From: Cercospora beticola | Lineage: Eukaryota > Ascomycota > Dothideomycetes > Mycosphaerellales > Mycosphaerellaceae | Reading direction: 5' to 3' | Assembly (NCBI RefSeq): GCF_033473495.1 | Contig: NC_088939.1 | Coordinates: 2,170,001 to 2,234,000, forward strand | DNA length: 64,000 bases | Shown: positions 1 to 64,000 of the stretch, piece by piece | Layout of the letters: the number at the start of each line of letters is the position of its first letter | How positions within the stretch are numbered: position 1 is the stretch's first letter | Program-made: the position numbers and the translations under genes | The notes under the pieces: generated by a model | Told to the model about the DNA's origin: nothing | The model's input: only the letters and a program-made list of their open reading frames with translations | Database searches by the model: none

Positions 1-1295
1 CATCTGAGACGGTACCATTGATGACACCAATGGCATTCCACAGGGGAGTCGTCACGTAATCTTGCCTGTTGACCAAGTTGATCGTGAGCGACTCCGGTGA
101 GGGACCAATGTTGTAGTCGACACCTTTGTAGCCAAGACCACCTCCTTGCCAGTACTTTGAGAAAGAAGAGGCTTTGGGTCCATGTCCATTGAGTGCCTTC
201 AATATCGGCAGCGCCTCCTTGTACGAAACTGGGATCGATGGAATGTCCGGGATGTGACCTTCGACAGACTGGCGAGGCACACCAGGCTTTGAGGGATAAC
301 CGATCGTAGTTGGGTCTCCAGGCGCGAAAGACAGGTATTGGACACTGCCTCGCTGTACGCTGCTCGGGTTCCTGGCGGGACCTTCGGGATAAGTCTTGTA
401 GCCATTCTCTTCTGTGATTTCGCCATCGTCACCAGGGTCACTGTACATAACGACGCCGATTGCACCCAGCTGTGAAGCACGAGCTACCTTGAGGCCTCTG
501 AAATTGCGGCCGTACTTCGCGATGATAATCTTGCCTTTCAGATCGATGCCAGCATTGACAAGATCTTCATAGTCATCCCACGTGCCGTAATTGGCAAATA
601 CGAATTGTCCTGTCACGTCGCCATCCGCTGAGTAACCGTGGAAGACCGGCACTCTGTCCGTGAGGTTTGTGGTTGGATCTTCATCGAGAACATCTTCCTC
701 CAGGGTAGCCTCGAATGCGACCTCGCCGTCTTTCAGTAGCGCCAATCTATGGTCCAGCGGGTAGTTGATGTAGACATCGTAAGAGACGACCTCTGCATGA
801 TCAACTCCAAACTGCTTCCACAGGTCTTTGGTCCACTGTGCCTGGCTTTCGTTCTTCCCTGCCAGATGTGGCCCCGCAGTGTAGTATTGGCTCCATTCTC
901 TTGCCTTCTTTGCGTCCGGTGTTTCAAGCAGCACCTTCTTCAACTCTTTATAGCCAAGGCCATGCGACTGAGGCCACGCTGGATGCGGAAGTTCGGCGGT
1001 CGCGAAGTGCTCGGGTTGTGTTCGAGGCTTGCCAGTGAGTATGTCTCCGTTGCCCGTGACAGCGATGGCGAGGAACACGAGCGCGGCTAGGAGGATTACG
1101 GAGCTGATGACCGTGGTACAGATACGCCGCACCTGTTGGTTGCATTCAGCCAAGGTTCTGGTTATCTCTCGATGCTTCTGAACTTACCCTAGCATGGGGA
1201 TAGCGATTCCTCTCTTCAGCTACTGGTACCGTCTGGATGAGCGGCGTACGTTCGCCCGCCATCATGGACCGCTTCTCTAGGTCGCGCTCCGCCAT
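1..1295 (-). CDS. Transferrin-receptor/glutamate carboxypeptidase II-like M28 family protein, 5' part
   Basis: The gene runs off the left edge of the window, so only about 413 N-terminal residues are visible. Exon 1 is 1295-1188 (36 codons). A 55-nt intron (GTAAGT...CAACAG) follows, and exon 2 runs from 1132 to the edge. The short cytoplasmic head (begins MAERDLEKRS) is followed by one hydrophobic segment at about residues 41-62, giving a type II membrane topology. The rest is luminal or extracellular and contains a protease-associated (PA) domain: GKIIIAKYGRNFRG, then GAIGVVMYSDPGDDG, then the TIGYPSKPGVPR stretch typical of N-acetylated alpha-linked acidic dipeptidase-like proteins. The zinc-binding M28 peptidase residues would lie beyond the window, so catalytic competence cannot be judged. 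Fungal relatives include Vps70/Tre-like vacuolar or plasma-membrane proteins. The start at 1295 places the membrane anchor where the family has it; an upstream in-frame extension to 1421 looks non-coding. Confidence 0.88.
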
Positions 1296-2579
1296 GGTCA
1301 GTATAGGTTTGCAGTGGCTGATAGAAAGACTCACCCTCGGTTCAATATATCCTCTTGCTGGCCGAAGCACGGCCAACGATTGCGCTATAGCTTGGCCGAA
1401 GCTATTGCGCATCTTCGCCATACCAAGCGGCCATGACGATTGCGAAGCTTCCTTGACGCCAGCGCGAAGCTCTAGTTAGCGGCTTCCCTCTTTCAGACAA
1501 GACCGTGGCAGGGTATCCACATTTGCGCCAAGCGCATCTGACTTCCTCCCTTCTTTTCGAATGTGAAACTGGTTCCCATACAATGTGCTTTCAGCTCATC
1601 ACCTTCTATCATGGCTTTCGTAGAGGTCATGTTGTTCTCGAAGACCCTCGTACCGTCCGATCCTGGTTGAGAAGATGCCCACGTTCTCGATAGCATAGCC
1701 GTCGTGGAAATGCGACTGGATAGAGGTGCAAATTATGGACGTCCCCGCAACGAATGGGCCGAAGATACAGACTTCCAAGGAATTTTATTCGATGGAGCAT
1801 AGCATGGAAAATGAAGTCGCTGCCCTAGCTCTCCCGCACGGTCCCGAAGCTAGCAGTATGCGTAGTGTCTTCCGCACTAGGAACGATCGAGAGGCACCTG
1901 TCAGCAGGCGTGTTCACCTTTAGCTAAGAGATTATCGGCTTGTACATTGTATCTGCGACCAGAATTCTGAGCTACCCGATGACTGGACCTATCATTTCCA
2001 CAACGACCCAAAGATGTGCCTCTGCGTTCAGCGTCTCTGCTCTTTCACGGCCGCTTCACCATCTCTTGCCCGATTCCTACCAAACCAACTCGTTCAGAGG
2101 GCGATCTATGCTCGAGGCAAGATCTAATGTGGCTTACTGGACGCTGCGTGTTGGCTTCGATTCTAGGCGCGATCGAGTTCACCTTCATTCGAGTGGAGGC
2201 AACGTGCCTGTCGCGGTTTCTGATGCCTTTTCAGCCGAAGCGGGCGGAAGATGGTGATCGGGGTCAGGTCAGGCACTGTGTCAAGTCAGCATTATTGCGA
2301 AATTTGATCTGCTCTCGCCTACGAAGGGCTGGGCTCGGCGATGGAGCAGACATGGGTCGCATTTAGAAGGGACGAAGTCGGGTCCACTGGAAGGCGAATG
2401 CTCCTGTCCAGTCGATCCTGGTAGACGATTCGGTTGATACTAGGACATGGAGACGCGTTATAAAGCTCAGCCCCGAGCGAGTTGTCAGACGAGCCAGATT
2501 GTCATCACCGCACCCCACTTAAGTCACGCAGCATCCGCTCTTCTTCCAACGATACTGCCAGTGCGCCTTTTTGCTATCG

Positions 2580-3530
2580 GGGACAATGGATTATGGGGTC
2601 ATCGGTGACAGCCATGTCCAAGTCGCTCACGGTCGTTTGTTTCTCGGGGAAGTCGCGATAGTGGCAGAAGACCTTCGCTCATGCTGGATTGTGGACGCGT
2701 TCTCGCGAAAGCTCGAGCTGTGGCTCAGGTTGGGGTATGCGCATGCGGTGTCATGGCTTAGTGTTCTTTTCGAGAGCTCGTCGGCGTGAAGGAGAAGTTG
2801 CTGCGCTCAGTCCCCTGGTCTTTGTGTGGATTGCCGGCGCACGTTGTCCGCAAGGGCGGCGGAGGGTTTTCATCGATCGCGGGACTGATGTCGCCTTTCT
2901 CATGGAATCGCGAGCTGCCGCTCAAGTCTGCATACACGTACGTGCTGCCACTGTCCAGTGTTTTATCGTCAGAGAAGTTGCTGCGCTCAGTTCGCAGATT
3001 TCCGTGTGGTTTGCCAGCCCATGTCGTTCGCGATAGCGGCGGAGCGCTTTTCTCGATCGGTGGGCTGATATCGCCTGCTTCGTGGGATCGCGAGCTGCCA
3101 TTGAGGTCCGCATGCGCGTAGGCGGTTCCACTGTTCAGTGTGTTGTCGTCGGAGAGGCTCTCAGTGCAGGGGAGAAGTTGCTGCGCTCAAACCTGTGGTT
3201 CTGGTGGTGTTCTCCAGCGTGGCCGAGGACTTTCCACCGATCGATGGACTGTCATCCTGTTTCCACGGAATGTCGAGCTGCATTTCAAGTCGGGGTTTGC
3301 GCACGCGGTGCCATTGTCTAGCGCTGCGTTAGAGAGATGGAAAGAGTGTTTGCCAGCACATGTTTGCGATCCGGTGGTGGATTCTCATCAATCAATGCAC
3401 TGATGCCGCCTTTCTCACGGATTTACGAGTTGCAGTGCAGGACAGAGTCTGCGCATGCAGTGCCATTGCCCAATGCACTGTCAGAGAGACTGCTGGCGCA
3501 AAACAGAAGTTGCTGCGTTGGATGTGATGG
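2580..3530. repeat. Degenerate tandem repeat, unit about 180 bp
   Basis: The phrase GAGAAGTTGCTGCGCTCA recurs at 2792, 2972 and 3172, and in worn form at 3504. Spacings are 180, 200 (the extra 20 bp is a small duplication ending in a second GAGAGG-like start) and about 330, where one unit has lost its first part. Within each unit the same landmarks return in order: GCGAGCTG, then GCGCATGCGGTGCCATTG-like, then CAGTG...GAGAG. A further decayed copy can be seen at about 2610-2790. Adjacent copies at 2792 and 2972 differ at many sites but are the same length, so the first two units stay in the same reading frame on the plus strand. I cannot tell whether this is a satellite-like non-coding array or the remains of a repetitive protein gene. 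Confidence 0.75.
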
Positions 3531-4651
3531 TCTTGGTAGTGTTGTGGTCATGAAGTTTGAACGATCAGTACCACACCACCTCCGTAACTCCGACCCTCAG
3601 CGTCAACAGCCAGCTCCAAAGGCAGATCACAAGGCAAAAAGACGAGCATATCGAACCAAACACTTTCCAGCACCGTGGCATAGAGCAAAAAAATCGTCGC
3701 GGTCCACATATGAATCTTGGTCCGGGAAGCAAAAAAGATGAACTCGGTGTTCTATGTGACAAGGGAGGGGCGCCTTGTTTGATATGATAGGTCTGTTGGA
3801 TGTTAACGACTGCACCAGCACTGCTTTCTCGAAGGCAGGGCGCGGCAACCCATCTCCGGTACTCGCATTGGTTGCTGCTAGGTATCTGGGATATATAAAT
3901 CTCAAACCGGAATCTGGGCTACTTAGGCATATTTTGAAAGCCAGGTCTGCTCAATTCATCTACTGGGCGTGACTGCAGCCCGTACCATTTCCCAGGGCGC
4001 TTAACAGCAAGCAGAGGTCTAAGTCACGGCGCTGAAGGTTCTACATGCACCGCAGCATTGCGCAATGGTCACCGTAAAGGGCCAATACCTTTCAATGGAA
4101 GATATCTTGACGAAGTACAGCACCCCTGACAACATCGCAATGTGTGACCGGCTTGTATGGTACCTAGGTAAGCCCAGCGAAGCACGCCTCTCTGCTCTCG
4201 ACAGCAGCCCTTGTCGGATTTGATTCCCTCCTCGCACATCGCCGTCACCACAATCAGCCCTCGAACGGCTAGAAGTCGCGCGTCCAAATCGCCATGCACG
4301 CTGCTTTGGTTCTGCCTGTAAGGCTGTACACAACGAGAGCACCCTCTCGCTTGTATCAACACTCGCTTCACGCAGCGCTCGCCTCCGTGTCTTTCCACGG
4401 TGAAGAAGACATGGCCAGAGACAACCCACCAGAAACGCTTACCCAATGCGAATTGCTGTCATGCCTCAGCAAATGGCGACCGCGCACCAACCTCGCCGCA
4501 CTGGCACAGCAACTCCCCAGAGCGGGCACGAATCCACTGGGCAATTCGACGTCCATCCTGATCTCCAGACCACCATCACTTCCGGTCCATACGCAAACAC
4601 GATAGGGCAACCTGACCGAATGCCGCTGTCAAGATGTCCTGCGACAAGCGA

Positions 4652-4918
4652 TCACGCAGTCGCTGGCTGCCGCTGGAATAAGAGGAGGATTTGCCGAAAC
4701 ACACATGAGAAGAAGAGCTTTGCGTCACTCGCAAGGATGACCTCAAGGGGGTTGTTGATATGGGAAGGCTGGACAGCTCTCCTGATCTCGAGAGCTGCAT
4801 CGTACATTCTGTGGAACATATTGCTGCCGTTTGTTTCCTCAAAACACGTTCGTTGTAAGGTGGGCAGCCCCGATATGGAGTCGTCGGATTTCATGATATT
4901 CTCTTCCTCGATCTGCAT
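4652..4918 (-). CDS. Possible small hypothetical protein (88 aa)
   Basis: An ATG-started frame of 88 codons whose codon use (mostly C/G-ending, e.g. ATC GAG GAA GAG, CTC GAG ATC) resembles the real genes in this window better than its overlapping frames do. The product starts MQIEEENIMKSDD and ends in a hydrophobic stretch (KLFFSCVFRQILLLF). I recognise no family. No splice partner could be found upstream or downstream, so it may be an isolated small gene, a leftover exon, or chance. It lies alone in a gene-poor stretch. Confidence 0.3.
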   Translation of the reverse strand: MQIEEENIMKSDDSISGLPTLQRTCFEETNGSNMFHRMYDAALEIRRAVQPSHINNPLEVILASDAKLFFSCVFRQILLLFQRQPATA

Positions 4919-5380
4919 TCCATTCCCTGACGTTTCAGAATTCCGTTGTGGAGTGACAGCAACGCTAACCTTCGTGATACTGCGTAGAATTGATTCACTT
5001 GAGGAATGTCTCCAACATCCCCCTTGCTACTTGATCACCAAGTCTTATACGTAAGGAGTTCGCGAGCTCTGACATGTCGGGCACGAGGTCAGCATTGTCG
5101 AAGCTAGCCGATCGTAAGTCTCTGCGATGAGATGCCCGAAGAACATCCACGCGTATGTTATTCGAACGCAGAAGGTGGGGGAAGATTAGGGCTCTGTGAT
5201 CCGACGAGGCAGGCCGAGGGCAGTCTTTAGTCGCATGCATACATTCAATTGACTTCGATGTTTCGATAAGAGACCAGAAATTCAGAGAAGCATAACGTTG
5301 ACTGATTTTTGATCATTGAGCCCATTCGCTCTGCAGCTTCATACTCAAACTTCAACATCTGTTTCTACCATCCCATCAGA

Positions 5381-7255
5381 TCAATTATGCACTCCTCCTC
5401 CAACATTCGCCGTTCCCCTCCCCAATCCACTCTTATACCTCTCCAGCGCCCTCGCCCTGGCCTTCGCATGCTCCACACAAGGCTCCGGATACCCATTCTT
5501 CTTCGCCTCCTTCGCCGCGCCCCTCGCATAAGGCTCATGCACCGCCTTACCCTTGATACCCCTCAACTCAGGCACCCACTTCCTAATATACTCCCCCTCC
5601 GGATCAAACTTCTCACTCTGCAACAGCGGATTGAAAATCCGAAAATAAGGCTGTGGATCCACACCTGTCGAAGCACTAAACCCCCACCCACCATTATTAC
5701 TCGCAAAATCCCCATCAATCAGAGTCTCCATGAAATATTTCTCCCCTTGTCGCCAGTCGAGTAGAAGATCTTTGGCGAGGAACGAAGCGACGATCATGCG
5801 GCAGCGGTTATGCATCCAGCTCATCTCTTTGCATTGACGCATTGCAGCGTCGACGATGGGGAAACCCGTCATGCCAGAGGTCCATTTCTCGAAGAGAGCG
5901 TCGTCGTATTCCCATTCTACGTCGGAGTATTCGTATTTGAAGGGTTTGGACATGCAAATGTAAGGCCAGTGAGCGAGGACGTGTTTGTAGAAGTCACGCC
6001 AGGCGAGTTCGGAGATCCAGGTTTTGATGCCTTCGTTGCCGAGATCGAGTTTGGGGGTGCTGTTTGCTGTGCGGGCGGCGCGGACGGCGGTGCGAACGGA
6101 GAGTGTGCCGGCGGAGAAGTGTACGGAGAGGTTGGAGGTCGATTGTGCGGCGGGGAGGTTTCGTTCGTCTTGATATGCGGTGACTTTTTGTTTGATGAAG
6201 CGACCTAGACGTTCGTGTGCTTCGTGTTCGCCAGGCGGGTAGAGTGATGCCAGACGTTTCCTGTCTCCTTCTGCGAGGGCCTTGTTTGCTGGCGCAGACG
6301 GGATCTCGCACTCGAAAAGCTCCTTGAACTTCTCCCTTGCGCTTGGGTCATTCGCCACCGGTGGCTCGCTCTCCCTTAGCAAATACGGGTGCTCGTGTAC
6401 ATGTTTCACCCAAGCTCGATACCACGGCGAATAAACACTATACTGCTTCCCGGCTCCCGTCTTCAATGCTCCAGGCGGAACGACCACATCATCGTGTAAG
6501 CACTCCACACTCACTCCCTTCTCCAGACCCTTCTTCACCAACTTCGCCTCCCTCCTCAGCTCGTCAACCTCGTATTCCATGTTGCAAAACAAATGCTTCG
6601 CGGCCCATGCCTCACACTTCTCCAATACAAGCTCTACCACATCCTTCCTCTTCTCGACAGTCTCCACAAACAAAGGAATATCCTTCTCTGCCAAATCCTG
6701 CTTCAACACCTCCAAGTTCCTGAGATCAAAATCCACGCGTGCCCGACTCGTCAAATGCGCCTGATAATCTTCGGGCGAAACAATAAACATGCAGATCAGA
6801 TGGATGCCATGCTTCTTTGCAAGTTTACTCGCTGCTTCCAGAGAGCGGTTATCCGATTGTCGGAGATCTCGCTTGAACCAGTGGACGACGGATGAGCCAG
6901 GTGGAATCTTCTCGCGGGCGGATTTTGTAGATGAAAGGGCAGTGTTGAGGACTTCAATGGGACGCGGAATCTCGTTGTTGTTATATTGTGCGCAACGTTC
7001 GTTGCTCATTTCGGGTGGGTAGAAGTCACGTTGGATGATGCCATGTTTCTCGGCGAGCGGCATACCATCTTCTTGATTTTCGCTTTTCAATTTCTTCTTA
7101 CTTGGAGAAGGACCTGTCGGACGCACAGGCGATGTCGCTCTGCGTTTGATGGAAGGCATTCTCGTAGCAGCGTAAGATCTTCTCGCAGGGTGAAAAGCAA
7201 TTGCTGTTCGTCGACCGAGTATGGCCGCTTGGAGTGATTTTGTCGCGATTTTCAT
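5381..7255 (-). CDS. PHR1: Class I CPD photolyase (deoxyribodipyrimidine photo-lyase)
   Basis: A single-exon gene for 624 residues. It repairs UV-induced cyclobutane pyrimidine dimers using light, with FAD as catalytic cofactor and an antenna chromophore. The N-terminal Rossmann antenna domain begins at about residue 120 (VVHWFKRDLRQSDNRSL). The C-terminal FAD domain contains TGFPIVDAAMRQ, SWMHNRCRM, the DGDFASNNGGW loop and STGVDPQPYFRIFNP, all diagnostic of class I CPD photolyases. The first 32 residues are rich in Arg/Ala/Ser and lack acidic residues, like a mitochondrial presequence. A second in-frame ATG at 7159 is followed by basic clusters (MPSIKRR, SKKKLK) that look like a nuclear signal. 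Use of both starts would give mitochondrial and nuclear forms, as is known for some fungal photolyases; here this is inference. The upstream gap (7256-8230) may hold a light-responsive promoter, but I could not identify an element. Confidence 0.95.
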   Translation of the reverse strand: MKIATKSLQAAILGRRTAIAFHPARRSYAATRMPSIKRRATSPVRPTGPSPSKKKLKSENQEDGMPLAEKHGIIQRDFYPPEMSNERCAQYNNNEIPRPIEVLNTALSSTKSAREKIPPGSSVVHWFKRDLRQSDNRSLEAASKLAKKHGIHLICMFIVSPEDYQAHLTSRARVDFDLRNLEVLKQDLAEKDIPLFVETVEKRKDVVELVLEKCEAWAAKHLFCNMEYEVDELRREAKLVKKGLEKGVSVECLHDDVVVPPGALKTGAGKQYSVYSPWYRAWVKHVHEHPYLLRESEPPVANDPSAREKFKELFECEIPSAPANKALAEGDRKRLASLYPPGEHEAHERLGRFIKQKVTAYQDERNLPAAQSTSNLSVHFSAGTLSVRTAVRAARTANSTPKLDLGNEGIKTWISELAWRDFYKHVLAHWPYICMSKPFKYEYSDVEWEYDDALFEKWTSGMTGFPIVDAAMRQCKEMSWMHNRCRMIVASFLAKDLLLDWRQGEKYFMETLIDGDFASNNGGWGFSASTGVDPQPYFRIFNPLLQSEKFDPEGEYIRKWVPELRGIKGKAVHEPYARGAAKEAKKNGYPEPCVEHAKARARALERYKSGLGRGTANVGGGVHN

Positions 7256-8230
7256 TCACTTTCCCAAGAATTTGTCGATCCACGCGGTCATCGCGTGCAA
7301 ATGTTGCACAGGAGAACAAATGTCGCGACAAAGAAGTCTAGATCATTGTTTCGGCGCAGAGGACTGGAAGACGTCAGCGATGGCCCGAGCTCCTGGAAAC
7401 GAGATCGTGGATCGTGGTTCCTGCAGATCGGATCCATTGCCACGCATCGGGCCCGATCTTGACGGTATTAGCGTCAAAATCACGAACAGCTATTTCATGT
7501 AAAGAAGGACAGGACCAAACATTCATTTGTACAGACTGTTGCTAATACTGCATGACCATTGTGACATCGAATCTGTCAAGCACGGCACAAAGCAGGTGCT
7601 AATTCTGCACTGCGAAGCATTTTCGACTAAGGACTCAAGGCCGTACAGTATGAAGAGATCGCAAGAGCAAATTTCCCTGCTATATTGCAGAGAGTGTGCC
7701 AGACTGATCTTTGCAATTGTTGGCCATACACACAGTCGCATCTCATTCCGCGTTGGCTCGCTGAACTTCATCTGCGCTCCATAAGCGGAGTTCGTCTCCT
7801 TTGCATGTCCTGAGAGACGAGCTCTCCTCGCGCTGCTGCTCCTCGTCCTCGATCTAATGTTACAACTTGGCGTACGTGGATTAGACTACACGATTGCAAG
7901 GCGACGTGCACGGGTTGCGGTCCATGTGTACTTGCGCAATGCGTCTCATTCGCTCGCAGCCGACTTTGTTCACTCTCGTATGAGCCCGTTGACAATGCAG
8001 GCGTCCACCTCAAGCATCAAAATGGAGTCCGGCAGTGCGTGAGGCAATCAATAGTGCCTTATTGTGCTCGTCGTGTGCCCCTTCGGAATGCGAACGCTTG
8101 AGCATAGTGCAACGCTGTCACTGCAGCTCGAATCCCGATATTGGCACAACACCGGTATGAACGTGCGCAAGAAATGCCATGCCGGAGAAAGCAGTTGCTC
8201 CTCGACATAGAAGCATCCATCTTATTCGTT
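7256..8230. other. Non-coding gap between photolyase and SSU72
   Basis: Holds the photolyase promoter/5' UTR and the 3' region of the Ssu72 gene, both on the minus strand. Two overlapping antiparallel openings of about 85 codons (7523-7784) have no recognisable content. Nothing else seen. Confidence 0.55.
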
Positions 8231-9238
8231 TCAGAGCCACGCCAGCGTCCACAACGCCGGCAATTGCGGCCACCTCTCCTGCCACTCAGCCAAGATGTCA
8301 GGTACCCTCTCATCAAATCCTGCTCTTGCGCCTGCACTCCCTTGGTCAAAAGCTGCCGCATTGCCACCATTCCTGACCAGATCCCCTCTCTCTTCTCTCG
8401 CCGCCTCGTTCAGCTTATCTGCCAATTCCAGAATCGCTCCGCCTCCCACTAGCGCCTCCTCATGGTTGTCCTTAATATCCACATTGAAGACATGCACAGG
8501 CCGATTCAAGGGCGAACCTCTATTGAGCAAATCGTCCACCACTGCTTCCCAACACCGATCTTCGCACGTTATCACCACATCGACTGTTCCCGCTTCCGTA
8601 CCTTGAGCGCCCTTGTCCTGCGACCACTCCACGTCGTCGCCGGTATATGCCCCGTTGATCAATCGTTTGCCCACGCGCGGGACGCCAGGTCTCCAATCTT
8701 GCCAGCGCTCGGGCCCCCATTTGACGTTCTTGTTGCGCTCGAGCATGGGCAGAATGCCGTTGGCGGAATAGAGGCGTTTGTCCTTTTCCTTGAGCTCCTC
8801 GTACATGGCGGAGTAGCTGGTGGAGTTGAATTGGTAGACGTTGGGTTGGCTGATGGAGGGCCCCGGCAGGCGGACGAGACTTCCTGTTCCGAAGCTGATG
8901 GTAGGATATGGGGAGGGCGCTGTGGTCAGGCGGAGATGGGCTTCCATGGAGCGGTTGTTGTTACTGGCGCAGACGGTGCAGAAGCGGAGCTTGAAGCTGT
9001 CCCCGGTGTTCTGCGTTTGGCTGGCCTCTGATGTCTGCTCTTGCTGTCCTGACACAGATACCGGCGACGGAGTTGGTCGCGGAGGGCCGTCGCCTGTGGT
9101 AATTTGGTCTGTGATGGCCTGTTGCCGGCTCGCGGCTTCGTCTGCGGTTTGCGGATCGCGGGCGGCGTCCATGGTGGGTGCGGCGGGTTCGGGCGGTGGT
9201 GGAGGCGGAGGAGGTCGCCGTCGAGGATCGGTGGACAT
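8231..9238 (-). CDS. SSU72: Ssu72-type RNA polymerase II CTD phosphatase
   Basis: Encodes 335 residues without introns. Ssu72 removes phosphate from Ser5/Ser7 of the Rpb1 C-terminal repeat and is part of the cleavage/polyadenylation machinery in the nucleus. The signature P-loop [16 protein letters not shown] (a CX5RS motif, C at about residue 87) is intact. The downstream helical stretch [22 protein letters not shown] and the block [17 protein letters not shown] contain the conserved elements, including the presumed general-acid region. The C-terminus ([16 protein letters not shown]) matches the family end. The first 80 residues are an extra low-complexity tail with an eight-proline run and Ser/Thr-rich linker, longer than in yeast; translation might instead begin at Met23. 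It is single-copy housekeeping in other fungi. Confidence 0.95.
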
Positions 9239-10026
9239 TTTGCTATGCGACTAATGCGCGACTTGCGCCAGCCACTGAAGTGAAGGGAAGCCGTTTGCGC
9301 GGGAAGATGCAGCTTTCGAGCGTCAGGCGCGGTGAAGCGTGAGGCGAGGCGGGATCAGCCAGCGCTTCGGCACGTGATACAAATCGGAAGAATATCTCCA
9401 CAAGGCCAGAGATGCGGTATGGGATTTTTAAGTGGTTAGTGGTGAACTTCACGAGGCATTGATCTCATCTCCAACTTTCACATGCGAGCGAGCTGTCCAA
9501 GCTGCAGCTCAAAAGGCAGGTTGGCCGAGCGCCGCTTCACGAAACTGACGCGAGCTCATATCCTGAGGCACCATGATTCTGGGAGGTGAAATCTCACTAC
9601 AGCACGTCTGAATTTAAAGAAAAGGGACATAGAATTGTCCGTCATGATTAAACGAAGCGCAATGGCTCTGTTGAAGAAACGCTTCGAAATTGGTGCATCG
9701 CAAAATGCCCGTGACTACCGTGCTCATGCTATTCGTTGCAAAACACCCCGATCCCTTTGCCTTTTTCTATCTGCCCCTCGCTGCCCTGCTCCGCTCCGCT
9801 GCAACGGTCCTGAATGGAAGGAAGATAAAGGAAGGAAGAAAGGTCCGCTGTATGTGCTGCGTGCTCCCGCTTCAGGACCATGCCCGGTGCTCGGTCCCAT
9901 CCTCGTACTGCATGTCGTGTTGGAACTGCAATCTAGTTGGGAGAAACGAAGCCCGTGGGCCATTGTCATCGTCATAGAAGTCCATACGCCCCAGAAAGTT
10001 CGTTTCCGCAAAATGCTCTAGCCCTC
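9239..10026. other. Non-coding gap, SSU72 upstream and lipid-transfer gene downstream
   Basis: About 790 bp with the Ssu72 promoter on one side and the 3' end of the oxysterol-binding-protein gene on the other. A 128-codon plus-strand opening (9635-10021) has no motif and lies where the 3' UTR of the minus-strand gene is expected. Nothing else seen. Confidence 0.5.
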
Positions 10027-11649
10027 TCATGACTCTGCATCATGGAAGATATCCTCTCCGCCTATGCTGTCCTGCCTCCGCAGCTCATCTCCGCTCGGGG
10101 CCTTGCCGGGACGTGTTGGATTTCGATAGTCGAGAGGCTGCGTTGCAACACCCGCAGCAGGGGTACTCTGTGTCGGCACCAGTGGTTCTTGTAATTGACC
10201 AGCTCCCGAGCTGCCTACAGCCTCCGCTCGCGCAGGAGCAGACTCTGCGGATGCGTTTGTGGGTTGCCGCTCTGCTTGTTGAAGAGCTGCGGCTCCGCTG
10301 TCATTTGCTCCGTCGTTCTGACCAAAGTCGATGAGATCGTTCTTCTCTTGCTGCGCTCCATTCTGTGGCGGCAATGTCTTCCCTTGTTGAGAGGGGAGCT
10401 TTTCGGCCTCGTCGAACGCCTCGCTGTGCTTCTGTCCAGGCAGTACCGGAGCAATGGCCAGGATCTGTTCGACCTGCTTCTGGACGGGTGCGCTATGGTC
10501 AACTTCTGCATCGATGATCCAGTCCAGGTTCTCCTCGTCACCAGGCGGTACTGCGCGGAAGAGCTTCGGCTGCCACGGCGTGTCTCCTCTCTCCGCTGCC
10601 TCCCGCCGCTGTTCGTCCTCGATCTTGCTCTTCTCATCCGTTGCCGTCTTTTGATCGGCTTTCTTGATAGCTTGTGTTGTTGCGTGCCACAGCCTCTGCG
10701 ACTCTCGCGGTGCCTGCTCTTCGAGAGGCCGAGCCTTCGGAATGCTCGGCTTGGCCGTGGTTGCGTCGAAAAATTCGCTCTTCTTTCCTGTGGCAAGGTC
10801 CTTGATGTACATCTTCTCGTTCCAGTGCCCGCTCAGCTCGAACAAATTTTTCCCCGTGCTGCTCTTCTTGATGAACCCCGCGATCGCATTGTATCCTCCA
10901 CCGACCCATCCCTTGACCTTGAACTCAATGTCTGCCTCCATATCCAACTCTGGGCTTCTTACGATCGCATGATCTCCCAGCTCGTACTTCATCTTGCCGA
11001 AAAGGATGCCTCGTGCATACATGTTGGGCTGTGTGATGAAGTATCTCTCGCCTCGATTCAAGAAGCGCATCACCGCGATGCCCTCCATGAAGCTACCCAC
11101 GCTGTTGCCCAAGAACTTGCTACGTGGCTTGAGCGTTCCATCGATCCGGATGTTATGTTCGGGTGCCATGAAAAAGTATGAGCTCTTGGGTGGGTGGTGG
11201 CTCGTCTGCTCGCTGATGTAGTACCCCTTGGTTCCATCAGGGTAGTCCCAGTAGCCCGTGAAGACCTCACCAAGAATGGGGTTCAGAGGCTTCTTCACAC
11301 CGGGGGGTTTGATGTGCCAGCCGGAGAGGTAGAATTTGGTGACAGCCGCAAACCGCTCGACCGGGTCGTCGATGGTGGGCAGGTGCAGAAGGGTCTCGGG
11401 GTGTGCCATGAAGTTCGTGATGCGCTCCAACATCGATCGCGGCTCGAGGATGAACGTAGGCAGCGTGACGCGGGACAGGTCGGCTCCAGGCCGCAGCTGT
11501 GATATGATGTGAGTGAGGACATTGCCCTGTTCTTCGCTGACGACCGTCTGGTCGCCGTCGGCGCCCTCAATGTCGCTGCGCTCTCCCTCAATCGAGCCCC
11601 GACTGCTCCCTGTCACCGAGTTCTTCCTATGACCGTGACCGAGCACCAT
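10027..11649 (-). CDS. Oxysterol-binding-protein-related lipid transfer protein (Osh6/Osh7-type)
   Basis: A 540-residue single-exon protein consisting of an ORD lipid-transfer domain (about residues 45-370) plus a disordered tail. The order LPTFILEPRSMLERI, KPLNPILGEVF, then EQTSHHPP is the OSBP fingerprint. The LPTFILEPRSMLERI lid region and the absence of PH or ankyrin domains point to the Osh5/6/7 clade. In yeast, Osh6 and Osh7 exchange phosphatidylserine and PI4P between ER and plasma membrane. WQPKLFRAVPPGDEENLDW lies near the end of the domain. The last 150 residues are Gln/Ala-rich, with an acidic-hydrophobic DLIDFGQND element of unknown role. Sterol versus phosphatidylserine preference cannot be settled from sequence reading alone. 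Confidence 0.93.
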   Translation of the reverse strand: MVLGHGHRKNSVTGSSRGSIEGERSDIEGADGDQTVVSEEQGNVLTHIISQLRPGADLSRVTLPTFILEPRSMLERITNFMAHPETLLHLPTIDDPVERFAAVTKFYLSGWHIKPPGVKKPLNPILGEVFTGYWDYPDGTKGYYISEQTSHHPPKSSYFFMAPEHNIRIDGTLKPRSKFLGNSVGSFMEGIAVMRFLNRGERYFITQPNMYARGILFGKMKYELGDHAIVRSPELDMEADIEFKVKGWVGGGYNAIAGFIKKSSTGKNLFELSGHWNEKMYIKDLATGKKSEFFDATTAKPSIPKARPLEEQAPRESQRLWHATTQAIKKADQKTATDEKSKIEDEQRREAAERGDTPWQPKLFRAVPPGDEENLDWIIDAEVDHSAPVQKQVEQILAIAPVLPGQKHSEAFDEAEKLPSQQGKTLPPQNGAQQEKNDLIDFGQNDGANDSGAAALQQAERQPTNASAESAPARAEAVGSSGAGQLQEPLVPTQSTPAAGVATQPLDYRNPTRPGKAPSGDELRRQDSIGGEDIFHDAES

Positions 11650-14600
11650 GATCGCGGGGCTGCCTGGTGCTGGTCTGAAAAGAATCGGCAGTGGTGAAAG
11701 AGGGTGTCGTTGTCGGTGGTAATGGGAGAGAAGGAGATTGGCGACGTCTACCTCAGAATAAGATAGCGCATGAAGAGTGAGGTTGCTGTGGTTGCGGAAG
11801 ACTTGTCACAGGGAAACATCGCATGGACAAGAACAAGTCAGCCAGGATCAGGTCTCACTGCCTCGCAGCTGCCCACCAGGACGTCATTTGCCAAGCACGA
11901 CGATGTTTATAGATTAATGAACTGAACCAACAAACAGCACGTCAATCTGCAGGATTATGCGCGCGATTTACTCTCGATCTTCTCGCGTATGGGATGTGGT
12001 ATGCTGTTGTCTATGCTCGTTTGCTGCGTCGAGATGGCCATCGTGTGCCAGCGCCGCTCAGCTGATGAGTGTTTGGCAATCACGTTCGATGGACAGACAC
12101 ATGAGGCTCCTCACAACATAAAATCCGGATGCGGTCGTTCCTCAGGCCGAAGACCTCGTGAACCGTGAAATACCCGCCAAAACCATGGGTCGTTCTGACT
12201 GCACTGCTTCCGGACCCCGTGTCTGCAGACGACCATTTGTATGGTGGTTTTCTAGCTTCTCCACCCCGTCTCCTGCCAGCTAGAATATGCTTTGGAAAGA
12301 GCGACAAATGCTGCGCTGCCGACTTGCTTGCTCCAATCGAGGAATCGGCAGCACGTGCGACTGCTTCGCCGTACAGAAATAGCCCCACGCCGCCTTCACG
12401 GTCGCGACACTTCGCACACTCGACTCTGAGTTTCAACATCCAGGCGCGTCCGACGACTTCGACACCACTGATGCTCGCTCAGCATCAGTGCAACAACTAC
12501 GATAGCTCGCCTGCGACGAAATCACCGGATCTACCGACTGGAGATGCTTTCGCGATGCCTTACAGGCGCAGAGCCGGAGGTCGCACCGTTTGCCATACCA
12601 CCTAGCTGCCTTTTGGAAAAACGCCCGACACCGTTTCATGGGGCATGCAGACAAGGTAGAATGCAGCCCAATAGCGTTCTCTACTCCAGTTGAATTCGCC
12701 CGCTGAGATCAGCACTCTCCTCCACCACGTACGAGAAATTGTCAGCTTGCTTTCTTATTCAAGTTTGTCGCTGGTTTTGAAGCCAAATGCAACGACACGT
12801 CTTATTGTGGCAAGTGGCAATTGCTTGCATATAACGCATCTTCCGTCGTACTTCGGACCTTACACCGAGATTTCGTCTTCCTAGCTGGAAAACTAGCCGA
12901 CGATAGCCAGTCTTCATGAGCTCGATACACACGTCTGAAGAAATGTCAGCTTGCTTCTTTGTCTGCATCGCGGGACAGGCATGAGAGCTCTGGAAAATGC
13001 TTCCACGCATGGACATTGCTGCCTGTGCACGCGCTGGTCTGCAGGCGAGCCGCGCACAGGTCTCGGACCATGTGTTCCGTGAACGATCGAAGCCGCAAGC
13101 TGCAACACTGGAATCAAGGCAGAACCTGCATTGGCGGATGATGACAATTTGAGGCCTGTTCTTATGTGCTATACCCTCGCTTAAACAGCTGTCAAGTCGA
13201 AGCTTAGCACAGCCATTCGGGTGGAGCGAGCAGAAAATATCCTGCAGCTATGCATGCCCCTGGTTGGGTAGAGGCTGATGTGCAGGTCCTGTATACATCC
13301 TGAGACTTGATGCTCCAGCGTGCTGGACATGCGTAGCCACAGCTGCTGCGGCATGAGATCAGTGTGGCGATCGTCAACAATGCAAGTCATCAGACCTCAG
13401 CTTTGACAGTGAAAGCAGCGGATGCTGGTCAGGACGGTCCGTGCCCCAATACAGTTGACCACCAGGCAAGATTCCGGCCGGGTATGTTGGGCTTCGAAGC
13501 AGCTCAGTTAGGACTCCAGGCCTCGCCTTAGCCACCGTCGAGTCTATCAGACGGAGTCGGTGAAGTTCCAGGGTGCCAAGATGGTGTGTTCGAAGGTCGA
13601 GGTGAAACATGCTGTGCCACACCTGCAGCCCATTCGAGCAGGAATGAGCTTACAAGCGAGCATGCCACAACCAGTAGGAAAGTACTCGAAGCAAGCATTT
13701 CGAGGCATCGTCAACCGTGTCCGAGGAGAAAGAGCTTTTAAGATCTGGAAATAGCAGAGCGCAACGCAGGTGTACTGTAGGCGAGGCTGCAGCGCCTGAT
13801 GGCCAGATACTGAGAGGCAGTTTTACTTCCTGATACGGTCGGCACAGCCGTTCCTTTTGGCACATCCGGAGTCCGCCGAACCGTGGCTATTGCTCCTGTT
13901 GGCTGACGGCATTGGACGAGCACGGCAGCGCACGCGCAGCACACGTTTCAGGTGCATCGATGTTCAGTTCAGAGCCGGAGGCCACGACTCGGCGAGCCGA
14001 CAGATTTCGGCGCAGATGAGTAATGGAGGTCATCTGGCGCCGCGGCGGGCTAACGACTGCGAAAGCGTGTCGGTCCTTACGGTTCCAGGCTTTGGAACTG
14101 TCGATCCCTCGCAGCCGCACAAGCTGCCCATGCAGGGTTCGGCGTCGTGAAACGCACAGTCGTCCCCTCTGCATAGTTCACTGCTCCAAACTCTTGCCTC
14201 TGACAGCCTGACGACACACCACCGCATTGCAGGGATCGCCCGCTCCTTAGCAGACGTCTCGCATTCGCCATTGGATCGAGCAGCTCATCATTTCCTCTCC
14301 CCATAGTCGCCACCCGCCTGGTTGGAGGCCGCTCACCACCACGCGCGCGTGCTGCCTGCGCTCATGCTTGCTCGCTCCGCAGGTTGACAATTCCTGAAGC
14401 ACGACACACCGTCCATAGTCGCCCAATCCGTGGCCAGGGGTCCCTCACCGCGACAGCATAGCACATCCACGCCGGCCGCCCGCCGCTCGGCTGCGCTGCG
14501 AAGTATATCATCCGTCTGCACGTCAATTTGACTTCGGGCGTACGTACCTTGCAGTGGCAGGCGACCTTAGGACCACCAGACTCTCTTCTAAAGGGAGCAG

Positions 14601-14694
14601 GGAGCCGCTATAGACCCTATAGCCGATATTGGTTCTGTGTGCGGTGCACACTTGGACCAACTCTCTGCTGCCACACACCGCGACTCCATACCTC
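11650..14694. other. Three-kilobase divergent intergenic region
   Basis: Lies between the minus-strand lipid-transfer gene and the plus-strand C2H2/ankyrin gene, so it carries both promoters. Openings such as 12165-12605 (+) and 12080-12439 (-) overlap one another and show no family motif, signal peptide or splice partner. I find no convincing gene, tRNA or repeat here. Confidence 0.5.
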
Positions 14695-16983
14695 ATGGAC
14701 TATTACGGCGCACCGCCGGCACACCTACGCTCGCCCGTGGATGACGGCACTAGGCTTGGCATGATACGGGAGGAAAACAATCGACGCGCCATGGTGCATC
14801 CCAAGCAGGAGTCGTCGCCCCTCAGCGACAGCAGCGAGCAGTCTCACGATGCCACGTTGCCACCGAACAAGCGCGCGCGCGTCAACTACGAATGTGAGGC
14901 GTGCGGGACCACGTACACCGAGAAGCGCGCGCTGGCCCGGCATCGACATACTGACATGCACCGGAGACGACTAGGACTCCAGCCGGACAAACGACATCTC
15001 TGCGTGAAGTGTGGCAGGTCTTTTGGTCGGAATCACGACCTCCAGCGGCATCGGCGCGAACAGCACGGCGAGGCTACAGGCGCCACAGCGGTCGACGTGT
15101 CTTCATGTCGCTCCGATGGCAGTCCCATGTCAGACGATGCCAGAACACTCAAGCCGCAGGCATCCTGGACCGGCCCCATCACGAACATGATGATGCCGGA
15201 CGACATGTTGCTCCAACCGCCGCATTTGCGAGGTGCCAAGTCTTACGGTGACTTCAGCCTTGCCAGAGACGGATCGACGCCCAGCCTTTCCAAAAGCAGC
15301 AACAGCAGTAGAGACTCTGTTCCGTCGATTAAGACTGAGGCCAACTCCGATCAATCTCTGCCTGTCAAGATATGGCAAGGTGACGAAGACCAACGCATCT
15401 TCACGCCAACGCCACCGCGAGATCTCAAGCAAGTCACCCGAAGACATTCAAGCGAAGACCTACAGGACCAACGGCACTTGCGCAAAGACAGCTCACAGCC
15501 TAGTCGGCCAAGCACAGCTACTTCGAAGAGTACGAATGAGACCAAAGGACAACACTCGCAAGCTCGCATTCTGGCCAACATGATCATGGACGAACCCGAC
15601 GTCGAAGGCTACGAACCTCACATATGCATGCCATGCGGCAGAGTGTTTGGCGATGATGATCTGCTCCTCGATCATCTCCGAACACATCTGGAGAACTTCA
15701 AGGGCAATCACAAATGCAAGAAGTGCCAGATTGGGTTTGATCATGAGGAAGACTTACAGAGACATCTGGATGCTGCGAAGAAAGGACATTGCGGATTCAA
15801 ATTCCCTCACAGCCAGCCCTGCACAGGTCATCATCCTCCTATTCGGGTGGAAGGCCTTGACAGACTTCACGACTCGGACTGCGCTCGTCTTACATATCAG
15901 CTCCGCAATTGGGAGCAAGCGCAACTTCAGGCATACATTTCACAGATCAATCAACTCGTTGCTGATCGTCAAAAACGGAGCAAGAACCGCTGGTCGGCAG
16001 AAGCTCTCATGCGAAGCAATCGAAACTCCATCACGTCTTTCCGCAGCTTTGCGGTCTCAGTCAACACCTACGCCTCCGCCCCCTGCGACACGACCAACGG
16101 CAAAATGGACATCGACGGGCTACAGAAACGGCTCAAGAATATGTCAATACGCGAAATGGGTTCCTCTGTCAAGAACACCATCATGGGCCGCACAGGCGCC
16201 AACGCTTCCTCTTCTCATTTCCCCAAAATCACCGCCACCTACGACAAAGCTCTCCAACAAGCCATTACCCGTGGAAACCTCAAGAAAGCCAACGAACTTC
16301 TCTGCTCCGGCGCCGACCCTGCCACCCTTTACCGCGCCTCCGGGACGCTCACTACTGCCGCACTTTGGTCCCACACCGAGGTTCAGTCTCTTACCGTTGC
16401 GCATCGTCTAACAGAAGACATACAAGGCGCCTGCAACGTCTGCCACCTCAACTCCGTCACCTTCAGCAAAGGCAGCAATAAAGTCAAAGCTCTCCTCGCA
16501 CACGGCGCAGAGGTCAACCAGCAAGGCGGCTTATGTACATATCCCATCAACAGTGCAGCATGGATGTGCAAAGCCGATGTCATCTCCATTCTCATCCGAA
16601 ACGGCGCCTCAGTGAACCAACGCGATGAGAAATTCGGCTCACCACTCGGCATCGCAGCTTCTCAGGGAGGCTACCCAGGATCCGAACAAGTCGTCGAAAC
16701 GCTGCTGAACGAGAATGCAAATCCCTTCATATCCGGAACCATGGATGACGGGAAAATGGGACTTCCTCTCGACATCGCGAAGAAACGCCTTGCATTTTGG
16801 GAAAAGAGCCCGGAAGTCATGCAAATTGCACCAGATGTCGTGGAAGAGCGGATAAGGGTCTGTGAGGTCATGATCAAGCTTTTTGAAGAAGCTGGAAAGA
16901 GATGGGAAGACATGGGTCGGCAAGAGCAAATGGATCGATTTGATGCGGCGAATTTTCACAATGGGGATACGATAATGAGTTGA
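14695..16983 (+). CDS. C2H2 zinc-finger protein with C-terminal ankyrin-like repeats
   Basis: A 762-residue, apparently intronless gene. Two adjacent C2H2 fingers sit near residues 67-130 (CEACGTTYTEKRALARHRH... and CVKCGRSFGRNHDLQRHRREQH). Two more follow near 320-375 (CMPCGRVFGDDDLLLDHLRTH and CKKCQIGFDHEEDLQRH, the last with an unusually long His spacing and ending in HC). Between them is a Ser-rich, low-complexity segment. The last third has ankyrin-like units (ALQQAITRGNLKKANELLCSGADP; KVKALLAHGAEVN; DVISILIRNGASVN; VVETLLNENANPF). A putative nuclear basic stretch, NKRARV, precedes finger 1. The combination suggests a nuclear regulator using ankyrin repeats for partners; the target genes are unknown. 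The start at 14695 (MDYYGAPPAH) was preferred over an upstream non-ATG extension. Confidence 0.85.
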   Translation: MDYYGAPPAHLRSPVDDGTRLGMIREENNRRAMVHPKQESSPLSDSSEQSHDATLPPNKRARVNYECEACGTTYTEKRALARHRHTDMHRRRLGLQPDKRHLCVKCGRSFGRNHDLQRHRREQHGEATGATAVDVSSCRSDGSPMSDDARTLKPQASWTGPITNMMMPDDMLLQPPHLRGAKSYGDFSLARDGSTPSLSKSSNSSRDSVPSIKTEANSDQSLPVKIWQGDEDQRIFTPTPPRDLKQVTRRHSSEDLQDQRHLRKDSSQPSRPSTATSKSTNETKGQHSQARILANMIMDEPDVEGYEPHICMPCGRVFGDDDLLLDHLRTHLENFKGNHKCKKCQIGFDHEEDLQRHLDAAKKGHCGFKFPHSQPCTGHHPPIRVEGLDRLHDSDCARLTYQLRNWEQAQLQAYISQINQLVADRQKRSKNRWSAEALMRSNRNSITSFRSFAVSVNTYASAPCDTTNGKMDIDGLQKRLKNMSIREMGSSVKNTIMGRTGANASSSHFPKITATYDKALQQAITRGNLKKANELLCSGADPATLYRASGTLTTAALWSHTEVQSLTVAHRLTEDIQGACNVCHLNSVTFSKGSNKVKALLAHGAEVNQQGGLCTYPINSAAWMCKADVISILIRNGASVNQRDEKFGSPLGIAASQGGYPGSEQVVETLLNENANPFISGTMDDGKMGLPLDIAKKRLAFWEKSPEVMQIAPDVVEERIRVCEVMIKLFEEAGKRWEDMGRQEQMDRFDAANFHNGDTIMS

Positions 16984-17431
16984 GAGCGTTCAAGGCTCAC
17001 GACAGAGAGCGTTCGAAGATCAACAGAGATGAGATCTTACAGAATTTTCTTTTAATGTTATGGATGGATTGCATACATTCAGATCACAGGAACGTGAACT
17101 GAAGAGCATTTTATGAGGAATTCAGGGATATCGGATGGGATACGCATTTTCCTTCTCTTTTCGAGATTTCTATGAGTGGAACTGTATATAATGATCCAAA
17201 TATTTAACTAACTCATGACTATTGAACAACGATGAGTCTTATCCTTAGTCTTTCATGTTTACGCGTCAAGTAAGTCGTCGCTGCTCTCACCCGCCACAGG
17301 CTGCATACATAGAGGCGCAGACGGAAGCTCCAGACAATTCTTCAAAGTTCTCAATGTGGATTTCATTCTTTCGAAATTGTCCTATGTCCATTGGCCCGGA
17401 ATCCCCAATAAATCCTAGAAAGCGACCCGCC
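16984..17431. other. Convergent 3' intergenic spacer
   Basis: AT-richer than its surroundings. It holds the 3' ends of the plus-strand C2H2/ankyrin gene and the minus-strand GFA-domain gene. No gene seen. Confidence 0.5.
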
Positions 17432-18183
17432 CTACTCAGGCGGCAGAGTCTCAAAAGTCTCGGCAATCTTCGGCTCCCAGCTCATCTTTGCCTTTCCAAA
17501 AATCTCCGCCCCGACAGGGAACTTATCTCTTCCTTCCTTCAACAAGCCTGTGCGGGCGACAATCGTATCCGGACCCATCACTTCTTGGTGATGGTAGATA
17601 TGCGTGGTGCAATGTGGGCAATAGTAGCAGTTGACAGCCTGTTGTCAGGTCAGGAATGGGTCAAATTCAAGAGGATTTGAGAGATGTATCAAAAAGCAGC
17701 ATACCTTCCCGCTGTCACCGTAATAAGTATACTTGCTCGGCTCGCCGCCCTTGGTGATATTGAGAGCGGATTTGGGGATGATCTGGTTCATGGTGTATGC
17801 GCCTCCTCCGAGGATCTTGCAGGTGTCGCAGTGGCTATGTCGAAATGCTTAGCACAGTGCTCTCACCCAGATCACACTTCTCATTTGTGCCAAACATACC
17901 ACAGAATATGCTTGCTCTGGTCTGGAGTGAGCTCGACAGTCCACTCATGGTGCTTGCAGTGGCAGACTCCCGTATACGTCGTCATTCTGCCGCCTGTTCC
18001 TGTTTCGATGGACTTGCTTCGTAGAGGGTCGTCTTCAGCGACAGGCTCGGACGCGTATGTGGTAGCGTTGTTGGCGGGAGTAGCAGAAGCTGGATTGGCA
18101 GGTGTGGTGGGTGAGATGGTGCTAGCTCTCTTATCCGTAGAGGATGAAGATAGCTTGCCCTTGATCTTATCAACGAAACCCAT
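17432..18183 (-). CDS. CENP-V/GFA-domain protein (glutathione-dependent formaldehyde-activating enzyme-like)
   Basis: Three exons: 18183-17900, 17834-17705 and 17638-17432, joined by 65-nt and 66-nt introns (GTATGT...CATAG; GTATGC...AACAG), giving 206 residues. Splicing creates the GFA zinc-binding pattern: CHC in TYTGVCHCKHHEW, then CHCDTCKILGGG (its first Cys codon is split by intron 1), then CPHCTTHIYHH in exon 3. The first 65 residues are a Ser/Thr/Pro/Ala-rich tail absent from bacterial members. GFA proteins bind zinc and are linked to S-hydroxymethylglutathione formation or, more often in fungi, to unknown thiol chemistry, so the enzymatic role here is uncertain. It is flanked by unrelated genes. 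Confidence 0.88.
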
Positions 18184-19191
18184 ATTGGCTGCTTGTCCGG
18201 CTCTCCAGCGGAATCTGGTAGATAGAATAATCCCTGCGTCAAGCTTGCGGGCTCCTGCGGATCCACGTGTTTATATGCTCTTTCCACTCCACCACTCGCT
18301 GCTGGCGGGAGAGTCACCGAGCGTCCAGCCTTGACATCAACGCCAAACTTTTGTCATGCTATAGCCAATGGCACAGCGCCGAGACTGGTGCTCGGCGGAG
18401 GCCGTCGATTAGTCTAGGCATGAGCCGTGACGTGTATGTGCAGCTGTGCATGTGACGCTCGAGGCGTCTGCAATGCATATTCCCTCTTGTGCATCGGCTC
18501 GCCATGCTCTTCTCCCCGCAGGTCGTTGATGATCGTGGAGGTGTGCTGCAGTGCGGAGATCAGGTGTCGTCTGCCATGCTGTCTCATACCAGCACCCGTG
18601 ACAAATTGTGGGTGGATCGGATATGGTGTGGAGGAGCGAGTCGTGGAGGGGTAACTCGTGTACCTGTGACGCAATGTGGTACTGCTTCGAAAATGTCACG
18701 ATGCCGCGGCGGGCAGCAAAGTGCTTCTCGAAAGCAAAGCGATTCAAGAGTCTAGGCGTAGAGTCTGCCGGATGAGCGGTGATTTTGTATCACAGGCGGG
18801 TGCCATCAAGGTACTTCGCAACACCCGTTGCACGTGCCATCTCTTTCTCCGCCAACAACTCTGCTCTTCCATCGCGCTCGACGATAACGACATATTCACA
18901 CCAGCTGGCATGCAAGCGGTTCTTGATTTGGAGGCAGCGTGAATATCGTTCGGTCGCTCAGTGCGATGACGCTCGTTCGATCTGACTCGTCCCGCTCCAG
19001 CATGGCTTCGAATTGTTCGTGTTAGGAGAGATGCGCGGTAATATCCTGGACTCTCCGCCATTTCTAGTCCTACCTGTGTTGCTCAGTCTCCCCACACGAC
19101 GCCCTAGATGGTCAGTGATTCTCAGAGGCATAAACGAGATGAGCGAGAGACAGAGCCGGAACAGAAGATACTTCACGTAACTTTTCCTACC
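18184..19191. other. Non-coding gap between the GFA gene and RIB7
   Basis: One kilobase between two minus-strand genes. Overlapping short openings on both strands carry no recognisable motif. It presumably holds the GFA-gene promoter and the RIB7 3' UTR. Confidence 0.5.
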
Positions 19192-20037
19192 TCACTTGCG
19201 CAAGCGAGCGCACAGCACCACATCGTTGCCAAATTGTTTCCACAACGGCTGGTCCAGCCATGCCGCGTTAATGCGCTCTCCATTATTGGGTGCGGTCGTT
19301 GGAGCGGGCGAGACAGCCACGCCTCCCTGACCTAAAAAGGTCGGTGCTATGGTGATGATGATGGCGTCCACGAGCTCGGGACGCGCGAGCAGTGAGTTGA
19401 TCACTGTCGCTCCACCTTCGATCATCACGCTGGTGATGCCTCTCACAAACAAAGTACGCAGAATGCCCTCCCAATCGATCACTCCATTGGAGTCTTGTTC
19501 GTCCACAATCACATAGTCGCCCTCGATGTCGTGCAGTCTGCTCTTTTTCTCGAAGGTCCTGCTGGTCGTGACGACCCACGGAGCTTTGCCTTCGCCTTCC
19601 GCTGCGAGCCGATATGCTTTCTTGCCGATGCCCTTCCAGCGGCCATTGGGGTCGACGATAATGGGGCGCGGCTGGTCGAGCAGAGTGGCTTCGGGGTAGC
19701 GGCAGTTCAAGCCGGGGTCGTCGACTGCAGCAGTGTTGGCACCGACGAGGATCGCGTCATGGCGCAGACGCAGGTAATGGGTCATGGACTTGGTCTCAGG
19801 GCCTGACAAAGTCGTTCGAGCGCCGGGAGCGAGCGCGATCATGCTGTCGAGTGAGGCTGCGTAGGTCAAAGTAACGAAGGGCAGGCCTTTCTTTGGACTT
19901 GCGGTGCGCGAAGCAGGTTGCGCTGGTGGTGATGATGTCGATGTGGTTTCATCTGCGCGAGTGGTGCCGGCATCGGTTGGTAGATAGGCCTGCAAGCAGC
20001 GCAGTGCCTCGCTATCGAGCTTGCCGACGTCTGACAT
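19192..20037 (-). CDS. RIB7: Rib7-type 2,5-diamino-6-ribosylamino-pyrimidinone 5'-phosphate reductase
   Basis: A 281-residue protein of the RibD C-terminal/DHFR-like fold. In fungi this NADPH-dependent enzyme reduces the ribosyl side chain in the second step of riboflavin synthesis from GTP. Recognisable blocks are LPFVTLTYAASLDSMIA, SGPETKSMTHYLRLRHDAILVGANTA, DDPGLNCR, PIIVDPNGRW, IEGGATVINSLL and VDAIIITIAPTFLGQGG. The Met at 20037 (MSDVGKLDSEAL) starts just before the conserved core and gives the usual family length. The frame remains open for another 224 codons upstream, but that part has no fungal-Rib7 features and is treated as non-coding (see findings). Cytosolic, housekeeping. Confidence 0.92.
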   Translation of the reverse strand: MSDVGKLDSEALRCLQAYLPTDAGTTRADETTSTSSPPAQPASRTASPKKGLPFVTLTYAASLDSMIALAPGARTTLSGPETKSMTHYLRLRHDAILVGANTAAVDDPGLNCRYPEATLLDQPRPIIVDPNGRWKGIGKKAYRLAAEGEGKAPWVVTTSRTFEKKSRLHDIEGDYVIVDEQDSNGVIDWEGILRTLFVRGITSVMIEGGATVINSLLARPELVDAIIITIAPTFLGQGGVAVSPAPTTAPNNGERINAAWLDQPLWKQFGNDVVLCARLRK

Positions 20038-21313
20038 GGCGCAGACCGGATGGTGCACGTCGCTGAGTTGGGTGTGAGCAGCTCGTGTTCGCAATAGAAG
20101 TGAATGTTCGTGCGGTATGAAGGCAATGCGAGGGCAGACGAGAGTGAGGTGTTGGAGTGTCGACTGCTCCGACCAAGCTTTGGTGAAGAAGTATTGACCC
20201 TCGATCCAGGGCCAACTCGGCGTCGATTTTCCCCGTGCCGAAAGCAACCAAGCGACAGCAACAGCAGTCCACTCCCACTCGTGACTAGTTAACTTCTTCA
20301 TGACGGCGATGGATGCCCTGCTGTGAAACTGGCAGGGCCGCAGAGTCTGCCAACTGTAACATCCTGACTTCTGCTCCCTCTGTCCACTCACAGCAGCACG
20401 AACCGGGGTCTGGCACAAAAAGCGTCCAAACTCTGCCCAAATTGCACGCTCCTCGACCGTTCGACTCGTCCTCTTCGGAACCAGCAGCCCAGCGCCGCGT
20501 GATGGTGAGCGGCCGCGGCGGAGCACAGCCAACAACACCGTCGACCACCGCTGCTCTCCACATGCAGCGCGCAGAGTCGCACGGGAGAACGTGGACATGG
20601 CGAGCAGCACTCGCTCCGGCCACGCGCCATGTTGTGTGATGCCCACCTGCCCGACGTCTCGTGGTCTTCCAACCAGGGTGGGATCGACAGCGACCCTTCT
20701 ATACCGCAATGCAGAGAGCTATTGCCTGTTGTGTCTTCTGATCTGCTTGGCGGACTATACGGCCGCACTGCTGACTCTCCAGGTTCCACTGTGCCTCCTC
20801 CGTCGCTTTCCCCTCCCGACCTCCAGATGCCGCAAGTTAATGTCCGAGAGCGTGTCAAGAGTGTTCCGGAAGCGCGTGGTCGAGACATGCGGCACACTTC
20901 AAAGGGATCTGCAACGCCATACCACGAAACGATGTCTCTGTAACACTCCGAATCTCTGTCGAACAGACATACCAAACATGTCATCCCGGGTCGCCTGATC
21001 CACTCGCCGCGCACAATTGCCCGCAGAGCCGCACAACATCGCAGGGCATGGTATGCCTGTTACGTTGTGAATTCCAAGAATCGAACATGACTGGTCCCCG
21101 TTTTCATATCGATGTCGTCAGGATGCTCTCCTGCGTTCATTGCCAAGTCGCATCGCAACTGCATTGTGGAGAGCCCGGACCCGTCCTTCATCATTTCACG
21201 GCACACCCGTTGACCTCTTCACTGGGAGGGGTCTAGAATAAAATGTCGAGCCCCGCCGCTCTCCTCCATGGTTTGGTTGTCCGTTCTACAGTCACTCGTT
21301 CTTCTTTGTCAAA
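20038..21313. other. Divergent intergenic region between RIB7 and the glutaminase gene
   Basis: Carries the RIB7 promoter (minus) and the glutaminase promoter (plus). GC-rich, so several frames stay open for 100-200 codons in parallel (e.g. 20388-21014 minus, 20313-20639 plus), none with motifs. An AT-rich GAATAAAAT about 75 bp before the glutaminase ATG could serve as a TATA-like element. Confidence 0.5.
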
Positions 21314-23593
21314 ATGTATTCACTTCTATCTAGCATAGCGGTACTAATTCCATTAATATGTGCACAGTCAAGCTTCACACCAGCTAGACCACCTGCGATT
21401 CCGTTGGCCGTCCGCACGCCATACCTCAGCACATGGCAGGCTGCTGGCTCCAATGGTGGTAATGGAGGCTACCTCGCAGGCCAATGGCCCACCTTCTGGG
21501 CAGGTCAGATCAATGGCTGGGCCGGCTTAATTCGAGTCGATGGCGAGACTTATACATGGATGTGAGTGCTTCGACCTGTAGCCATTGCTGTAGCATTACT
21601 GACTTGAAGCAGGGGAAAACCAGACCCATTACCTACGATTGTGACACAGACAGCATTTGAATACACTTCCACAAGAAGCACTTTCACCATGGAGGTCAAC
21701 GGCAAAGTTTCGATGAACATTACTTTCCTATCTCCGGTCTCTCCAACAAACAAGGAGAGACAGGGTCTGCCAGTGTCGTACGTAAAGTCAGTAGCCCTAC
21801 CTCGTTCAGTCTCTGACTTGTCACAGGTACATGTCGGTCAACGTGCAGTCTTCGGACGGCGCAGAGCACGATGTCTCTATCTACACTGATATCAGCGCCG
21901 AGTGGACGTCGGGCGATCGTAGCAAGGTCGCTGAATGGAGCCGTGGCACTGCCAGAGGAATGGGAGCTGCTGCTGGCAATGCCAACATTGCCTATCACAA
22001 AGTCTGGAGACAGGTGCAACAGGAGTTCTCTGAGGACTCTGATCAGGCCGCCTGGGGCAACTGGTACTATACTACCGAGGATGCCGAGCAGCTCACTTAC
22101 CAGTCTGGAGCCGATGTCAACGTACGCAAGAAGTTCACTGACGATGGCACGCTGGCAAACACCGACGACACAAATTTCCGACCCATCAGTGAAGCTTTTC
22201 CAGTTTTCGCCTTCGCCAAAAATCTCGGATGTGTTGGCAACCAGAATGTCGAGACCCTTTTCACGGTCAATCTCTTGCAGCAGAACAGCGTGCAATTCGC
22301 CACAGGTGTCAACCAGATCCAGTCCATGCCAGCTTACTGGCGTGCAGTTTACGGCGACGATGAGCTTAGCGCTGTCGCGACGATGTACTACGACTACCAA
22401 GACGCATCAGCATCGAGTGCCGGTCTTGATGCCCAGGTTGACCGAGATGCACGTGCTGTAGGCGGAGCCGACTATGCTACGATCACATCTCTCGCTGTGC
22501 GTCAAGCGTTTGCATCTGTGCAGCTTGCTGGCACGCAGGACGAGAACTACCTTTTCTTGAAGGAAATCAGCTCCAACGGCAACTTCCAGACTGTCGATGT
22601 GGTCTTCCCTTTCCACCCAATCTTGATGTACCTGAACCCAGACTGGATGAAGTTGATCTTGGACCCTCTCTTCATTAACATGGAGGCACCTGGCCTGTGG
22701 CCACAGGACTATGCCATTCACGATCTCGGCGATCATTACCCGAATGCCACAGGCCATCCAGATGGTATTGCGGCTTTGCAACCTCTTGAAGAGTGCGGCA
22801 ACATGCTCATCATGACTCTTGCGTATGCTCAGCGCACAAATAATATCGATTACCTGAACGCGCACTGGGATGCGCTGCACAAATGGGGCCAATGGCTCAT
22901 CACCAACAACTCTGTCATTCCATTTAACCAGATCTCCACAGGTATGCCCTCGAGCGCCTTTTTGTCGCATTCACATACTGACCGCATGCAGACGACTTCG
23001 CTGGTCCACTCGCCAACCAGACAAACCTCGCTTTGAAAGGCATCATTGGCCTCAAAGCCGCTTCCATCATCGCCAACCTAACTGGGCGCTCCACCGAAGC
23101 CCAAGAGTACGACGAGCAGTCTCGAGACTGGATTCAACAATGGCAAGATCTCGGAAACTTACCCAACGCCAATCCACCTCGCACCTCTCTCAGCTATGGC
23201 GACGAGGAATCCTGGGGCCTACTGTATAACCTCTACGGCGACGCCCTCTTGGAAGCCAACCTCGTACCGAAGGAAATCTACGAACAGCAGAGCGACTTCT
23301 ACCCCACTGTCCAAGCATGTTTCGGAGTACCATTGGATACTCGTGCGAGGAGGAGCAAGAATGACTGGGAAATGTTTGTCGCGGCAATTGCCAGCGATGA
23401 GACACGAGATATGTTTTTGAGTGATTTGGTCAAGTTCATTAATGAGACGCCTACAGCTGGGCCTGTTACGGACTTGTTTGACGTTGATACGGGAGATTAT
23501 CCTTCTGGTACGATGTTCAGAGCGCGGCCAGTTGTTGGGGGTTGGTTTGCGCTTTTGGCGCTTCCGGAGGGGAGGAGAGGTCTGCCTAGGTGA
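21314..23593 (+). CDS. Secreted GtaA-type glutaminase (DUF5127/DUF4965/DUF1793)
   Basis: Four exons: 21314-21561, 21613-21777, 21827-22941 and 22992-23593, with introns of 49-51 nt (GTGAGT, GTACGT, GTATGC donors), encode 709 residues. A signal peptide of about 18 residues (MYSLLSSIAVLIPLICAQ) is followed by the family opening RPPAIPLAVRTPYLSTWQ. The domain order is the N-terminal glutaminase-A domain (DUF5127), the central DUF4965 (ISAEWTSGD; WGNWYYTT; VNQIQSMPAYWRAVYGDD) and the helical DUF1793-like half (YAIHDLGDHYPNATGH; ECGNMLIMTLAYAQ; KGIIGLKAASIIANLTGR; SLSYGDEESWGLLYNLYGD). Aspergillus members hydrolyse extracellular glutamine to glutamate. The phases of all three introns are consistent, and no break is seen. 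Confidence 0.93.
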
Positions 23594-26500
23594 GGGAAGG
23601 AGATGTGATGCGACGAATCTCTTTTTGAGTGTTCTTTTTGGTTTGGCAGCGTATCTGGGATTTTCCTATGAGATGTGGCATTCGACAGAATGGGAGGGTA
23701 TGGTATGGAAGGGAAGGGAGTATGGGTGATGATGGGAGTTGAGCATGGCATTGGAGTCGTTGGAGGTGGTACAACACGGAGGACATCCACGCCCGCTCAC
23801 TGCTTCTCTAGCTCCTCTACTATGAACGGAGCAGGCAGCAGTGATACACGACAAGCTTTCACTTGGATGTATCCTTATTATGCAGATATCTGCGTGGAGA
23901 GACAGATAGCCAAGTCATTTCGTAATGTTATATCAAACAGAAGGTAACAACGTACGCTTACCATCTCACCTATCTCCAAGGCATACTACGCAATCTGATC
24001 TGCTCTGGATCTTGACTGCTCTGGGTGCCGTCTGCCGACGCGGCACATCTGCCAGCAAATACATTTGTCGATCACATGGCAAGGGGACTTGTCAATCGAG
24101 GAAGCTCGCAAGCATGAACCTTGTTATGCTTCGTTCATGGTTCGGTTAGATCGGCATTGTTTGGTCATCTCGATTTTGAAGAAGATTGAATATTATCAAG
24201 ATGAATTTGTTTCAGTTCCAAATTTGTCTGATTCGGAGCACGTGATTCGTTTGAGAATGTGAGATGTTGAAATCAGGTCACAAGATGAGAAGAAGGTGAA
24301 AGATTGTTGTGTATTGCTTTATCTACTCTGTCCCATTTCGTAGGGAGCAGAAATCGCTCTACAGACAGCTTGAGCGGAAAGCCTAAGATTGTCTGCTACT
24401 GCCACTGTTGGGCAGGCTTGGTTCGAGGCGTTCACATGTAGCCGATGTTGGCGTTGCTCTTCGGCAAGCCGAGTTGTTCGTGTGGTTATGGCTTATGGAT
24501 GCTTGCTGGAGGTCATTGAAGGTGTGTGGCCAGAGGCGACGAATGAATCTGTTCAGTAATCAGTCTGAAGAAGGCATTTATGTGTTTGCTGAAGATAGGT
24601 CTTATTAGCGAGAGGAGGCATGCTTTGTGCATGTGAGATGAGCCACGAGCCATTGATGGTTCATGCGCCGAACCTGCGCATTTGAGATAGACGCTGGTTC
24701 ATACGCGCCACCCTTTCGGCATGCCGAGATCTTGCTGGCCGCATTGAGATCCGTCTGGCGAGTTATAGGCGGTTCTGCTGCAGCTTGGCACCGAAAGGAA
24801 GAAGGCGTTGTGCCTTTTCATGCACACAGCTGCACAATGGCTTGCAGGCGGATAGCTGCAGCTTGGAGCATGAGGAGAGATCTGATCATCAGATACCACG
24901 CGAATGCCATATCGTGCTTCGGCGTGGCGGCTGAGTTGCAGATCTGGGAAGGAGGAGGGCCAGAATGTCGGGTCGAGGAGGATTCGGATGGGGAGAAGGA
25001 TGGCGAGGGCGGGTGTATGCTGGTATGCAGTTTGTCACTGCATGTCTTACCGAATGCTCGGTGTTTGGGTCTTGCCAATGTCGTTTGTCACATGCTGCTC
25101 GCCATGTCGACACCACTGCGGCGTGAGTATCGGTTTGCGTAGCTGCGCCGAAAGGAGGCAGAGTACATGGCGGGAACACAGCACCTCGTCAATCGAGCGT
25201 GGCTTGTCTGCCACCATCGGCGTGTGCGAACTCCATCATGCGAACTTGCTGCAAGATCGCGTGTGGCAGGGAAATGCCATTGTTTCTGGGATGCATTCAC
25301 TTCTGGCGATGGCAGAGTCTGTAGGAGGTAGCCGCTTCTGAGTTCATCATGATGAGAAAATGGAGTTGCCGATAATGGATGGGGGAAGGCTCCACATCGT
25401 CATGCGCCTGCTGCAGCATCCCACGCCTCACTCTGCCGCCCTGCCCAGCCCAGCGTTGCTCAAAGAGGAGATTGCGTAGCAGGCCTGCAGTCGAGGCACT
25501 GTTGATATTATTGGGCTCGACAAGGGGATGCGTAGACGTGCACGATGGAATAGTGAACGCTAGACCAGAAAGCGAGGTTTGGAGATGAGGACAGGGAACA
25601 TTTTAGCACCTCGCCGTCGTCGGCGCCAAGTCCGTTCAAAAAGCGTTCGCCCAGACTCGCTGTCGCCATCGCCGTTACCATACTTCTCGCAGACGTGATA
25701 GTCCGCCTCAGAAACATGGGCAGTCAAAGTTATTCATCTCATTATGCAAGGCGTGCGACAGCTGAAGTGAATATTGCCGCTCTGGCAAATGAGCGGGCGT
25801 GCGGCGTGGGCACAGCAGGGCGTCCCGGCGCAGTGGTTACAGTTGGGCATGTCGCGCTGCCCCTGCAAATACGACGACACCAGCACTGTCTAACTTAGTG
25901 GCGATCACCAGGTCCTGAAGGCGTAACAATGTCGTCGACCGCCCGCCCCGACTCTGGTCTCTGGGATCATCCAGGGCCAGCAGGCCGGGACGTGTGCTCG
26001 CGAACGATGGGCAGGCCGACGACTGGAGCGCCTCACTGCAATGGCTCCACGCCGGGAGGATGCGCAGGACGACATGCCCTGCTCTGCCTGCCCATGCAGC
26101 ACACTCGCGGCGCCAATGTGTAACCGTCTCCTTTCGCTAACGCCTGCAATTTGGCTGGGCAGCAGAGCGCGATTACTGCTTGCGGAGGGCCAACTCGATC
26201 GACTCCACTGCCGCGCCTCCACCGCCCTGAATGCCCATCATCGGCAGGGTGATCAGGATGCGCTGTGCTGTGCCGCCCGCGCGGTTCGGATGCAGACATG
26301 GCACAATCGTGGAGGACGACGTGCCGGCGGCCGTACGAAGAGCTGTTCCTCGACACAGCTCCCGTGCGTCATTCACTCCCACCGCTTCGGCAACGTCGCA
26401 TGCGCGGGTGTGCGCATTCAGTACGCATGCCGTTCGCATGGCGGTCGTGCGATTTGTCACGGGTGCCTCCAGATCCATCCTGCGTAACCCCCAGCCGGCG

Positions 26501-27645
26501 TGCACCCGGTGGCCGGTACTGGACAGCACTGTACAGCTCTGCTCGCCAAGCGGGCGCCTGGGGGGAGGAGTGAAGGGGCTTGGGCCTGCAGCAGAGACGA
26601 CGACGACGATCAGCAGCTGCGGCGGTATTCATAGCACCGTCCAGATGAAGTGGCCCCGGCGTCTGCAGCAGCTACTGCGTCTTCAGCTTGGCCGTGCCTG
26701 AAGGACCCATCTCACACATATCGATCCCACGTCCCCAAGCCCGCCAGACCTGGTTCGTGACGATTACGCGCATGCCATCGCCCGCTCAATCGTCTGGCCA
26801 CCGTGCAGCGCGCCACAGATGCAGTCGCCGGGCGTGCGAATGAGATCGTCCGGGGGCCACCGTGTTGCAGGGACAAGCACAGTCGGGCCCAGCCAGCTGG
26901 ATTGATCTGCTCTGGGATGCGACGTCGAGGCACCGAGCAATGAGAATGCACCGAAAGGCCTCCAGTTACGCTCTGCCTCGACCTCCTCAGCGCGCTGGCT
27001 GCTGCAGACGACTCCCCCTCGCCGCGCAGGCCTGCTCGCCGCTACCGTCCGCCCGCATCTGGCAGCGCAACTCGACCCCGGTCACACGCGGATCGAGGGC
27101 TTTTTTCGTGCCTATCGATGGTATTGGCCTCGTGCTACGGCGGGTCAATGAAGCAGCGCTCTAGTCTGGCCCACCCTCTCCCCGGCTCTTCATCCGCGTT
27201 CGCTTGCGGCGCCATGCGATTGATTATATCGCAGCGCCCGACCAGGACAGGCGATGGGCCTGTCTGCCTGGGTCCTCCTCCAGTAGACACCCTTCGACGC
27301 TTTCGCACGCGCTTGTGAAGCCACACCTCCTCAAATGAGGTTGTTCCAGCTGCTCGGACTGGGAACCTCTCAGCGTCCTGTCAATGACGCCCCTAGCCAG
27401 CCCAACTGTGGAGCTGGTTTGGAATAGTCGTCGTAGTCGGACGCACCCTACTTGATCTAGTCGTCCATCACTGCACACGGCCCTTGATGATGCTATATGT
27501 TCGCGCCCGGGCACCACGTCCCACCGCCGTGGTTTAGACAGTCTGTTGTGCTGCGCTCGCTTATCTTGATCGTGGTCCGCACACTTACCTGACAGCTGGG
27601 ACGAGATGCTCTTCGTCGTTCACCACTCTCTCTGCTCATCCTAGA
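23594..27645. other. Four-kilobase non-coding region upstream of a Zn2Cys6 regulator
   Basis: Starts with the glutaminase 3' region and becomes GC-rich from about 25.4 kb. Several overlapping openings exist (24663-25142 plus, 159 codons; 26041-26487 plus; 26033-26356 minus), but none has a family motif, signal peptide or plausible splice partner, and they shadow one another. It contains two of the TGATCTGCTCT copies (23996 and 26903). The long upstream region is best read as the promoter/5' UTR of the regulator at 27646. Confidence 0.5.
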
Positions 27646-30564
27646 ATGAGCTCGTCTTCGTCCTGGGCTGGTTACGGCCCCACGGCGCCCGCTCCGGCTC
27701 AAGCACCGCCTACCCAGCTGCAACGCAGTGGTTCCGGGGACCGACAGAAGAAGCCACAGTCGCGACAGCTGCTCTCGTGTACAAAGTGTCGAGAGCGCAA
27801 GGTTAAGGTGCGGTGAAGCCTCACTTCAACGAACAAACTTTGTTGCTAACGCGGGATGCGTTCTAGTGCGATCGAACAAAGCCGTGCTCTGCCTGCTGCG
27901 CACGAGGCCATCCCAAGGAGTGCGAGTTCGTCGTCGGCGAGGGCAACGACTACAGTCCCATCCAGCAGTCGTACGAGATCCGAAAGCTGCGAGCTGAGAA
28001 CCAACGGCTGAAGGAGAAACTCCAAGCTGCCCGCCTCACTCAATCTGGTGAAGATGAGGACGACGAAGACTCATCCGATCGAAAGGTCTCGAAAGGCTCT
28101 GCGAGAGCGGCAGCATCACGACAACGACGATTCCGGACCGGCGACAGGGTCGACAACCTCTACTTTGGAACTCCAGGGCTCACGAATATCGTTGCAGATG
28201 TGCGCTTCATCCTTGAGCTCGATCAAATTTTCGCGTGCTAACCCCTCACACAGTTCGCCAACTTGCAACTCGGGACACAGTCGCTCACCCACACCATCCC
28301 TCGAGGGAAGGACATCTATACACACGATGGCCAGCAGTCGATCTACCCCTTCATGAATCTGTGGGGAGGTGGCAGCGGCGCCAAAGACATGGCCCGCGAC
28401 CTCCTCGCATCGCCTGACGAAGTCTACAGCTGCCTTGACATGTTCGAGAAGCGCGCGCAATCGTGCTACTTTCCACAGACACCAGATCTACTCACCAGAC
28501 GCGAAGTCAGCCGCTTCCTGGAGCGGACAGAGGACAACGCCGAGGCTCATCCCGACATGCTCGCGCTCATATTTGCCATGGTAGCGACGGCGATGCAGAT
28601 GGGAGTGTATGACCGCCATGGCGAGTGGGCTGAAGGGGCTGTGGACGAGTCTCGACGGAGAAGCGATGTCTACAGTACGTTCTACAAGTGCCCACTGGTC
28701 TGCGATGTAAGCTGATCACGAAACAGTCGCAGCGGCAATGCAAGCCCTTCGCCTGGCGTCCTTTATGAATACGCCCACTCTTCTTGCGATACAGACGCTC
28801 GTTATGATCGGACCCTACCTCACAAACAGCGGCCGATTCCTCGATGCATGGACTCTTTTTGGGACGACCATCCGACTTGCGCATTCGATTGGCCTCCATC
28901 GAGATCCAAAGGCCCTCGACGCAACACCTCCACTCAGAGAGAGCATGATCAGACGGACGCTGTGGTGGTGGATGCTGCACATGGACCAACAGTATTCGGT
29001 CACACTCGGACGACCACTGGGAATTTCAGGCATCGGAGACTGCCAGCCTCCAGAACCACTTACGACGAACCCGACCATTCTGCGACTGAACGAGTTCGTC
29101 GATCACTTCACCATTCTCGGGCGACAGATCCTCAGCAGCGATGGCATGATGAACGTGGGCAGGATAGATGAGTACACGGACAAACTTCTTGGGCTCTGGG
29201 ACACGATGCCCGAAGCTCTGCAATTCAATGAAACATGGTTGCAGCAGGAGACTTCACTACCGGACTGGCCACTAGAAGTCATGTCAGCGAGTAAGTGTTG
29301 AACGACATGTATCATGATGACTGTCTGACATTCTTCAGTGCTGTACGCCAAAGTTCAATCTTTCCTCATTCTATTGAACCGACAACGATTAGAGAAGACA
29401 CAAGGCGCACACACTGAATCATCGTCGCCGGGCTCGATGCTACCTCCGCGACGCCCACAACCGATCATGACCAGCTCGATGTACGGCGATCAGCCACTTC
29501 ATCCTGCACCACTGCGAGGGAGATCGCTGGTGATCAATTCATCGATTGCGCTTATCAACGCGTTCATGTTCTTTCACTATCGAAGACCACAAGTACTCAT
29601 ATGCTGGACGATGGGCCAACAGTGCTTCAATGCATGCATGATACTCATTCTCGACGCACTCGAGACGGACAACGAGAACAATCTTTGGCTTGTAAATCAA
29701 GCTTTTGCGGTCTTTCACGAATTGGACAAGAAAGGGGTGCACAAGCTGGCCGATCTGGCCGTTGCACGAATTTCCCTAGGGCTCTCAGTGCTACACGAGC
29801 GACAAAATCAGCGAAAGCAACAACAAGCAGCCACACGAGGTGCCTCTGCATACCACCCCCAGCTTGAGATTGACACAGCATCCATGACGGATTTCCAGAA
29901 TGATTCCGTCATGGGCAATACTGGTATGTTCCTCCTCGAAGACACGGGCCTGCAGTCTTTCGACCCGATGGCTTTTGCGCCACTGGGCTGGAACATGGCA
30001 GGCAGTGCCAACACCTCTCACACATCCAATCCCACTACGCCGAACATTCCCTCACCAATGATACCCGTCAGTCAAGTCACCGCTGCTCCTTTTCCGGTCG
30101 TGACAGCGCCGCCATATACCACGAATGGCATGATGGCAGGCACATACATGACACACGTATCACCTCAGATGCACCCACAACAGAGCATTCAATATCACAG
30201 ACCCGGATCCTCCAGCAGCGTAGGACGAGGCCAGGTAGCCTTCACACCCATCAATACGAACTTCCCTTTACAGCAGCAACCGATCTTACAGCCACATCAT
30301 CCTCATCGTCAGCAACTATCCCCAGTCGAACAAGCAGTAGTCCAGCAGTCTTTTTCTCAGATCCGCGGTCCCCGCCACAGTCACCATCACAGCAGCGCAC
30401 AATCATCACATCACAAGAGCAGCAGTCACAAGACCGGCTCAGGCAGCAACAAACACATCAGCAGCAGCGGCAGCAGCGGTCACCAACATCATGGCATAGG
30501 CGCGGGACCGCGTGGGATTCACCGGAGCGAACGCGGGCCCAAGAGTTCTCAGAGGAGGAAGTAA
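27646..30564 (+). CDS. Zn2Cys6 transcription factor with fungal-specific regulatory domain
   Basis: Five exons (27646-27807, 27867-28199, 28254-28674, 28727-29290, 29339-30564) encode 901 residues. The binuclear zinc cluster lies at residues 45-73 (SCTKCRERKVKC, then CSACCARGHPKEC). Its third Cys is the first codon of exon 2, so intron 1 cuts the cluster. A leucine-zipper-like coiled coil follows (IRKLRAENQRLKEKLQ). The fungal-specific regulatory domain (PF04082 type) spans about 210-560, with GRFLDAWTLFGTTIRLAHSIGLHRDP as its signature. The last 250 residues are Gln/His/Ser/Pro-rich, ending in basic SSQRRK; they probably hold the activation domain. Introns are 48-59 nt; a clean branch point GCTAAC precedes exon 3. 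Target pathway unknown: no metabolic cluster is adjacent. Confidence 0.92.
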
Positions 30565-32953
30565 TGACGGCGATACCAACAGCAGCGGGAGAGACAGATG
30601 CAGCAGGCAGCCAAAGTGACTGGAATGACACTATGGGCGATATCGGAGTACGCGAGCCCAGAGGACAGCGAATGAGTGAATCCGACTGGCAGGATAATGC
30701 TGGAAAGCAGTGGACGATGCTTTGGCTTTGGTAATAATGAGTCAGCGTTCCTTTCTTCGAGGAGTCTCTCATCATCCGAAAGATCGGTCCTCCTGTCAGC
30801 TTTCACCGGACATGAAATTGACCCAACGTCTATTTGATTTGCACACACTGGCGGAGGCTTTCTGTTCACTTTGCAATGGGATAAGAGGAGTCGCGATACC
30901 GCAAGGTAGATCTGGTGTATGTAGAAGGATATCGAGGACGATGACACAGCGAGGTCAGGCGGCAGTGAGAGCAGGAGACAGACGAGTGGTGCAAACAGAT
31001 GAGCAGCGAATAGCAGCAAATGAGCGTTCATGCAAGGAGGAAGTAGGTCGTAGCAGCAGCAATTGGGTAATGGAATCTGATCTGCTCTCTTCTAATCCTT
31101 TGGTAATATTAGAACGAATGATTTCTCCGTATCTATCGTATCTATTGTGCAATCTGATCTGCCCTGCATCGATCTCCGCGGCCGTGTCAGGTCTGAGTGC
31201 CAGCGCGAGAAACAAGTCTTTCCCCAAATCAAGCTCGTGACGAGCTGCAAAGTACTCGTACCTGACATCAGCAATTCTTCTGTCGCATACGAAACACCTG
31301 CATTATCGATCAGCATGACACTCTATCACGCGACCTCATCGGCTGTTCTAGACCATTCGTAGCGTCCTTTTGAACAACGTGGCAATCCAAGCCATCAATG
31401 GTGAGATGCCACGGTGCCACCTCGACTAGCGCGACAAACGACATGACAGCTCATCATTGTTGTTGATCCTTCGCATTCTTAATTGTGCCGTATACGACTT
31501 GGCAAAGGATTCGACTTTGCCGCGAGATTTTGTGTCATTGGTGGGCTTGGGAAAATCGGCTTGAGGTTTTGCAGGGAAGACCTTGTTGGAGTGCTGCGGC
31601 TGAGGAAATGCGCTAGTGGTGAGTGGGAGGTGTTTGAAGAAGAGGGAAGGGAGAAGGACAGGTGGTTTGGATCTGAAGGGAGAGGGATTGAGGTGTTGAA
31701 TTGGACGTGGGGGAGAAGTGGGTGGTGACTTGGGTAGGGCTGAGGTTGTGGCGTTGTCGTGCATCAGCGCCTGAAGACTGAGAGAAGGCTCTGCAAGAGA
31801 AGCCTTCACTGCATCAAGCGAGTTGCTTCAGACCTGAAGAATCCCTGGCCATGATGGGCACTCTGTCACTGAATATGGATGAAGAGTACCAGGCCATGGA
31901 AGAACAGCTAGTTGGGTGCCTGGAATCGCTTCCATAGCCAGACATTCGAAGAGCTCTGCCGTGGTGACAGTTTTGGCCGATCGTACAGGCTATCGTGTGA
32001 TGGGAAGAACGCTACAGAGCGTGAGCAGCTTGTCGGGAAATTGGGGCTGTGAACTGTATACAGGAGCCAGCTCTTAATACCGCCAACGCAGGGGCAAGAA
32101 AGTCACTCGGATGAGTTATATTACTAATTGTAGGCTTGATATTCAGTGGCATGACACGCTGGTTGACATTTGGCGTAGGTGTTCCATCGACGAGGGTCCA
32201 TGAATGCGAGCTCAATGTCGTATCTGATATTTCTTCTGTGACCAAATTGTAGAATACCGATCTTCGAGAGGCGTGGTGCATTGTTGTCGAGCATTGGCAT
32301 CATGCCGCCCTGCGATGCATCCCGGATGATTTCCATGTGAGACACTCCGTTGCAGCAGCCCGTTGTCGCTGGACTGGCGTGAATGTGGCTCCTGATCGAA
32401 CACCAGCATTTATCGGCCTATACGAATGCAAGCTGAACACTGAAGCGGAGGTGCACATGCGGATCTTTGTGTCCATATCGATGGGAGGCTCCAGGAATCT
32501 CACTCAAGTACCTTGGCCAGTCGTAGTATCCAGCATTGTCACGTTGTTGAAAATCTTGTTGTAGTGGTGTGATATGTGGAAACAGCAGACCACGCTGTTA
32601 TCAACAACGCCACCAGCGGCGCGGGACGCGGACCGTCGGCTTGGCGTTTGAGCTTGCACGTGAATGATGATGGCGAGCTAATTGTGGTTGTCGTCAGGAG
32701 CGAGTTGGTTCGTTCTCCCTCTTCATGTTCTGAACATCGAGACACCCATTCGTGATCTCAGGCACGAGGGTGCGCAGCTCCTTCTCGTAGCTGTCGTGTT
32801 TGTTGTTGTCTGTCACGGCCGAGCCACTGCTGCGTTGCACGAACCACAGATCACCCGACCACCCTTTCCTTCGGCAGCCGATAATACCCTTATCGCCTGG
32901 GAGCACGCGACCTCTTAGCATAACGTGCGGATCGGTCAGCTCATATTCTTACG
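30565..32953. other. Intergenic region, possible gene relic inside
   Basis: Separates two plus-strand genes. It contains a possible small minus-strand gene (31426-31764, listed separately) and, around 31240-31450 on the minus strand, a broken frame with an SDR-like LIDNAGVSYATEELL string. Two near-identical copies of AATCTGATCTGC occur 77 bp apart (31075 and 31152). Otherwise nothing recognisable. Confidence 0.5.
31426..31764 (-). CDS. Possible small hypothetical protein (112 aa)
   Basis: A 112-codon frame starting at an ATG at 31764, Pro/Ser-rich at first (PKSPPTSPPRPIQ) and ending in a basic, Asn-rich segment (MRRINNNDELSCRLSR). Codon third positions favour C and T. There is no signal peptide, membrane segment or known domain. 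Possibly an orphan gene; equally it could be chance in a gap between two plus-strand genes. Confidence 0.25.
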   Translation of the reverse strand: MHDNATTSALPKSPPTSPPRPIQHLNPSPFRSKPPVLLPSLFFKHLPLTTSAFPQPQHSNKVFPAKPQADFPKPTNDTKSRGKVESFAKSYTAQLRMRRINNNDELSCRLSR

Positions 32954-34594
32954 ATGAGTAGAGGCCATCGCCAGGACGATGGGCAGACGGGCCAACATGG
33001 CAACGATCTAAGTTTCCTCGATTTCTTGCGCTCCGCTGGCGGAACGGTACCCATATCTCACGATCACTCATCGTCGTCGTCCCAGCAGCAGCGGCAGCGA
33101 CAGAACCTCCCATTCGAGCAACAGCGACAGAATAGCGGTGACTCGGCTGAGCGGAAGAGGCGGCATACTGGGTCTGATCCAGAGCGAAGGAACTATCCAT
33201 ACCCAACATACACTGCAAGGCCATCAGGCGTGCGTGGTGGGGACGGCAGTCCTCCTCGTCTGGCGGGCGGCAGTAGAGAACACGCTATAGATTTGACATC
33301 GTCGTCCCCTCCATCATCGTTGATGGCCAGGCCTGGATATCCAAGAATGTACGACAGCAGCGGAAGTCTTCCAAGCAATCGCAGCTACGGGCGGTATGGC
33401 AGGCGAGAGAGTGATATCGTGCTTCCACGGTGGCAGCCGGACCATGAGGTGAACAAATGTCCTGTGTGCGAGACCGAGTTCAGCTTGCTGTATCGACGGC
33501 ATCATTGCAGGAAGTGCGGACGAGTGGTTTGTGCAAGATGCTCGCCGCACCGCATCACGATCCCCCGACAGTACATTGTGCAGCCTCCGGATATCGTGAG
33601 TCTGTACGCCGACGATCCAGCTTCGCCGTTGAGGAATCCCGCGCTAGGCGGAGGTGAAGTCGTGCGCGTGTGCAATCCATGCGTGCCTGACCCGTGGACG
33701 CCAGACGCAGGCTCACCATCACTTGCGGCAACTCAATTCCCTCACGACAACACTCACCCACCATCCGTAACACATCCACCACGGCAGGACTCGGCCACCA
33801 GAGGCTCACAGGATCGCTACAGATCGATCCCTGTGCCCCCCGGCGGCCGCAATCGAGCTCAGAGTCACCAGCAGACAAACGATCAGCGGCGACAGCATGA
33901 GTTTTCGCGATTGTTCTCCAGCTCCGCCGCTCTCGATCGCTATGCACGCAACGTTCGCTACTCTCCTCACGATATAAGAGCGCCATCGACGCAAGGAAGC
34001 GGCTCAGAGCCAGGTCAGCACTCACACCCACAGCACATCGACACAATGCATCGTCGCGGGCACAGCCTGAACAATCGAGATCTACCATACTCGCGGTCGG
34101 CACTCCCCGCGCCAATACCGCCTCCCACCTCTCGACCACCGCCAGCACCGCGACGGCAGGTCGCTGAAGAAGACGAATGTCCTGTCTGCGGCAACGAAAT
34201 GCCACCGGGAGAAGCGGTGCGCGAACGACACATCAACGAGTGCATAGCAGCACGAATGGCACCCAGCTCCTCCTCCACACCTCCAGTTGCCCCTGCCGCA
34301 GCAGCAAACATCGTTCCCAGCACCACCAGCGGCACTACTCCGCCTCAAGCTGAGGGGTCTCGACCGCGCACCACGAGCTTCCGACCACGCGGAATGGTGA
34401 AGAGCATTGCTACAGAGAAAGACTGTGTGGAAGCTAGTGGGGAGGCTCGAGAATGCCCGATTTGCTACGAGGACTTTCAGCCGGGCGACGAGTTGGGCCG
34501 CATGGAGTGTTTGTGCCTTTTCCACAGGACATGCATTCGAGGATGGTGGGAGAGGAAGGGAGTAGGGAGTTGTCCCACACCACACTTTGATTAG
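32954..34594 (+). CDS. FYVE and RING finger E3 ubiquitin ligase (Pib1-like)
   Basis: An intronless gene for 546 residues. The FYVE domain (about residues 165-250) shows CPVCETEFSLLYRRHHCRKCG and VVCARCSPHRI, with the R(R/K)HHCR core that binds phosphatidylinositol 3-phosphate on endosomes and vacuoles, closing with RVCNPC. Near residues 405-430 is a small CPVCGNEMP...HINEC motif (UBZ-like or CCHC zinc binding). The C-terminal RING begins with ECPICYEDF and has CLCLFHRTCIRGWW. It ends SCPTPHFD, so the last metal ligand would be a His at an unusual spacing. Long Gln/Ser/Pro-rich linkers connect the domains. By family, it ubiquitinates cargo on endosomal membranes; yeast Pib1 is the model, though much shorter. 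Confidence 0.88.
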   Translation: MSRGHRQDDGQTGQHGNDLSFLDFLRSAGGTVPISHDHSSSSSQQQRQRQNLPFEQQRQNSGDSAERKRRHTGSDPERRNYPYPTYTARPSGVRGGDGSPPRLAGGSREHAIDLTSSSPPSSLMARPGYPRMYDSSGSLPSNRSYGRYGRRESDIVLPRWQPDHEVNKCPVCETEFSLLYRRHHCRKCGRVVCARCSPHRITIPRQYIVQPPDIVSLYADDPASPLRNPALGGGEVVRVCNPCVPDPWTPDAGSPSLAATQFPHDNTHPPSVTHPPRQDSATRGSQDRYRSIPVPPGGRNRAQSHQQTNDQRRQHEFSRLFSSSAALDRYARNVRYSPHDIRAPSTQGSGSEPGQHSHPQHIDTMHRRGHSLNNRDLPYSRSALPAPIPPPTSRPPPAPRRQVAEEDECPVCGNEMPPGEAVRERHINECIAARMAPSSSSTPPVAPAAAANIVPSTTSGTTPPQAEGSRPRTTSFRPRGMVKSIATEKDCVEASGEARECPICYEDFQPGDELGRMECLCLFHRTCIRGWWERKGVGSCPTPHFD

Positions 34595-37041
34595 AGCATT
34601 GAATTGAAGCATTAGGGGCCAGGATAAAGGAGCGTTAACGAATCACGAATGGAAATGAATTTGGATAGCATGATCTTCCCTCCGCTCGCGTCCTGCGTTC
34701 TTCATGCTCATACATGAACACTCTCTGTCCGGCGAGCTTCAAGATGCCCCAATTTCATGCCTCTCGTTCTCGTGTCTTTCCACTCAATGGTGTGCCGATG
34801 CTTTTGCAGAATATCTCCGATTCTTCCAGCTTCACAGGGTCCGGCTGCAGTCGCCGGATTAACGAAGCGCTTTCGAGCGGTTGGAGGTAGAATTGCCAGC
34901 TGTAGACAGGCTCGTATCCTCGTGAACTACATTTCCCTGTCTTTCCCGAGTACTCGGAAGATGTGCTGGTCTTGTACATTCCAACTTCTCTTCCTCTTCC
35001 AATTCCACCGTCTCGAGGTCTTGAACCAGGGTCTTTGGAAGTTGGCTTAGGGCATGCGGTATTAGTTTTGAGGCTCTTAAATGTATGATCAAGGTTGTAA
35101 GTCCGAGTTTCTGGGCAAGCATTTACTGTTAGACTACATCGTCTCCGAGTGTCTGGACACGATCACTAATAACTCGTGCCCGAGTGTCGGTCAAGCATTT
35201 CCCGTCAAGTCGTGCTCGAGTGCTTGGTCAAGCATTACTGTTACTTCGTGCCCTACCATTGTCAGTGCTAGGAGCGACCGAGATCGTCAGGTACACAACT
35301 TCTTCGGGGCAACGCGCCGCATTCTCAGCTTTGGGGCCGCCCGCTACATAGCACATTTCCAGTGGCGAGTGCAGTTCTGCAGTTCTAGAAGCAGGTTGCA
35401 TAGGAGACTCCGATGATTGTTGAAGTATATAGAGTCGTGTCTGCCCTCGTGTGTTGGAGGTTCTGGGGCTGTCGACAAGCAACCCCTCAGCACCAACGAC
35501 ACCGCACCGCCCACATAATTATTTCTTTGGGACAAATCTGCACTTTCGTCATCCCTCGCTAAAATGTGTGCAGCCGGGCACGAGTCGCTGGACGCCCGGT
35601 CATATTTTGCAGCCCGGTGCGAACATCGAGGTCCTCCATCGGCTGCGAGACCGATCGCTCATGCCTGTGAGCCAGCAGCAGGACAGGAAAGGACAGGACA
35701 GGCACCCCGGATATTCTCCTGATGCCCCTGCGCTTCCGCAGGACAACGCGTGCTGAAGACTTCCATCTCGAAATACGGTTCAGCACCACGAGTGTGACGA
35801 GGTAAATTGCGATCGCGTTCTCCTCGTGCGGCTAGTGTATGGCTCGAGCATCACAGGATCACTACAGCCAATAGCTGGTGCAGGCTATTGTTGTCGACTA
35901 ACGATTGCAGACCCAAGGGCGATTCCTTCAGCCCGACAGGCATGCTGGCGTAGCTCGTGGGCAAGTGTATAGCTGACGGACACTCCGTGCGCCATTTGCG
36001 TTGGCATCGTGGAAGCCTCTTCGTCGTGGCTGTCGTGGCTGACATGGCTGCATTCGAAGCACAAATGCTGCACAAAGGTTGGCTGTAGAAAACGCCTTCT
36101 TGGCGTCTGGCTCCGCTGTAGGGCGCCGCCAGACCAACCGATTGGGCGTGCTGGTCTGCCACAGGCCTCTCCGAACAGCTGCAACAAACCTTCGGCCCCC
36201 TCTATCCTTGGTTCTTCTCCCATCGACGCTTTCAGCGCACGAGACGAGTGCGCAGCAGCTGCCCATCGCCCACCCGAACAACCAATTCAGCTGCAATGTC
36301 TCGCGGGATCACGTCCGGTTGCTCTTTCGGGAGGAACGTGAGCTTCACCTTAGCGGCCGCCGCACCGTAATGACGTCCCCTCTCACCGCTGGACACGCCT
36401 CCCAATCTTCCACCATGCTTCTTCGCCTGCTACGAGAGGTCGGTGGCTGATATCTCGTACACCCACCGCAGCTCCGCCACACGCTGCCATTGGTGCTCCC
36501 CGCCCAGGTCGGCAGCTCCTACCATAGCAGCACGCTTGGGGCTGCCGGCACTGAAAAACGTGGTCGCCCGGCTTGGACACGCTGCTCCACGAGCGTGGGC
36601 TTGTGGCGTTGGTTTAGTATCCTTGGCTGGCTAATGACTGTCCGTCCTCATGTCCTGCGCAGTCTATTGCGGAGTGTCAGAGTGCGCCCGCCTGCGTCTA
36701 AACGTGCACCATCGCGCTTGGTGCCTCTCGCGGTCATGCGCGCAGGGCTGAGATATGCAGCCCTACGCCTACGGCACAAGCACAGACCGCTTGTCCATAG
36801 CAGTGCATGTCCCTGTGAGCGCAGCAGCGGGTCCTGGACGTCGGGACGAGGGTGAAAGTGCTGGAGCAGGTACCATGCCTCCAATGGGGCAGATCGAAAG
36901 CTTAGCCGATGGCCTGGCAGATGTCAGACAACTATATGTTGGCAATGCCCCTAGCACAGGTGGATGGAGTCGCACCTGGCACTCCGAATTCCTCTCACGG
37001 TTAAGCTAACATCTCCCGCTGCTCGTTAGCATCACGATCCG
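34595..37041. other. Intergenic region with short repeats
   Basis: No gene recognised. It includes a 36-bp degenerate tandem repeat at 35101-35256 and a small run of GGACAGGA units near 35690-35705. A branch-like GCTAAC and TAG acceptor just before the ATG at 37042 hint at a 5' UTR intron of the next gene. Confidence 0.5.
35101..35256. repeat. Short degenerate tandem repeat, unit about 36 bp
   Basis: Four units can be laid under each other, beginning CCGAGTTTCTGGGCAAGCAT, CCGAGTGTCTGGACACGATC, CCGAGTGTCGGTCAAGCATT and TCGAGTGCTTGGTCAAGCAT, followed by ACTGTTA- or TCGTGC-like ends, with spacings of 42, 35 and 36 bp. The copies are diverged and lie in non-coding DNA. Confidence 0.6.
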
Positions 37042-38771
37042 ATGCCGAACCCACGGTCATACAAGAACCCTAGGTCTCGATCTGTGTCGAAAAGTCCGCT
37101 CACTTCACCAACGCTGGAACGAGATGACCCTCTCAATCGACAAGTCGCCTTCGTTCCCTTCTCGGCAGGAGCTCCCTCCGGCATCAGCGATGAGACAAGA
37201 AGAGCTGTTCGTGTGCAAGCCGCCAAGGCTAGTGCTGCAGCGAGAAAACAGACAATTGCACGGAAGCTGGCAGAAAAGAGCGGCCAAACATTTTCAACAG
37301 AGACAAGTCCGACCTCCTCCACAGAGCAAAGCGAAGAAAGCCGGAGAGCCTCATCAACGTCGGCGGCAGAGAGCGATCCAACCAAAAGCATCACCTCCCG
37401 GAGCCCTTCACAGTCCCTAGATGTCAGCCCCATCGATCCAACAACGCGAATATACCCCATATCACAATGGCATCCTGTCATCCCTTCGATTGTCGACTAC
37501 TTCACGAAATACTTTCTGCCCGATGCAGCTCCACCTCAAGACGCTTACGGACGTGACGCGATGCGCACGCAACTCTGGCCGCTAGCGCTCTCCGACACAT
37601 GCCTCTTCCACGCGATCCTACTCAATGCCGCCAGCCACGCAGTCGTGACAGGTGCACTGAATGTGCCTACATCTCTACTGGCCCAACTCAAGCATACCGC
37701 GCTCGAAGGCATCAACGAATCTATCGCCGGCCTCGACTTCTCACAGGTGGGGGAGGCCATCATTGACGCGATCGCCCTTGTGGGCGCATGGGAGCTGGTG
37801 AGTACCCCAATGTGGCTTGAAGCTTCGATAAACAAAAGGTACACTAGCTGACCAGCACGACTTGGCAGCAATACGGCACGGCGGACACCTACGAGACCCA
37901 CATGGGCGGTTTGAGCGCCATCGTCAATAATCTACCTGGAGGCTTTGTCGGCGCTCAGACTATACTCCCTCCAGCGACCATCAACGTGATCTACACAGCC
38001 GGACACGATCTGGCAGTCTACGCTTCCAAGCGACCCTTCTTTGATATCCCTGGCGCACCAGCGCTATCGGCGTCCCCGCTCCTTCCCAGCACGCTTCCCG
38101 CTGCATTCGAGAAATTGAAGACACAGCACCTTCTGTTGCCCAGCTTCATGCAGCTGATTAGCAGGCTATCGAACGTGCTGCCAGAAGATCCAGCTGCAAG
38201 AGTACGGCTCGACGAAGTACAGCAGGCTCTGCTCGAATGGGAGGTCGAAAACGTTACCGCAACGACATATTGTCCTTTGCGAACAGTGCTTGAAGATGCC
38301 GCGATTCGCCAGGTCTACCTTCACATGCGCCTCGCCGCTCTGGCCCTGTGTGGCTACACTCGTTTCGCGATGAACACTGATGCGCAACAATTTCTACAGA
38401 GCCTGTACAACGAAGCTCTGCTGTTGCAATCAGATCTTCTTGTCGGAACTTGTTTCGAAGAGCTCATTTTCTGGTGTTTGAGCACAATCAGCGCTACTAC
38501 TGGTCGATGCGAGCACAAGCACATGCGATCACTCAAGCGGTTCACACTGGAACTTGGAATCACAAGTTGGGAGGAAGCTCGACGCAGCTGGACGCAATTC
38601 ATCTATCCGGCTTCACTGGACAGCAGAGCATATGCTCTGTGGCAAGCGGTAAACAACAGCACAGTCGCTCGCGATCCCAGCGTGGGTATGGGTGAACCCA
38701 CACGCTACGCCAAGGGCATCGGCCATCCAACTACCCACATTGCTGCTCTGGTCGCTGCCGAGGAAGGATGA
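37042..38771 (+). CDS. Fungal-specific transcription-factor-domain protein without zinc cluster
   Basis: Two exons, 37042-37797 and 37869-38771, with a 71-nt intron (GTGAGT...TTGGCAG), encode 552 residues. The first 130 are basic then Ser/Thr-rich (QVAFVPFSAG; RVQAAKASAAARKQTIARK) and take the place a Zn2Cys6 cluster would have in related proteins. From about residue 140 the helical domain resembles the Fungal_trans_2 group: HPVIPSIVDYFTKYFLP, LALSDTCLFHAILLNAASHA, IDAIALVGAWELQYG, ETHMGGLSAIVNNLPGG. Such proteins are often annotated as tachykinin-family or C6-factor-like; whether this one binds DNA without zinc fingers is unknown. No metabolic neighbours. Confidence 0.8.
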
Positions 38772-39950
38772 AGATGAAGCTGTTCCGGCTCACATCGTCA
38801 TCAGGGTCAATCTTACGCCCGTTACCAGCCTTGAAGCGGCTCATTGACGAAGTAATTCAGCGGCAACAATGCCTGCAACCGTCCGGATCCAGTCCATTTC
38901 GCCGGCATCAACTATCCTGGACCATGGTAGGTTCAGGAGTGCAGACTGGAGGGAGGTCCCGGACTGAGATCGTGAAATCACGAGTAGACGAGGCACGGTT
39001 GCGATAGCTCATCAAGCGGGCAAAGCTGCGCGCGAAACTTTCTGCCAGACGAAATTCTCTGGGCGCGCTCTCACTCTAAGGACAAGGATTCCCTTAAAAG
39101 GAAAGACGTCGTGCAACCTCAGTAGAGCCAAGAAAAATCGTAGACGCGGAATACCGTAATGCCTACGGTATCTTCCCCGTCTCGGGACTCACATACCCTG
39201 GCACGTATCGGTTTCAACTGTCACAGTTCCAACCAACAACCCGTGCACGGATGCTAGGAATGTCGCCATCCCAGCGAGAGAGCACTACAGCACACGGTCC
39301 ACGCGAGGCAATTTCATCGCTCGTGGCACCATGGTCGGCGTGCATTGTAACTTTGCAATCACTCAGCCTGGCCAACGTGGTCGAATCAAGCCTCTTGGTC
39401 GACACGACGCCGGATATTTCCTGGTCGTAGCTTTTGATTCCGGACCCGATACCGTGGAACGTTTGCAACGATCGGTAACTTGAGGCCCGGCAATGGCCTG
39501 CTCTTTCGGCATTTCTTGCAGCACGCCGGCCGGGCAGGCATTTGCCTTTTGGACTCAGCGGATAGGGCTAATACACAGGCGCGCGCAGTATGCGGTTGCG
39601 CTTGCCTGCATGACACGATGCGGAACCGGCGAGTCTGGGCTATGCATGATGATGGCTATTGACTAGGAACTTTACTTGTCGGAAGTAGGCAGTGCTGGAC
39701 GCTGCACTTCCTCCATAGCATCAAAATATAGTCCAAATTCACATCTCCATAAGTCTGTGCCGCAATACAGCCGATCATAACCCTCCCTATATAGATAGCA
39801 CTACTCAGACCTTCCCAGCATGTCTCCAAGGATTGCTTTGACAACCCCGACTCGCGTGTTCCCAAACCATGTCTCGAAATCACGCACGCTTCTTGCGTAT
39901 CCCTCAAAATCAATTCGGCTCCGAAATGCACACACTGTCGTGGCATCTCA
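38772..39950. other. Convergent intergenic spacer
   Basis: Between the plus-strand regulator-like gene and the minus-strand nitroreductase. Around 39200-39470 both strands are open for about 85-105 codons with ordinary codon use, but no family is recognisable and no splice partner was found. A perfect 8-bp inverted repeat with a 5-nt loop sits at 39151-39171. Confidence 0.45.
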
Positions 39951-40652
39951 TCAACTGTCCAAGATCCTCACACAAGTCTCCACATCCTCTCTGGGAACAT
40001 CCAGATCGTTGATACGATCCTGCTTATCCGGCCACCCGATCGCAATACCGCACAAAATCTCCTGATCCTCGTCAAGTTGGAACTCCTGCCTCAAAACTTC
40101 CGGAAACCCCGTCACGGAGATCTGTAAACAGCTTCCCAGCCCTTTTGCAGTAAGTGCTAGGATCAAAGTATTGATGTACAAGCCTACGCACAAGGCATCT
40201 ACTAGTCCGAGGATCTTGTCCTGTGTGATTATGCCTACGACCGGGGCATCGAAGAAGGAGAAGTTTCGTAGTTGGGCAGAGCGGTGCGCTGTCTTTTCTG
40301 AGCGCGGAATGTTGTAGCCTTGGGGGCCGTAGAGGATTTGGCCGAAGGTGGAGCGGTAGTGGGTGAACTTTGGGGGGATGGGTGGGATGTTGGGGCCGTG
40401 GGTTGAGGCGTGGGAGCTTAGGGTGGAGACTATGCGGTCGCGTGCGGTGTTGGTTGCGAGGTGGAGGCGCCAGTTTTGGATGTTGGAGTTGGAGGGGGCG
40501 TGTTGGGCGAGGGAGAGGCAGGAGTGTAGGAGCGCTGGTGGGACGGGGTCGGAGGTGAAGCGGCGGATGGAATGTCGGGAGAGGACGATTTGGGAGAGTA
40601 AGTTGAATGTTTGTTCCTGATTGTCCTCTTCTGTGGAAGCGTGGGTCGACAT
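39951..40652 (-). CDS. Nitroreductase-family flavoprotein
   Basis: 233 residues, single exon. The FMN-dependent nitroreductase fold is indicated by the phosphate-binding opening SRHSIRRFTSDPVP, the HAPSNSNIQNWRLHLAT block, and LTAKGLGSCLQISVTGFPEVLRQEF, which matches the helix and loop lining the flavin. The ending (CGIAIGWPDKQDRIND) also fits. These enzymes use NAD(P)H to reduce nitro groups, quinones or enones; the physiological substrate is unknown. No signal peptide, so probably cytosolic. The size is typical for the family. Confidence 0.9.
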   Translation of the reverse strand: MSTHASTEEDNQEQTFNLLSQIVLSRHSIRRFTSDPVPPALLHSCLSLAQHAPSNSNIQNWRLHLATNTARDRIVSTLSSHASTHGPNIPPIPPKFTHYRSTFGQILYGPQGYNIPRSEKTAHRSAQLRNFSFFDAPVVGIITQDKILGLVDALCVGLYINTLILALTAKGLGSCLQISVTGFPEVLRQEFQLDEDQEILCGIAIGWPDKQDRINDLDVPREDVETCVRILDS

Positions 40653-41764
40653 TTCTGTTGGCGTATACTGGCCTCGTGTCTACCTGCTGACTCTTTTTCT
40701 TGCTTTGCCTGCTTTTTCTGAGTTGTTCCTTTGCTCGTAGTTCGTTAATGCTGAACAATGACGCCGTGAGGACGACTCTCAATCAATTCTAAGCTTGAGT
40801 ACTCTGACGAACCAGACTGCAATTGAACAAAGCTCAAGCAGTCTCACGCATGCTTTTCAATCAGGAAAGGCACGCGGCATGTAAGCTCACCATCATAGCT
40901 GCGAAGTCTACTAATGAGCTGCTGCACGAAATGCGGTCAGTCATCCCGTTCTAGACTCGCGGCAAAGGCAGCGGCTGCTCGAGCTGGTCAGACAAAGCTC
41001 GCTGTCGCACTGCAGTCGTAAGAAGTCTCGTCCTTGGGATACCATTGAAGCATGAAGATCATCGAGCTCTACAGCGCTCAGACTGGTTGTGAACAGCGAG
41101 ATGAGTTGTAAGGACGATCGAAAGGAGGAACAAACTTTGGCAGACAGACGTCAGTCAGCGACATCGGCAAAGTTTTCGGAAAAATCATCATTGCCCCGCG
41201 TTGAGTCGAATTGCTATCAAAGAACAATGATGGCCATGCGGAAATCGGCATACTGAGGACACAGCATCGCTGAGTTCGAATGGAACTGGCTTTAGCATGA
41301 TTCCATCGAAAGCGTCTTGCATAGCAAAAGGAACTTGTCGTCCAGTTTCATGATCCCCGCGTATGTCCTCAGCTCTCGTTCGGGCTTGAGTTCGTGACAT
41401 CACATCGTGGGAAAACATCGGTCAGTATGTGAGTGTGGGTTGGTGGTCAATACGTAGTGGAGCGATGCTCGACCTCATGTGTTGTGATCGTGCGATTCAG
41501 TCAGATCACGATCACCGGCCCTCACGGCTGTGAACACGTTTTGGCAGCGTTGAAAATTTGAGACAGGTCTCGTCCATGAACGTAGCATACAATTGAAGAT
41601 GTGTAACTACGATACATAATTTCCACGTTGCTTGCCCGTGGAACGGTATAATTACCAGCTCATCCGCCATGCAGCGTGTCGGTATGCTCGTCACGACACC
41701 GCAATGATCAAACTATTGCCTTTTTTTCTTTCGTCTCGTGTCTCGTAAACATCGTGTTGTGCAT
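40653..41764. other. Non-coding gap between nitroreductase and mannitol dehydrogenase genes
   Basis: Contains the nitroreductase promoter and the 3' region of the next minus-strand gene. Only short unsupported openings; nothing else seen. Confidence 0.5.
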
Positions 41765-43813
<2,049 letters not shown>

Positions 43814-44848
43814 TCACTCTTCCCCATTCCTGTCCAGATGCTGCTGATTTCTCAGAAAATCCTCGAACAGCTCCACCATCTCGTCGAACACTTCGCGTTT
43901 GAGATTGCCCTTCAAATATCTAGAGATCATGTCAGCGAGCTCGCAACACACAAGTGGCTTGATCTCCGGACATACATTGGCAACAAGTCGAAAAGCGAGG
44001 CCTCGGACGAGAACCTTCGATTATTTGGCAGGCTGTTCCGGTAGAGCATTCTCACGAAGATGTCATAGTACTCGTCTCGATTCTGGATGCACCGGTCTCT
44101 CGTACGCTCAAGAAGCTGGACGAATGTAAAGGGCGGGCCTGGCTGCTTGGCCATATCCAGAAGCCAGGAGAGAAGCACTCTGGCTTGGCTCTCGTTCCGC
44201 CCAAGAAGCTCGTGGGTTCTGGAGTTGGCCACCAAGTCCCATGGTCCCGGAGCTTGTCCTGGAGAAGAGGCTGGGGCTGGAAACGGAGCTTCAGGTATTG
44301 GAGCATCATACCAAGTCGCAATTGGACCTGGTGTCGGCAGGGGATGGAGTGGGCCGCCGAAAGCTTCTGGTACGTAGGGTATGAACGGGGACGATGGCAC
44401 GCTGTTCGGTGCATCATTTTCTTGTTGTGAAGGTGCCTGGGACGGCGGCGCGCTAAATGGCGCGGTATCCTGTTGTTGTCGTGGTGCCAGGGGCACTGGC
44501 ATGCTAATCGTTGCAGTAATTCGTTGTGATCGCTGTGCTGCAGACGGTGACACGCTGATCGGCGCAGTATTTTGTTGTTGATGTGGTGCCGGCTGAGACC
44601 ACATACACTGGAGGCAATCAGCAGCAGATCACTACCACTTCTCGGACAGCCGTGCTCGATTGACTGGTTCTGGTTGCCAACCTGGGGAGCATAGCCTTGC
44701 CAGATCGATGAGGAACAGAGGAGAGGAATGGCAATCAGGCAACTTCACTTACCTGCCTTTCGCGCGCCATGCACTGCCAACAGTCTGGCGTTCTGGCAAT
44801 GCACATGAGTCCTTCCGCAGCGCAGTTCAGGCAGACGGGAGAAGCCAT
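43814..44848 (-). CDS. Orphan protein with N-terminal Cys6 (Zn2Cys6-like) cluster
   Basis: Three exons: 44848-44753, 44607-43976 and 43919-43814, giving 277 residues. The 145-nt first intron (GTAAGT...CTCCAG) joins a 32-codon exon to the body. The joined N-terminus reads CLNCAAEGLMC, CWQC and, across the splice, a sixth Cys, with spacing C-x2-C-x6-C-x6-C-x2-C-x6-C. This spacing matches fungal binuclear zinc clusters, but the basic residues normally between C2 and C3 are absent, so it may bind metal without binding DNA. A Pro/Gln/Ser-rich linker (about 33-140) follows, then a helical C-terminal region (LLSWLLDMAKQ; RDRCIQNRDEYYDIFVRMLYRN; FDEMVELFEDFLRN). Intron 2 (56 nt, phase 2) lies 35 codons before the stop. 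Family unknown to me. The next gene on the same strand may be a diverged paralogue. Confidence 0.7.
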
Positions 44849-45329
44849 TATCGGAAGTTGTCGAGTCTGATCGGCTTTGTCTGCACTTCGAGTGATGGGG
44901 AGGTAGATGATGGACGGGAGAGAAGCAACGCGAAGGACTCGTTTGCTGTTACCAGCGAGGCTGACCCCTCGCTCGCTGAAAATCGAAGCAGCAACGACGC
45001 AAGCGCTGACTCAGAGTTCATTTGCTTGAGCAAGCAACAAGACAACGTCGACGGAATTGAGAGGTGGAACCGAGGAATATGAGTGTCAACCACGAATCGA
45101 TTGATTAGGGAGGGCGATATGCCACATGAAATACATTCCTTCTCGACGCGGCAGGTTAAAGTCGAATCGATCCAAGACATATAGAAGAACGTGAGCAGCA
45201 GTGATTAAGGTGGACTGTTACACACGAGCAGTTGCAGACATCATGCACAAGTGTCTAACTGACTATAACCTCCTTGTAAACCGGCCTACTCGCTGCTGAT
45301 GCTCCCATTCCCATCCGCCTCGCAATACC
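44849..45329. other. Spacer between two same-strand orphan genes
   Basis: Presumed promoter of the Cys6-cluster gene and 3' region of the gene at 45330. A plus-strand opening here overlaps the minus-strand gene's first intron and has no motif. Nothing else seen. Confidence 0.5.
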
Positions 45330-46023
45330 TCACTCTTCACTGTCGATACGAACGCGTCCTTCAACGAATGCCTCTACCAAGCGGCACAGTCTTCGCTCTC
45401 GCTGCTCGGTTGCCTGCCGATTGAGACATCTTTGTCGCTTGTCAGCAAAATCCCAAATCACAATCAATTAATCGACAATCATTTTGTAGGACTTACTGAG
45501 CTAGGAGCAACCACATCTCGCCATGAGCCTCCCTGTTTTTGTTGTATCCATCTTCCATGCTCGAAGCAAGCCAGAAATCGTCGCCCTCTTCTCCTGCGAG
45601 CTTGGCCGTTGTTAACATGAGAATACTCTCGACCCAGGCCTGAACTCCTGCATCCCCGTCCGCTGGTGTGCTTTTCTCTGTTGCGGTGGCTTTGAGGGCA
45701 TCGATCAAGCGTTGCGCGCACTTGGCGTGATTGTTCGGCGTGCTTTGGGGGCCCTCATCAGTTGACGAGGTTGATTCGACTCGATCGGGCGTCCGCTCTG
45801 GTGTTCCAGGGAAAGTCCACTCTCTCCTCAACTTCGACGGTACTTTTGGTGCGTGGGCGAGAGTTGCTGTGAGTGTTCGCCTGGAATTGGACTGTGGTGA
45901 TTGAACAGCTCCCTGACGAGCCGCGTCCGGCGCCGATTCTTCCGCGTTTGTACTATCGGTGCTGGTATTCGGTGGTCTCACGTGGAGAGCCTTGAGCTTG
46001 GGTAGCTTTTGAGAGGGAGGCAT
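45330..46023 (-). CDS. Orphan helical protein (208 aa)
   Basis: Two exons, 46023-45497 and 45429-45330, separated by a 67-nt intron (GTAAGT...CAAAG, phase 2). The first 110 residues are disordered, Ser/Thr/Pro-rich and basic (SQKLPKLKALHVRPPN; APKVPSKLRREWTFPG). The rest is predicted helical by eye: KCAQRLIDALKATAT, VQAWVESILMLTTAKLAGEEG, NKNREAHGEMWLLLAQCLNRQ, ERRLCRLVEAFVEGR. Without splicing the frame would stop right after LLLAQ; the spliced tail keeps the helical pattern, which supports the intron. I do not recognise the family. Its last intron has the same phase and almost the same distance to the stop as in the neighbouring gene at 43814. Confidence 0.7.
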
Positions 46024-47178
46024 GGTGGTTTGGCTGTGTGGCGACGGTACTCGATCAAAGTGCTCAGATGAAGAACTAAGGGAAGAGCCTCAAGGGGACG
46101 CTGTGGGCGTAAAGCGGTTTGTCTTCGATGCTCGACGGTTGTTGAAGCTGCTAGAATTCGATCGTGTCAGTGTAAGATGCCAGAGCTACTTCTTTGTGGA
46201 CCGTCTTGGTTACGCACGGTGGAATTAATGTCGCGCGAAGAGCGTGCTTTTTGTGAAATCGAGATATGTGCGGATAGTTATGTACTGCACGTAGATCCAC
46301 TGCTCAATATTGAAGCGGCGCGCATGCTGAACTTCAGCTCCTTGACAAACGGCCTTATGCAGCTAAGCACGTCGCTGTCGTCACCCACCGCCGCCGCCGA
46401 ATTCTCGATAAGGGTCCCCTTGCTGGTGCCTTGGTGAAATTCGTTCGTGCTCTTCTTGCTCTTCTTCTCTGCCCTAGCGAACGATCACACCACAACAGCC
46501 AGCTCGACATAGCGACACGAACTCCGCACCGCTCCTGGCAGAACCTCCTCACCACATCACTAAAGACTTGTAAGGCACCTCCTTTTCTTGATCAAGAAGC
46601 CAGGCAACTGGTCAACCGGCTAGCCAGACAGGGCAATTGGGGTGTTCGCGAGCAATTGCTGACTTGTCTGCCTTGAAAGATCTCACACATCACCACCTCC
46701 GCTCCTGTAAGTCGACCAAACCCCTGCCAGCGTGGAGTCGGTGTCATGAACTGGACTCCAGGTTGTCTTTGAGTATGTTGCTGATTGAATCGATTCGATA
46801 GTGCCAACCACCACCAACGTAAGTCGCTCGAACCGCTAGCTCGCCACTTCGAAGCAGCCTCCATCCGCACAAGCAAAAGCCTATCCCATTCGAACCTGTT
46901 GAGACACTGGGCCACGTCGGTGCAAGCCCTCACATTCTTGATCGAGAAGATCTTGGGGTTTTCTCACGAAGGGTACATCGTCCAAGCAAAACAAGGTCTA
47001 CCTGCGAATGCTGCTCATGTTGGTCGTCCCACAGAGCGATTCAGTTAGGATCCTTCGAGACTCGGCCACGATGCCACCCCTTTGTCTGAGCAATACGGCA
47101 CTCCCTTGCTTTCACTCCTCGAATTTCGCCCGAAGCTGCAAAGTGAATTCAGCGAATGTGAACTGACCATATGTGTAG
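46024..47178. other. Divergent intergenic region
   Basis: Promoter region of the minus-strand orphan gene and of the small plus-strand gene at 47179. The sequence just before 47179 (CTGACCATATGTGTAG) looks like the 3' end of an intron, so the small gene may have an untranslated first exon here. No other gene seen. Confidence 0.5.
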
Positions 47179-47556
47179 ATGTGCCACAACATCATACTCG
47201 TCGAGTGCGAGGAAGAAGGTGACGATGTCATCTACACCACCTAGTAAGACATTCACCTGAAGCACATCATATACTGAACGAATACTGACTCCATTCACCC
47301 AAGCCCCACCAATCCACCCAAGTGCAACAAAGCACAAGAAGCAGGAGGCACAAGCTACTGCAACACGAAGATCGCCGAGGCATGTGATCCTCGAGAAATC
47401 TCAAGCACAAAACCCAGCTAATTCCTGCCGCAGCGAGAGCCAGCACCGGGCCACGAGGCCTGCGACCGCTGCCAGACCGAGTGGACGCACACTCGGTACG
47501 AGTGCCTCAGCGACGAGGTGGCGGCCGCAGGCCATGGCGGGCTGAGCAAATGGTAG
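47179..47556 (+). CDS. Small cysteine-rich protein (85 aa), three exons
   Basis: Proposed exons 47179-47243, 47304-47383 and 47444-47556, with two introns of exactly 60 nt (GTAAGA...CCAAG with branch CTGAC; GTGATC...GCCAG with branch GCTAAT). The product begins MCHNIILVEC, continues PKCNKAQEAGGTSYCNTK, and ends PGHEACDRCQTEW...GGLSKW. The pattern MC..., CxKA...G...YC, then GxEACxxC resembles lineage-specific small Cys-rich intracellular proteins I know from Dothideomycetes; the function is unknown. There is no signal peptide, so not a classical effector. An alternative splice choice (acceptor 47323 with acceptor 47433) is also open and would replace the middle Cys-rich part with a basic segment. 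I prefer the model that keeps the cysteines. It has no long continuous reading frame. Confidence 0.5.
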
Positions 47557-48784
47557 GCATAGATACCATCGCTTTTGTAAGTATCTCTGTTTCCCTCGCT
47601 TTGTAGCATGCCATCAGACGACTGACATGTATGCGACAGACCATTGAGCTTATAGCAGAGCGCCTTCGGGCCTGAAATGACATTTTGCGTGTTTTGCTGC
47701 CACATGCCTCGAGTGTTTCTTTTCTTCTTTCTGCATGCTTTACTCTTGAGCCACGTTGTGTCCATGCGTCGAGCTCAAACCATGATGAAACTATTCAGAG
47801 GTAAGGAGGGTATTGCTGATCAACATTCCAGATCCGCATATTGCCTCTGATAGTTCGAGAGATTTGTATGACAAGCAGCCAGTCGCCAAAGCCCGATGAA
47901 GTGTCCTTGTTGGAAACGAGTGCTATTTGAAGTCTTGTGGTGAGTGAAGCACATCATCACTGTGAACATCAAGTTCTCTCCAATATTCGAACTTTCCCGG
48001 CCTCTGAGCAAATTTGTTCTCCAGAACTCGACGATTCTAGCGGCGTGAGATGCTGAGCTGGCCCTGAAGATTTCGTGCGACTGTTCTGCGTGCAATCATC
48101 CTCCTCCGATACGAGCCAAAGGCCCAGTAGTGAGACCAGAGTCTCTCCAGCACAGGACATGACCTCGCTTCCTAAGGGGTTTAGCCCATTACTGTTATCC
48201 GACTAATGGCCCTGAGGACGACATCGCGCACTGGATGCTGATCGCGTGTGGTCACAGCCAGCGCTCGCAGAAGCGCGCAGCCTAGTGTTTCACTTCGTCT
48301 GCAGAAACATGTGCGGAGCTTCCGGAGAGTGACAAGTGGGCACAAAGTGATGACTTCAGATATGAACTGATGAGCCAACCGGTGATAAGGAGGACAGAGC
48401 AGCAGCAGCAGCCGTGCCGAAGTGAATGCCAAGAGCCGGCCCGGACCAACATCCCGTCCTTCCGTTCCGTTCCATTGCGTTTCCGTTCCACACGACCTCG
48501 GACAACCCACTGTTGCACCACATCGAGATCAAGACACTACGACACTCCAGGTCGCGAACTCCACACGCACAACTTGGGCGCTTTATGAACATTGCGAGAT
48601 TTCTGTCACTTTCTGCACATCAATTTGAGTGAAACGGTGCAAGATTAAGGCCACAGCCGCCATCCAGCTCGGCGGCCCCTCAAACTCACGGCAACGGCTT
48701 TGCTGACTCGCGCTCGACCGGGTTGTCGTGATCGCGAAGGCCATCACCGCCGCCAGCCGTTCGCAAAGCGCAAAGTGTGAAAGT
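47557..48784. other. Non-coding gap upstream of nicotinamidase
   Basis: Only short, mutually overlapping openings. It presumably holds the 3' region of the small Cys-rich gene and the nicotinamidase promoter. Nothing else seen. Confidence 0.5.
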
Positions 48785-49538
48785 ATGGCCTCTTTCAAGG
48801 CAGCGCTGATTGTGGTGGACATGCAAGAGGACTTCTGCGAGCCAAACGGCTCACTTGCAGTCAAAGGGGGCAGAGAGGTCGCGTCTGTCGTCAACGATCT
48901 GCTGGATTGGCCCGGTTTCGTGATCAAGGTGGGCACGAAGGACTATCATCCTCAGGAGCACATTTCCTTTGCATCAAATCACCCAGGCACTCAGCCGTTC
49001 ACGTCGTCACATACCATTACCAGCCCGGAGAATGCGTCGGAATCGCAAACTACGTGAGTCAGATGCTACAAGTTTACAGCACGGCAGCGCGTCCTTTGAA
49101 CGCTGACGTTATTACAGGCTGCTCTGGCCGGATCATTGCGTCCAAGGCACATCGGGCGCGGAATTCATCCCAGAGTTGCACAAGCACAAGCTGTCGGATG
49201 TCATCAGCAAAGGTGAAGATCCACGCGTGGAATCCTACTCTGGATTTGGTCCTCCATTTCGAAGTCCGAGGGTCAGTATGAGCAACCTCGATGCCACGTT
49301 GAAGAATGCAGGCACCACCCACGTGTTCGTGGTTGGTCTGGCCCATGATTTTTGCGTCAAGTCTACAGCAATTGACGCCGTCGAGCATGGTTATGAAGTC
49401 TTCGTAATTGAGGAAGGTACAAAAGCTGTTATGCAAGACGAGATGAGCCTGTCCAAGACTCGCACTGAACTGCGAGAGGCGGGAGTTCAATCCATCTCTC
49501 TCGATGCGCAGGTCCTGAAGAACCTCAGCGCTGCCTGA
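48785..49538 (+). CDS. PNC1: Nicotinamidase (Pnc1-like, isochorismatase superfamily)
   Basis: Two exons, 48785-49053 and 49118-49538, with a 64-nt intron (GTGAGT...TTACAG), give 229 residues. The enzyme deamidates nicotinamide to nicotinate for NAD salvage and keeps sirtuins free of inhibition. Motifs: ALIVVDMQEDFCEPNGSL with the catalytic Asp, TKDYHPQEHISFASNH with metal-binding His/Asp, LWPDHCVQGTSGAEF (created across the splice), and GLAHDFCVKSTAIDA with the nucleophilic Cys. The size agrees with the fungal enzyme. The start at 48785 (MASFKAAL) directly precedes the conserved strand. Probably cytosolic/nuclear. Confidence 0.94.
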
Positions 49539-50521
49539 AAGCAACGCACCAGACGCCACCAAATACTGCAGTATTCCGCTTGCCTTTGGCCACCGGGCAG
49601 CGAAGCAATAGTCGCGTCACATTGCAACTTTCATCCGGAATTGCTGCAAAAGCTTGCAGAGTCGATTGATTCTTTTGCCGCTGCAGGAGAGCGGGTCGCG
49701 GCTATGAGTCAGCAGGCCTGTCATACTACAGCAGCGTATTCCTTCTATCAACAACGCCCTTGCGTTTAGGCACACGCGCCGGAAATTGCTGGCTGGGTGC
49801 ATCTGACGTATTTGCCCTGCGCCAGGCTCTCGGCTCACCGTCTTACGCAAGCCCTCACTCTTCACATTGGCAGACGCATATGTCACGTCTGTCACGCGTT
49901 AGCGACAGTTGAGGACGCCGAACAGTTCCGGCTCCAATTTTGAGCAGCATTGGTCAGTCTATGGAGCGCACAATCTCACTGTAGTTTCCACAGACATCTT
50001 CGCAGGGCGCGGACGACGTGGCAATCTATAATGAAGGTGTCTTCGTACCTTCGTACATTCGCTGGAGTGGCCTCGAACGTTGCGAATACGGGCCAAATTG
50101 TGCCCGCATGGCCAAATCCGGTTAGAAGCACGCCTAATGCTTCCTCATGAGCCAAGTCATGGCGATCATGCATTGTCACGAGCACTATCCCGTTTCATCA
50201 CAAGAAGCATAACTGCGCCCAACGTACACCGCACGGCAACAACCAAGTTCACAATCGTACCTCGTAAAGGCACATATGCTTCTCGGATACAACGACGGAA
50301 TTGACTAGCGATATCACAGGCAGACCGGATGCTCGGAGACGAGTGCTCCCATTCAGGAAGAATGCGCCTAGAGGGACAACATATAATAGCAGACATCATG
50401 GCCTCAGAATCGTCCATCATCACTCAGCAGTTCCAGCAATCAACAGTTTACTTCCTTCTCCAAAAGCACTTCTCTTCATTCAACTGATACATTCCTTCGA
50501 AATAAATACACCAACGACAAA
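49539..50521. other. Hydrophobin upstream region
   Basis: About 1 kb separating nicotinamidase from the hydrophobin gene, both plus strand. Nearest the gene it contains a TATAATA at 50382-50388 (about 134 nt before the ATG) and a long C/T- and A-rich leader ending in CAACGACAAAATG, typical of highly expressed fungal genes. No gene seen. Confidence 0.55.
50382..50388 (+). promoter_or_regulatory. TATA-like box of the hydrophobin gene
   Basis: TATAATA about 134 nt upstream of the hydrophobin start codon, within an otherwise mixed-composition region. Position and sequence fit a fungal core promoter for a strongly expressed gene; not proven. Confidence 0.4.
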
Positions 50522-51161
50522 ATGAAGTTCTCTCTCATCGCCCTTGCTGCTGTTGCAGTCGCCAGCCCAATGGCCCTTGAGACTCGCCAAGGCGGTCTCC
50601 TGTCCCTTGCTAGCCTCGGTGGCGGCTCCTCTAAGGGAGGCTACGGAGGCGGCTATGGTGGCGGCAACAACGGTGGCAACAATGGGGGAAACAACGGCGG
50701 AAACAATGGGGGAAACAACGGAGGTAACAACGGCGGCGAGAATGGTGGGGAGAACGGCGGTGAGAATGGTGGTGAGAACGGTGGCGAGAATGGAGGCGAC
50801 AACAACGGTGGCAACAACGGTGGCAACAATGGTGGCAATGGAGGTGGCCAAGCAATGGTCTGCCCAAGCGGCTACTTCGCCCAATGCTGCGCGACCAACG
50901 TCCTTGGTTTGGCTGGCCTGAGCTGTGGCAATGGTAAATCCTCACATTGCATTGACTGATACAAGCTTCCATACTGACATTTGAACAGTCCCCAACACCA
51001 TCACCTCCCAGAGGAACTTCGTCGGACAGTGCGCTGCTACCGGCACAACTGCTGCTTGCTGTCTGATTCCACTTGTAAGTCTCAATCCCTTCTCCAACGC
51101 CGCATCTCGCAGGCTAACATTTCTCCAGGCCGGCCAAGGTGTCATCTGCAACGAAATCTAG
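50522..51161 (+). CDS. Class II hydrophobin with Gly/Asn tetrapeptide-repeat domain
   Basis: Three exons, 50522-50933, 50989-51074 and 51129-51161 (introns 55 and 54 nt), encode 176 residues. A signal peptide of about 15 residues is followed by MALETRQ, then a Gly-rich run and about 15 tetrapeptide units (GGNN, GGEN, GGDN; residues 49-108). The hydrophobin core starts at Cys114. The eight cysteines are at 114, 122/123, 135, 152, 161/162 and 173, spacing C-x7-CC-x11-C-x16-C-x8-CC-x10-C. All but the first interval match class II; the first is shorter than the usual 9-10. CCATNVLGLAGLSC and CLIPLAGQGVIC are typical class II wording. Hydrophobins self-assemble at interfaces and coat hyphae. Splicing is needed to obtain the last four Cys. 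Its position beside the exopolysaccharide cluster is notable. Confidence 0.93.
50666..50845 (+). repeat. 12-bp coding minisatellite in the hydrophobin gene
   Basis: About 15 tandem 12-bp units of the type GGNAAYAAYGGN / GGNGARAAYGGN, encoding the GGNN and GGEN tetrapeptides. The block of Glu-containing units (residues 72-92) is flanked on both sides by Asn-only units, as if expanded from an internal variant. Length is likely to vary between strains. Confidence 0.85.
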
Positions 51162-51578
51162 ACTATGATCCCAGAACAGAACAGATACTAATGTGTAAAT
51201 GTGGTGGCTATCATGCCCAGGTGGAAATGGAGTGAGAGAGAAGTGGAGAAGCAGTAGCATTGTGGCTAGCTTCGTGTCAATCATTATATATTTCTTGACC
51301 CTTGTAAGCAGTCTCTAATGAATGCTAGAATTTGTTATCTCTACTCTCGGATCCAATATTTCTTCATCGCAAGTAGGCAGTGAGTTGAAGGCAACCCAAA
51401 TGGAACAAACCCAGAGGCAACTCAACGAAGCACGACTGGCGGACTGAAGAGAAGACAGGGTATCGGCGACTAGATGTTTATCGCAAGAGATGAAAAAGAT
51501 TTCAATGCTATGTACGTTCTTCTATCTTGACCCAATAACGCCGCGCTCGATAGATATGCAAATGATACAATAACACTT
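51162..51578. other. Convergent 3' spacer between hydrophobin and agd3
   Basis: 3' UTRs of the plus-strand hydrophobin and the minus-strand deacetylase gene. AT-richer (ATCATTATATATTTC near 51280). No gene seen. Confidence 0.55.
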
Positions 51579-54094
51579 TTATGCCCTCACAGGAACTGGC
51601 GTAGCAAGAGTATAAGTCTGCGTGCTGCCACTCAAGGTAACCCACTTGATCAAAGGCTCTGAGCCCAGTTTATCATCAGTCGCACTTGCACCACTTGCTG
51701 CACCCGGGAACGTCACAGGAATTGGTGCCGAGCAGGAGTTCCCCTTCGCAGAGACAGTGACACCCGTAATGCGTGATCCATCCTGATTGTAGCGATAGAC
51801 CAGGTTGGGTTCGCATTGCTCTCTTGCCATGCGCTGCAGGAACTTTTGAGCGATGTCATCGTGCTTCAATGTGACGATCGGCCAGTTTGTCAAACGCGCC
51901 ATTTCTTGCGTGACAATTTCGACCCAAATTTGGACGAGAGACATCTGCCGTGTCTGGGAGCCCACAGTCGCGACAGGCAGGTCGTGGACACGCATGTTGG
52001 CTTGATGGAACATGTAAAGGTCATGATGAAGACCCATGAGATAGCGAGTGGTGATGCTCTTTTCTGATTCCATTAGATCGGTGAATGAGCCAGTTCCGCC
52101 AAAGAGATCAGTCCATTCCTTGGTGGTGCAGTCTGGAGTATCGCAGTCGTAGTAGATCTTTGTTGGCCAGCGTGGCAGAATTACCATGCCGTCGAAGCCG
52201 TTGTTGGCTGTCGTGGAAATGAGTGGCAACATGTCAGATTTAGTGTTGCGCAGGACAGGACGGGAGTTATCGCCTACGGCAGATATGATACCATTGTCTG
52301 CCCACGCGCGCATCGCATCGCCGTTGTGTAGACCGGTGATGGCGGGCGGGATGAGGCCTCCCGGAGAGTAGTTCTTTGCTTTGGAAATACCAAGCTGCTC
52401 CATCCAGACCTTGTTGAAGAGGATCTCTTTGTAGATGTCATCATAAGTGGCGTTGTTCTGATGAAGATGGGTGAACGTATGAGAGACGTGTGCGAAGTGG
52501 TCACGATTGATGGGATCCATGAACCACTCTGCGAGGGCATCCTTCGATGCACAAGCCACGGTCCAAGTGTAATTCGTGGGTGTTGTGGGCCACACCGATT
52601 TACCAGTGCCCAGTGGCTTCTGATACTCAAGCGCCGTGCTGTCATTCGGGATATAATAGATGGCAGTATTAGGTTTGCAGACAGCGCCATTATTGGTTCC
52701 ATTTGTGGCAGCAATGATGTCTCCGTTACCATTATGGCCGAGCTCCAGGAAGAAGTTTGACCCAGCTGGCAGGCGAGAATTGAGGTCGTCTTGCCATTCA
52801 GCATGCATCCTGTAGTCCTGAGGATCGCTACGATAGTAGTTATTCAGTGGCGAATACGTTTGCGTTCGCAAATGAACATCATCAATTTGGCCAGCAAGGT
52901 AAATCTTGCGAGCGCCGACGAACAGACCACGAGTCATCCAGTGTATGTAGGCATGTTGGAGGTAGGTCGAGGTTGCAGACCATTCTGAGGCCCAACCGGT
53001 GAAGAACACCATCTGCTGTCGCCCGTCAAAGTCGTTGATGACCGCGGCCGTGCTCTTGCTGCTGAACTTGCCGTCAGAGGAAGGGCCGAAGCTTGCAATC
53101 TCCCAAGTTGTCTTCGGGTCAGTGATCTGTGCCGGATAGTGCCAGATAGCCTTTGTACTCATACCCGCATCAGTTTTGACATTGGCAGTGGAGAAACCAC
53201 TGGTATTGGTGAAACTGATTTGCTGCTCGACGTTGTAGTCACAGCAGCCTCCGCTAGTGCCGAGTGATACAGCGCCGAAGGCCGACCAAGGGTATGTGTC
53301 TAGTCTTGTCATCCGAACGCCAAATGCCTTCTGATAATTGTAGATGGCAGTGAATTGGGCATCTGTGAGACCGCTCACCCAATTTCCAGCCGAGTTCTGG
53401 TAAGACAGCTCGCTCACAATGATGAAGCCCCCATAGTTGCCTTCCGTCGCAGAAGAATTGAGTGTTGGCAGCGAAACGCCAGATTGAGGGACTAGGAGGA
53501 CCTCATAAGGGATTCCATAGCCTTGGAAACCGGAGTAGGCAAGCTCGGCATCAATGGAGTTGCGAGCTAAGACTAAGATAGTGTTCTTGACGGTCTGACC
53601 ACCGACAGTGGCATTCTGCGAAGGCGTCAAAGACGGTCCACTGGAGGTTGCAGATGAACTTGAACTGGCAATTACAGATGAACTTGAGCTGGTAGTTGCA
53701 GACCTGGTGCTAGAGGTTCTGCTCGGGGTTAGCCGATCTGAGGTCCATTACGTAGAGGTGACTGTGTGAAGGGTTTGGGGTGAGCTTACCGTGTGCTGGA
53801 TGTCCTGGTAGTGCTCGATCTAGTTGTCGATACCAGGCCGGTAGACCGGCAGTTACAGGCAAATGTGGCGGAAGGCTGAAGAGTCGTGGTTATGGTGGTG
53901 ATTCCGCTTCGCGATGTTGAGCGAAGAGAATTTGTCGGAGAGACGCATCCGCAACCATATCGAGTATTCGATGCTGTGAGGGTAGTCGAGGTGGATGTGG
54001 TCCTGACGGTTGTCGTTCTGGTCGTCGTAGTCCTCTGTCCTTCAGCCACGCCTGCCGAAAGTATGGCGAGGTGTAACAGCCGATTGATCAGCAT
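51579..54094 (-). CDS. agd3: Agd3-type extracellular polysaccharide deacetylase
   Basis: Two exons, 54094-53790 and 53718-51579, with a 71-nt intron (GTAAGC...GAGCAG), encode 814 residues. A signal peptide (MLINRLLHLAILSAGVAEG) precedes a Thr/Ser-rich, probably O-glycosylated linker to about residue 130. The large catalytic part follows: NTILVLARNSIDAELAYSGFQGYGIPYE, the YDVEQQ-like CCDYNVEQQISF, AGQIDDVHLRT, and the metal-binding-type HVSHTFTHLHQNNATYDDIYKEI. This layout is that of Agd3, the CE18 enzyme that partly deacetylates galactosaminogalactan outside the cell and makes it cationic and adhesive. Older annotation calls such proteins extracellular serine-rich proteins. Its neighbours (epimerase, spherulin-4, Gt4c) support the assignment. 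Confidence 0.9.
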
Positions 54095-56120
54095 GATGGC
54101 AGTTGCAGGATAGCGAACATCTACGATAGACGCTCGATGTGTGATTCACCGCGCGTCTTCGTAGCAATGCGTATATTCTGCAACGAGGGACTGATGGCCT
54201 GGAAACGTGGTGGGAAACAGCGAAGGAAGACATCCCTCGTGCCCGGCCTTTGACGGGCTCATGGCTGAGGAATCTGTGGCGCGGAGACAAGAATTTTTCG
54301 GCATCTCTCGGACCTGCTCGCAGGAGTGTTGACAAAAAACTGAAAGGCAAAGCCAGGAATAGTGACAATGGGCATGGAGGAAACCCCTTCGTGGCGGACT
54401 CAATAAAGTGTGCGCGGGGCTTATCCACTCCCAGAAGTGCTGACAATCAGCTGCGCGTTCTTCAGCTAAATGCGTTTGATCCGCATGTTGGTAGCAGTGG
54501 GGATCTCGATGGTCCAGTGGATCAGGCTAGAAGTGTCTGGCTCGTGTCGATGGGCGAGATCTATTGCCTGAGGCCAACAATTGACTTTTGATCGATATGA
54601 AAGCGGTTGCTTCAAGCTCTACCAAAATTTGTGGACCACTCGGCTCAGCGCGGAATTTTGAGTATCACAGCTCGTACTCGTACGACCAAGCGGAGAAGCG
54701 CAGTACGGTCGTCTTCACATGGGAGAGTCTCGGATCTGTGGGACTGTTTCGTTGATGTTGGTGTACCAGGAGTAGTCTCCCCTTTTTGACAAGTCCATTG
54801 ATCAACGGCAGATACTCTTCACCGTGCGAGTTGAGCTCAACTAAAATGAGTTGTTCCGCCGGTCTTGTTGCTCTCATCGAGATAGTCGAAAGAACTGCGT
54901 CATTCAGCTGAACTTGAGATAGCTGAGATTCCGATTCAAACGCGACGCGTGTTGGCGATCCAAACGGTATGTTGACCCTGTACATAGCAGACTTCGAAAC
55001 CGGAAGCAGAAGCGGGCCAGTTTTCAAAGACATCATCAGCGATCGTATGAGCGTCCGAAACAGGCAGAGCAAATGGTTCGAGGATCTGCTACATTACTCG
55101 GAAGTGGTAATGCATTTTACGCCTGTTTGGGAAGCCTTGCATCGTGCGATAGTAGGTGAAAATGGTCATGGCAAGGCTCAACAGGCTTGAATATGCAAGC
55201 ACCGTTCATGATGAGGCGAAGGTCGACGCCTCACAGCTTTGGTCTTTCACCTTCGACCGGCTCAAGGGCCGAACCACCGTTTGGTGTCGGTATTGCGCAA
55301 GCTCATAGGCACTAGCACTAGGAGGATTACTAGCTTCGAATTCGTTGCCAAAAGCGGAGCGAGGTGAAGCTGGCGTTGAGTCTGTCGTCGTGCGCAGGGC
55401 CAGCTCGCTCCCACATATGGCGAGTGAACAGATCAGGGTCTGAATCTTTGATAGTGGTGCCAAAGACATAGAAAAACTCGCTCATTTGGAATCCAGAGTA
55501 TTGTCCAGCCAATATACATTGCGTCTCAGAATAGCATCAATAGATTGACCTTCATTGCATTCTGACGAGCAATCTCAATCCCATGCAAGCGTGAGGGCAG
55601 CCAGCTCAAAGGGATTGACTGACGATAGCACACTCGTGAATGACGGTAGATGGCCCTTGCAGCGAAAATCTGCTTCTCCGGTAGGATACAGAGCCCAAAT
55701 GTTCCAGGAGTGAGTGCCCTTCCGGCGAGGACAGTTGATGGGAGCTACTGCATGGCGTCGGATATGCCCAAGTGCGGAAGAAGGACCACAGAGGTGCTTC
55801 GTCCGCTCTGGACCCTCATATGCCGTTCTCCAGCAGAAGTTGACGGGGACCGAGCAGATCTAGAATCGAGACCCTCGTCCAGTCAGTCGGCACAGCCTCT
55901 CGGACCTTGCGATTGAATTGGAAATGGTGAAGGAACGGAGATCGTCCAGCGTTGATGTCTGGCCCTGAATGTTCGGCCTTTTGGCGATTTGCCACAGGAG
56001 AGATCGTTGTTAAGTAGTGTAGTCTTCTTCGTTCTCTCGAGCTGGCATCGGGCCAGCGAAGTACTCATTTCCACATCGCTGAGCACGGAGCATAATCATC
56101 GACTAGACAGCAACGACATC
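54095..56120. other. Divergent region between agd3 and the epimerase gene
   Basis: Two kilobases carrying the agd3 and epimerase promoters. It also holds a coding-like minus-strand frame (54665-55036, listed separately) and a short one at 55330-55485 starting MSEFFYVFGTTIKDSD. I found no GH114 (ega3-like) motif in any frame. Confidence 0.5.
54665..55036 (-). CDS. Possible hypothetical protein within the exopolysaccharide cluster (123 aa)
   Basis: An ATG-started frame of 123 codons with normal codon use. The product reads SLKTGPLLLPVSKSAMYRVN at the start, has a mixed alpha/beta look in the middle (EQLILVELNSHGEEYLPLINGL), and ends TTVLRFSAWSYEYEL. No signal peptide and no recognised family. 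A second small frame on the same strand 300 bp upstream (55330-55485) may belong to the same decayed or spliced gene, but I could not connect them with valid splice sites. It could be a relic. Confidence 0.35.
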   Translation of the reverse strand: MMSLKTGPLLLPVSKSAMYRVNIPFGSPTRVAFESESQLSQVQLNDAVLSTISMRATRPAEQLILVELNSHGEEYLPLINGLVKKGRLLLVHQHQRNSPTDPRLSHVKTTVLRFSAWSYEYEL

Positions 56121-57449
56121 ATGCCGGCCACATTACGATCGGTCTCTTCCAGTTCATCTTTGCTGTCACTAGACAGCTTGGACAGCGGCGGGCACTCCAC
56201 AGCGTTCTCATCAAGGCCCAATACTCCGGGATTCGCTCTTACAGAGAGCTTTGACTATTTCTCGCCGCAGGTTCTTCAAGCAGTCGAGCCAGTCCAGGAA
56301 CAACTTCCGGCCCATGACAACAAGCAGTATGTCATGGTGGTCGGCGGCCTCGGATACATTGGATCGCATACCACACTCGAGCTCCTCCAAGAAGGCTACA
56401 ATGTCATTGTGGTAGATGACCTTTCCAATTCGTATGTTAATGTCCTGGACCGAATAAAGCTCCTTTCCAAGGACTACTGTCACCAGAGGGGGCTGGTCGC
56501 TCCAACGCTACGGTTCCATAAACTGGATTACCGAACTTCCGCGATGAAGCATGTGTTCAACATGTATGAGGCCTGTCAGTCTAAGATCACCGGAGTCATC
56601 CACTTCGCGGCTTTCAAGTCGGTGTCGGAGTCCATCGAGAAACCGCTTGCTTATTACAAAAACAATATCGCGGGTCTCATTGATCTTCTCGAGATAGTGC
56701 AGCTGAATGGCATCAAGAACTTCGTGTTCTCTTCTTCTGCCACAGTATATGGCGGCAAAGCCAATCTTGGAAAGCCGCTTCGAGAAGATGATCTCGTGCA
56801 TTTCGACGAGAAATACACAGAAGAGGATGGTTTGGAGCGCGTGCGGGCCAACGGCATCACTGGCATCACCAATCCATATGGACGAACCAAATACATGGCC
56901 GAGGCCATTCTCGCTGATGTCGCCAAGTCCGATCCCTCAATGCGAATCACAGCTCTGCGGTATTTCAATCCCGTGGGCTGCCATGCATCAGGTCTCTTGC
57001 GAGAGAACCCTCGTATGAAAGCGACAAATCTGTTCCCTGTGATTGCCGAAGCAATGACTGGCCTGCGACCAGCGCTCTACATCTACGGAAGCGACTGGGA
57101 CACTCGCGATGGAACGGCTGTGCGAGACTTCATTCACGTCGTCGATCTCGGACAAGGGCACATTGCGGCAGTCGCAGCCGCAAACGATCCGCATCGACAA
57201 GAGTCCTTCAGAGCTTTCAACTTGGGCACAGGTTGTGGAATGACCGTTGCTGAGTGTGTCTCGGCGCTCGAGAAGGCCAGCGGCAAGAAGGTACCAGCTC
57301 AAATGGCGCCGAGGAGAGCCGGAGACGTTGGGAGCTGTGTTGCTGCGACTGCGCTAGCGGAGCGAGATCTTGGATGGAGAACGCAGAAGACTGTCGATGA
57401 CTGCGCGGTGGATCTGTGGAATGCATTGAGTCTGGTTGGCAAAGTCTAG
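56121..57449 (+). CDS. uge3: Uge3-type UDP-glucose/GlcNAc 4-epimerase
   Basis: 442 residues, single exon. Residues 1-67 form a Ser-rich extension (SVSSSSSLLSLDSLDSGG). The extended-SDR epimerase domain then starts with VMVVGGLGYIGSHT (NAD site, about 71-84). The catalytic Ser/Thr lies in FSSSATVYGG and the Tyr/Lys pair in NPYGRTKYMAEA, and GTAVRDFIHVVDLGQGH is diagnostic of GalE-type enzymes. It interconverts UDP-Glc/UDP-Gal and, in the Uge3 subgroup, UDP-GlcNAc/UDP-GalNAc, supplying both sugars of galactosaminogalactan. Assignment to Uge3 rather than the housekeeping Uge5/Gal10 group rests on the neighbouring agd3, sph3 and gt4c. The start at 56121 was chosen because the upstream 44 codons are leader-like. 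Confidence 0.88.
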   Translation: MPATLRSVSSSSSLLSLDSLDSGGHSTAFSSRPNTPGFALTESFDYFSPQVLQAVEPVQEQLPAHDNKQYVMVVGGLGYIGSHTTLELLQEGYNVIVVDDLSNSYVNVLDRIKLLSKDYCHQRGLVAPTLRFHKLDYRTSAMKHVFNMYEACQSKITGVIHFAAFKSVSESIEKPLAYYKNNIAGLIDLLEIVQLNGIKNFVFSSSATVYGGKANLGKPLREDDLVHFDEKYTEEDGLERVRANGITGITNPYGRTKYMAEAILADVAKSDPSMRITALRYFNPVGCHASGLLRENPRMKATNLFPVIAEAMTGLRPALYIYGSDWDTRDGTAVRDFIHVVDLGQGHIAAVAAANDPHRQESFRAFNLGTGCGMTVAECVSALEKASGKKVPAQMAPRRAGDVGSCVAATALAERDLGWRTQKTVDDCAVDLWNALSLVGKV

Positions 57450-57941
57450 GTGCAACTTTCAATGGAACAACCTTCTCGTGATCGCCGCCTGGGCGGTTTA
57501 GCGTAACGACCTTTTCGAATTAGGATGAACATAGATGACATAGAAATGAAGCGATGCCAGATGATCATTGGCAAAAACTGCTCCAATCGCTTGTTGAGCT
57601 CCGCATTATCTTTGACCATGCTGTATTCTGACAGTCGAGTGACCATTAGTGGGCTAACGCTTCGCTCGCGCAAGGCACTGTGGATTGTTGGCCCAGGAAG
57701 CCTGCTCAGTACCAAGGTAGAAATGCGCGGCATATCGGGCTTTCGGCATTTGGCACCAAATGCATCAGGCAAACTGTCTCGCAGACGGTTGCCGATGCTG
57801 AGATTGTGCAATTGTGTTCGAGACGCACATGCAGCGCCTTCCTTCGCCAAGGCCAGATCGAACAGTCTGGCGAAGTTCAAATTGTGTCGCCAAGCAAGGG
57901 TTCGAAGAAAGGAACATCATGGTCGTGCTCCAACGAGTTGT
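57450..57941. other. Convergent 3' spacer
   Basis: 3' regions of the epimerase gene and the first spherulin-4 gene. Long openings seen here on the plus strand are shadows or non-coding. No gene seen. Confidence 0.5.
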
Positions 57942-58843
57942 TCAATCGGTCGACATGGCATCGATGAAGTCCTTGAAACCGGCGCCAAATTGCTCGTAAA
58001 ACCGCTCGTTGGAGTCTGTGACGAAGACATATTGTGCTCGCTTCCGAACCTCGTGGGTAACATCCTTGACCCGATCTATCGGCACCGAGTGCACCATGTA
58101 GCAAGCATGTTGCCGAGAGTATTCGATCAGGTCATTGTCGTCAGTTCGATCGGATCCCATCAGTCGTGCGTATGAATTTTCGAATACCGCTGTGCTGTCC
58201 GGCCGTTTGCTGGTGAGTTGAGGATCTGGTAGCGTGCCAGGGTTGTGAACGATCTACAAACCATGTAAGTCTCAAGCCGAGGTCCATTTCTAGAAGGTAT
58301 GAGGTCGCACCAATTTGCTGCCGAATATGCCATCAGCGGACTTCACATCATGGTTGATCTTTTGCAAGAATGTGGTCTTGAACTGTGAAGATTCGTTGGG
58401 TGTTTCGTCGAAGAAGATGCCCGAGACGTGCAGACCTTTCACGCCAAAATCATGTGGCCACTTCGCATAACGTCGAATGTCTTCCAAGACTTCGCTGACG
58501 TCTCGATTGCAGTAGTCAGTCCTGACATAGCCGAGTGTGGTGCAGTTGGGTCTTGCGTTGAGCTTGGGTACTTCGCGCAAATAGTCCAGATTGGGCCACC
58601 ATGGGGATTCGCCTGGGCCGCTATTGGGGTTGACAACGACAACGAAGTCGAGTGATGGATTCTCGTCGATTCTGAGGAAGCTAGTCAGCGTTATTGTGCA
58701 AGCTGTCTGCGCCCGTGGTCTCACGCGTCATAAAGTGGCTGCCATGTCGTAGAGTTGGTTGGATAGATGTACAAGGGGACGATGCATGTGGATTGTGGCG
58801 ATTTGGTGCTTCCGGACCTCTTGAATCTCGAGAAGAGCCCCAT
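57942..58843 (-). CDS. Spherulin-4 family protein, soluble paralogue of Sph3
   Basis: Three exons, 58843-58725, 58671-58311 and 58253-57942, with introns of 53 and 57 nt, encode 263 residues. The GH135/spherulin-4 domain covers nearly all of it: STCIVPLYIYPTNSTTWQPLYDA, LDFVVVVNPNSGPGE, CTTLGYVRTDY, then GIFFDET with the acidic pair that is catalytic in Sph3, IVHNPGT, and a later acidic residue in AVFENSY. Unlike the adjacent copy it has no membrane anchor and no clear signal peptide. Its N-terminus MGLFSRFKRSG is short and basic, with MG at position 1-2 (a myristoylation-type start is possible but weak). Intron 1 and the last intron fall at the same domain positions as in the next gene, supporting tandem duplication. 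Its role beside Sph3 is unknown. Confidence 0.87.
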
Positions 58844-58985
58844 GGCAGACTTAGGGGGCTCGTCAGATTTGTAGGAATGCCGTGGAAGATTGTTGTTGTT
58901 ATTGTCTAAGTTCGAGGAGGAGGAAGTAGCTAAGGCTATTTCCAGCCACTGGGAGCCACTAACATCCACGATCGGCATCAGCCTC

Positions 58986-60058
58986 CTACCGCGTGGCTGC
59001 GCTTGCGTTTGTGGGCACTGCATCAACAAACTTCTGCCAATTCTTCCCGAAGCTGCTATAATAATTTTTCTTGTTGCTCGTCACGAACAAATAACCAGCA
59101 TGGTAGCTCAGCTCTGGTACGAACTGCTTGAGATCCGCGGGGCCTGCCGAGTGCACGATAAACGCGCTGGAAGTCCGGTTGAAAGGCGATTCCTGCAGTG
59201 ACGCGTCCATCTTGTGGAACTCCTTCAGCGACTGCTCAAAGGTCACGGTGATATCGGTGTTGTTGGTGTTTAGGCGCGCATCAGGCAAGATGCCCGGATT
59301 ATGGATGACCTGCGATGGGATGAGCGGATGTTGCGTTGATGATCGGGGCAGAAGTGGATGAAAGACTGACCGTGCGAGGTTCGCGAATGCCTGTCGAATT
59401 CTTGGCAAACTGATTGATGATGTACAGATGCTCGACATTTTCTGGCGAATACTCATACGCTGCCTCATCGAAAAAGATGCCGTGCATCGCCAGACTCGAA
59501 TGGACATCGGCCCACTGAGCGTACGTTTCGATGTCCTGCACAATTTCCATCACGGGTCGAGTGCCATAGCCCGTACCTGCATCCATGCTCAGTACACGCG
59601 CCGCAAACGATTTCACGCGTCAAACTCACGGACATAGCCTACTGTCTGCACATTTGAGTAATTATTGAGCTTCTGTATTCCTGGAGAGAACTCGGCGCCA
59701 GGCGCTGTGCTCATTCCGCCAGGACCGCTATCTGGATTGATAATCACAATGAAGTCCAGGTTGGAGTTCGATTCGATGCTACGAATTATCAGACTCCATC
59801 GCTGATGGCACTTTATGACACAGATACAACTCACGCTGAGTACAGAGGATCCCAGGCACTGTCCTCCGGAAACTCGTACAGAGGAAGCAACACCTTGGCA
59901 GGAAGTCCATCTGGATACTTGCGATTTTTCCTGGACAACACCACAGCTGTTGGCACGATTATCAGGATCAGAATTGCCAATATGACCGCTATAAGGCAAC
60001 ACCACAGAGCCTTGGACCTCTTCCTCTGCCTGGACAGCAGATGTTGTGGAGACTGCAT
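58986..60058 (-). CDS. sph3: Sph3-type membrane-anchored spherulin-4 glycoside hydrolase (GH135)
   Basis: Four exons, 60058-59835, 59778-59630, 59576-59371 and 59309-58986 (introns 56, 53 and 61 nt), encode 300 residues. A basic head (SRQRKRSK) precedes a transmembrane helix at about 18-41 (CLIAVILAILILIIVPTAVV), giving type II topology with the domain outside. The GH135 core shows VLLPLYEFPEDSAWDPLYSA, LDFIVIINPDSGPGG, VQTVGYVR, HGIFFDEA with the catalytic Asp/Glu pair, VIHNPGILPD, and VTFEQSLKEF with a further conserved Glu. In Aspergillus, Sph3 is an endo-acting hydrolase of galactosaminogalactan required for its production. Divergent from gt4c across a 618-bp promoter region and in tandem with the soluble paralogue downstream. 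Confidence 0.9.
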
Positions 60059-60676
60059 TTCGGGCCAGATTCAGGTATGTGCTGTGCTGGAATTCTTCTT
60101 CGACCGGGAGTAAACCATGGCATTCAAGGAGCAACAGCGAAATCAGACATGCAGTTCTCGATGTATAGACTCACTATTCCCCAAGAAAGAGCTTTGGGGT
60201 TTTGACAAGCCAAGACTACATTCGCGCGTCAGTTCGCGTGCCCTTGACAGCAATTGAATGGTCTATCTTCAAACCAGACACAGGCTGATCTAGTCTACAA
60301 ATCGAGGATCGTGAGTATGCGAAAAATGGAACATCTCGATCTAAGCGATTCGCATAAAGCCAGCAGCACGCAGCAACCTGCGACCCACGGCTCGGGAGCT
60401 CCGGAAGAACATTAGACTCATGTAGTGCCATTGGCTACCTCCCATTGCACCATTGCCCGACATGCACACGACAGTAGTCCAGATCACTCGTAATACGAGT
60501 CTGGTCGCATTCGAATGGCGGGATCTATATGCTGAAAGTGGATCAAACTCGATTTGCTCGATTGACTCGATGAAACCATCGTTCAACGTGTCTGCGTATC
60601 ACAGGAGCTATGGGCGACGCTCGGCTTTGTATGATGCAACGATGGACGAGCTGCGACTGAGCACGATCGACTGGCA
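60059..60676. promoter_or_regulatory. Shared divergent promoter region, sph3 and gt4c
   Basis: 618 bp separate the two start codons, transcribed away from each other, so regulation is probably shared. One TCGCGTGC (60234-60241) fits the WCGCGWNM consensus of StuA, which controls the Aspergillus galactosaminogalactan genes. A single match in this length could be chance. No gene seen. Confidence 0.45.
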
Positions 60677-63600
60677 ATGTCAGGAGCGGCGGCCGAGCAG
60701 TTGAGCTCAGGTGGAAAGCGGACAAGCTCTGCATTACGCGTTTTCCTCGACAGGCACGAGCACGAGCAGCTGGGACTCGCATTCGCTCTGCTAGTGCTGC
60801 CATCTGTACATCTCTTGTGTGGCAGCAGCAGCACGGCAGCAGATGAGATTGTGCTGTCGCCACTGCTCGCGATGAGGGCCGAGTACATAGGACTGTCAGC
60901 CGTTGGCTGGCACGTGATGACTGGCAGTTGGTTCGATATCGTGAGTAGGATGACCAAGTGATAGAAATGCATGTGCTGACACCTGGCAGATACTTGCTGG
61001 GCTCGCACTCTTCGGTGTCCTGTCTGGTCTACTATATCTTTCCGCGGTACTGCTTATCAAAGTCCACGACAGGCGGAAGGCTCTTCGAGGGCGAGTACGA
61101 AAAGTGCCGCGAGGGGTTACAGAATTTCTTGATAGCTTGAAGAGCAAGGGACAATCAATCTCTGCAGATGCGCGCAGTGAACAGGAACCCAAAACATTCG
61201 GTGTATATCTTGGCAGTTTTGCAACACCACCGACCCAGCAAGAAACAGCCGTTCTGAGGAAATGGGACATCGTCGTGCTGGATCCTGCCCAAAATGGTGT
61301 GCTTGACGCTGCGGCTTCTCACTGCACCTCTGTCCAGACCCTTGGGAGGCTCGATGTGCAATCGGTGGTCGGAAAGCAAACAGCAAAGACAAAAGAAGCG
61401 TTTGTGCCGGCACTTAAAACCATCACAGACTTCGTATCGTCACGATTTCGGGGTTCAAACCGAATGTACTCTCCGATGACAGGCATATTGCTTGCGAATT
61501 GGCAATCGAAGCTGCCTCCAGTCATTTGCCAGGAGTTGATCAGGTACCTGAGAAGTCTCAACTTTGATGTATACCTTGAGCTTTCCGAGCCTGAATATCT
61601 CACTGATGATGAATGTCGGCATATTGGCATGGACTTGATCAAAGGGTTGATCTGTAGGAATGGCACGATACTGCGAAATGGTGATCGCAGAGACTACTAT
61701 CAGATGTCCAACCTGCGTCGTGCGCAACGAGCGCTGGCCAAGCACATGTCTCTTGGAGGTATCGTGTTCGCCATGTGGGAGACTTTGGACGATATGGAGA
61801 CACTCTCACATTCAGTCGCGAACAGGAGCTATCTGTGGTGCCGGTTCAATACCGCGCTCAGCTGGATCGGGTCCGAAAAGGCGCTCATTGACACATATGC
61901 TGCCCAGAAAGAAACTCTGGCAGGCTTGCCACTTGGCGCGCTGATGTGGATGAAGGGCTGGGAAGTCATGATCATGCACGATACATGGAGGCTTAATGAC
62001 ACTATTGTCCAGAACTCCTGCCATGATAATGATGCCTTCGCAATAATAGAAGACTATGTGCCAGGGATTGGCAAGATGCTTGAGCTCCACCAGACTGAAA
62101 CTCCAGAGCAGCCAAAAGGCAGACCACTGTCTATCACTGACGCTGGCTTTCCGATCGGGGACCTGCAATATAATCTCAAGAACGATGCCCTTTCGTTCTC
62201 CCCCGAAGGAGAAGACTACACGGGTCTTGGCTGCTTTCAGACCGGTCTGCCGGCTTCCCAGGAAGTCTTCGATATGCTTCGAGATGGTCAGCGCAAGCTT
62301 CGAGATTTGAACATGCTCGACCGACTGGGTGCCGAAGCACTGCAAGAGATTGGAACAAAGTTGAGGCCACTCTTAGAGCTCAGTGAGCAGTTCAAAGACT
62401 TTGATGGCATGGCTGACGCCGTTGAAGAGCTACTCAATTTGCTCGCTGTGAGCGATGGACAGGATACTGACCGGTTGCGCATATACATGGGCATACATTC
62501 TGGCTTCCACAGGAACACTAGCGAGCAATTTTGGGGTCTCTATGACAATGGAATGTTCTCCAACACTGAGCGGAGAGGAAGTCATCCAGGGTACCTGGAT
62601 CTATTCATTTCGTTGCGTGCTAGTGATCGAGCACTTGCCATTCTCCACACCTGGCTGTCAATAAAGCGCTTCTCAAGGACACAATGCCTCAAAGCTGAGT
62701 GGCTCCTGTACGAGCGTGGCCGGCTATTGGATGAGAGATGGGAGTTGCCGAAGAGAATGGTTGATGATATCGTTGGCCTTACTTCCCAAGAACTAATATT
62801 GCTGTTGCAAAGGCTAACCCTCTCCAGCGATGCGGCTTCTGCGGGACTGTGCGCAAGAATGGCAAAACTCTGCCGACATCAGCTTATGGCTATCCCGACT
62901 CGAGATCAACTCAGAAAGCAAAACACTGAGCAGTACCTACGTGGTGAAATCAGTACAGCAGATCTGATAAAGAACCGACTTGCTTGGTACAGAGATCAAG
63001 GCTGTCATGCTCCAGAGTACAGCGCCGCACTCCAAGTGTTTGAAACAATGGATCGCCTTTTACCAAAGGCGCTCATGGATCAAGACGATGGCTTCGTGGA
63101 ACGAATTGAGACAATCCTATCCAAGACCATCAAGAAACAAGGCATCGATGCCGCAGTCGACATTTTCGCACTTTCAGTATTCTGCGCGTATCGAAGACTG
63201 GCCCTCGAAGAGATCTACCTGGAAGTGCTGGATCGCAATCCCTTACCTAATCGACATCCGGACCAAGCAGCATGCTTTGCCGAAATGTTCGGAACAGGCT
63301 CTCAATGCGAGACTTACCTGGATATGACCTCGAATGTGTTGGGCCGTATATTGGCAGACAAGTATCAGGCCTACTACACAAAGCATCAACCGGCAGCACG
63401 TAAAGATGGTAGCAGTGAGCTGCCGACGTCCTATGCTTCCAAGTCTGTTGATGAGGATCCGGACGCACAACGACCAACGCTACCAATCTACTACCAGATT
63501 ACCTTCCTCGGCATATTCGCCGTGCCGGCATTGTTTGATATCATGATGTTGACAATTCTCGGGCGTGGTCTGTACCTCAGCAACTACATGGCGGAGAGCG

Positions 63601-64000
63601 AGAAGATCATGGCGACAGCTGGTCTGATGTCCGGCCTCCTGCTCTGCGGCGGGATTGGAACCTGGATCGGCTATGGAGGAAGCTACTACCTCCATGCAAT
63701 GTCATTCCCAGCCATGAACATGTTCGTGCTTACTAGGTTCGTGGCTGGAGTCGCCCTGCTTTCCATAATCGGCTTGGTTGCATTCATCACTATTGGCATT
63801 GCACGCAGCTGGTACGACGGCTTCATCTTCGTATTCTACTTTGCCGCACTGGATACCTATCTCACCATTCTGGCGACTTTGGCTATCTATCAGTTTCCAG
63901 GCTTCATGTTCCAGTCTGGACGGAACACAGTCGTTATGTGTCTGCCAATCCTGCTCATCTCACCTATCCTGACTCTGTGGGTTCATAAAGACATCGTCAT
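60677..64000 (+). CDS. gt4c: Gt4c-type giant membrane glycosyltransferase, 5' part
   Basis: Runs off the right edge. Exon 1 is 60677-60940 (88 codons), the intron is 49 nt (GTGAGT...TGGCAG with CTGAC branch), and exon 2 continues past 64000, so about 1091 residues are visible. Hydrophobic segments lie near residues 33-50 and 89-112. From about 158 a barrel-like opening appears (FGVYLGSF, then WDIVVLDPAQNGVLDA), resembling GH114-type polysaccharide-acting domains. A long soluble helical region occupies about 480-900. From about 922 a chain of membrane helices begins (ITFLGIFAVPALFDIMMLTI; GLMSGLLLCGGIGTWIGYGGS; FVAGVALLSIIGLVAFITIGI; TVVMCLPILLISPILTLWV), reminiscent of PelG-like transporters. 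The GT4 catalytic domain expected in Gt4c would be beyond the window. It is proposed to polymerise and export galactosaminogalactan; cluster context is the main support. Confidence 0.82.

What the first reader, a model, noticed from the sequence alone, without database searches (positions are those of the whole stretch)
51579..64000. Galactosaminogalactan-type exopolysaccharide cluster with altered gene content
Seen: agd3-like deacetylase, uge3-like epimerase, two spherulin-4 genes and a gt4c-like giant membrane protein lie together. Known: in Aspergillus, uge3, sph3, ega3, agd3 and gt4c form the GAG cluster that makes a cationic adhesive polymer. Inferred: this fungus can make a GAG-like polymer, but with a duplicated spherulin gene and no separate ega3 between agd3 and gt4c. 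Cluster order also differs, with two divergent promoter pairs.
Basis: partly seen in the sequence, partly recalled or inferred. Interest (0 to 1): 0.75.

Follow-up and report, generated by a model that had tools for sequence, protein, structure and literature searches.

The report
Fungal adhesive-sugar cluster with cytosolic hydrolase
A leaf-spot fungus carries the known gene set for a sticky cell-surface sugar polymer, but its extra "spherulin" gene is not a recent copy: it belongs to an old, overlooked branch of the polymer-cutting enzyme family that lacks any export signal and so probably works inside the cell, where the polymer is made.

Summary
The gene content is confirmed. At window 51579-64000 (on to C5:2239384) Cercospora beticola has agd3, uge3, two GH135 genes and a 2870-aa GT4 synthase, in two divergent pairs. 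No GH114 (ega3) lies in the cluster; two lie elsewhere. It is a variant of the galactosaminogalactan (GAG) cluster. Order changes are already known in other fungi.

"Duplicated spherulin" is wrong, and that is where the interest lies. sphA has a membrane anchor; sphB belongs to a separate clade (98/96) spanning four classes of Pezizomycotina. Recent duplication is rejected (lnL 97.6 lower). Hydrophobic leaders: sphA group 47 of 49 evaluable, sphB clade 0 of 33; the sphB clade keeps the catalytic acids in 46 of 46. Characterised Sph3 (A. clavatus) falls in neither group but beside sphB's. Linkage of sphB-type genes to the synthase or to an sphA-type gene recurs. I found no held paper describing this gene. 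Most likely it acts in the cytosol on nascent or aborted chain, or makes primers, as leaderless AmyG does for alpha-glucan; this is inferred.

The synthase also holds a barrel, probably cytosolic, whose nearest solved folds are GH191, PelA-hydrolase and Ega3. New variant of a known kind.

The parts
51579..54094 (-). agd3: CBM87 + CE18 deacetylase, 814 aa, one intron (53789-53719)
   Evidence: Pfam PF25115/PF25116/PF25117 and 6nwz E=1.2e-221; only Agd3_CE match in the genome
54095..56120 (.). divergent intergenic region agd3 / uge3 (2026 bp)
   Evidence: gene models; 0 StuA-type sites where 2.6 are expected (motif recalled)
56121..57449 (+). uge3-type UDP-hexose 4-epimerase, 442 aa, no intron
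   Evidence: paralogue of the genome's Gal10 type at C5:839508-840570
57942..58843 (-). sphB: leaderless GH135, 263 aa, two introns (58724-58672, 58310-58254)
   Evidence: Pfam Spherulin4 9.7e-78; 5d6t E=3.3e-51 with the FFDE and VFE acids kept; clade B
58844..58985 (.). 142-bp gap between the sphA stop and the sphB start; no room for a distant leader exon
   Evidence: gene models; the frame upstream of the ATG shows no long hydrophobic stretch by eye
58986..60058 (-). sphA: GH135 with N-terminal transmembrane helix (Sph3-like build), 300 aa, three introns
   Evidence: equals deposited 'Spherulin-4 [Cercospora beticola]' (P0177); group A
60059..60676 (.). divergent intergenic region sphA / synthase (618 bp)
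   Evidence: gene models; two overlapping StuA-type sites at 60232-60241 where 0.8 are expected (motif recalled)
60677..64000 (+). GAG synthase (Gtb3/Gt4c type), about residues 1-1091 of 2870; continues to C5:2239384, GT4 domain beyond the window
   Evidence: P0001 identical; one place in the genome for the last exon
61167..61961 (+). synthase domain 1: (beta/alpha)8 barrel of the GalNAc-polymer hydrolase fold, predicted cytosolic
62157..63440 (+). synthase domain 2: confident alpha/beta + helical region without a solved-fold match here

Best explanation
This is the galactosaminogalactan locus of Cercospora beticola. Shown from sequence: Uge3-type epimerase, giant GT4 membrane synthase, CE18 deacetylase, membrane-anchored GH135 (sphA) and a second GH135 (sphB) of an old, leaderless clade. 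Inferred: Uge3 makes UDP-Gal and UDP-GalNAc; the synthase polymerises and exports an alpha-1,4 GalNAc/Gal chain; sphA trims it as it leaves the membrane, as proposed for Sph3; Agd3 deacetylates it to a cationic adhesive. SphB stays in the cytosol, next to the synthase's cytosolic barrel and GT4 domains, and cuts acetylated chain there: either it supplies short primers, or it clears chains that are aborted or not exported. The two GH135 genes are thus an outside/inside pair.
For: Gene content. Separate groups: 151-row tree, B 46 rows (SH-aLRT 97), A 62 rows (90); careful trees, B one group at 96/87 (67 rows) and 98/96 (71 rows); local duplication rejected, lnL 97.6 lower. Leader: A 47 of 49 evaluable rows, B 0 of 33 (13 rows of each group not evaluable; 21 of the 33 have only 7-14 residues before the barrel). 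Glycosylation sequons in the barrel: A 1.65 times the shuffled expectation (62 rows), B 0.95 (43 of 46 rows); Cys mean 0.35 v 3.74. Catalytic positions in B: 46 of 46 for each of three acids. Only 142 bp between sphA stop and sphB start. Recurrent linkage: C. zeina g6822/g6823/g6824 (sphB/sphA/synthase), Saxophila LTR77_004681/004682 (A/B), A. hancockii BBP40_007713/007714 (B/synthase), seven deposited 490-522-aa 'fusions' of an A and a B domain, two of them on contigs of the same length as a synthase contig. sphB is as conserved as the synthase: to C. zeina 90% v 83% (sphA) v 87% (synthase). Precedent: AmyG, an intracellular amylase, is proposed to supply maltose for alpha-glucan synthesis (PMC8592254, abstract and passages).
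Against: No expression, localisation or enzyme data. The window's own sphB has 3 sequons against 2.0 expected, so the sequon argument holds for the clade, not this gene alone. Absence of a leader was judged by hydropathy, not by a trained predictor, and for other species from deposited gene models. Unconventional secretion is not excluded. A. clavatus Sph3, the enzyme actually studied, sits on B's side of the tree, not A's, and scores slightly better against sphB than sphA (177.5 v 158.3 bits); so sphA is Sph3-like by its anchor, not shown to be its orthologue, and sphB might be thought a Sph3 that lost its anchor. The clusters in print for A. fumigatus, A. oryzae, N. crassa, M. robertsii and V. 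dahliae list one GH135 each, so sphB is not needed for GAG everywhere. Linkage in other species rests on locus tags or equal contig lengths typed for 90 of 191 GH135 hits, not on their DNA. The direction of leader gain or loss is not settled: the rows near Sph3 are mixed.
Confidence: 0.6

Rival explanations
1. SphB leaves the cell without a classical leader and is a second extracellular trimming enzyme, partly standing in for the missing Ega3.
For: No ega3 in the cluster; deposited records call several clade-B proteins 'cell surface protein'; the window's gene has 3 sequons; the nearest characterised relative on B's side of the tree, A. clavatus Sph3, belongs to an enzyme described as membrane-bound and extracellular in A. 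fumigatus (PMC12054363).
Against: 0 of 33 evaluable clade-B N-termini have a hydrophobic leader; sequons at chance and several Cys in clade B against enrichment and almost none in group A. Sph3 and Ega3 cut different (acetylated v deacetylated) stretches (PMC12054363), so replacement is unlikely. The 'cell surface' names look transferred.
Confidence: 0.2
2. SphB is a cytosolic catabolic enzyme that merely travels with the cluster: it digests GalNAc oligosaccharides taken up again from the matrix and has no part in synthesis.
For: Clade B occurs in many species for which linkage to a synthase was not seen here; several published clusters list one GH135 only.
Against: Repeated linkage in distant lineages and high conservation.
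Confidence: 0.2
3. SphB is a recent local copy of sphA.
For: The genes are adjacent and in tandem.
Against: 36% identity; separate groups across four classes; constrained tree rejected, lnL 97.6 lower.
Confidence: 0.01
4. The locus makes a GalNAc-type polymer that is not GAG proper (for example a nearly pure polygalactosamine).
For: Ega3 is absent from the cluster and no chemistry is known for this fungus (no paper found).
Against: The epimerase has the Cys of human GALE at the gatekeeper position, fitting both UDP-Gal and UDP-GalNAc (role of the residue recalled); the synthase matches Aspergillus synthases over nearly its whole length, e.g. A. niger P0023 at 48% over 96%.
Confidence: 0.1

Closest known systems
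Five-gene GAG cluster of Aspergillus fumigatus (uge3, sph3, ega3, agd3, gtb3/gt4c)
   Same: uge3, a membrane-anchored GH135, agd3 and the giant GT4 synthase are present and adjacent
Neurospora crassa NCU05132-05137 GAG cluster (PMC11356417)
   Same: Synthase next to the epimerase gene by number, deacetylase, a GH135
   Different: N. crassa keeps GH114-1 in the cluster and lists one GH135; here reversed: no GH114, two GH135
Sph3 (GH135; 5d6t/5c5g)
   Same: Family and the three acidic positions, kept in both sphA and sphB
   Different: Sph3 groups with P0130, P0235 and P0249, beside clade B; sphB lacks an anchor and has the clade's YC-motif Cys (43 of 46 in B, 0 of 62 in A)
AmyG, intracellular alpha-amylase of alpha-glucan synthesis in A. 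nidulans (PMC8592254)
   Same: Intracellular hydrolase needed for a wall polymer made at the membrane; proposed primer supply
   Different: GH13_5 and glucan, tested by deletion and rescue; sphB is GH135 and untested
PelA hydrolase domain (GH166), GH191 and Ega3 (GH114)
   Different: No sequence-level match to GH114 (Pfam none at E 10, hhalign none); residue at the end of strand 4 is not a conserved Asp

Membership tests
Canonical five-gene GAG cluster | Uge3-type 4-epimerase in the cluster | tested here: met
   Pfam Epimerase 9e-40, solved GALE relatives, Cys at the GALE position
Canonical five-gene GAG cluster | Giant transmembrane GT4 synthase (Gtb3/Gt4c) | tested here: met
   2870 aa, 48% over 96% to A. 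niger P0023, Glyco_trans_1_4 9.1e-13
Canonical five-gene GAG cluster | Agd3 deacetylase (CBM87 + CE18) with DD and HxxxH motifs | tested here: met
   Pfam domains and 6nwz; 'QIDDVH' and 'HVSHTFTH' aligned with 6nwz (motifs from PMC4817252)
Canonical five-gene GAG cluster | GH135 with a membrane anchor | tested here: met
   sphA, TM 17-35, 5d6t E=2.4e-45
Canonical five-gene GAG cluster | That GH135 in the same clade as characterised Sph3 | tested here: not met
   A. clavatus Sph3 lies across a 99/95 branch from group A, nearest to P0130, P0235, P0249
Canonical five-gene GAG cluster | Ega3 (GH114) in the cluster | tested here: not met
   GH114 matches only on C3 and C1
Canonical five-gene GAG cluster | Co-regulation of the genes | not testable with these tools
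   no expression data
GH135 (Sph3 family), for sphB | Spherulin4 domain with the catalytic acids | tested here: met
   PF12138 9.7e-78; three acids kept
GH135 (Sph3 family), for sphB | Hydrolysis of acetylated alpha-1,4 GalNAc polymer | not testable with these tools
   needs an assay
GH114 / GH166 / GH191, for the synthase barrel | Recognisable sequence profile of one of these families | tested here: inconclusive
   GH114: no Pfam hit at E up to 10 and no hhalign match to a profile of two GH114 genes; GH166 and GH191 profiles were not tried
GH114 / GH166 / GH191, for the synthase barrel | Fold | tested here: met
   [not shown]
GH114 / GH166 / GH191, for the synthase barrel | Asp nucleophile and Glu acid/base | tested here: inconclusive
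   end of strand 4 is A/S then N/G/D (D in 5 of 36); end of strand 6 is R-N, but an acid stands at 208 in 30 of 36; strand positions of the pair recalled, no residue-level structure alignment
AmyG-type primer supply | Product rescues polymer synthesis in the deletion mutant | not testable with these tools
   analogy only

The most novel reading that the evidence does not exclude
GAG synthesis has an unrecognised cytosolic arm: an ancient leaderless GH135 that makes the alpha-1,4-GalNAc primers (or edits chains) for a synthase which itself carries a pseudo-glycosidase barrel, of the same hydrolase fold, as a chain-holding domain on the cytosolic side. Clusters that lack the gene would have to prime in another way.
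Probability: 0.25. Interest if true: 0.8.

Novelty: new variant of a known kind. Interest (0 to 1): 0.6.

Why it matters
GAG is a main adhesin and biofilm polymer of filamentous fungi, and how its synthase starts, holds and exports a chain is not known. A conserved hydrolase without export signal beside that synthase, together with a hydrolase-like barrel inside the synthase, gives two concrete handles on that question. It also shows how annotation can hide the gene: seven deposited proteins join it to the neighbouring GH135, and no C. beticola protein turned up in the search with sphB.

Tried and rejected

Rows dropped: the first tree took 151 rows from 144 of 193 GH135 proteins (short domain coverage left out, P0177 left out as identical to the window's sphA, seven fusions cut in two); the second took 67 chosen rows, the third those plus A. 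clavatus Sph3 and three more, with the leader trimmed off.
Full report
What is there. The window lies at C5:2170001-2234000 of a 36.07-Mb, 10-contig genome. The sphA protein is identical to a deposited 'Spherulin-4 [Cercospora beticola]' on a contig of the same length, 5,177,381 bases, as C5, so the fungus is Cercospora beticola. From left to right the locus holds agd3 (minus), uge3 (plus), sphB (minus), sphA (minus) and the synthase (plus). Gene models were made by hand from frames and splice signals. Two of them, sphA and the synthase, equal deposited proteins in length with 100% identity. The synthase runs from 60677 to C5:2239384, 2870 aa in three exons; the GT4 domain is in the last exon, beyond the window.

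Membership of the GAG group. Agd3 has CBM87, the deacetylase domain and the C-terminal domain, and aligns over 668 residues with solved Agd3. The epimerase is 44% identical to the genome's own Gal10-type enzyme. In the alignment with human GALE it has Cys at the position of the GALE Cys, while the own Gal10 has Leu; that this position decides between Glc/Gal and GlcNAc/GalNAc substrates is recalled. Whole-genome searches gave one place each for the synthase's last exon and Agd3, and GH135 matches only in the two genes here. The feature of the five-gene cluster that fails outright is Ega3: GH114 matches occur only on C3 and C1. The C3 protein begins with a signal-peptide-like stretch and its nearest solved relative is Ega3, E=6.5e-49; the C1 frame also begins with a hydrophobic stretch; neither was put to a predictor. 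So I file the locus as a variant of the GAG cluster, not as the canonical five-gene cluster.

Known background. [quoted passage not shown] Order and orientation differ in Metarhizium (PMC8224951, passages). N. crassa has one GH135 and one GH114 in its cluster (PMC11356417, passages); Verticillium has five genes with one Sph and a 2856-aa synthase (PMC13245733, passages). A changed order is therefore not new.

The second spherulin. sphA has a transmembrane helix at residues 17-35 and sphB has none. I searched the public proteins with each (90 and 106 hits) and built a tree of 151 GH135 domains. The window's two proteins fall in two large groups. Group B (46 rows, SH-aLRT 97) holds sphB and proteins of Mycosphaerellales, Pleosporales, Aspergillus, Leotiomycetes, Xylariales and Metarhizium. 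Group A (62 rows, 90) holds sphA and membrane-anchored proteins of the same classes (class names from my knowledge of the genera). Careful trees give B as one group at 96/87 (67 rows) and 98/96 (71 rows). Forcing the Cercospora and Septoria A and B proteins together costs 97.6 log-likelihood units.

Where Sph3 itself falls. On checking, I added A. clavatus Sph3, the solved enzyme, to the tree. It is in neither group: it joins P0130, P0235 and P0249 (64%, 59% and 45% identical), and that set lies beside B, across a 99/95 branch from A. So sphA has the build of Sph3 but is not in its clade, and B's nearest characterised relative is Sph3. Of the rows around Sph3, P0235 has a hydrophobic N-terminal stretch, while P0130, P0144 and P0243 start at the barrel and P0249 has a hydrophilic start; loss of the anchor on the way to B is the simplest reading, but I do not call it settled.

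Leader, sequons and catalytic residues. Of N-termini that could be judged, 47 of 49 in A have a hydrophobic leader before the barrel and 0 of 33 in B; the two exceptions in A are P0197 and P0225. Thirteen rows in each group could not be judged, because they were truncated, lacked the motif or were C-terminal halves; 21 of the 33 B rows have only 7-14 residues before the barrel. Barrel sequons are 227 observed against 137.5 by shuffling in A (62 rows) and 46 against 48.2 in B (43 of 46 rows). Mean Cys counts are 0.35 and 3.74. The window's sphB by itself has 3 sequons against 2.0 expected, which does not help the argument. The three acidic positions are kept in 46 of 46 B rows; in A they are kept in 62, 60 and 62 of 62. 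These are the marks of a secreted and a cytosolic branch of one active enzyme family. In the window only 142 bp separate the sphA stop from the sphB start, so a distant leader exon is not available.

Linkage elsewhere. By locus tag: C. zeina BST61_g6822 (B), g6823 (A), g6824 (synthase); Saxophila tyrrhenica LTR77_004681 (A) and 004682 (B); A. hancockii BBP40_007713 (B) and 007714 (synthase); Cryoendolithus antarcticus B0A48_11454 (synthase) and 11456 (B); Naganishia friedmannii QFC21_006915 (B) and 006916 (synthase), the last a basidiomycete name, so transfer or contamination is possible (the truncated ones placed by best match). Seven deposited proteins of 490-522 aa are an A domain followed by a B domain; in six of them the B half lacks its start, in P0183 the A half does, as expected if annotation joined two neighbouring genes. 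None of this was checked on the DNA of those species.

Mechanism. Shown: gene content, relationship, lack of a hydrophobic leader, conserved catalytic residues. Inferred: SphB is cytosolic, active on acetylated chain, and tied to synthesis. The nearest precedent is AmyG, an intracellular amylase needed for alpha-glucan, whose loss is rescued by maltose (PMC8592254, abstract and passages). I give about 0.75 to a cytosolic place, about 0.35 to primer supply or chain editing as its task, with recovery of imported oligosaccharides as the main rival.

Novelty. A GAG cluster in a Dothideomycete is a new member of a known kind. The leaderless GH135 branch with recurrent linkage, and the hydrolase-fold barrel inside the synthase, were not found in the held papers. 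That library lacks most subscription journals, and Bamford 2015 was not read, so prior notice elsewhere is possible.

Noticed in passing
window 50522-51161 (+): Class II hydrophobin (PF06766, E=2.9e-19) of 176 aa with a long Gly/Asn/Glu repeat, lying tail to tail with agd3; another surface protein at the cluster's edge.
   Followed up: partly
window 61167-61961 (+): The GAG synthase carries a barrel with the fold of GH191/PelA/Ega3 hydrolases, apparently without the usual nucleophile.
   Followed up: yes
[not shown]
   Followed up: partly
A. clavatus Sph3 (5d6t), P0130, P0235, P0249: The characterised Sph3 belongs to a third GH135 group beside the leaderless clade, not to the widespread membrane-anchored group A: the anchored GH135 of GAG clusters may have two origins.
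   Followed up: partly
G000:C3:3690962-3691687 and G000:C1:3709657-3710520: Two unlinked GH114 genes, secreted-looking by their N-termini; the C3 one is nearest to Ega3 among solved structures.
   Followed up: partly
synthase homologues P0070-P0083: Several species have a second synthase-like protein (about 37-41% identical to the window's), beside a closer one, e.g. Microthyrium P0022/P0070, Diplocarpon rosae P0048/P0072.
   Followed up: no
P0018, P0119 (Naganishia friedmannii): A basidiomycete genome lists a synthase 51% identical to the window's and a clade-B GH135 next to it: transfer or contamination.
   Followed up: no
window 57942-58843 (-): The search with sphB returned no protein named C. 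beticola or identical to it, though sphA and the synthase were found; the gene may be missed or fused in the deposited annotation.
   Followed up: no
window 49107-49538 (+) and L006:1488-2933 (-): Outer neighbours: an isochorismatase-domain exon on the left and an RNA polymerase III Rpc34 subunit gene on the right.
   Followed up: no
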